Positions 1 through 33,364 of a DNA stretch of 33,364 nt are shown one piece after another. The stretch comes from an uncultured Bacteroidales bacterium (GTDB taxonomy: Bacteria > Bacteroidota > Bacteroidia > Bacteroidales > UBA932). The stretch spans positions 1 to 33,364 of the forward strand of contig ONLD01000018.1 of NCBI GenBank assembly GCA_900318565.1. Reading direction: 5' to 3'. The translations under genes were made by a program, and so were the position numbers. Positions within the stretch are counted from its first letter, which is position 1; every line of letters begins with the position of its first letter. A model generated the notes under the pieces. That model did no database searches, had not been told where the DNA came from, and saw only the letters and a list, made by a program, of their open reading frames with translations.

Positions 1-735
1 TTTTCGTGAATGTTTCTAATAAGAAGATTTATGGAAACATGACGAACAATAAGAATCAGTTAACAACTGACGGCAAGAACACATACATGTTTGATGGTGT
101 TTTCTTTGCTGAGCCCAACTATAATGGAGACGAAGGCTTGCAGACTGATCCTGGTTTCAAGGATGCTGCTAATGGTGACTTCACGGTTAATGCTGGTTCT
201 CAGCAGGCTAAGCTCCAGACAGGTGACGTAACTCACTGGCCTGTAACTTACGACCCGACTTTGGATCCCGCAGTGCTGTGGTACAGTGCTACACCAGTCG
301 CTGCTAGCTGGGGTTCTGCTGATATTAAGGTTGATGCCGAGAAATTGGCTAACGTTAAGGTTGGCGACATTCTGCACGTTGCTGTAGAGGGTGTGACAGC
401 TACACCTGGCAATGCCTATAGTGCTCAAGTGGTTTTGAAGGATGGTTCATTTGCTGACCTTGAAGCTGGTGTTCCTGTCGGTGAAGGCACTGTTACTGAT
501 GCTTCGTTTGTTGTGACTGGTGACATTCTGGCTCGCATTCAGGCTACTGGGCTGATGGCTTCTGGTGCTGGATACTCAACCACGATGGTATCACTTGAGG
601 CTGGTACCGCTACAGGTTCTGATGCTTCTATTTGGGTAGGAAATTCAAATACTTATGTGTCTGTTAATGCTAAGCACTTCTTGAATGCTAATGGTGGCCA
701 TTATGAGACTATTGATGAACAACTTACATGGGTTG
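1..735 (+). other. Compositionally foreign segment encoding a surface-protein-like fragment (probable chimeric join near 729-740)
   Basis: This stretch is AT-richer than the rest and uses GCT and GGT for Ala and Gly, where downstream genes use GCC and GGC. The first ~75 residues (DPGFKDAANGDFTVNAGS, then LQTGD) resemble the end of Bacteroidales surface beta-helix lipoproteins of the DUF4957/DUF5123 kind. The next ~110 residues (ASWGSADIKVDAEKLANVKV to ILARIQATGLMASGAGYS) resemble a beta-sandwich carbohydrate-binding-like module common in secreted Bacteroides and Prevotella proteins. Composition changes abruptly where the GH2 homology begins. Family assignment is from memory of motif patterns and is tentative. 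Confidence 0.55.
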
Positions 736-2873
736 GCGGCGTTGAGGCCGGCAGCAGACCTTATGGTTATATTTCCTACTTCGTCGATATGACGCCTTTC
801 CTTCACGAAGGTGCCAACGAGATAGCCGTGCTGCTGGATAATCCGGAAGAGTCTTCGCGCTGGTATCCGGGCGGCGGACTCTACCGCAATGTGTACCTCT
901 GGAAAGTGCCCAAGGCCGGAATCGCCCCCTGGGGCATCAACGTGACCACTCCTTCCGTGTCGGCGCAAGAGGCCGTGCTGAAGGTGGAGACCACCCTGCG
1001 CTGCTCTTCGGGCTTCGTGCCGGAGGGCGCGGTTTGCGATGTGCAGGTCAGCCTTAAGAAAGATGGCAGGACGCTCGGAAGCACCGCGCAGGTTGCAGAG
1101 ATGAAGGATGGCGCTGTCGTTTGCAGTGAACTGTCCCTGAGCGCGCCGGCATTGTGGAGTCCGGAGAATCCGGAGATGTATGAACTGCAGGTGCGCGTGG
1201 CCGGAAAGTCCGGCAGCCGGAGTTATGAAGAATGCCGCAGTCTGCCGGTCGGCATCCGAAGCGCCGGATTCCGTGCCGACGGCTTCCATCTCAACGGCGA
1301 GAAGACCTTCCTCAAGGGTGTGTGCCTGCACCACGACGCGGGAGCCCTCGGTGCAGCGTGGAGCCGCGATGCCTGGATGCGCAGACTTCTGAAACTCAAG
1401 GAGATTGGCTGCAACGCGATAAGGATGAGCCACAATCCGCCGGCATCCGAACTTCTCGACCTCTGCGACAGCCTTGGCTTCCTGGTCATCGATGAGCTGA
1501 CAGACACCTGGACCGTGCCCAAGAAAGACAACGGCTATGCCCGTATATTTGAAGAGTGGGCGGAGAGGGACCTGGTGGATATGATTCGCCGCGACCGCTG
1601 CCATCCCAGCGTCATAGCCTGGAGTATAGGCAACGAGGTAGGAGAACAGGGGCTGCCGGACAAATGGCCGATAGCCCGAATGCTTACCGATATCTGCCAC
1701 CGTGAGGATCCTACGCGGCCTACGACAGCGGGCTGCGACAATCTCTGGGCATCCGGACAGCCCTGGGCGGAGACAATCGACGTGTACGGCTTCAACTATA
1801 AACCGCACGCCTATGCCGCCTTCCGCGACTCCCACCCCGGGAAGCCTTTCTATGGTTCCGAAACGGCCTCCTGCATCAGTTCCCGCGGCTATTACCTCTT
1901 CCCGGTCGTGGATGCGAAAGACAAAGGCTGGCTTGACGGCGCTCCCTATCAGGTCAGTTCCTATGACCTCTACGCTCCTGCCTGGGCCTCGAAACCCGAC
2001 TACGAATGGGGCTTCGAAGATTCAGTGCCGGAGTGTGCAGGGGAGTTCGTATGGACCGGCTACGACTATCTCGGTGAGCCGACGCCGTACAATCTTGACC
2101 CGTCTGTGCTGACCAATTTCCACACCGAAGCGGAAAAGCAGGCGGCGATTGCGCAGTTTGCTGCCTGGGGACAGAAGGTGCTTATGGAGCCCCTGCCGTC
2201 CCGCAGTTCCTACTTCGGGATAATGGACCTGGCCGGATTCCCGAAAGACCGCTTCTGGCTCTACCAGAGCCGCTGGCGTCCCGACCTTACCGTAGCCCAC
2301 ATTCTGCCGCACTGGACCTGGCCCGGCAGGGAGGGTGAGATTACTCCTGTCCACGTATATACCAGCGGCGGTGCGGGAGAACTGTTCCTGAACGGACGTT
2401 CGCTCGGCGTGCGGGAGAAAGCCCGGGGAGAATACCGTTTGCGTTGGGATGACGTACGCTACGAGAGCGGGGAATTGCGCGTAGTGACCTACAAGGATAT
2501 GGAGGCCTGCAAGGCGGGCCGCGTGTGGGCTGAAGACAGCGTACGCACCGCCGGGGAACCAGTGAGTGTTGCCCTGTCCGTTGATTATCAGGGCGACGAG
2601 CTCGTGTACGTCACGGCAACAGTCGTGGATTCCGAAGGCTGCGCCGTGCCGGATGCGTCGAATCTTATAAGTTTCAGCGTGAAGGGTCCCGCCTGTATCG
2701 CTGCTGTAGATGCCGGCGACCCGACGAGCCACGAGGCCTTCCGAAGCACGTCCGTGCGGGCTTTTCATTCACTTGCCTCCGTGGTGCTGCGCCGTACCGG
2801 GAAAGGCGGGGTTGAGGTCCGTGCCGCTTCGGACAATTTGAAAGAGGGAAGCCTGGTCTATTTCAGTAAATAA
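6..2873 (+). CDS. GH2-family glycoside hydrolase (beta-galactosidase-like) fused in frame to an unrelated N-terminal fragment; 5' partial
   Basis: The frame is open to the left edge, so the GTG at 6 is not a credible start. From about residue 246 on it is glycoside hydrolase family 2: the RPYGY segment and SRWYPGGGLYRNV close the sugar-binding domain, followed by an Ig-like domain and a TIM barrel with SHNPPASELLDLCD. The acid/base Glu is E544 in WSIGNEVGEQG and the nucleophile is E619 in FYGSETAS. A DUF4982-like module (about 765-835) and a C-terminal Ig-like GH2 module (about 850-950) follow. Such enzymes cleave terminal beta-galactosides or related sugars from plant or host glycans, normally in the periplasm or on the cell surface. 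The substrate cannot be told from sequence. No signal peptide is visible, and most of the usual GH2 N-terminal jelly roll is replaced by the foreign residues 1-245. No SusC/D partner is present. Confidence 0.85.
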   Translation: MNVSNKKIYGNMTNNKNQLTTDGKNTYMFDGVFFAEPNYNGDEGLQTDPGFKDAANGDFTVNAGSQQAKLQTGDVTHWPVTYDPTLDPAVLWYSATPVAASWGSADIKVDAEKLANVKVGDILHVAVEGVTATPGNAYSAQVVLKDGSFADLEAGVPVGEGTVTDASFVVTGDILARIQATGLMASGAGYSTTMVSLEAGTATGSDASIWVGNSNTYVSVNAKHFLNANGGHYETIDEQLTWVGGVEAGSRPYGYISYFVDMTPFLHEGANEIAVLLDNPEESSRWYPGGGLYRNVYLWKVPKAGIAPWGINVTTPSVSAQEAVLKVETTLRCSSGFVPEGAVCDVQVSLKKDGRTLGSTAQVAEMKDGAVVCSELSLSAPALWSPENPEMYELQVRVAGKSGSRSYEECRSLPVGIRSAGFRADGFHLNGEKTFLKGVCLHHDAGALGAAWSRDAWMRRLLKLKEIGCNAIRMSHNPPASELLDLCDSLGFLVIDELTDTWTVPKKDNGYARIFEEWAERDLVDMIRRDRCHPSVIAWSIGNEVGEQGLPDKWPIARMLTDICHREDPTRPTTAGCDNLWASGQPWAETIDVYGFNYKPHAYAAFRDSHPGKPFYGSETASCISSRGYYLFPVVDAKDKGWLDGAPYQVSSYDLYAPAWASKPDYEWGFEDSVPECAGEFVWTGYDYLGEPTPYNLDPSVLTNFHTEAEKQAAIAQFAAWGQKVLMEPLPSRSSYFGIMDLAGFPKDRFWLYQSRWRPDLTVAHILPHWTWPGREGEITPVHVYTSGGAGELFLNGRSLGVREKARGEYRLRWDDVRYESGELRVVTYKDMEACKAGRVWAEDSVRTAGEPVSVALSVDYQGDELVYVTATVVDSEGCAVPDASNLISFSVKGPACIAAVDAGDPTSHEAFRSTSVRAFHSLASVVLRRTGKGGVEVRAASDNLKEGSLVYFSK

Positions 2874-2877
2874 TTAC

Positions 2878-2885
2878 TATCTTTG
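2878..2885 (+). promoter_or_regulatory. Bacteroidota -7 box TATCTTTG
   Basis: Perfect TAnnTTTG just after the GH2 stop. It ends 6 nt before the ATG at 2892, so transcription should begin at or next to the start codon. I see no TTTG at the expected -33 distance. Confidence 0.6.
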
Positions 2886-2891
2886 CATATT

Positions 2892-4127
2892 ATGCGAAAG
2901 TGTGTACTTGCCTTGACGGTTGTTATTGTGGTTCTCTTCACGGCTTCGTGCGGCGGGGGTGCCCCTGCCGCTTCCAACGGTGAAGCTCCCGAATTGCTCC
3001 GGGCCGTGCCTTCGGATGCCTTGTCGGTGGGCGTTTTCTCCCGTCTGGAGAAGGGACTGCCGGAGATGGTGGATTCTAATTCCGTGCTCTTCAACCTGGA
3101 TTATGGCAAGTTGTCCCGCGCCAGGGCTGCCGTGGCCCTCTGCAATGTAGGTTCGCTCGCGCCTCTCCTGGTAATCGAGGCCGGCAAGGCAGGCGCTGAC
3201 ACGCTCGACGCAGCCGCGGCCGTCATAGCCGCTGCCGATTCGCTGAAAATCAGTTCTTCCCTCGTGACGCTGCAATCCCGCAATGCTTTGCTGCTCAGTC
3301 CTTCAGCGACGGTAATCACCGTGTGCGGCAGGCACCTTGCCGCCGAGACGTCGATATTGGACGCTCCTGATTTCGGCGGCGTTGTCGATGCCCTCACCGG
3401 ATCCGATGCCATAATCTACCGCAACTCAGGCGCTTCCAAGCTTCTGGACTCCGGGCTTTGCAGCGTGGCCCGTAAAGATTTGGCGGCTTTCCTCAAGGAC
3501 GCCTGCGAGTGGACCGTTGTCAGCCGCGAAAAGGTGAGCTGCGTGCAGCCGGTTTCGGAAAAGTATTTCTGCAATTTCCTGTCTTCCATAGAAGAAGCGC
3601 CGTCCAAGCTTGCGGCATTCTACCCTTCCGGGGCCGAGTTCATAGCGGACCTTCCGGTGGCTTCAGTTGCCGGTTTCAGGAAATCTTATGAGGCCTGGAG
3701 GGATGCCCGGGTGGAACTCGAGCAGTACCGGAAGGCCATAGGGGCCCTTACGCGCAAGACCGGCAAGGATCCTCTTGCCTGGGAAAAAGAACTGGGAGTG
3801 AAGGAAGTGGTCTATGTGGCCGCCCCCGGATACAGAATCAATATGTTGAGAGTATCGAAGCAGCAGACCTCAGAAGGCGTCACTGCGAATCCATACACCG
3901 GCTTTGTCAGCGCCTTGTACGGCGGCCTTTTCAATGCGGCCGACAGTTGCGTGATTCGGACCGGCAACTGGATTGTCAGTGGCGAAAGGTACGTCCTCGA
4001 CACCCTCAGTTTTGGTGCCGTCAAGCCTGAGGCCTGGCCCGCCAAGACAAAGGCCGTGGCCGATATGCCCGGCCGGAGAATCAACTACGCAAAAGACAAT
4101 ATTACAATATGGCATTCCAATCGGTAA
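2892..4127 (+). CDS. Predicted lipoprotein of unknown function
   Basis: The 411-residue product starts with a lipoprotein signal peptide (hydrophobic residues 4-18, then TASC with Cys20, then GGG), so it is probably anchored in the outer or inner membrane facing the periplasm. I do not recognise a domain. The body alternates short beta-like stretches and helices with small residues and has a charged helical part near 265-295. I chose ATG 2892 over a TTG 9 nt upstream because the signal peptide begins there and the TTG lies inside the promoter box. The 3' end overlaps the next gene by 19 nt, so it heads a four-gene operon. The context (acyl-CoA ligase, dCMP deaminase, S41 protease) does not define its role. 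Confidence 0.8.
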   Translation: MRKCVLALTVVIVVLFTASCGGGAPAASNGEAPELLRAVPSDALSVGVFSRLEKGLPEMVDSNSVLFNLDYGKLSRARAAVALCNVGSLAPLLVIEAGKAGADTLDAAAAVIAAADSLKISSSLVTLQSRNALLLSPSATVITVCGRHLAAETSILDAPDFGGVVDALTGSDAIIYRNSGASKLLDSGLCSVARKDLAAFLKDACEWTVVSREKVSCVQPVSEKYFCNFLSSIEEAPSKLAAFYPSGAEFIADLPVASVAGFRKSYEAWRDARVELEQYRKAIGALTRKTGKDPLAWEKELGVKEVVYVAAPGYRINMLRVSKQQTSEGVTANPYTGFVSALYGGLFNAADSCVIRTGNWIVSGERYVLDTLSFGAVKPEAWPAKTKAVADMPGRRINYAKDNITIWHSNR

Positions 4128-5761
4128 ACAAGCTGCTGGAAAAGAGCATTAAAGAGAATTGGGACCGCGCTGCGCTCTCCAATTATCAGGGCATCACGCT
4201 TAGCTACGGCGACGTGGCCAAGCGCATTGCATATCTGCATATATGCTTCAAGGCGTGCGGCCTCCAGAAAGGGGACAAAGTCGCCCTCTGCGCCCGCAAT
4301 CAGGCAAACTGGGGGGTATGTTTCCTCGCCGCAATGACTTACGGAGCCGTGCCCGTCCCTCTGCTTCACGAATTCAAGCCGGAGAACATCCATTTCCTGG
4401 TCAACCATTGCGGAGCCAAGGTGTTCTTCGTGGACGACACGATATGGGAAGGGCTTTCCGAGTCGGAAATGCCCGGCGTGCAGGTATTCGTGCAGATGTC
4501 GACCTTCACTTACCTCTTCTCCCGCAGCGAAGAGATGACCCAGGCGCGGGTGCAGCTGTCCGCCACCATCAAGCAAATGTATCCGCAGGGCTTCTCCAAG
4601 GATGATGTCAACTACTACGAAGACTCTCCCGAGGAGCTTGCCCTTATCAATTACACCTCAGGCACTTCCGGCTTCTCCAAGGGCGTGATGCTCCCTTACC
4701 GCTCGCTTATGTGCAACATCCGCCTGGCAGGCGAGACGGCCGAGCCGCAGATGAACAACGAGTCGAATATGGTGGCTATGCTGCCTTCCGCGCATATGTA
4801 CGGAATGATGTTCGAGTTCCTGTTCGAGATGACCATAGGCGCCCACGTGCATTTCCTTACGCGTGTCCCCAGCCCCAAGGTGATTATGAAGGCTTTCTCG
4901 GAGATTCATCCCGACGTAATCATCGCCGTGCCTCTTATCATAGAGAAGGTATATAAGTCCCAGATAAAACCCGTTGCCGACAAGAACAAGACCTGGCTGC
5001 GCATTCCTTTCGTGGACCAGATAGTGCTCGGGAAGATTCGCGAAGGTATGATAAAGGCCTTCGGAGGCAATTTCGAGGAGGTTATCCTCGGCGGTGCCGC
5101 CTTCAATCCTGAAGTTGAAGCTTTCCTGCGCCGTGTCCGTTTCCCCTTCACCGTGGGCTATGGTATGACCGAATGCGGCCCTATCATCACCTACGCGAAG
5201 TGGAGCCGTACGAAACTTGGCTCCTGCGGCGTGGCGATTCCCGGCTGCCAGGTGCGCATCGATTCCCCGAACCCGGAAAAGATTCCCGGCGAGGTGCAGG
5301 TCAAAGGAGACAATGTCTTCCTCGGCTACTACAACAACCGTGAGGCCACCAAGTCCGCATTCACCAACGACGGCTGGTTCAAGACCGGAGATATGGGCGT
5401 GATGGACTGCGACGGCTACCTCTACCTTAGGGGACGCAGCAAATGTATGATTCTCGGACCTTCCGGACAGAATATCTATCCGGAGGAGCTGGAGGCCGTC
5501 ATCAACAACGTGAACTATGTCGTGGAGTCGCTCGTGATTGAGGACAACGGCGCGCTGACGGCCCTGATTTACCCCGACTACGGCCAGGGCCAGGTTGCCG
5601 GGCTGGAGCCGGAGGCCGTCAAGGCCAGGATTACCGAGATGCTCCCTGAAATCAACAAGCAGCTGCCCGGCTATGCGCAGATTCGCAAGATAGAATTCCT
5701 GCCGGAAGACTTCGAGCGCACGCCCAAGCGCAGCATTAAACGATACCTTTATCAGCGATGA
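4109..5761 (+). CDS. AMP-dependent long-chain acyl-CoA synthetase/ligase
   Basis: The 550-residue adenylate-forming enzyme activates a carboxylic acid, probably a fatty acid, as acyl-AMP and then transfers it to CoA. Visible motifs are the P-loop NYTSGTSGFSKG at 181-192, YGMTECGP from 351, TGDMGVMDCDGYLYLRGR (A7/A8 region), and a C-terminal TPKRSIKR in which K544 fits the adenylation lysine. The length is normal for the short FadD-like ligases of Bacteroidales, and no membrane segment is seen. It overlaps the upstream lipoprotein gene by 19 nt and the dCMP deaminase gene by 4 nt (ATGA), so translation is probably coupled. The chain-length preference cannot be read from sequence, and acyl-ACP synthetase activity is possible. 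Confidence 0.88.
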   Translation: MAFQSVNKLLEKSIKENWDRAALSNYQGITLSYGDVAKRIAYLHICFKACGLQKGDKVALCARNQANWGVCFLAAMTYGAVPVPLLHEFKPENIHFLVNHCGAKVFFVDDTIWEGLSESEMPGVQVFVQMSTFTYLFSRSEEMTQARVQLSATIKQMYPQGFSKDDVNYYEDSPEELALINYTSGTSGFSKGVMLPYRSLMCNIRLAGETAEPQMNNESNMVAMLPSAHMYGMMFEFLFEMTIGAHVHFLTRVPSPKVIMKAFSEIHPDVIIAVPLIIEKVYKSQIKPVADKNKTWLRIPFVDQIVLGKIREGMIKAFGGNFEEVILGGAAFNPEVEAFLRRVRFPFTVGYGMTECGPIITYAKWSRTKLGSCGVAIPGCQVRIDSPNPEKIPGEVQVKGDNVFLGYYNNREATKSAFTNDGWFKTGDMGVMDCDGYLYLRGRSKCMILGPSGQNIYPEELEAVINNVNYVVESLVIEDNGALTALIYPDYGQGQVAGLEPEAVKARITEMLPEINKQLPGYAQIRKIEFLPEDFERTPKRSIKRYLYQR

Positions 5762-6159
5762 AGAAATTTGACCGACGATATTTGGAAATGGCCGAAATCT
5801 GGGCCAAGAATTCCTACTGCAAGCGCCGTCAGGTCGGTGCCTTGCTCGTGAAAGACAATATGATCATCTCCGACGGCTACAACGGTACTCCGTCGGGATT
5901 CGAGAATATCTGTGAGGAAAACGGCGTCACCAAGCCCTATGTGCTCCACGCCGAGGCCAATGCCATATCGAAGGTTGCCAAATCCGGCAACAGCAGCGAG
6001 GGTGCGACCCTGTATGTGACCGCATCTCCCTGTATCGAGTGCTCGAAGCTTATCATCCAGAGCGGCATCAAGCGCGTGGTCTATAAAGACGAGTACAGGC
6101 TGACCGACGGGGTGGACCTTCTGCGCAAGGCCGGAGTGGAAGTAGAAAAAGTGGACTGA
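5758..6159 (+). CDS. dCMP deaminase (ComEB-type deoxycytidylate deaminase)
   Basis: The 133-residue zinc deaminase converts dCMP to dUMP, feeding dTMP synthesis. The zinc site is complete: H64-A-E66 (E66 the proton shuttle) and P91-C92-x-x-C95. The N-terminal CKRRQVGALLVKD and GYNGTPSGFEN segments are typical of the dCMP deaminase branch rather than tRNA adenosine or free cytidine deaminases. It is slightly shorter than the 140-160 residues usual for the family but looks complete. Its start overlaps the stop of the acyl-CoA ligase (ATGA), and the S41 protease follows after 1 nt. Deaminase next to a C-terminal protease is an arrangement I associate with Bacteroidales. Confidence 0.9.
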   Translation: MKKFDRRYLEMAEIWAKNSYCKRRQVGALLVKDNMIISDGYNGTPSGFENICEENGVTKPYVLHAEANAISKVAKSGNSSEGATLYVTASPCIECSKLIIQSGIKRVVYKDEYRLTDGVDLLRKAGVEVEKVD

Positions 6160-6160
6160 T

Positions 6161-7687
6161 ATGAACCGTTCTTCCTTCGTAGCGCTGATTTTAGGGGTGC
6201 TGCTCGGCGCCGGCGTGGTGATGACCGCTGACCGGCTGTCCCAGAACCGCCGTATGCTGCGTACCAAGTACGACGACTGGCGCAAGATAAATCTTGTGCT
6301 GCAGACCGTCGATGAGCAGTATGTCGATTCCGTGGACCGCGGCAAGGTCACCGATGCCGCCGTGTCGGCCGCCCTCGCCGCCCTGGATCCGCATTCGGTG
6401 TATATGCCTCCCCGCCGTCTGGAGGAGACGGAAGAAGACCTTTCCGGCAATTTTTCCGGCATAGGCATTCAGTTCAACGTGCCCAACGACACGGCCGTGG
6501 TCATAGAGGTGATACCCGGCGGCCCGGCCGAAAAACTCGGTATGCAGCCCGGAGACCGCCTGCTCAAGGTTGACACCACGTCGATAGCCGGCGTTTCCTT
6601 CCCGCAGGACAGTATGGTACGGCGTATGAAGGGACCTTCCGGCACCAAGGTGACTGTCACCGTCAGGCGCGGCTCGGAAGATATTCCTTTTGAAATCACG
6701 CGCGCCAAGATACCCACGCACTCCGTGGATGCTGCTTTTATGGTCAACGACACAACCGGATTCCTGCGCCTGAGCAAGTTCTCGCGCACTACGGCGGAGG
6801 AGTTCGTGCTTGCGGCCCTGGACCTGAAAAAGAAGGGGATGAGCCACCTCATCGTGGACCTTCGCGACAACAGCGGCGGCTTCTTCGACCAGGCGCTGAC
6901 CCTTTCCAACCTGTTCCTGGAGAAGGGCAAGCTTATAGTGTATATGGAGGGCCTTCATCGCAAGCGCGAAGACTATTATGCTGACGGGCGCGGACTGCTG
7001 CGCGACATCGGGCTTACGCTGCTCGTGTCTGACGGCAGCGCGTCTTCGAGCGAGATTTTCGCCGGCGCAATGCAGGATAACGGAAGGGCTACCCTCGTCG
7101 GGCGCCGTACCTTCGGCAAGGGCCTCGTGCAGGAGCCGGTCAACTTCACCGACGGCTCCGGAATCAGGCTCACGGTGGCTCGCTTCTACACTCCTTCGGG
7201 TCGCTGTATCCAGAAGCCGTATTCGGATGACTACCAGTACGATATATACAAGCGCTACGAAAATGGGGAGATGCTTGCGGCGGATAGTATGAATGTCGCC
7301 AACGGAGGCATCATACCGGATGTTTTCGTGCCTATCGATACGACCAAGGTGGAATCGTTCTATATCAACTGCAACCGCAAAGCCACCCCTATGCGTTTCG
7401 CTTCTGCGTGGTTCGATGCCCATCGCGCCGAACTCCAGGCGATTGATTCCTATCCCGAGCTCGTGCGCTATCTGGAGAAAGCGGACCTGGAGCGCCATTT
7501 CCTGGCCTTTGCCAAGGCTAAAGACGGTCTGCAGCCTACTGCCAAAGAATGGGCCGTGGAGCGCAGCTATATGCTTGCGCAGGTCCAGGCCCTCGTGGGA
7601 CGCTACTCCAAGCTTGGCGACAACGCCTTCTACCACCTCTACCTCCAGACGGACGAGGTGTTCAAAGCCGCAATGGCTTCTCTGTGA
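6161..7687 (+). CDS. S41-family C-terminal processing peptidase (CtpA/Prc-like)
   Basis: The 508-residue periplasmic serine protease is anchored by an N-terminal hydrophobic segment (about 5-22, VALILGVLLGAGVVM). A PDZ domain spans about 85-175 (FSGIGIQFN, IPGGPAEKLGMQPGDRLLKV). The S41 core follows with a Ser/Lys dyad: S295 in SDGSASSSE and K320 in RTFGKGLVQEP, 25 residues apart as in Prc. IRLTVARFYTPSGRCIQ is the usual post-catalytic strand. Family members trim C-termini of envelope proteins. It is the last gene of the operon that starts at 2892, and it converges on the TonB-like gene with only 5 nt between stop codons and no visible terminator. Confidence 0.92.
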   Translation: MNRSSFVALILGVLLGAGVVMTADRLSQNRRMLRTKYDDWRKINLVLQTVDEQYVDSVDRGKVTDAAVSAALAALDPHSVYMPPRRLEETEEDLSGNFSGIGIQFNVPNDTAVVIEVIPGGPAEKLGMQPGDRLLKVDTTSIAGVSFPQDSMVRRMKGPSGTKVTVTVRRGSEDIPFEITRAKIPTHSVDAAFMVNDTTGFLRLSKFSRTTAEEFVLAALDLKKKGMSHLIVDLRDNSGGFFDQALTLSNLFLEKGKLIVYMEGLHRKREDYYADGRGLLRDIGLTLLVSDGSASSSEIFAGAMQDNGRATLVGRRTFGKGLVQEPVNFTDGSGIRLTVARFYTPSGRCIQKPYSDDYQYDIYKRYENGEMLAADSMNVANGGIIPDVFVPIDTTKVESFYINCNRKATPMRFASAWFDAHRAELQAIDSYPELVRYLEKADLERHFLAFAKAKDGLQPTAKEWAVERSYMLAQVQALVGRYSKLGDNAFYHLYLQTDEVFKAAMASL

Positions 7688-7692
7688 CTCTC

Positions 7693-8406
7693 TTACTGCG
7701 CGATAAACTGATAGACTATGTTGCCTGCCTGACGGGCAGGGGCGGAAGGGGAGGCCGAGAAGCGGCTGAGCCGTGCTGCGCGGATGGCGAATGCCCGCAG
7801 GCAGCCGTCCGCAGATGAGCAGCTCTCATCCACTTTTGCGGCCACCACGGCGCCGCTGTTATCGACGGTGATGAGTACAGTCACTTCTCCTGCACCCATA
7901 CAGCGGTAGGCCGGAATGGACAGCTTGCTGGCTTTCCTGCCTTCGAGATAATAGGAGACTACAGAAGGTCCGCTGTATGCCTTCTGCTCCTTCTTTTTGT
8001 CGTCCCCTTTGCTTGGGAGATTTGCTGTGAAATCGTCGTCGGGCACTTCGAATCCGCCCTTCAGCTCCTTTGCAAGGCGTTCGGCGTCTTTGTAGAGTTG
8101 GTCGGCATCAGTCCCCCTGTCGTCTTTGAGGGCTCCGCGGTCCACGACCACGTTGCGGTATCCTCCCGTGGCGGCTCCGAGCTCCTGTTGCAGCTTCTCG
8201 CTTATGGCCTGCTGGAACTCGGCTTCTTTCTGAAGCCGTTCCACTTCCGCCTGGAGCCTTTCCATCTCCTCGAGCTTGCTGAAATCCAGCACGAAAGAAT
8301 TCTCGCGCTGCAGATTGAATCCTAAAGTAGTGGCAAGCAGGACTATAAGCACCGCAAGATGTATGATTACGGTGGTATATAGTCCTGCTTTGTCCTCTGC
8401 TTTCAC
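7693..8406 (-). CDS. TonB-like energy-transducer protein
   Basis: The 237-residue protein has one N-terminal transmembrane helix (about 10-31), a charged coiled coil (about 41-76), a polar linker and a C-terminal TonB-like domain (GAGEVTVLITVDNSGAVVAA, then CLRAFAIRAARLSRF). It probably spans the periplasm to transmit proton-motive force from an ExbB/ExbD motor to outer-membrane receptors, although the middle is not proline-rich as in classical TonB. The start is a GTG sharing one base with the uridine kinase stop (TAGTG), which suggests translational coupling; no ATG lies nearby. It ends the asnS-udk unit downstream of the exbB/exbD cluster on the same strand. The partner could be that motor, but this is inference. 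Confidence 0.75.
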   Translation of the reverse strand: MKAEDKAGLYTTVIIHLAVLIVLLATTLGFNLQRENSFVLDFSKLEEMERLQAEVERLQKEAEFQQAISEKLQQELGAATGGYRNVVVDRGALKDDRGTDADQLYKDAERLAKELKGGFEVPDDDFTANLPSKGDDKKKEQKAYSGPSVVSYYLEGRKASKLSIPAYRCMGAGEVTVLITVDNSGAVVAAKVDESCSSADGCLRAFAIRAARLSRFSASPSAPARQAGNIVYQFIAQ

Positions 8407-9023
8407 TATTGCTCCTTAAGAGATTTTTCTACGGTTGCCGAAATGATGTCGATGGCAACTTTGTTGTGTCCTCCCTGGGGGATGATTATGTCGGCATAGC
8501 GCTTGCTGGGCTCGATGAACTGGAGGTACATCGGCTTCACTGTGCGGCTGTATCGCTCTATCACCCAGTGCACGTCCTTTCCGCGTTCGGAGATGTCGCG
8601 TTCCATTACGCGCATCAGACGGTCGTCATCATCCGCGTCCACGAAAATCTTGATATCCATCTGGTCGCGCAGTTTCTTGCAGGTGAAAATGAGGATGCCC
8701 TCGATGATGATGACGTCGGCCGGTTCTACGAGCTTTGTCTCGGTCTTGGAACGGGTGCAGGAGATAAACGAATAAATCGGCTGCTGGACAGACTTCCCGT
8801 TCTTGAGGTCGCGCAGCTGGCTGCACAGCAGGTCCCATTCGATAGCGTCGGGATGGTCGAAATTGTGGACACGCTTCTCCTCGTCGGAAAGGTCGCTGGA
8901 ATCTTTGTAGTAAGAATCCTGGGGGATAACCACTACTTTCTTGCCTTCGATTTTTTCGGTGATGGCCTTTACCACCGTTGTCTTGCCGGAGCCGGAGCCG
9001 CCGGCTATACCAATCACTAACAT
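8406..9023 (-). CDS. udk: Uridine kinase
   Basis: The 205-residue P-loop kinase phosphorylates uridine and cytidine to UMP and CMP in the pyrimidine salvage pathway. It has a Walker A GGSGSGKT at residues 8-15, PQDSYYKD, the NFDHPDAIEWDLL segment typical of uridine kinases, IIIEGILIF and the R-rich RDISERGKD region. The length is normal. It starts 1 nt after the asnS stop and its TAG overlaps the GTG of the TonB-like gene, so the three genes appear co-transcribed. Confidence 0.93.
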   Translation of the reverse strand: MLVIGIAGGSGSGKTTVVKAITEKIEGKKVVVIPQDSYYKDSSDLSDEEKRVHNFDHPDAIEWDLLCSQLRDLKNGKSVQQPIYSFISCTRSKTETKLVEPADVIIIEGILIFTCKKLRDQMDIKIFVDADDDDRLMRVMERDISERGKDVHWVIERYSRTVKPMYLQFIEPSKRYADIIIPQGGHNKVAIDIISATVEKSLKEQ

Positions 9024-9024
9024 A

Positions 9025-10428
9025 TTAGAATTCAGCGTTTTTGGGTGTGCGAGGGAAGGGAATGACGTCGCGAATGTTCTGCATTCCGGTCACGAAGAGC
9101 AGCAGACGCTCGAATCCGAGGCCGAAACCGCTGTGCGGGCACGAACCGAAACGCCTTGTGTCGATGTACCACTCGAGGTTCCTGCGGCTCATTCCGAGCT
9201 CGTCTATGCGGGTCTCCAGCTTGGTAAGGTCGGCCTCGCGCTCGCTGCCGCCTATGATTTCACCGATCTTCGGGAAGAGTACGTCCATAGCGCGCACGGT
9301 CTTGCCGTCCTCGTTCTGCTTCATATAGAAGGCCTTGATATCCTTGGGATAGCCGGTCAGGATGACGGGCTTGCCGAAATGCTTCTCGACAAGGTACCTT
9401 TCGTGCTCGCTCTGCAGGTCGGCGCCCCAGAAGACAGGATACTCGAACTGTACGCCGTCTTTAGCGGCCTGCTCGAGGATGCGGATGCCTTCCGTGTATT
9501 CGAGACGCACAAACTCGGTGTAGATGACGCTGCGCAGGCGCTCGATGAGCTCGGGGTCGTAGCGGTCGTTGAGGAACTTGACGTCGTCGAAGCAGTTGTC
9601 AAGGGCGTAGCGCACAAGGTGCTTGATGAAGTCCTCGGCGAGGTCCATATTGTCCTTAAGGTCGTAGAAGGCCATTTCAGGCTCGATCATCCAGAATTCC
9701 GCGAGGTGGCGGGGGGTGTTGGAGTTCTCGGCCCTGAAGGTGGGTCCGAAGGTGTAGATCTCTCCGAGTGCCGTGGCGCCCAGCTCGCCTTCGAGCTGTC
9801 CGCTCACGGTAAGCGACGTCCTGCGGCCGAAGAAGTCTTTGCTGTAGTCAATTTCTCCCTTTTTGTTTTTCGGCAGGGGAGCGTTGAGGTCGAGGGTCGT
9901 CACCTGGAACATATTGCCGGCTCCCTCAGCATCAGAGGCTGTTATGAGCGGGGCGTTGAGGTACACGAAGCCCTTGGAGTGGAAGTACTCGTGGATTGCG
10001 AAGGCCATCTGGCTGCGAAGGCGGAGCACCGCACCGAAGGTGTTGGTGCGGGGGCGCATATGTGCTACCGTCCTGAGGTACTCGAAAGAAGTGTCTTTCT
10101 TCTGCAGGGGATAGCGCATAGGGTCGCTTTCGCCATAGACGGTTATCTCCGTGGCGCGGATTTCCACGGCCTGGCCGCTGCCCACGGATTCGACCAGATT
10201 GCCCCTGACGCCTATGCAGGCGCCGGTACTGATCTTTGCGAGCACCGCTTCCATCTCCGGATTCTTGTCCACCACTATCTGTATGTTCTTGATGGTGGAG
10301 CCGTCGTTGAGGGCGATGAATGCTATTTCTTTGTTGCCTCTCTTGGTCCTTACCCAACCTTTGGCAAGGACCTCTTCGCCTGCCTTCATATTCAGCAGGT
10401 CCTTCACTTTTGTGCGAATTATTTCCAT
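9025..10428 (-). CDS. asnS: Asparaginyl-tRNA synthetase
   Basis: This class IIb synthetase charges tRNA-Asn. I place the start at ATG 10428 ([12 protein letters not shown]), giving 467 residues, the usual AsnRS length. The 17 in-frame residues upstream would cover the terminator hairpin and look random. An OB-fold anticodon-binding domain (about 12-105) precedes the catalytic core, with motif 2 around [16 protein letters not shown] and motif 3 [10 protein letters not shown]. Its presence means asparagine is charged directly and not only by the transamidation route. A terminator hairpin ends 17 nt before the start and I find no -7 box in that gap, so expression may depend on readthrough or on a promoter inside exbD. 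Confidence 0.95.
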
Positions 10429-10444
10429 TTTCTGAGTATTCCTT

Positions 10445-10476
10445 AAAAAAGCAGCCGGCCTAATTGGTCGGCTGCT
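10445..10476 (-). terminator. Rho-independent terminator or attenuator between exbD and asnS
   Basis: On the minus strand an 11-bp stem with one A-C mismatch (AGCAGCCGACC with GGCCGGCTGCT, loop AATTA) is followed by six T. It lies 20 nt after the ExbD stop. A second copy of CAGCCGGCC directly after that stop (about 10485-10493) could pair with the same 3' arm without mismatch, so two alternative hairpins share one U-tract. Confidence 0.7.
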
Positions 10477-10496
10477 CATATTGCTTGGGCCGGCTG

Positions 10497-10967
10497 TTAT
10501 TTGCCGCCCTTTCGTGCAGAGTACATAATCTTAAGCGCGGAGCATCGTCTGAGCTCTTGCTTCACGTCGGTAATGATACCCATTCTGACGTCCTGGTCCG
10601 CCCTGATGCTTACCGTCATAAACTGGCGGTCGGCCTCGCTCTTGGACTCACGCTCGGCAGCCACGAAGTCGCGGATGTCGTCTGTGGTCTTGAAGGAGTC
10701 GTTAAGCTGGATACGGGCCTCCGTACCGTACATTGCCTGCAGTGACTTGATCGGAGTACCGATGTTGATGTAGGAGTTGAGATCCTTGCGCTCGAGCTTG
10801 ACAACCTCTGAAGCCTCGGGGATCTTGACAATCACCTTGTTTTCGGTCTCACGCATCTGTGTGGTCACCATAAAGAAGAACAGGAGCATAAACACGATAT
10901 CGGACAGAGAGCTGCTGGTCATCGCCGGCACCTCTTTTTTATTGTTGCTTCCTCCGAATTTTGACAT
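10497..10967 (-). CDS. ExbD/TolR-type biopolymer transport protein (distal copy)
   Basis: The 156-residue protein has a short cytoplasmic N-terminus, one transmembrane helix (about 22-38) carrying the ion-path aspartate ([14 protein letters not shown]), and a periplasmic ExbD-like domain ending in a basic tail. ExbD with ExbB forms the proton-driven inner-membrane motor that energises TonB-type transducers. It follows the other exbD by 17 nt and is the last gene of the exbB cluster, before a terminator hairpin. Paired exbD genes are common in Bacteroidota, and the two copies here differ markedly in their periplasmic parts. Confidence 0.88.
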
Positions 10968-10984
10968 AATTTTTTCCTCCTGTA

Positions 10985-11566
10985 TTATCTTCTGCGGCCT
11001 ACATCCTTAGGCTCTGCCTCGGAAATGAACTGAGGGATAGCCTTCTTCACGATTGCCTGTTCGTCCTCGGTCAGCAGTACGAAAGACTTGCCGTAGTTCT
11101 TCCTGGAGAAGTCTTCACGGATTTCGTTGACTGCCTTGACGAGTTCGTTCTGGACTGCAATGTAGGCCTGGTAACTGGTACCACGGTCATTCTGAAGGGA
11201 GATGACACCCTTGGAAACAGGGTACTCTCCGAAACCCTCGATGTTCTGGATCTCCTTTTCGGGGAGGTTCGGATCATTGGCGGGGTTGGTCAGAAATTCT
11301 TTGATCTTGTCTTTAAGCTGGCTGACGTCGATGGGCTCGCTACCGGCAAGGATTCTATCGGCCGAGTTGATCTTCACCTGGATGATGTTACGGCGATTGA
11401 CCTTCTGGTCCTCCACTTTCTGATTCTTGTCGGGCATAGGGGGCAGACGGCGGCTGAGACCGGTCTGGCTTCCCATAGTCGTGGTCATCAGGAAGTAGCA
11501 CAGCAGCAGGAACGCGATATCCGCGGTCGAGCTGGTGTTCATTGCTGGTACTTTCTTCTTGCCCAT
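10985..11566 (-). CDS. ExbD/TolR-type biopolymer transport protein (proximal copy)
   Basis: The 193-residue protein has the ExbD signature PAMNTSSTADIAFLLLCYFL in its single transmembrane helix (about 14-32), with the functional Asp in TADIAF. A longer periplasmic domain follows (about 55-185) with a charged insertion around PANDPNLPEKEIQ and an acidic/basic tail ending in GRRR. It starts 2 nt after the 4-TM gene stop. Likely role: subunit of the same ExbB motor as the distal exbD, perhaps as a heteromeric pair. Confidence 0.87.
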   Translation of the reverse strand: MGKKKVPAMNTSSTADIAFLLLCYFLMTTTMGSQTGLSRRLPPMPDKNQKVEDQKVNRRNIIQVKINSADRILAGSEPIDVSQLKDKIKEFLTNPANDPNLPEKEIQNIEGFGEYPVSKGVISLQNDRGTSYQAYIAVQNELVKAVNEIREDFSRKNYGKSFVLLTEDEQAIVKKAIPQFISEAEPKDVGRRR

Positions 11567-11568
11567 AA

Positions 11569-11997
11569 TTATTTCTTGCTAGCTATGGCCATACGAACCT
11601 CGCCGACGATGATGGCCACGATGGCGGCTCCGCCGACGATGTAGGTAAGATTAAGAATAGTGTCGGTCAGCTTCAATGTGCCGGCTGATACGGCGGGACC
11701 GTTGTATGCAACGGCGGGGTTGCCCTTCGCCAGAAGATAGGCGACAAGGCAAAGCGCTGCCACACCCACGAGAATGATGCCGATATTGACAAGGCTCTTG
11801 GGGTTGTTCTTGGCGCCCACGATAAGCCCGATGACAATCCAGCTGAAGACTGCCAGTCCGAGCATACAGTAGGTCCAATAGAGCAGTACGTCCACAGCGT
11901 TGTCTGCGAAATCCTTGGAGAATCCCCAGATCAGCAGACCCACGCTGACGACGATCAGCGCTATCATACACCACTTTATAATTTTATTAAGCTTCAT
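11569..11997 (-). CDS. Four-helix membrane protein of the ExbB/ExbD cluster, function unknown
   Basis: The 142-residue protein is almost entirely membrane segments at about 7-26, 36-62, 68-89 and 113-135, with a short basic C-terminus. I recognise no catalytic motif. It sits between exbB (21 nt upstream) and exbD (2 nt downstream). In Bacteroidales exbB clusters a small uncharacterised membrane protein often occupies this place, so it may be an accessory subunit or assembly factor of the proton channel. That role is inference from position only. Confidence 0.75.
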   Translation of the reverse strand: MKLNKIIKWCMIALIVVSVGLLIWGFSKDFADNAVDVLLYWTYCMLGLAVFSWIVIGLIVGAKNNPKSLVNIGIILVGVAALCLVAYLLAKGNPAVAYNGPAVSAGTLKLTDTILNLTYIVGGAAIVAIIVGEVRMAIASKK

Positions 11998-12018
11998 AAT
12001 CTAATACGGCTGAAACAA

Positions 12019-12816
12019 TTATTTCTTCTCGTTGTATTTGGTAAGAAGGTCGATAAGGCAGATGGAAGAATCTTCCATATCGATGGTCAGGCCGTCGATC
12101 TTGGCGAGGATGTAGTTGTAGAACACCTGGAGGATCATAGCGACGATCAGACCGCCGACGGTGGTGATGAGGGCCACCTTCATACCGCCAGCAACAACGT
12201 TAGGGGAAATATCACCGGCTGCCTGGATAGCATCGAAAGCGTTGATCATACCGATAACGGTTCCGAGGAATCCGAGTGACGGGGCAATGGCGATGAAGAG
12301 GGAAATCCAGCTGAGGCCGTTCTCCATCTCGCTCATCTGCACGGAGCCGTAGGAAACGACGGTTTTCTCGACCACATCGACACCCTGGTCGTAGCGGAGG
12401 AGTCCCTGGTAGAAGATGGAAGCCACGGGGCCGCGGGTCTCACGGCACACATCCTTTGCAGCTTCGACACCGCCTTCAGCAAGAGCCTTCTCGACTTTCT
12501 CGAGGAGCTTCTTGGTGTTGGACTTCGAGAACGTGAGGTAGAGGATACGCTCGATAGCGAGGGCGAGACCAATGATCAAGCAGATGATAATCAGGGACAT
12601 AAAGCCTGCACCACCTTCGATGAACTTGGTCTTGAGGGCCTGGTGGAGGGGAACTTCTTCGCCGGTACCGGCAAGAAGGTCCTGGGCGCTCATCTCAGCG
12701 GGAGCGGTAACGACTTCCTCAGATGCGGGAGCGGCCTGGCCGTCCTGTGCGGAAGCGGTGGAAGCAGCGAAGGTCATCAAGCCTGCGACTGCCAGAAAAA
12801 TGAAAAACTTTTTCAT
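12019..12816 (-). CDS. exbB: ExbB/TolQ/MotA-type proton channel protein with signal-peptide-like N-terminus
   Basis: The 265-residue protein begins with a cleavable-looking signal peptide (MKKFFIFLAVAGLMTFAAST, then ASAQ) and an acidic/Ala-rich linker, followed by the ExbB core. Transmembrane helices lie at about 72-92, 165-190 (SWISLFIAIAPSLGFLGTVI) and 205-230. GFLGTVIGMINAF and the following GGMKVALITTVGGLIVA form the conserved proton-path helices. It assembles as the oligomeric core around ExbD and drives TonB-dependent uptake. It is the first gene of exbB, 4-TM, exbD, exbD. The N-terminal periplasmic extension is a feature I associate with Bacteroidota ExbB proteins. Confidence 0.9.
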   Translation of the reverse strand: MKKFFIFLAVAGLMTFAASTASAQDGQAAPASEEVVTAPAEMSAQDLLAGTGEEVPLHQALKTKFIEGGAGFMSLIIICLIIGLALAIERILYLTFSKSNTKKLLEKVEKALAEGGVEAAKDVCRETRGPVASIFYQGLLRYDQGVDVVEKTVVSYGSVQMSEMENGLSWISLFIAIAPSLGFLGTVIGMINAFDAIQAAGDISPNVVAGGMKVALITTVGGLIVAMILQVFYNYILAKIDGLTIDMEDSSICLIDLLTKYNEKK

Positions 12817-12898
12817 AAATTTTAGAAGATGTATTAGTTATAAATTAATTTCCTACGAAATCGGTGCAATTTAGCAAAAAAAAATCATTATTCAATAC
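12817..12898 (-). promoter_or_regulatory. Probable promoter and leader region of exbB
   Basis: This 82-nt AT-rich gap between ansA and exbB is one of the longer gene-free stretches in the window. On the minus strand TAAATTGCACC (around 12863-12873) is one T short of the TAnnTTTG box and lies about 50 nt before the exbB ATG. A run of ten T follows the ansA stop but has no stem before it. Assignment is weak. Confidence 0.3.
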
Positions 12899-13936
12899 CT
12901 AAATTGACATTTCCCCTCGAAGATCTTTCTCCAATTGGGCTTTAACAGTCTCATTATCATCGCTATTGCCCATCAAAAAGAAAAGTTTTCCAAGTGCGCT
13001 CTCCGTGGTGATGTCTCTTCCGCACACGACGCCGGCGTTCTTGAGCGTGCGGCCGGTCGCATACAGGTCCATATTTACCAGTCCCCGCAGGCACTGGGTC
13101 ACATTGAGCAGAATCTTGCCCCTGCGGCTGGACTCCTTGACGATATCCAGGAACCAGTCGCGCGAAGGGGCGTTTCCGCAGCCGTACGTCTCTATTATGA
13201 CGGCGCGGGTCATCGGTCCCAGCAGGATGTCTTCCACGACCTGGCGGGTGATGCCGGGGTGCACTTTCAGTATCGAGACGCGCGTGTCCAGCCCGCAGCG
13301 GATACTGAACGGCCCGTCTCCCGGGCGGCGTATCAGGTCGCGGTTGTAGCGGATGTCTATGCCTGCCTGGGCGAGCGGCGGGAGGTTCGGGGAGCGGAAG
13401 GCCTCGAAGCCCGTGGCGTCCACTTTCGTGCTGCGGTTCCCCCTGAGCAGCAGGGAGTTGAAGTATATGCACACTTCGGGCACGGTGGGGCTTCCGTCGG
13501 CTTCCCTGGAACTTGCTATCTCCACTGCGGATATGAGATTCTCCTTGCCGTCGGTGCGCGGCCGGCCCACGGGCAGCTGGCTGCCGGTGAAGATCACGGG
13601 CTTGCCCAGGTTCTCCAACATAAAGCTCAACGCGGATGCGCTGTAGGCCATTGTGTCGGTGCCGTGGAGCACCACGAAGCCGTCGTAGGCGTCGTAGTTT
13701 TCGAGTATGATGCGGGCGAGTTTCTGCCACATCCCGGGCTCGATGTCGGACGAGTCAATCAGCGGGTCGAAGGTGTAGGAGTCGATTCGCAGTGCGAACT
13801 TGTGCAGCTCCGGCACTTCTTCCATCAGGCTGTTGAAGTCAAAGGGACGGAGGGCCTGGTTGCCCGGATCCTCCTTCATCCCAATCGTGCCCCCGGTGTA
13901 GATGAGGAGCACGGACGATTTGCTGCTAATGCTCAT
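12899..13936 (-). CDS. ansA: Type I (cytoplasmic) L-asparaginase
   Basis: The 345-residue enzyme hydrolyses asparagine to aspartate and ammonia. The first catalytic Thr is in YTGGTIGM (T14/T17). The second triad region is HGTDTM at 91-96, followed by AYSASALSFMLENLGKPVIF. SSDIEP (62-67) binds substrate. No signal peptide is present, which fits the low-affinity cytoplasmic type I rather than the exported type II. The start ATG overlaps the tatD stop (ATGA). The final ~15 residues are polar and no terminator hairpin follows. It is the last gene of the nudix-queA-dprA-tatD block. Confidence 0.9.
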   Translation of the reverse strand: MSISSKSSVLLIYTGGTIGMKEDPGNQALRPFDFNSLMEEVPELHKFALRIDSYTFDPLIDSSDIEPGMWQKLARIILENYDAYDGFVVLHGTDTMAYSASALSFMLENLGKPVIFTGSQLPVGRPRTDGKENLISAVEIASSREADGSPTVPEVCIYFNSLLLRGNRSTKVDATGFEAFRSPNLPPLAQAGIDIRYNRDLIRRPGDGPFSIRCGLDTRVSILKVHPGITRQVVEDILLGPMTRAVIIETYGCGNAPSRDWFLDIVKESSRRGKILLNVTQCLRGLVNMDLYATGRTLKNAGVVCGRDITTESALGKLFFLMGNSDDNETVKAQLEKDLRGEMSI

Positions 13937-14703
13937 ATTGCAAACAGTTTACGGGCGTTTTCGGTGGTGCGTGCGCTGACTTCCTCCACGCTCACTCCCT
14001 TCAACGAGGCGAGGCTGGCGGCAATCAGCGGTATGTTGGCGCTTTCGTTGCGCGTACCCCGCAGCGGCACGGGCGCGAGGTAGGGCGCGTCGGTCTCCAG
14101 GAGGATGCGCTCCAGCGGGATGCGGGCGATGTCGGAGGCGATGTGCGCGTTCTTGAATGTCAGCACGCCGCCTATCCCCACGTACCACTCGCCATAGCGC
14201 TGCATCCGGCTGAACACTTCCGCGCTGCCGCTGAAAGCGTGCAGGTTGCCGCGCAGGTGCATCCCCCGGCACTCTTCCATTACCTCGAACCAGTCTTCGG
14301 TAGCGTCGCGAAGGTGGATGTTGACGGGCAGATCCCAGTCCCGGGCAATCTCGAACTGGGCCTTCAGCGCCTCCTTCTGCAGGGCGGCGGTGTCGGCGGA
14401 ATAGTGGTAGTCCAGCCCTATCTCGCCTATGGCCACGGGCCCGCTGCTCCGCCAGGCGGCGAGGGCTCCGACTTCGTCCCGCCAGTGCTCGTCCACGTTG
14501 CCGGGGTATAGCCCCAGCATAGGGTAGAGCACGCCGGGATAGCGGCTGCACAGCTCATACATCGCGTCCCGCTCTTCCGAGCCGGTGTCGGCCTGCAGCA
14601 TCTTGAAGACGCCTTTCTCCTGCGCCCTGCGCACCACTGCGTCCTCTTCGCCCGCGAAGGCTTCGTCGCTGATGTGGGTATGCGTGTCGATAAATTCCAG
14701 CAT
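13933..14703 (-). CDS. tatD: TatD-family metal-dependent hydrolase (DNase-like)
   Basis: The 256-residue TIM-barrel hydrolase has the first metal site D6-T-H8-T-H10, then GLYPGN, EIGLDYHY, NIHLRDA and ETDAPYLAP, all typical of TatD. Family members are Mg-dependent 3'-5' exonucleases or deoxyribonucleases, also seen acting on other substrates. I use ATG 14703 (MLEFIDTHTH). A TTG 9 nt upstream lies inside the -7 box and its three added residues are not conserved in the family. The gene begins 11 nt past the dprA stop and overlaps ansA by 4 nt. Confidence 0.9.
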   Translation of the reverse strand: MLEFIDTHTHISDEAFAGEEDAVVRRAQEKGVFKMLQADTGSEERDAMYELCSRYPGVLYPMLGLYPGNVDEHWRDEVGALAAWRSSGPVAIGEIGLDYHYSADTAALQKEALKAQFEIARDWDLPVNIHLRDATEDWFEVMEECRGMHLRGNLHAFSGSAEVFSRMQRYGEWYVGIGGVLTFKNAHIASDIARIPLERILLETDAPYLAPVPLRGTRNESANIPLIAASLASLKGVSVEEVSARTTENARKLFAI

Positions 14704-14709
14704 AGAATG

Positions 14710-14717
14710 CAAAGTTA
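14710..14717 (-). promoter_or_regulatory. -7 box TAACTTTG of tatD, containing the dprA stop codon
   Basis: The minus-strand TAACTTTG ends 6 nt before the tatD ATG. Its first three bases TAA are the dprA stop codon. It predicts a (nearly) leaderless tatD-ansA transcript independent of dprA. No TTTG is visible at -33. Confidence 0.55.
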
Positions 14718-15872
14718 CATTTTTTTATTGTCAATGCAGCAGCGGCGCAGCAAATCCGTATATACGAAGCCGTCGCTTTCCAGCAGGCACACAGCGGCAG
14801 ACACTTCTCCGGCGGGAAGGCCCAGGTCCCGGCAGATTTCGTCCGGAGTGATGCCGCGGTGCTCCCGGATGTGCAGGGCGATGCGTATGGCGCCCTCCCG
14901 CACTCCTTCCGGGGACTCGGCGTATGCGTCCCGCAACTTGTCTTCGAGGGAGGCGGATTTCACGCGCCTGGAGGCGCCGAGGCCCATCTGGGCGCCCAGG
15001 GCGTCGATGTCGGCGATAGGCTCCGCCAGCTTCTCCGCAATGAGGCGGTTGCAGCCGGCCGAGCGCAGGTCGTCGATGCGTCCGGGAAGGCAGTACACTT
15101 CGCGTCCGTAGCCGGAGGCGAGGCGCGCAGTCATAGTGCCGCCTCCCTGAGCCTTGGATTCGGAGAGTATGGTTGCCTGCGAGATGCCTGCAATCAAGCG
15201 GTTGCGCCGCAGGAAATTGAAGGCCACGGGAGCCGTGCCGGGCGGGAAGTCCGTGACGAGGGCGCATCCGTCCGTATCCAGCAGCCGGGAGGCCGCGGTG
15301 CGGTGACGCCTCGGGTAGATGTCGTCTATACCCACGGGAAGCACGGCGACGGTGGGCAGGCCGAAGGCGAGGGCGGCGAGATGCGCGGTGATGTCCACGC
15401 CTATCGCGAATCCGCTGACAATCAGAGGCTTCCCCGGGGTGAGGGAGAGCGTGCGGACTATCTTCTCCGTCCACTCCTTTCCGTAGGGGGAGAGGTCCCG
15501 GGTCCCGACCACGGACACTGCGGGCCGCCCCCATAGCTCTTCGGGAGGAGTGCGGCTCCTGATATACAGGCCCACGGGGGCGTCCTCACATTCTTCCAGC
15601 AGGGGAGGGTAGCCGGGACTGCCTTTCAGAATGAAGGTGCATCCGAGGCCGCTCAGGGCCTGCAGCTCCCGCCGGGAGACTTCCAGTTCCGAATCGTTGA
15701 TGGATGCGCGAAACCTCGACCAGGGCCCGAAGGCCTCGTCGAGTTCGCTCTTTGACAGGGAAAATACGGCGCCGGGGGAGCCGAAACGCTCCAGAAGCCG
15801 CGACGCGCAGGCGGGCTCATAACCGAAAATGCGGTTAAGGGTAATCCCGCAAAGGATTTCATAGTTGTCCAT
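14715..15872 (-). CDS. dprA: DNA-processing protein DprA
   Basis: The 385-residue protein binds single-stranded DNA and loads RecA during natural transformation; it is also present in many species not known to be competent. Order of domains: N-terminal helix-hairpin-helix/SAM-like part (1-75), Rossmann fold with VVGTR at 121-125 and SGFAIGVD at 153-160, then FNFLRRNRLIAGIS and the GGGTM turn, and a C-terminal winged helix (about 300-375) with ITPDEICRDLGLPAGEVSAAVCLLE. Length is typical. It has its own -7 box 23 nt upstream. Confidence 0.92.
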   Translation of the reverse strand: MDNYEILCGITLNRIFGYEPACASRLLERFGSPGAVFSLSKSELDEAFGPWSRFRASINDSELEVSRRELQALSGLGCTFILKGSPGYPPLLEECEDAPVGLYIRSRTPPEELWGRPAVSVVGTRDLSPYGKEWTEKIVRTLSLTPGKPLIVSGFAIGVDITAHLAALAFGLPTVAVLPVGIDDIYPRRHRTAASRLLDTDGCALVTDFPPGTAPVAFNFLRRNRLIAGISQATILSESKAQGGGTMTARLASGYGREVYCLPGRIDDLRSAGCNRLIAEKLAEPIADIDALGAQMGLGASRRVKSASLEDKLRDAYAESPEGVREGAIRIALHIREHRGITPDEICRDLGLPAGEVSAAVCLLESDGFVYTDLLRRCCIDNKKM

Positions 15873-15895
15873 AACAGTTTTTCAATAGTTACGGA

Positions 15896-15903
15896 CAAAT
15901 ATA
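15896..15903 (-). promoter_or_regulatory. -7 box TATATTTG of dprA
   Basis: Perfect TAnnTTTG on the minus strand in the 38-nt gap between queA and dprA. It would start transcription about 16 nt before the dprA ATG. Confidence 0.5.
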
Positions 15904-15910
15904 GCAAAAA

Positions 15911-16960
15911 CTAGATAATCAGCAATGCGTCTCCGTAAGGTCCGAAGCGGTAGTCTTCCCGGAGAGCCGTCTGGTAGGCGTTCATCACCTTGTCGAAACC
16001 GCCGAAAGCCGCCTCCATCATAAGCATAGTGGAGCAAGGCAGGTGGAAATTCGACACGAACGCGTCGGCGATGCTGAACTCGTACGGAGGGAAGATGAAC
16101 TTGTTGGTCCAGATGTCGTTGGCGCTTATTTCGTTGTTGGTGGTCACGTAGGTCTCGAGGGCGCGGATTACGGTCACGCCGACGGCGCAGATTTTATGCC
16201 CGGCTCTCTTGGTGCTGTTGATTTCCTCGGCCGCCTCGGGGGTGATAATCATATGCTCGCTGTCCACCCTGTGCTTTGAAAGGTCTTCGACATCGACGCT
16301 GCGGAAGTGCCCGATTCCCATATGGACGGTGATGAAGGTCTTCTCCACGTCTTCCAGTATCATCCTGTTCATCAGCTCCCTGGAGAAGTGCAGGCCGGCT
16401 GCGGGAGCCGACACTGCGCCTTCCTTCGATGCAAAGATGGTCTGGAAGTTTTCGGCGTCTTCCGGGCTCACGTCTTCCTTGACCCACTCCGGAACGGGGG
16501 TCTTGCCGAGGGCGAAAAGCGACTCCTTGAATTCTTCATACGGACCGTCGTACAGGAAACGCAGGGTCCTGCCGCGGGAGGTGGTGTTGTCGATGACTTC
16601 CGCCACCATACTTTCGTCTTCCCCGAAATAGAGCTTGTTGCCTATACGTATCTTGCGGGCGGGCTCCACGATGACGTCCCACAGGCGCTGCTCCTTGTTG
16701 AGCTCGCGCAGAAGGAACACCATAATGTCGGCGCCGGTCTTCTCTTTCTTGCCGAAAAGCTTGGCCGGGAACACTTTGGTGTCGTTGAAGACGAATCGGT
16801 CGCCTTTTCCGAAATAATCGAGGATGTCTTTGAAAAGCCTGTGCTCTATTTCTCCGCTGTCCTTGTGCATAACCATCAGTTTACATTCGTCGCGCCAGCG
16901 GACGGGCTCCTTCGCAATCCGCTCCTGCGGAAGATCGAAGTTGAATTGGGAAAGTTTCAT
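15911..16960 (-). CDS. queA: S-adenosylmethionine:tRNA ribosyltransferase-isomerase QueA
   Basis: The 349-residue enzyme transfers and isomerises the ribosyl part of SAM onto preQ1 in tRNA to make epoxyqueuosine, the penultimate queuosine step. Family hallmarks are FDLPQERIAKEP at the N-terminus, VFNDTKVFPAKLFG, the EGAVSAPAAGLHFS motif, VHMGIGHFRSV and NFHLPCSTMLM near the C-terminus. Length is standard. Other queuosine genes are not in the window. It starts 52 nt after the Nudix gene, and the gap holds a 9-bp inverted repeat around a weak -7 box. Confidence 0.95.
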   Translation of the reverse strand: MKLSQFNFDLPQERIAKEPVRWRDECKLMVMHKDSGEIEHRLFKDILDYFGKGDRFVFNDTKVFPAKLFGKKEKTGADIMVFLLRELNKEQRLWDVIVEPARKIRIGNKLYFGEDESMVAEVIDNTTSRGRTLRFLYDGPYEEFKESLFALGKTPVPEWVKEDVSPEDAENFQTIFASKEGAVSAPAAGLHFSRELMNRMILEDVEKTFITVHMGIGHFRSVDVEDLSKHRVDSEHMIITPEAAEEINSTKRAGHKICAVGVTVIRALETYVTTNNEISANDIWTNKFIFPPYEFSIADAFVSNFHLPCSTMLMMEAAFGGFDKVMNAYQTALREDYRFGPYGDALLII

Positions 16961-16964
16961 CTAA

Positions 16965-16995
16965 TTCCGTATAAAGATACCTTATATATACGGAA
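16965..16995. repeat. 9-bp inverted repeat upstream of queA, overlapping a weak -7 box
   Basis: TTCCGTATA (16965-16973) and TATACGGAA (16987-16995) are perfect inverted arms around a 13-nt loop. The minus-strand TATCTTTA (16972-16979), a near-match to the -7 box, overlaps the arm. No T-run follows, so this is not an obvious terminator. It could be an operator or an mRNA hairpin. Confidence 0.45.
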
Positions 16996-17012
16996 AAGAG
17001 CGGAAAAAAGTT

Positions 17013-17624
17013 TCAAACCTTTGCTTCGCGGAAAACTTCGAGTATGGAAGGGTAGGTATTTTTGAGGTAAGGAGGCAGGCTGGACTTGGCCACCCACGCG
17101 GCTTTGCTGATGTCCTCCTCCCTCTGCGGGGTGAGGTCCACGGGGTTGGTGTAGAGCATATCGTACCACCAGGTGTGCTTGAGGTGCCAGACCCCGTCGC
17201 GGAGGTAGCAGTGGTCGGTGATGCATATCAGGGAGCGGAGTTCGAGCTCTTCCACTCCGGTCTCCTCCTGCACCTCGCGAAGAGCGGTCACGGTTATGTC
17301 TTCCCCGCGCTCCTGGTGCCCTTTGGGGAGGTCCCAGAGGCCGCTGCGGCGTATCAGCAGGTAGTCCCCCCTGCGGTTGGACACCAGCCCGCCGGCAGCG
17401 TTGACCTCTCGGAATTCGGCGCACAAGCGCTTGTACATCCTTTCGGTGTTTTCGGTGGGGATGTAGATGCGGCTCAGGGATTCCGAGGCTTTGAACATAC
17501 TCACGAGGGTGTGGATGTCAAGACGCTCCCCGATATGGAACTCGATGGAGTTAGGGTCGGCGAGGGACCCTTCCGCGGGGTCGCATATGATGATGCAGCG
17601 TTTCTCGAAATATATCTTGTGCAT
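17013..17624 (-). CDS. Nudix hydrolase
   Basis: The 203-residue protein has a full Nudix box at 102-124 (GHQERGEDITVTALREVQEETGV), which coordinates the metal for hydrolysis of a nucleoside diphosphate linked to another group. Residues 1-70 form a separate N-terminal part (MHKIYFEKRCIIICD, then SESLSRIYIPTENTERMYK) that I do not recognise but associate with Bacteroidota Nudix proteins. The substrate is unknown; candidates are NUDT-type diadenosine or sugar nucleotides. It is divergent from the SRPBCC-like gene across 53 nt containing two -7 boxes. Confidence 0.85.
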   Translation of the reverse strand: MHKIYFEKRCIIICDPAEGSLADPNSIEFHIGERLDIHTLVSMFKASESLSRIYIPTENTERMYKRLCAEFREVNAAGGLVSNRRGDYLLIRRSGLWDLPKGHQERGEDITVTALREVQEETGVEELELRSLICITDHCYLRDGVWHLKHTWWYDMLYTNPVDLTPQREEDISKAAWVAKSSLPPYLKNTYPSILEVFREAKV

Positions 17625-17635
17625 AGGAATTTTTG

Positions 17636-17643
17636 TATATTTG
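17636..17643 (+). promoter_or_regulatory. -7 box TATATTTG for the 17678 gene
   Basis: Perfect TAnnTTTG 34 nt before the ATG at 17678. The opposite-strand box at 17655-17662 faces it, so the two transcripts would start within a few bases of each other and run past the other box. Confidence 0.5.
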
Positions 17644-17654
17644 CTTTCTGTTTA

Positions 17655-17662
17655 CAAATATA
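17655..17662 (-). promoter_or_regulatory. -7 box TATATTTG for the Nudix-queA unit
   Basis: Perfect TAnnTTTG on the minus strand, 30 nt before the Nudix ATG and 11 bp from the facing plus-strand box. Confidence 0.5.
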
Positions 17663-17677
17663 GCAAAATAAAGAGAT

Positions 17678-18106
17678 ATGGCAGCACATTACGAAAGCAA
17701 GCACGGGGTGGTGGCCCTGCCCCAGGAGCAGCTTTATATGAGTTTCACGGACTTGCGTATGCTGGTACAGAATGTCCCTGCGGAATACAGGGACTCCGTC
17801 GAAGCTGACTATGACACCATCAAGGCCACGGTAAAGGGCTTCACCATCGCCGTCAAGGTTGTGGAGCGCAGCCCTTATTCGCTCATCCGCATCGAGGACG
17901 ACGACGCTCCGTTCCATTTCAGCGTGTCCCTGCATTTCGAGCGCGAAGGCAGCGGGACCGATTTCAGCATCACCGTGGATGCCGACCTCAATCTTATGAT
18001 GAAGGCTATGCTCGGCGGCAAGATCAAGGACGGTCTGGACAAGATAGTGGACGGTCTCGTGGCCGTCTCCAATGGCAAGCGCCCCGAATTCCCCGGCGAC
18101 ATTTAA
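17678..18106 (+). CDS. Small SRPBCC/START-like protein, function unknown
   Basis: The 142-residue soluble protein resembles Bacteroidota polyketide-cyclase/SRPBCC-like proteins: an N-terminal strand and helix (VALPQEQLYMSFTDLRMLV), alternating beta strands (IKATVKGFTIAVKVVER, FHFSVSLHFEREG, FSITVDADLNL) and a long C-terminal helix (MMKAMLGGKIKDGLDKIVDG). No catalytic residues can be named. The fold assignment is by pattern only. Its TAA overlaps the ATG of the methyltransferase gene (TAATG), so the two are probably co-translated. Confidence 0.75.
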   Translation: MAAHYESKHGVVALPQEQLYMSFTDLRMLVQNVPAEYRDSVEADYDTIKATVKGFTIAVKVVERSPYSLIRIEDDDAPFHFSVSLHFEREGSGTDFSITVDADLNLMMKAMLGGKIKDGLDKIVDGLVAVSNGKRPEFPGDI

Positions 18107-19251
18107 TGGAAGAAGCGTCGGTCTCCATACGCCTCAATCCTTTCAAAGGCCTGGACGGCCCCGGCGGCACCCCCGTACCCTGGAGCCCTTACGGGCGTAT
18201 CCTGCAGCAGCGGCCCCAGTTTATCCTGGACCCTCTGATGCACGCGGGATGCTACTATGTGCAGGATTCGTCGGCTATGTTCGTCGGCCACGTGTTCCGG
18301 CGCGAGCTGAGGCGCCTGGGCGCTCCTTCCGGAGTGCGGGTGCTGGACCTTTGCGCCGCTCCCGGAGGCAAGACCACCGACATTGCCGCATCCCTTCGCG
18401 AGGCTGTCGGCCCAGACTTCACTCTCGTCAGCAACGAGGTGATGAAGGCCCGGGCTTCGGTATTGTGCGACAACGCAGCCCTTTGGGGCGACCCGGGAGT
18501 GGCGGTGACCGGCGTCGATCCTGCCGTGATCGGCCGTGCGCTGCCAGGATTCTTCGATATCATCGTGGCCGACGTGCCTTGCAGCGGAGAAGGAATGTTC
18601 CGCAAGGATCCGAGGGCGCAGCAGGAATGGAGCCCCGCTGTGGTGGAACTCTGCGCGGCGCGCCAGAAGCGCATCCTCGCCGACGTGTGGCCCGCTCTGA
18701 AGGAAGGGGGCGTGCTGATTTATTCCACCTGCACTTACGAGGATGCGGAAAACGACGCCAACCTGCGCTGGGCCGGGGCCACCCTTGGCGGCTCCCTGCT
18801 GCCTCCCGAAGAAGGATTCGGCAGCTACGGAGTGCGCACCACCGATTGCGGCAACCTGCTGAAGGCGGGCGAAGTGCCTGGCGAAGGGCAGTGGGCCGGG
18901 GCCCTTGTGAAGACGGCCTCGGCGAAGTCTTCCGGACGTGCGGGGATTGAGGTCCTGCGCCCTCTGTGGCACGGTGCGCCGGCCCGCGTGAAGAAAGGGA
19001 ACGACCTTATTCCGCACCCTGACGAAGCTCTCGGCATATTCTTTGACAAGTCATCTTTCCCGTGTGCGGATGTGGACCTGCAGACGGCCTTGCATTTCCT
19101 GCACAGGGACTCTCTCGTCCTGCCGGATGCCCCTAAGGGCTTCAATGTGATTTGCTATCAGGGACATCCGCTGGGCTTTGTGAAGAACCTTGGCGGACGC
19201 TGCAACAACCTGCATCCGCTAGGACGCAGAATCATAAAGGATATAGTATGA
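18106..19251 (+). CDS. RsmF/NOL1-NOP2-Sun-type RNA cytosine-C5 methyltransferase, short N-terminus
   Basis: The 381-residue SAM-dependent enzyme is predicted to methylate cytosine-C5 in rRNA. The SAM site is LDLCAAPGGKTTDIA, and the two catalytic cysteines are C159 (DVPCSGEGMFRKD) and C209 (STCTYEDAEND). A C-terminal part with GFNVICYQGHPLGFVKNLG corresponds to the RsmF RNA-binding region. It begins directly at VSIRLNP, which usually lies about 30 residues in, so the N-terminal helical segment is missing. The frame upstream of the ATG does not restore it. Homologues are about 450-480 residues by my recollection. The product is probably still active since all catalytic motifs remain. Confidence 0.85.
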   Translation: MEEASVSIRLNPFKGLDGPGGTPVPWSPYGRILQQRPQFILDPLMHAGCYYVQDSSAMFVGHVFRRELRRLGAPSGVRVLDLCAAPGGKTTDIAASLREAVGPDFTLVSNEVMKARASVLCDNAALWGDPGVAVTGVDPAVIGRALPGFFDIIVADVPCSGEGMFRKDPRAQQEWSPAVVELCAARQKRILADVWPALKEGGVLIYSTCTYEDAENDANLRWAGATLGGSLLPPEEGFGSYGVRTTDCGNLLKAGEVPGEGQWAGALVKTASAKSSGRAGIEVLRPLWHGAPARVKKGNDLIPHPDEALGIFFDKSSFPCADVDLQTALHFLHRDSLVLPDAPKGFNVICYQGHPLGFVKNLGGRCNNLHPLGRRIIKDIV

Positions 19252-20171
19252 AAATGATAATCTCGATTGCGGCGCTGCTGCTGTGCGGCGCCCTGCTCTA
19301 CGGACAGGAAGATGCGGCTTCACATAAGGCCCGCTACGACAGGCAGACGCGCGTAGTAGGCGCTTCCGGAGTGGGCGTGGAGACCATCCTGGACCGCTGG
19401 GAGGCCGATTTCCCCGAAGACCCGGCAATGCTGGAAGGACGCTACAAATTCTATCTCGAAAAGTCCCGCAGCAGCGAGGTGGTCTCCAAGGATACCCCGA
19501 AATATCTGGGCGCCGCCCCGGTGCTTACGCTCAAGGACAGCACCGGCCGGGATGTGTTTTACTATCAGGAAGATTTCTACGTGGATTCTCTTTTCGCCCT
19601 CAGCCAGAGCGCAATAGACAAGGCCGTGGCCGTGGCTCCGAACGAGCTTGCCTACCGCGTGGACAAGATAACTTCCTTGATGCTCTACGAAAAAGGCAGT
19701 CCGGACCTTGCCACGGCGGAGCTCCTCAAGCTCATCGCCTACAACCGCGACGCCCGCCCGTCCTGGACCTACTACGGCACTTCCGTGGGCGAGGATATTT
19801 TTATCTCCACGGTGCAGGAGTACTGCTACAACTATTTCCGCTTCGCGACCCCGGATTCATACGAGGCCTTCCTGAAAGTCTCCGAGGCAATGCTCAAGCT
19901 GTATCCGTCCAATACCGATTTCCTGAGCAACGTCGGTTCCTATTGGTTGGTTTACAGGCAGAAGCCGCGTCAGGCGCTGAAGTGGTACAATAAAGTCTTG
20001 AAAATCGAGCCGGACAACTATACGGCCGCCAAGAACTGCGTGTTGCTTGCAAGGACAGAAAAGGACACGAAACTGGAGAAGAAATATCTGCCGGCGCTTA
20101 TCCGGGCCACTGACTCCGAAATGGAGCGCGCCTCCTGCGAGGCCCGCCTGGCAGTCCTGAACAAGAAGTAA
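19248..20171 (+). CDS. Exported TPR-like protein, function unknown
   Basis: The 307-residue product begins with a Sec signal peptide (MKMIISIAALLLCGALLYGQ) and is otherwise helical, with a tetratricopeptide-like stretch near the C-terminus (QALKWYNKVLKIEPDNYTAAKN). It probably acts in the periplasm as a scaffold. I use ATG 19248, which overlaps the methyltransferase stop (ATGA); an open frame extends upstream but lies inside that gene. Its TAA abuts the stop of the convergent permease gene with no base between. Confidence 0.78.
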   Translation: MKMIISIAALLLCGALLYGQEDAASHKARYDRQTRVVGASGVGVETILDRWEADFPEDPAMLEGRYKFYLEKSRSSEVVSKDTPKYLGAAPVLTLKDSTGRDVFYYQEDFYVDSLFALSQSAIDKAVAVAPNELAYRVDKITSLMLYEKGSPDLATAELLKLIAYNRDARPSWTYYGTSVGEDIFISTVQEYCYNYFRFATPDSYEAFLKVSEAMLKLYPSNTDFLSNVGSYWLVYRQKPRQALKWYNKVLKIEPDNYTAAKNCVLLARTEKDTKLEKKYLPALIRATDSEMERASCEARLAVLNKK

Positions 20172-21314
20172 TCAGCGCACCCGTACGGTCTTGGCCGGAT
20201 CCACCTTGGAGATAAACAGGGTGGGAATCAGCAGGAGCAGCATAATCACCGCGAAGGCGAGCACATCGACAAGAGCCACGAGGGCCGGGTCGATGTGGAC
20301 CGGCACGAAAGACACGAAGTAATTCTCGGGGTTGAGCCGGATAAGGTGCGTGCTGTCCTGCAGCAGGCAGAACAGCAGCGCCGCGCCGTTGCCTATGACC
20401 ATACCTGCCAGCACTATCCTCGCCGCCACGCGCAGGAACACCCCTGCAATCTGCTTGTTGGCCATACCAAGGGCTTTGAGGGTACCGATGGTCGAGATGT
20501 GTCGGAAGAGCAGGATAAGCAGCCCCGAAATCATATTGAATCCTGCCACCACGGTCATCAACAGTATGATTGCCAGCACGTTGAAATCAATCAGGTCCAG
20601 CCAGTCGAAGAGCTGGGGGTAACGCTGCCGGGCGGTGGCGGCACGGAGTATCTCTTCTTCCTCCCTGTGGGCGGTCAGCGCGGTCAGGTAGAGTTCGTCG
20701 GCCTTCAGCCGGGACATCCGGGCTGAGGAGTACCTGTCTGAGAGCCGTACCTCCAGCACGCCGGCCTTGTCTTCGTCCCAGCCGCACAGGCGCTGCATAT
20801 CGGCGAGAGGCACTTCCACTACCAGCGCACCTTCCGAGTCCAGTATGCCTTCGTAGATGCCGCCTACGGTGAAGCGCCTTGCCCGCACTTTGTCTTCGAT
20901 AAACCAGGTCGTGAAACGGTCGCCCTCCTTGAGACGGAGGTCGCGCGCAAGCTGGGCGGGTATCCTTGCCTGCAGCGAGCAGGAATCAGGCATCGGAATG
21001 CCTTTCACCAGCACGCCGCTGATATCTTTTTCTCCTTTGACGATACCGGGCTTCCATATCGCCGGACTGATGCTCTCGACGCCTTGCAGCCCGAGCAGAT
21101 TGTCATAGTAAGACGGGTGTATGGAAATGGGCTCTTCGTCCGCACTGAGGCGCACGTCTCCGGAAATCGCCCCGATGCCGTGCCGTATTTCCTGACGGAA
21201 GCCGCCGGAGATGGCGAGCGAAATAATCATCACGAAGAACGACACCGCGATGGCTACCGTGGCCAGCCGCCCCTTGAAGCGGAGTCTCCGGGATATGAAT
21301 CTTCCTGCTTTCAT
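20172..21314 (-). CDS. FtsX/LolE-type ABC transporter permease
   Basis: The 380-residue protein has an N-terminal helix (about 20-40), a large periplasmic MacB-like domain (about 45-245) and a three-helix FtsX domain (about 250-375), the last containing the conserved HISTIGTLKALGMANKQI coupling region. Relatives extract lipoproteins from the inner membrane (LolC/E) or export other envelope substrates. No ATPase gene is nearby, so it must borrow a LolD-like subunit encoded elsewhere. ATG 21314 overlaps the transglycosylase stop (ATGA), which is better supported than an ATG 12 nt upstream. It is the last gene of the envelope operon. Confidence 0.87.
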   Translation of the reverse strand: MKAGRFISRRLRFKGRLATVAIAVSFFVMIISLAISGGFRQEIRHGIGAISGDVRLSADEEPISIHPSYYDNLLGLQGVESISPAIWKPGIVKGEKDISGVLVKGIPMPDSCSLQARIPAQLARDLRLKEGDRFTTWFIEDKVRARRFTVGGIYEGILDSEGALVVEVPLADMQRLCGWDEDKAGVLEVRLSDRYSSARMSRLKADELYLTALTAHREEEEILRAATARQRYPQLFDWLDLIDFNVLAIILLMTVVAGFNMISGLLILLFRHISTIGTLKALGMANKQIAGVFLRVAARIVLAGMVIGNGAALLFCLLQDSTHLIRLNPENYFVSFVPVHIDPALVALVDVLAFAVIMLLLLIPTLFISKVDPAKTVRVR

Positions 21315-22321
21315 TTTTGGGGGCAAATATGCTTGTAGCGTTCGAAGCCGGCGGCTATCTGACGCACGAAAGCTATGGTCTCACGTCCGTTGAAGGTGCC
21401 GTGCCTGATGTGGTCCAGCGCCGCAATGGAATCCTCGCTCATCTGCGGAATCACAGCCGCTACGTTTTCCCAGCTCGACACGTCGATGCCCAGGTGCCTG
21501 GCGTGCCCTATGCAGTCGCGGATGCGGCCGCTGCCGGCGTTGTAGGCCGCGAGGGTGAACTTGGTAAGGTCGGCGGCGCTTGCTGCAATCCCTTCATAGC
21601 GTTCCTGCAGGTCGAGCAGCAGCAGGACTCCCGCCCGTATGCTCTGGGCCGGGTCAAGCGGGTTGGTGCAGCCGTAGAGCCGTGCCGTTTCGGGCAGCAG
21701 TTGCATCAGGCCGGCGGCTCCGGCACCTGACACAGCCTCGATGTGGAATTTGGATTCCTGGTACACCAGGGCCGCCAGCAGCCTCCAGTCCCAGTGCAGC
21801 GTGTCGGACCAGGCTCTGAACAGGGAGTCGTAGGGGGAGATGAATGCTGCGCTGTCCCTTCTGCCGCGGTGCTGCACTTCAAAATACGGGCGTCTCTCTT
21901 CCCGGCCGCGGCCGGAGCGGTGGAAGGTTTCCATCCATTCGGAGGCCTTGAGTGCTTCCGTCGTCCTTGACACGCTGAACACCCAGAGTCCGCAGCTGTC
22001 GGTGCGGAAGGCCACCAGACCGCTGTCCAGTTCAAGCTTTTCGTCCCAAGGGAAGGCGGCTATGTCGATGCTGCCTTTGCGCAGCGAGTCCAGCACCGCA
22101 TCGCGGCCCTGGCTCAGACGCAGCGAGGCTTCACGGCCGGTGTGGGCGGCCCAGCGGCTTATCAGGTCGTAGTTGTAGCCGCAGAGCAGGGGCCCGCCGG
22201 GTCTGGAGCCGCTCAGCGAGATGACCCCGCGAAGCGGAGAACCGTCGTGCCATTGAGGCTCCTCCGTGCAGCCGGAAGCAGCACAGACGAGCATCAGCAG
22301 AATAATGGCCCCTCTTCTCAT
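21311..22321 (-). CDS. Lipoprotein lytic murein transglycosylase, MltF-like
   Basis: The 336-residue product has a lipobox with Cys18 (CAASGC), a solute-binding-protein-like domain (about 28-150) and a C-terminal SLT/lysozyme-like domain (about 170-330). The catalytic acid is E189 in ALVYQESKF, followed by GAAGLMQLLPETA and FTLAAYNAG. It cleaves peptidoglycan glycan strands with anhydro-muramic acid formation and is probably attached to the outer membrane. The N-terminal domain is shorter than in E. coli MltF. It lies 3 nt after the porin gene. Confidence 0.9.
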   Translation of the reverse strand: MRRGAIILLMLVCAASGCTEEPQWHDGSPLRGVISLSGSRPGGPLLCGYNYDLISRWAAHTGREASLRLSQGRDAVLDSLRKGSIDIAAFPWDEKLELDSGLVAFRTDSCGLWVFSVSRTTEALKASEWMETFHRSGRGREERRPYFEVQHRGRRDSAAFISPYDSLFRAWSDTLHWDWRLLAALVYQESKFHIEAVSGAGAAGLMQLLPETARLYGCTNPLDPAQSIRAGVLLLLDLQERYEGIAASAADLTKFTLAAYNAGSGRIRDCIGHARHLGIDVSSWENVAAVIPQMSEDSIAALDHIRHGTFNGRETIAFVRQIAAGFERYKHICPQK

Positions 22322-22324
22322 CGG

Positions 22325-25009
22325 CTAATGGGAATGGGATTCGTGCTTCTGGGTGTTGAAGTAGAACGGCCAGAAAATGCCGAGCTTCAGACCGTCGGTA
22401 CCGTCCAGCGTGCCGATGTAATGGTCTGCGGTGAAGTAGTCCTTGCGACGCATAGGCCAGCCCTTCCCGAAGTTCTGGTATTTCAGGAATATACAGCACT
22501 TCTTCCACTGTATGTTGAGGAAGATGTCGAAGTAGGGACCGTTCTCGTAGAGGTTGACGTTCTGGTTGTGGAACACACCGAGGGCCGGGTTCCAGGCGGG
22601 GGCGTACCACTGCGAGTTGTAGAATCCGTTCACGCCTACCTGCATCACCATAATGTTGTGCGTCTTCGTCTGGTCCCGCTGCACTACGAATTGCGCGTAC
22701 CAGCGCAGGTTGAGGGCAACCGTAGGCAGGGGTATCACATCCGGGGCGGATGAATACTGCACGAGCACGCGGTTGTCGAAGTGCATAGGTCCTGCCACGA
22801 ATTCCTTGCGCAGGCTGGCTGATAGTATGCTCATCGGCACGGCGTTCTGCCGCACTATGCCGAGGGTATCGTAATAGACGTTGTTTGCGAGCAGTCCGTA
22901 GCCGACCGATGCGTTCAGCTTCCAGCGGGGCACGTCAATGCTGCCGCGAATCTGCGTCGTGGAGATTTTCGAGAAACTGTTCTCCCAGCGGAAGTGGTTG
23001 GTATTCAGCATCTGCTGGTAGTAGGTGGGGCTGTCGAGGCGTGTCTCGAAGTGCGCGCTGACGCTCACCGGGCTCTTCCTCGCGCGGCGGAAAGGATAGA
23101 AGTTGAAGCCTGCGTTGGCCTCCACTGCCATATCTCCGAGATTGTAGCCCAGCACGTAGAAGCGGGCCTTCGCATCCCAGTTGAAATACTTGTTGACCTG
23201 GCCTTGAGCGCCGGCGTATGCATAGACCGAATTCTCGACGTGGCGCGCGGGACGTACGCTGGAACTGTCGAAGTAATGCATCAGGCGGTCTCCCACTCCG
23301 ACGTCGAGCTTCGAGACTATGCTCTCGCTGCCCCAGGGCTGGAGCCGCAGGAAAATCTTGTTGTCCAGCTTCATCGTGCCGAGCGAGTCGGCGCTGGCCG
23401 GACCGAAGTTGAACACGTTGTTGTACAGCGCCTTGCCGTCGGCGTTGGTGATGTTGTCTATGTATTTGCGGGTATATGTCGACCATTCGCTGCTGTGGCC
23501 GATGAAGGCCGTGGTCACGTCGCGGTCGAGGCTGTCGGCTACTGCCTCCACAAGGCTGTCGGCCGGGGCGGCGGCGCTGGTGTCCCTCCGGGCCTGCAGC
23601 TTGCGTATGAATTCGAACGGTATGCGGTACTGCTGGTCCAGGAACCAGGTGTTTTTCGTGATTTTCGAACTGGCTCCGCTCAGGGCGACCTTGATTTCAC
23701 GCGCTTCCACGGTGGTGTCCCGTATCCACATATTGTCCACGATGCCTCCGTTTTCCGCGCGTTCCACCATATTGTATATGTAGCCCGCGTGCGCGAGGTA
23801 CTTCTTGCCAAGGTAGTTTGCCCGCACGGAGAAGGTCTTGTTCTTGGTCTCCTCGCTTTCCAGCATTCCGCCGCCGCCGAAGCGGTCGTAGCTTATGGTG
23901 AAGTTCAGCTCGGGCAGGATGTTCTGCGTGGTAAGGATGTGCAGGTTGTCGGATTCCTTAGCGTCGCCGGCGAGCAGGGTGCCGAAATAGGCTAGCTCGG
24001 TGTGGGGCGTCTTGGTGTTGTAGTGCGGGAGGGTGCGGGGCGAAAAACTCCAGGCCTCCTGGGCGTTGTAGAACTCGATGCCTTCGTCGCTGGCGCGGTT
24101 GAAGTAGTTGTAGTACTGCAGCGGGGAGCCGGGCACGCCGAGCCACGAAGCGTTCACGTCGCGGCGCAGGAACGGGTAGTCGTTGTAGTGGTAGTTGTAG
24201 CTGGTGTCGGGGATGCTGACGTTGAGCCTGTGGAAGTCATCGTCCACGGTCCAGTGGATGATGCGCTTGTACTGCATCGTGTCGGTAAGGAAAGCCGTCT
24301 CGAGAATGCGCGGGGTATATTCCGTGACGGAATCCCGCTCGGCCTGCTTTTCTTCCTTGACCTTCTGCAGAGAGTCCATCTCGGCCAGCTTTTTAGGCAG
24401 AGCCTGTTCCATATCGTATTTGCGCCTTTCCTTGCGGCTCAATGAGTTATACCACTGCAGGAACTTTTCCTTCGCCACGGCCGTGGAGTCGGCCACGTAG
24501 ATGGAATCTATCATCCTCCAGTCGAGGGAATCGCTGATGGCGTGCTCGAAGTCGATACGGGCGAGGCTGTCCAGCCGGCGTGCTCGGAGCGTGTCGGCCG
24601 AAATCTTCAGGGAATCCGAACTGCGCTGGAGGGAGTCGCGTACGATGACGTGGGTCAGCGAGTCGATGAGCGCCACGTAGTACTTGTAACGGAACGGGTC
24701 GGTGAGACGGAGCGAGTCGGGCACGGGAATGGTGTCACGGGCTGTCAGGTGCGGGAGCGTGTCGAGAATGGCGTCGGAAGTACTGTCGCTGTCGGCCATT
24801 TGCAGGAGGCTGTCGGCTATGCTCACGGCGTCGAAACTGCCGATGCGTTTCAGCTTGTAGGCGTCTTTCAGATAGACTACGGTGTCGGCAAATGCCTCAT
24901 CCTCCGGGATATAGCGGCGCGTGACCTCCCTTCCCGGGTGAGCGAAGGAGAGGACTGCCGCCGTGGCCAAGACGGTGGCCGGAAACCATATCCTGGAGAG
25001 CACGTTCAT
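22325..25009 (-). CDS. Bacteroidota putative porin (Porin_10-like outer-membrane beta-barrel)
   Basis: The 894-residue protein has a signal peptide (about 1-24), then ~240 charged, helical residues rich in DSL repeats (DSLRLTDPFRYKYYVALIDS, with ITHVIVRDSLQRSSDSL-like text) and KEKFLQWYNSLSRKERRKYD. A long region of alternating aromatic beta strands follows, typical of the Bacteroidota putative porin family, with a C-terminal LGIFWPFYFN strand before a His-rich tail. It would form an outer-membrane pore. It sits 3 nt after the TlpA-like gene and 3 nt before the transglycosylase gene. The substrate is unknown. Confidence 0.85.
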   Translation of the reverse strand: MNVLSRIWFPATVLATAAVLSFAHPGREVTRRYIPEDEAFADTVVYLKDAYKLKRIGSFDAVSIADSLLQMADSDSTSDAILDTLPHLTARDTIPVPDSLRLTDPFRYKYYVALIDSLTHVIVRDSLQRSSDSLKISADTLRARRLDSLARIDFEHAISDSLDWRMIDSIYVADSTAVAKEKFLQWYNSLSRKERRKYDMEQALPKKLAEMDSLQKVKEEKQAERDSVTEYTPRILETAFLTDTMQYKRIIHWTVDDDFHRLNVSIPDTSYNYHYNDYPFLRRDVNASWLGVPGSPLQYYNYFNRASDEGIEFYNAQEAWSFSPRTLPHYNTKTPHTELAYFGTLLAGDAKESDNLHILTTQNILPELNFTISYDRFGGGGMLESEETKNKTFSVRANYLGKKYLAHAGYIYNMVERAENGGIVDNMWIRDTTVEAREIKVALSGASSKITKNTWFLDQQYRIPFEFIRKLQARRDTSAAAPADSLVEAVADSLDRDVTTAFIGHSSEWSTYTRKYIDNITNADGKALYNNVFNFGPASADSLGTMKLDNKIFLRLQPWGSESIVSKLDVGVGDRLMHYFDSSSVRPARHVENSVYAYAGAQGQVNKYFNWDAKARFYVLGYNLGDMAVEANAGFNFYPFRRARKSPVSVSAHFETRLDSPTYYQQMLNTNHFRWENSFSKISTTQIRGSIDVPRWKLNASVGYGLLANNVYYDTLGIVRQNAVPMSILSASLRKEFVAGPMHFDNRVLVQYSSAPDVIPLPTVALNLRWYAQFVVQRDQTKTHNIMVMQVGVNGFYNSQWYAPAWNPALGVFHNQNVNLYENGPYFDIFLNIQWKKCCIFLKYQNFGKGWPMRRKDYFTADHYIGTLDGTDGLKLGIFWPFYFNTQKHESHSH

Positions 25010-25012
25010 AGC

Positions 25013-26101
25013 TTAGTCGAGATGCTTTGAAATGGCCTCGGCAAGGCCTTCCTCGCCGAGCAGCCTCTCGGCGATTGTGCCGTCGGGGGCGAAAAGAATC
25101 AGCGTGGGGATGCCTTCAATGCCGTAGGCGGCGGTGGCGTCGCTGCCGGAAGTAAATATAAGGTTCCAGTCCATTTCCTTCTCGACGGCCGCTTCGTGAC
25201 CGTCTTCGGGATTGCGCTCCCAGACATTGATGCCCACGACCACAAGGCCCTTGTCGGCATATTTGTCGCGAATCTCACGGATGTGCGGGAGGGCCATCAT
25301 ACAGGGGCCGCACCAGGATGCCCAGAAGTCGGCGAGCACCCAGCTGCCTTTGCCTGCGAAATCGGAAAGGGCTACGGCGCTGCTGTCCGCAGCGGTGCCC
25401 TTGATGTCCACGAACTTGGCGCCGACGGCAGTGGCCTCTGCATTGCGCTTCGCCTCAAGCATACGGCGGATGGACTCGTCCTCGCGGATGAAGTCGGAGC
25501 CCTCGGCTATGAGCGCTTCGAGCTCTGCCGAGCCGGCGTCTTCGCCCAGCTGCGTCAGGGCCTGGAGACCGAGTATGTTGTCGGTGTTGGCCGAGTAGGT
25601 CTGGCGGCAGAGATCCTGGATTTTACGCATCTGGGCTGCCATAATGGAGTCGGCGGCTTCCTGGTCTCCGTTCATCGAAAGGGACCCCACGTCGGTCTGG
25701 TGCTCGTAGTAGAGGTTCATCACCTGCTCACGGAATGCTTCCATAGCATCTGTCAGCGGACTGCCTGTCACGGTGGCGGGGTAGTCCAGGTCGATGTTGA
25801 TGCGGGATGCGTCCGGCACGAAGGAGGCGATAAAGCGGCTGTCATAGCGGTCGCGTCCGGGGAAACGGAGCATCGCCACAAGCTCCTTGGTCTTGTCCTG
25901 GACGCCTTTGAAGGTAAAGGACGCGTCCGAGACGCGGCAGGAATCGACGGGCCCGTCGGAGTCGAGGAGGTACACGATGCTTCCCGGAAGGGTAGCGAGC
26001 GAATCGGCCACATTGCCCTGTACGGTATAGCGCTGCTCCCTGACGTTGCAGGAAGAAAGAACTGCCAGCAATGCGGCTGCCGCAATAAGCTTAGTCTTCA
26101 T
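25013..26101 (-). CDS. TlpA/ResA-like thioredoxin lipoprotein
   Basis: The 363-residue product has a lipobox at LSSC (Cys18), an N-terminal DUF4369-like beta domain (about 24-110), a helical middle and a C-terminal thioredoxin fold with the redox pair C264-G-P-C267 in FWASWCGPC. IPTLILF carries the cis-Pro. It probably reduces or shuffles disulfides in the periplasm or on the membrane surface. ATG 26101 is chosen because it starts the signal peptide and overlaps the CPBP protease stop by 11 nt; the in-frame upstream extension is low-complexity and inside that gene. Confidence 0.9.
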   Translation of the reverse strand: MKTKLIAAAALLAVLSSCNVREQRYTVQGNVADSLATLPGSIVYLLDSDGPVDSCRVSDASFTFKGVQDKTKELVAMLRFPGRDRYDSRFIASFVPDASRINIDLDYPATVTGSPLTDAMEAFREQVMNLYYEHQTDVGSLSMNGDQEAADSIMAAQMRKIQDLCRQTYSANTDNILGLQALTQLGEDAGSAELEALIAEGSDFIREDESIRRMLEAKRNAEATAVGAKFVDIKGTAADSSAVALSDFAGKGSWVLADFWASWCGPCMMALPHIREIRDKYADKGLVVVGINVWERNPEDGHEAAVEKEMDWNLIFTSGSDATAAYGIEGIPTLILFAPDGTIAERLLGEEGLAEAISKHLD

Positions 26102-26987
26102 TTGAGTCGAAAATTGATGGTACGCTGTCCAAATTGCCTTCCGCCTTCTGCAGGGGAATCCTCCTGAAGACGAAAATGCAGAGGATGGTAAGCAAAAAAC
26201 AGGCCGCAACCAGCACCCAGTAGATCTGCGGAGGGATGACGTCTCTCCAGGACTCCATATCCTTGAGAGAGTCGATGTGGCCGCAGACGAGGGCGAAGGT
26301 GTTGTTGACGAAATGCATAAACATAGTCAGCTTCAGGGAGCCCGTCTTGTAATAGACATATCCGAGCAGGCAGCCTATGATGAATGCCGGGATGGCCTGC
26401 CAGGGGTTGAGGTGGATAAAGGCGAAAAACAGCGCGGAGACAGGGATGGCCACGGCGGGGCGTACTTTGCCTGCGAGCAGCCCGCGCAGCACCATACCGC
26501 GGCAGAGCCATTCTTCGCAGATAGGAGCGAAGATGCTGACCATCAGCAGGTTCATCCAGAAATTTCCGGTGGTGAGGCTCTCCAGGGCCTGCTTGAGGAC
26601 TTCGGGCATTTCGGGCAGCCAGGCCACGATGGGCTCTGTCCAGAAGCCTCCGGCGAGGGTGATGACGGCGGCTACCAGGGCGCAGACAAATCCGCCGAGC
26701 GGGGCGAAATTCTTGCTGTCCAGGCGCACACCCTGATTGTCCATAGAACGGGATGCGCTCTTCACGCCGGCGTAAACCATCGGCGGGATGAACATCACAG
26801 GGTAACTGATAAGCGTGCCGTACTCCGCACCGGCCTCGGCGCCGAGCGCAGCGGTGAGTATCAGGGATAGGATGCTCCCGATGACGGCTCCGACAAGCAG
26901 CCACGCCAGAAGTATCATCATACCGCCGACTCCGGGAGTGTACCAGGAGAACTTCTCGAGGAACTTATAGTTGCCGCGCCGTGCCAT
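26091..26987 (-). CDS. CPBP-family (CAAX-like) intramembrane metalloprotease
   Basis: The 298-residue polytopic protein (about eight membrane segments) carries the Abi/CPBP motifs: E158-E159-x-x-x-R163, F188-x-x-x-H192 and H225-F-V-N-N229, the intramembrane active site. Relatives mature prenylated or other membrane peptides, or act in bacteriocin self-immunity. Here the operon is envelope-related and no bacteriocin gene is seen, so a housekeeping role is likelier. It starts 1 nt after the nucleotidyltransferase stop and overlaps the TlpA-like gene by 11 nt. Confidence 0.87.
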   Translation of the reverse strand: MARRGNYKFLEKFSWYTPGVGGMMILLAWLLVGAVIGSILSLILTAALGAEAGAEYGTLISYPVMFIPPMVYAGVKSASRSMDNQGVRLDSKNFAPLGGFVCALVAAVITLAGGFWTEPIVAWLPEMPEVLKQALESLTTGNFWMNLLMVSIFAPICEEWLCRGMVLRGLLAGKVRPAVAIPVSALFFAFIHLNPWQAIPAFIIGCLLGYVYYKTGSLKLTMFMHFVNNTFALVCGHIDSLKDMESWRDVIPPQIYWVLVAACFLLTILCIFVFRRIPLQKAEGNLDSVPSIFDSNED

Positions 26988-26988
26988 A

Positions 26989-27918
26989 TCAATAAAGCGG
27001 TGAGGGATAGATGCCCTCCTTCACGAGCTCGGCGAATTTCGCGACCACGCCGGGGCGGTCTTCCTTGAAAGTCACGCCGAACCAGCGGGAAGGGGAAGCG
27101 AGCACGTCGCACTTGGCCGTGCCTTCGTGGATGCAGAGATCCACTGCGTAGGGAATGTAGTACTCTTTCTTGAGCTCACCGATATTCTCCTCCAGGAAAC
27201 GCTCGAAAATCTCGCCGCTCTTGTCGAAGTAGTCGGGAGTGAAGCACCACATATTCATCGAGCAGAGGTCCTTCGGACGCAGTTGCTCGCGATTGCCGCT
27301 GATGGAATTGTCTCCGCGGAGCACGCCGTCCCCGTCGAAACGCACGTCGTGGTGCTCGACTACGGTGGTAAGGTGGCCTTCGGCGTCGTAGTGGCAGATG
27401 CCGCGGGACACGCCGCCGGACTCGCTCAGGGTATTGTCGATTTCAAAACCCACGATGGCATAGACGCCGCTGCCGCCTTCGTGCGCACGGCACCAGTCGC
27501 CGGCGATGCGGAATGAGTCGCGGCCGTAGAAGTCGTCGCCGTTGATGACCACGAAGGGCTCCTTGATGACGTCTTTCGCCATCAGTACGGCGTGGGCCGT
27601 GCCCCAGGGTTTCTGCCTCTCGGGGTTGAGCGTGAAGCGGGCGGGAATCTTGTCCAGCTCCTGTGTCACGAATTCAAACTGCAGGGGAGTGCCGTCGGTG
27701 CAGAGCACGTGGCTGTATTTCTCTTTTACGGTCTGCTGGAACTGCTCCAGGAAGTAGCTGCGCACGATATATACGACTTTGCCGAATCCGGCGCGTACAG
27801 CATCATAGATTGAATAGTCGATTATGGTCTCTCCCGACGGCCCGAGACCGTCCATTTGCTTGAGTCCGCCGTAACGGCTGCCCATACCGGCAGCAAGAAC
27901 TAAAAGAGTAGGTTTCAT
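26989..27918 (-). CDS. Sugar-phosphate nucleotidyltransferase (GT-A fold)
   Basis: The 309-residue enzyme has the N-terminal NTP-binding loop LAAGMGSRYGGLKQ (8-21), PWGTAHAVLMAKD and the metal-binding INGDDFYG. This matches the NTP_transferase family that joins NTPs with sugar-1-phosphates, for example glucose-1-phosphate thymidylyl/uridylyltransferases. In Bacteroidales similar proteins are often annotated only as nucleotidyltransferase, and the exact sugar is not readable here. It heads the six-gene envelope operon and is divergent from ftsB across a 46-nt gap. Confidence 0.88.
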   Translation of the reverse strand: MKPTLLVLAAGMGSRYGGLKQMDGLGPSGETIIDYSIYDAVRAGFGKVVYIVRSYFLEQFQQTVKEKYSHVLCTDGTPLQFEFVTQELDKIPARFTLNPERQKPWGTAHAVLMAKDVIKEPFVVINGDDFYGRDSFRIAGDWCRAHEGGSGVYAIVGFEIDNTLSESGGVSRGICHYDAEGHLTTVVEHHDVRFDGDGVLRGDNSISGNREQLRPKDLCSMNMWCFTPDYFDKSGEIFERFLEENIGELKKEYYIPYAVDLCIHEGTAKCDVLASPSRWFGVTFKEDRPGVVAKFAELVKEGIYPSPLY

Positions 27919-27941
27919 ATATTTTTTATCTTAATAATCCG

Positions 27942-27949
27942 CAAATTTA
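27942..27949 (-). promoter_or_regulatory. -7 box TAAATTTG of the envelope operon
   Basis: Perfect TAnnTTTG on the minus strand 23 nt before the nucleotidyltransferase ATG. It lies 2 bp from the plus-strand ftsB box. Confidence 0.5.
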
Positions 27950-27951
27950 AC

Positions 27952-27959
27952 TATTTTTG
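27952..27959 (+). promoter_or_regulatory. -7 box TATTTTTG of ftsB-tmk
   Basis: Perfect TAnnTTTG ending 5 nt before the ATG at 27965, predicting a leaderless or nearly leaderless mRNA. Confidence 0.55.
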
Positions 27960-27964
27960 TAAAT

Positions 27965-28285
27965 ATGGGAAAATTTAAGGATATCTGGGACAGGGAAAAG
28001 GACGGGAACAGAGCCGGACAGCGCTCGTTCCTGCGTTTCGCGATAGTCATTACGGCTGTGTTCGTGCTGTTTCTTTTCATCAAGAAAGACAGCCTTGTGC
28101 GTTGGGTGCAGGCCGGATTTACAATCCGCGACCAGGAAAGGCGCATCGAGGCGCTGAAGAAAGACAACGACCGTCTGGATGCCGAAATCCGTATGCTTTC
28201 GACATCCCGCGACTCCCTGGAACAATTCGCCCGGGAGCAGTTCGGCTTTGCCGAGCCCGGCGACGACGTGTATATTGAAGAATAA
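27965..28285 (+). CDS. FtsB/DivIC-like septum formation initiator
   Basis: The 106-residue bitopic protein has a basic N-terminus, one transmembrane helix (about 23-39, FAIVITAVFVLFLFIKK) and a coiled coil (about 55-90) followed by EQFARE and an EPGDDVYIE end, the FtsB/DivIC pattern. It would join the divisome through FtsL/FtsQ. It is followed after 2 nt by tmk. The tight spacing implies one transcript. Confidence 0.88.
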   Translation: MGKFKDIWDREKDGNRAGQRSFLRFAIVITAVFVLFLFIKKDSLVRWVQAGFTIRDQERRIEALKKDNDRLDAEIRMLSTSRDSLEQFAREQFGFAEPGDDVYIEE

Positions 28286-28287
28286 TT

Positions 28288-28962
28288 ATGCTGATTGTGA
28301 TTGAAGGCCTGGACGGGGCGGGTAAGTCCACGCAGGTCAGAAAGATGAGGGATTATCTCGGGCGTGTGTGCCCGAGACTGGAATACATACATTTCCCGCG
28401 CTATGACGCTCCCGTGTACGGAGGTCTCATAAGCAAGTTCCTGCGCGGGGATTTCGGCGAAATAGACAAGGTGCATCCCCAGCTTGTGGCGCTCCTGTTT
28501 GCCGAAGACCGGCACGGCGCCGCTCCGCAGATGCGCCGTACCCTTGAAAACGGCGGCACGGTGCTGCTTGACCGCTATGTGTATTCGAACATTGCGTACC
28601 AGTGCGCCAAGCTGCCTGATGCCGGGGCTGCCGAAGAGCTGCGGGAATGGATACTCGGGACGGAGTACGGGCAGTTCGACCTGCCGCGTCCGGACCTGAA
28701 CATATTCCTGGACGTGCCCATCAGTTTTGTCCGCGAGAGTCTCGCCCGCCAGCGGGCCGGGAACGACCGGGACTATCTGCAGGGCGGCCTGGATATCCAC
28801 GAAGCCGACATCGCCTTCCAGCAGCGGGTGCGGGATATGTACCTGAAGCTCGCGGAGAGCGACCCGTCTTTCGAAGTGGTGGATTGTTCAGGCAGGGACG
28901 GAAGTATGCTTCCGCCGGACGAAATATTCTCTAAACTGCTGAGTGTCTATGAAAAGCATTAG
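28288..28962 (+). CDS. tmk: Thymidylate kinase
   Basis: The 224-residue P-loop kinase phosphorylates dTMP to dTDP. Walker A is GLDGAGKST (7-15), the DRY motif is at 95-97, followed by YSNIAYQ. LNIFLDVP precedes the lid region with SLARQRAGNDRDYLQGG. The length is close to the family norm. In this window a dCMP deaminase gene (5758) serves the same pathway but is not linked. It overlaps the next gene by 14 nt. Confidence 0.93.
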   Translation: MLIVIEGLDGAGKSTQVRKMRDYLGRVCPRLEYIHFPRYDAPVYGGLISKFLRGDFGEIDKVHPQLVALLFAEDRHGAAPQMRRTLENGGTVLLDRYVYSNIAYQCAKLPDAGAAEELREWILGTEYGQFDLPRPDLNIFLDVPISFVRESLARQRAGNDRDYLQGGLDIHEADIAFQQRVRDMYLKLAESDPSFEVVDCSGRDGSMLPPDEIFSKLLSVYEKH

Positions 28963-29971
28963 ACGTATCTGTGCCGTGCTGACGGGTATGGTGCTGTTCG
29001 GCGCGGGTCTCTTGAAACTGATGGACCCCGTGGGGGCTTCGCTCGTGGCGGGCGAGTATTTCAACTTCCTCGGTCTCTCGTTTATGGCCCCTCTCGCTAT
29101 GGCGGTCGGGGTCGGTATGGCCCTGCTCGAGACCGTGCTGGGCGCGGGACTTATCACGGGTGTCTGGCCGAGGCTCGTTGCCGCCGCCTCAGGAGTGGTG
29201 CTCGGCGGATTCACCGTGCTGACCCTGGTTATGTGGATAGTGAATCCGGCTATGGACTGCGGCTGTTTCGGCGAGGCCGTGCACCTCACGCATAAGCAGT
29301 CGTTCCTGAAAAACGTGGTTCTGTGCGTGCTTTGGGCGGTGGCCTGCCTGCCTTTCCGCAGTATTCGCAAGCCACTGAAAGTCAAGTATGTATCCTTTTG
29401 GATAGCTACAGTGTCCGTGGCGGCTTTCAGCGTGTGGGCTATGCTGAATATTCCGCCTATGGATTTCACGCCCCTCAAGCCCGGCGCTATGCTGATGCAG
29501 GCCGAGCAGACGCCTTCCGAGGACGCTCCGCTGCTGTCTATCTGCGATGCGTCAGGAGAATACAGGGATGAGCTTTTGGCCCGTGGAGCATTCCTGCTGG
29601 TCTCTGTCTATGATCCTGATGCCCTTCCGAAAGAGCTTGAAGGGGAAATCTATGCCTTGTCGGAAAGTCTGCGGGGGAGCGGCATCACTCCTTTGGTGCT
29701 TCGCTCTTACGGGGAGTCGGAGAATGTGCAGTCATTCAATTCCGACCGCCGTACCCTCCTGACGCTCAACCGCTCCAACGGCGGCGCCACTTTGCTCTCG
29801 GACGGTATCGTGATAGCCAAATGGTCCCGCCGCGACTATCCTTCACCCGCCTCGCTGCAGGACCTTCTCTCCCAGGACCCGACAGACGCCGTGCTCAAAG
29901 AAAATACCCCGAAGCGGCTTAAGCTTCAGGGCTTTCTGTTGTACGTATTTGCAGTGCTTCTGCTGCTTTAG
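28949..29971 (+). CDS. MauE/DoxX-type membrane protein with C-terminal extracytoplasmic domain
   Basis: The 340-residue protein has four membrane helices in the first ~135 residues (TGMVLFGAGLLKL, APLAMAVGVGMALLETVLGA and so on) with the MDCGCFGE cysteine motif of the MauE/DoxX family, a further helix at about 150-170, an extracytoplasmic domain (about 175-315) and a final C-terminal helix. Relatives deliver reductant to periplasmic thiol proteins. No CxxC is seen in the C-terminal domain. I use ATG 28949; a GTG 6 nt upstream is also in frame. Its TAG overlaps the sppA stop of the opposite strand. Confidence 0.78.
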   Translation: MKSIRRICAVLTGMVLFGAGLLKLMDPVGASLVAGEYFNFLGLSFMAPLAMAVGVGMALLETVLGAGLITGVWPRLVAAASGVVLGGFTVLTLVMWIVNPAMDCGCFGEAVHLTHKQSFLKNVVLCVLWAVACLPFRSIRKPLKVKYVSFWIATVSVAAFSVWAMLNIPPMDFTPLKPGAMLMQAEQTPSEDAPLLSICDASGEYRDELLARGAFLLVSVYDPDALPKELEGEIYALSESLRGSGITPLVLRSYGESENVQSFNSDRRTLLTLNRSNGGATLLSDGIVIAKWSRRDYPSPASLQDLLSQDPTDAVLKENTPKRLKLQGFLLYVFAVLLLL

Positions 29972-31692
29972 AAGAATTTGATTTCGTAGGGCAGACGGGC
30001 CACGAACTTGGCGCTCTGGAGCTGCTTTGCGAGCTTCACGCTGAAATCTTCGTTATTGCTGCCAAATGAACTCATCATCGTCTCCAGCATAGTGGGAGCC
30101 GCGGGGTAGCCCTTGACTGTCCAGTTTGCGAGGTCGGGGTCGTCGGCAAGAGCGGCGGCGTATGCGATGGCGTCCTCAATCGTACCGATTTCGTCGGTGA
30201 GCTTGATGCCCTGTGCGTCGGTACCGGTCCAGACGCGGCCCTGTCCGATGGCGTCAACCTGCTCCTTGGGAATGTCGCGTCCTTCGGAGACTATGGTGGT
30301 GAAACGGTCGTAGATGTCTTCGATGGAGCGCAGCATATAGTTGTATTCGGCGCTGTCGAAAGGACGGGTCAGCGAGAACATATCGCCGTGCTTGTTGGAA
30401 GATACGGTCTCCACGCCTACATTCAGCAGGTCGGATGCGGTCTTGCTGAAATCGGGAATCATACCGAACACGCCTATGGAACCGGTCAGGGTCAGGGCGT
30501 CCGTATAGATTTTCTCGCAGTTGTTGGAAATCCAGTAGCCGCCTGAAGCTGCATAGTCGCCGTAGGAGGCCACCAGAGGCTTCTCCTGCTGGAGACGGTC
30601 AAGTTCGGCCTTGATTTTCTCGGAAGCCAGCACGCTGCCGCCGGGGGAGTTGACGCGGAGCACGACGGCCTTGACGCTCTTGTCCTTTCGCACGCCCTCT
30701 ATTACGGATGCGAAGCGGTCGCCGGCTACCTGCTGGATATCGCTGCCGTCCACTATTTCACCGTCGGCATAGATGACGGCGATTTTCTTGGCTGCCTTGC
30801 CGGGAAGGACCTTGGTGGTCACGTAGTCGGCGAAGGGTATCATAGTGACGTCCTTGTAATCATCGACCACGGCGAGCACGGCAAGCTGGTCCTCCAGGCC
30901 TTTGCGGTCGAGGAGTTCATCGACGAGTCCGCAGTCCACGAAATCCTGGGGGATGCAGAGCTTGAGCTCATCGATGTCGCTGCTGAGCTTCCCGGCGGTG
31001 ATGCCGCGGCTCTCGGCGATTTCTGAAGAAAGCGCTTTCCACATTGAATTGACCATCACCTGGTACTGCTCGCGGTTTTCGGCGCTGGCGCTGCTGCGGG
31101 TGAACATTTCTCCGGCTGACTTATATTTGCCGTGGCGAATGAGCTGCACGTTGACGCCCAGCTTCTTGAGGAGGTCGCCCAGGAAAAACATCTGGCTGCT
31201 GACGCCGTTCATCTGCATCGTGGCGCCGGGGTGCGGAGTCATATAGACCTTGTCGGCCACGGATGCGAGATAGTAGCTTCCGGTGGTGGGCATCTCTATG
31301 TAGGAGATGACGGCCTTGCCGCTGGTCTCCCTGAAACTCTTCAGAGCCTTGCGGAATTCTTCGGCCTTGGCTATGCTGGTCATCGAACCGTCGGTCTTGA
31401 GGTAGATGTATTTTACGCCGGGATCCTCGGCGGCAGTCTTAAGGGCGCTGATAGCTTCCCAGATGCCGATGGTGGCGATATTCTGTCCGCCGAACTGGAT
31501 CATCGAGATAGGGTCGGTTTCCTTGCTCTGCTCTCCAAGGATAATCTTGGACATATCGATTCTCAGTACTCCTTCGGCGGGAACGGCGGGTGTGCTCGGG
31601 GTAGCGAGGCCGGCCAGGACCGCAAACACAAGTGCGTTTAAAAGCAGTATGCCGCAGATTACTGCGAGCACCATTTTCAGAAAATTCTTCAT
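29968..31692 (-). CDS. sppA: Signal peptide peptidase SppA (67K type)
   Basis: The 574-residue double-domain protease degrades cleaved signal peptides in the inner membrane. One N-terminal membrane helix (about 3-28) is followed by an N-domain carrying the catalytic lysine K191 (GKYKSAGEMF) and a C-domain carrying the nucleophile S383 (GDYAASGGYW). VLRVNSPGGSVLASEKI and TGSIGVFG are conserved. The length matches E. coli-type SppA rather than the half-size Bacillus form. It converges on the MauE/DoxX gene with a 3-nt stop overlap and is divergent from hisS. Confidence 0.93.
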   Translation of the reverse strand: MKNFLKMVLAVICGILLLNALVFAVLAGLATPSTPAVPAEGVLRIDMSKIILGEQSKETDPISMIQFGGQNIATIGIWEAISALKTAAEDPGVKYIYLKTDGSMTSIAKAEEFRKALKSFRETSGKAVISYIEMPTTGSYYLASVADKVYMTPHPGATMQMNGVSSQMFFLGDLLKKLGVNVQLIRHGKYKSAGEMFTRSSASAENREQYQVMVNSMWKALSSEIAESRGITAGKLSSDIDELKLCIPQDFVDCGLVDELLDRKGLEDQLAVLAVVDDYKDVTMIPFADYVTTKVLPGKAAKKIAVIYADGEIVDGSDIQQVAGDRFASVIEGVRKDKSVKAVVLRVNSPGGSVLASEKIKAELDRLQQEKPLVASYGDYAASGGYWISNNCEKIYTDALTLTGSIGVFGMIPDFSKTASDLLNVGVETVSSNKHGDMFSLTRPFDSAEYNYMLRSIEDIYDRFTTIVSEGRDIPKEQVDAIGQGRVWTGTDAQGIKLTDEIGTIEDAIAYAAALADDPDLANWTVKGYPAAPTMLETMMSSFGSNNEDFSVKLAKQLQSAKFVARLPYEIKFF

Positions 31693-31709
31693 TTTGACTC
31701 AAATTTGTG

Positions 31710-31717
31710 CAAAAATA
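31710..31717 (-). promoter_or_regulatory. -7 box TATTTTTG of sppA
   Basis: Minus-strand TAnnTTTG 17 nt before the sppA ATG, 2 bp from the hisS box on the other strand. Confidence 0.5.
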
Positions 31718-31719
31718 AG

Positions 31720-31727
31720 TAAATTTG
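31720..31727 (+). promoter_or_regulatory. -7 box TAAATTTG of hisS
   Basis: Perfect TAnnTTTG ending 7 nt before ATG 31735. A TTTG at 31693-31696 is 23 nt upstream, a little farther than usual. Predicts a start of transcription at the ATG. Confidence 0.55.
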
Positions 31728-31734
31728 TGGAATT

Positions 31735-33087
31735 ATGATGCAGAAACCGTCAATCCCAAAGGGGACCAGGGACTTCGGCCAGAAAGAGATGGCCGCCCGC
31801 AATTACATTTTCGATACAGTACGAAGCGTTTTCAAGTCTTTCGGATATGCCCAGATCGAGACTCCGGCGATGGAGAATCTCAGCACACTTCTCGGCAAAT
31901 ACGGGGAGGAGGGAGACAAATTATTATATCGTATCCTGAATTCCGGCGACGCCTTTGCCGGAGTGGATTTCGACAAACCGCTCGCAGGACAGGTCTGTGA
32001 GAAAGGCCTTCGCTACGACCTCACGGTGCCTTTCGCCCGTTTCGTGGTGCAGCATCAGGGTGAGATTTCATTCCCCTTCAAGCGCTTCCAGATCCAGCCG
32101 GTGTGGCGTGCGGACCGTCCGCAGAAGGGGCGCTACCGCGAGTTCTACCAGTGCGACGTGGATGCCATCGGGTCCGGATCGCTGCTTTGTGAGCTGGAGC
32201 TTGTGCAGATCGTGGAGCAGGTTTTCCGCAAGCTGGACCTTAGGGTGTGTATGAAAATCAACAACCGTAAGGTGCTTACCGGACTCTCCGAGATTTGCGG
32301 TTTCCCGGACAAGGTGGTCGATATCACCGTGGCCATAGATAAGCTGGACAAGATAGGCCTCGAAGCGGTGGAGGCGGAGATGCTGCAGAAAGGACTGACG
32401 CGGGAGGCTGTAGAGATTCTGCGCCCCGTGCTGCTGCTGGAAGGGGATTTCGCTTCCAAAGTTGCTGTTATGCGGGGCCTTATGGCTTCTTCCCCTGTGG
32501 GTATGCAGGGACTTGACGAGCTTGAGGAACTGTTCGCTTTGATTGCTGACGCCGGCGTGACTATGCCCTGCGAGATGGACCTTTCGCTCGCGCGCGGTCT
32601 GAATTATTATACGGGTGCGATTTTCGAAGTCAAGGCTCTGGATTTCCAGATCGGCTCGATTTGCGGCGGCGGCCGCTACGACAACCTGACCGGCATTTTC
32701 GGCCTTCCCAATATGTCGGGAGTGGGAGTATCTTTCGGGGCGGACCGTATTTATGATGTCCTGACCGGGCTCGACAAGTTCCCCCGTGCGCTTTCGTCCG
32801 GGGCCGACGTGCTCTTTGCAAATATGGGTAGGGAAGAGCTCAAATATGTGCTTCCCGTGGCCTCCGCGCTGCGTGCGGCGGGCCTTTCCGTGGAGATTTA
32901 TCCCGAAGCCTCAAAGCTCAAGAAGCAGTTCGACTACGCCACCCGCAAGGGCATAGGCTTCCTGTCAATCTGCGGAGAGTCGGAGGCGGCTTCCGGTACC
33001 GTGCAGATGAAGAATCTCGCTACCGGAGAGCAGCAGAGCTTCGGCCGCGGAGATACTAGCGCGCTGCTCGCGTGGCTCAAAGGCTAG
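31735..33087 (+). CDS. hisS: Histidyl-tRNA synthetase
   Basis: The 450-residue class II synthetase charges tRNA-His. [15 protein letters not shown] is the N-terminal hallmark, [12 protein letters not shown] and [29 protein letters not shown] hold motif 2 (split here by ordinary residues), [15 protein letters not shown] and [13 protein letters not shown] are the HisA/HisB signatures, and a C-terminal anticodon-binding domain follows from about 355. Two adjacent ATGs exist (31735 and 31738); the second would also fit. Length is normal for this branch. Confidence 0.94.
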
Positions 33088-33114
33088 CGGCCTCCCGGCC
33101 ATTTTGAAGAAAAA

Positions 33115-33146
33115 TTTGGCGGAACCAAAAAAAGTTCCTACCTTTG
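33115..33146 (+). promoter_or_regulatory. Consensus Bacteroidota promoter of tRNA-fMet (TTTG, 20 nt, TACCTTTG)
   Basis: TTTG at 33115-33118 and TACCTTTG at 33139-33146 are 20 nt apart, the textbook spacing for the phylum. Transcription would start around 33153, a few bases before the tRNA. The spacer carries a 5-bp inverted repeat (GGAAC/GTTCC) around a run of A. This is the best promoter in the window. Confidence 0.8.
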
Positions 33147-33156
33147 CAGTCCACAT

Positions 33157-33229
<73 letters not shown>

Positions 33230-33232
33230 CTA

Positions 33233-33266
33233 AACAGGACAAGTCTTCGGATTTGTCCTGTTTTTT
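33233..33266 (+). terminator. Strong rho-independent terminator of tRNA-fMet
   Basis: A 13-bp stem (33233-33245 with 33250-33262, one G-U pair) closes on a TTCG tetraloop and runs into TTTTTT (33261-33266). It starts 3 nt after the tRNA. Confidence 0.92.
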
Positions 33267-33364
33267 GTTCGCCCAGCACGAACGTACTCTAACGGGTGCA
33301 AGTCCCCAAACCGCCCTGATAGTGGGAAGGTTACAGCCAAAGGCAAGGGTGCCCATCGTGAGGT
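33267..33364 (+). mobile_element. 5' end of a group IIC intron (domain I), truncated by the window edge
   Basis: Directly after the terminator U-tract the sequence begins GTTCGCCCAGCA and continues with ACGGGTGCAAGTCCCC, GATAGTGGGAAGGTTA and GGCAAGGGTGCCC, ending in CGTGAGGT. This follows, element by element and with like spacing, the 5' domain I of bacterial group IIC introns as I remember the Oceanobacillus iheyensis intron. The expected 5' splice consensus GUGYG appears as GTTCG. Insertion right behind a terminator hairpin is the established target habit of class C. The rest, including the reverse-transcriptase ORF and domains V/VI, is outside the window. Confidence 0.75.

Follow-up and report, generated by a model that had tools for sequence, protein, structure and literature searches.

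Class C group II introns are described as inserting after intrinsic terminators, so that genes stay unbroken and the intron is seldom transcribed (PMC4424553, PMC8919778). The second of these, a 2022 survey, states that such introns get few opportunities for transcription (PMC8919778). The locus analysed here follows the same habit at a tRNA gene. The last 98 nt of the window very probably represent the 5′ end of a mobile class C group II intron, inserted by reverse splicing behind the tRNA-fMet terminator, directly following its sixth T (Table 1). The window, that is, the whole 33,364-nt stretch of DNA under analysis, corresponds to the entire contig C56 of a genome bin of 2.31 Mb in 104 contigs, estimated to be 96.5% complete.

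Table 1. Coordinates of the tRNA gene, its terminator and the intron end in the window.
Feature	Position	Strand	Basis and remarks
tRNA-Met (CAU), initiator type	33157..33230	+	ARAGORN and Rfam RF00005, 62.7 bits; terminator of this gene is the intron target
Intrinsic terminator stem-loop, AAACAGGACAAGTC-TTCG-GATTTGTCCTGTTT	33232..33263	+	14 pairs, UUCG loop
T-run, TTTTTT	33261..33266	+	Sequence; first three T also paired in the stem; last bases are the putative IBS1
Very probable group IIC intron 5′ end (domain I start), truncated where the contig stops	33267..33364	+	Identical to two other 5′ ends over 92 nt; 84% identity to the L042 intron

A GGG/CCC anticodon stem and a non-standard first acceptor pair are the marks of initiator tRNAs, and both were found in the alignment of the tRNA-Met (cat) gene. 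The bin contains 41 tRNA places; the 40 besides that of the window were retrieved, and ARAGORN called 39 of them. The anticodon cat occurred in two of these 39, both without the GGG/CCC stem and hence not of the initiator type, and the one uncalled place (L288), which is cut by the end of its contig, reads GTC. The initial annotation had described tRNA-fMet as a single gene, and within the bin this description holds. The terminator hairpin behind the gene is likewise present, with 14 countable pairs rather than the 13 bp first reported. This hairpin was the longest among 12 terminator-like sites in a 20-kb scan, a number that is no richer than in shuffled sequence (mean 17.7), and the 60 nt upstream of the junction folded at −21.1 kcal/mol.

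The 98 nt begin with GTTCGCCCAGCACGAACG at position 33267, on the base directly after the sixth T of the T-run. They share their 84% identity with the 5′ end of a complete intron in a relative (L042), which has matches to RF02001, RF01998 and RF00029. A search of the window and of its last 365 nt against Rfam gave no group II match on the 98 nt, because the stretch is too short (only ca. 14 nt of the RF02001 span are present); the earliest group II model match in L042 begins 84 nt into the intron. The Rfam check proposed with the initial annotation gave nothing on the window itself and succeeded in longer relatives. Among 13 relative loci searched with Rfam, D1-D4-3 was matched in seven, D1-D4-1 in five and domain V/VI in three, with RF02001 matched in seven of the 13. 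The three loci with domain V/VI (RF00029) contained introns of 1914 nt (L035) and 1924 nt (L042 and L046). The L042 intron encodes an intact frame of 475 aa with RVT_1 and GIIM, no other Pfam family at E ≤ 0.001 and a TIGR04416 score of 424 bits. Against solved structures, this protein scored highest with 7uim (420 bits), which we take to be from a IIC intron, followed by the GsI-IIC reverse transcriptase (404 bits), and scored 171 bits with LtrA. By sequence comparison, the reverse transcriptase/maturase of the relatives thus appears nearest to group II and GsI-IIC enzymes. In L035 (about 2460–2462) and L046 (about 2191–2193), from two species, a single stop interrupts the reverse transcriptase at almost the same point, just after RVT_1 and before GIIM. 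In a sample of genomes of the family, the 98-nt sequence itself was present in at least 24 of the 298 others (at least 25 of 299 including its own), with at most three candidates scored per genome, and an exact 40-nt search of viral contigs returned no matches.

A survey with a profile of the intron 5′ end yielded 159 matches, which were reduced to 112 distinct junctions from genomes of the family and from named records; judging from their names, the latter presumably belong to Bacteroidota and Bacillota. Thirteen matches were dropped because they started beyond model position 12, and the remaining dropped matches had < 45 nt upstream or repeated letters. A hairpin ended within 12 nt of the junction at 99 of the 112 sites, with no called hairpin at the other 13, and in 91/112 the final ten bases included five or more T. 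Control positions 100, 150 and 190 nt upstream had such hairpins in 21/111, 23/111 and 21/108 cases, and shuffled sequences in 71/336. The targeting of terminators by class C introns, on which the initial annotation had relied, is therefore evident across the survey (99/112 vs. 21/111). Separately, six of the loci (L016, L022, L023, L026, L027 and L028) carried only the first 30–68 model positions behind a terminator, followed by unmatched sequence. They appear as 3′-truncated stubs; incomplete reverse transcription would be expected to produce the opposite kind of remnant.

Three intron 5′ ends were found in the bin, namely in the window and on contigs C51 and C103 (all seven candidates scored), and they were identical at 92/92 nt over their shared part. 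The ends on C51 and C103 also lie at contig ends, each behind its own separate hairpin and T-run; the bases before the junction read TTTCT in both, compared with TTTTT in the window, and the window copy reaches 6 nt beyond either. A search using the terminal 100 nt of the complete L042 intron identified three 3′ ends, on C37, C10 and C36, again all at contig ends; they share an identical 97 nt that runs to CTCGAT. Such a set, three ends of each kind and no body, is the usual assembly residue of a recent multicopy element, and the contig of the window stops at 33364 because the element is a repeat. RVT_1 had no match in the bin, and neither did RF00029 at E ≤ 0.001, the latter possibly because the contigs with 3′ ends begin inside domain V. 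Accordingly, of the mobile copy with an encoded reverse transcriptase that the initial annotation had envisaged, the mobile family stands, given its multiple copies and empty sites, while the enzyme was not detected in the bin and is predicted only from relatives.

These copies also bear on whether the junction and the element are what they seem. The copy behind tRNA-fMet could be a decayed 5′ stub rather than a complete mobile intron, as at those six of the 112 loci that match only the first 30–68 model positions although their contigs run on, one of which (L026) is situated behind tRNA-Arg. However, the window copy is identical to two others over 92 nt, its contig stops within the shared repeat, the kind of break that a long repeat would cause, and 3′ and 5′ ends are equal in number in the genome, which makes a stub unlikely. 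An assembly chimera, in which the end of a repeat was wrongly joined to the tRNA-fMet contig, is conceivable for a bin of 104 contigs in which the contig concerned ends in a repeat. Nevertheless, the join sits exactly where the element meets its flank elsewhere (behind a hairpin in 99/112), with the T-run intact, and the window exceeds the other two copies by 6 nt; we consider such an artefact very improbable. The preferred reading remains a genuine intron copy at this site.

The two ends of one further copy can be paired. The flanks of the C51 5′ end and the C37 3′ end adjoin in G553 in the same order, and the C37 flank also neighbours C51 in G338, although positions 13389–15613 of C37 are inverted there. 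This synteny supports the pairing of C51 with C37 and would leave C10 or C36 to supply the 3′ end of the window copy. No frame of C10, C36 or C37 had a match in the stretches around tRNA-fMet of G289, G337 and G553, also with a laxer cut-off. Beside the intron 3′ end on C36, a gene of ca. 1.2 kb (G000:C36, about 57668–58832; L092, 17669–18833) had the opposite orientation to the adjoining stretch in G289 and G337 and, judging by strands, in G553, G338, G355 and G356.

Empty sites were recognised in three relatives (G289, G337 and G553), in which synteny with the window ends exactly at base 33266 after a last aligned block of 2.1–3.4 kb. In G289, TTTTTT is followed by TATTTTATC, with T at position +1. 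In all three 3′ flanks of the bin, T comes right after CTCGAT, which fits T as the first 3′ exon position. The 98 nt were absent behind tRNA-fMet in 23 of the 23 relatives compared, including two (L072 and L083) whose sequence extends no further than the junction. The possibility that the 98 nt are merely a conserved flank of tRNA-fMet with no intron involved, which the initial annotation had named among the cases that would overturn its reading, found no supporting point: the sequence follows tRNA-fMet in 0/23 relatives, three sites are empty, and the same 98 nt occur at unrelated loci. We regard it as practically discounted. Taken together, the empty sites, the copies in the genome, the longer relatives and the survey of 112 junctions bear out the original identification of a group IIC intron start directly behind the fMet terminator.

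The same region showed repeats of another kind in the relatives. A core comprising the tRNA-fMet 3′ end and terminator (CTACTAAACAGGACA, ≤ 2 mismatches) recurs at least once 1.5–14 kb downstream of tRNA-fMet in six of 23 relatives examined (L088, L087, L231, L239, L241, where it is weak, and L245); L248 had no core at all, and the core occurs once in the genome of the window. In L088 (G337:C40), copies lie at about 2105, 4993 and 7974, and the later ones are followed by flanks that, by eye, resemble those directly after tRNA-fMet in other species, as if modules had been stacked. In L231 and L245, a frame with Pfam Resolvase (PF00239) lies between the tRNA and the repeat.

Nine of the 112 junctions (8/111 without the window) are located behind a tRNA gene, all on the same strand and none on the opposite one. 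The isotypes are Pro, Gln and Arg (two each), Cys, Leu and Met, the window providing the sole Met. Both intron ends were seen in three of the nine cases (L126, L165 and L130), and no 3′ end was found for the other six in the DNA examined. A control stretch 250–750 nt upstream contained tRNA genes at 2/94 loci. For 8/111 tRNA sites, p was 0.002, 0.03 or 0.19 when tRNA terminators were assumed to make up 2, 3.3 or 5% of all terminators. Because the outcome hinges on this assumed share, no enrichment of tRNA sites is claimed. A pattern search of 400 congeneric genomes for tRNA-fMet with such an intron, which is blind to broken contigs and to tRNA ends or introns that have diverged, found one case, that of the window itself. 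A second match (G505) was set aside, having no terminator-like T-run in its letters. Matches to the tRNA, terminator or intron were obtained in 368 of the 400 genomes, with at most two candidates scored per genome, and were thus kept out of the counts. Therefore, tRNA-fMet is a single case and is not preferred as a target within the genus. A broader proposal, that tRNA terminators, which are strong, in constant use and devoid of coding sequence, might serve class C introns as a preferred refuge, and that the fMet 3′ end might also be a landing site shared by several kinds of mobile element in the genus, is speculative and on balance rather doubtful. No description of introns behind tRNA terminators was found by title or abstract start in the open-licence literature.

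The insertion may be pictured as follows. An intron of ca. 1.9 kb, the length in complete relatives, would have been reverse-spliced into DNA right after the sixth T and then copied by its reverse transcriptase, pushing the old flank (the sequence that stands there in relatives) downstream. Recognition of the target would involve the hairpin, a short IBS1 and T as IBS3; the EBS1 loop of this copy falls outside the assembled part. The window copy is predicted to be of full length, to encode a functional protein, to splice and to be mobile. Since the hairpin and T-run are left intact upstream, the tRNA should still terminate normally, and the intron would lie outside the terminated transcript, dependent on either read-through or its own promoter. 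The initial annotation had portrayed this site as a safe and always-transcribed niche. The first attribute is plausible. The second appears doubtful, because read-through should account for most transcription of an intron that lies behind an intact terminator.

The value of the locus lies in a clean instance of terminator targeting, supported by empty sites, at a tRNA gene present once in its bin, and the intron repeat accounts for the ends of the window contig and of five other contigs of the bin. The share of tRNA sites could be developed into a test of which properties suit a terminator as a target. The picture of how class C introns work is unchanged; the position of the intron reflects the usual habit of the class and is real but largely expected. 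As with GsI-IIC of Geobacillus stearothermophilus and bacterial class C introns in general, insertion is just after an intrinsic terminator, and the protein, here taken from the relative L042, combines a reverse transcriptase with a maturase domain. In contrast to that system, the host is a relative of Bacteroidales, and the window copy is known from its first 98 nt alone. Group IIC-attC introns of integrons are also of class C and also use an inverted-repeat target (PMC4424553), although their target is attC instead of the terminator used in the window. Further counterparts are the tRNA-flanking introns of Bacteroides sp. Marseille-P3684 (tRNA-Gln, L126), Paenibacillus rubinfantis (tRNA-Arg, L165) and a Bacteroidales MAG (tRNA-Pro, L130), which occupy the same position relative to the tRNA terminator on the same strand; they differ from the window in having both ends present, ca. 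1.9 kb apart, and in following tRNAs other than its tRNA-Met.
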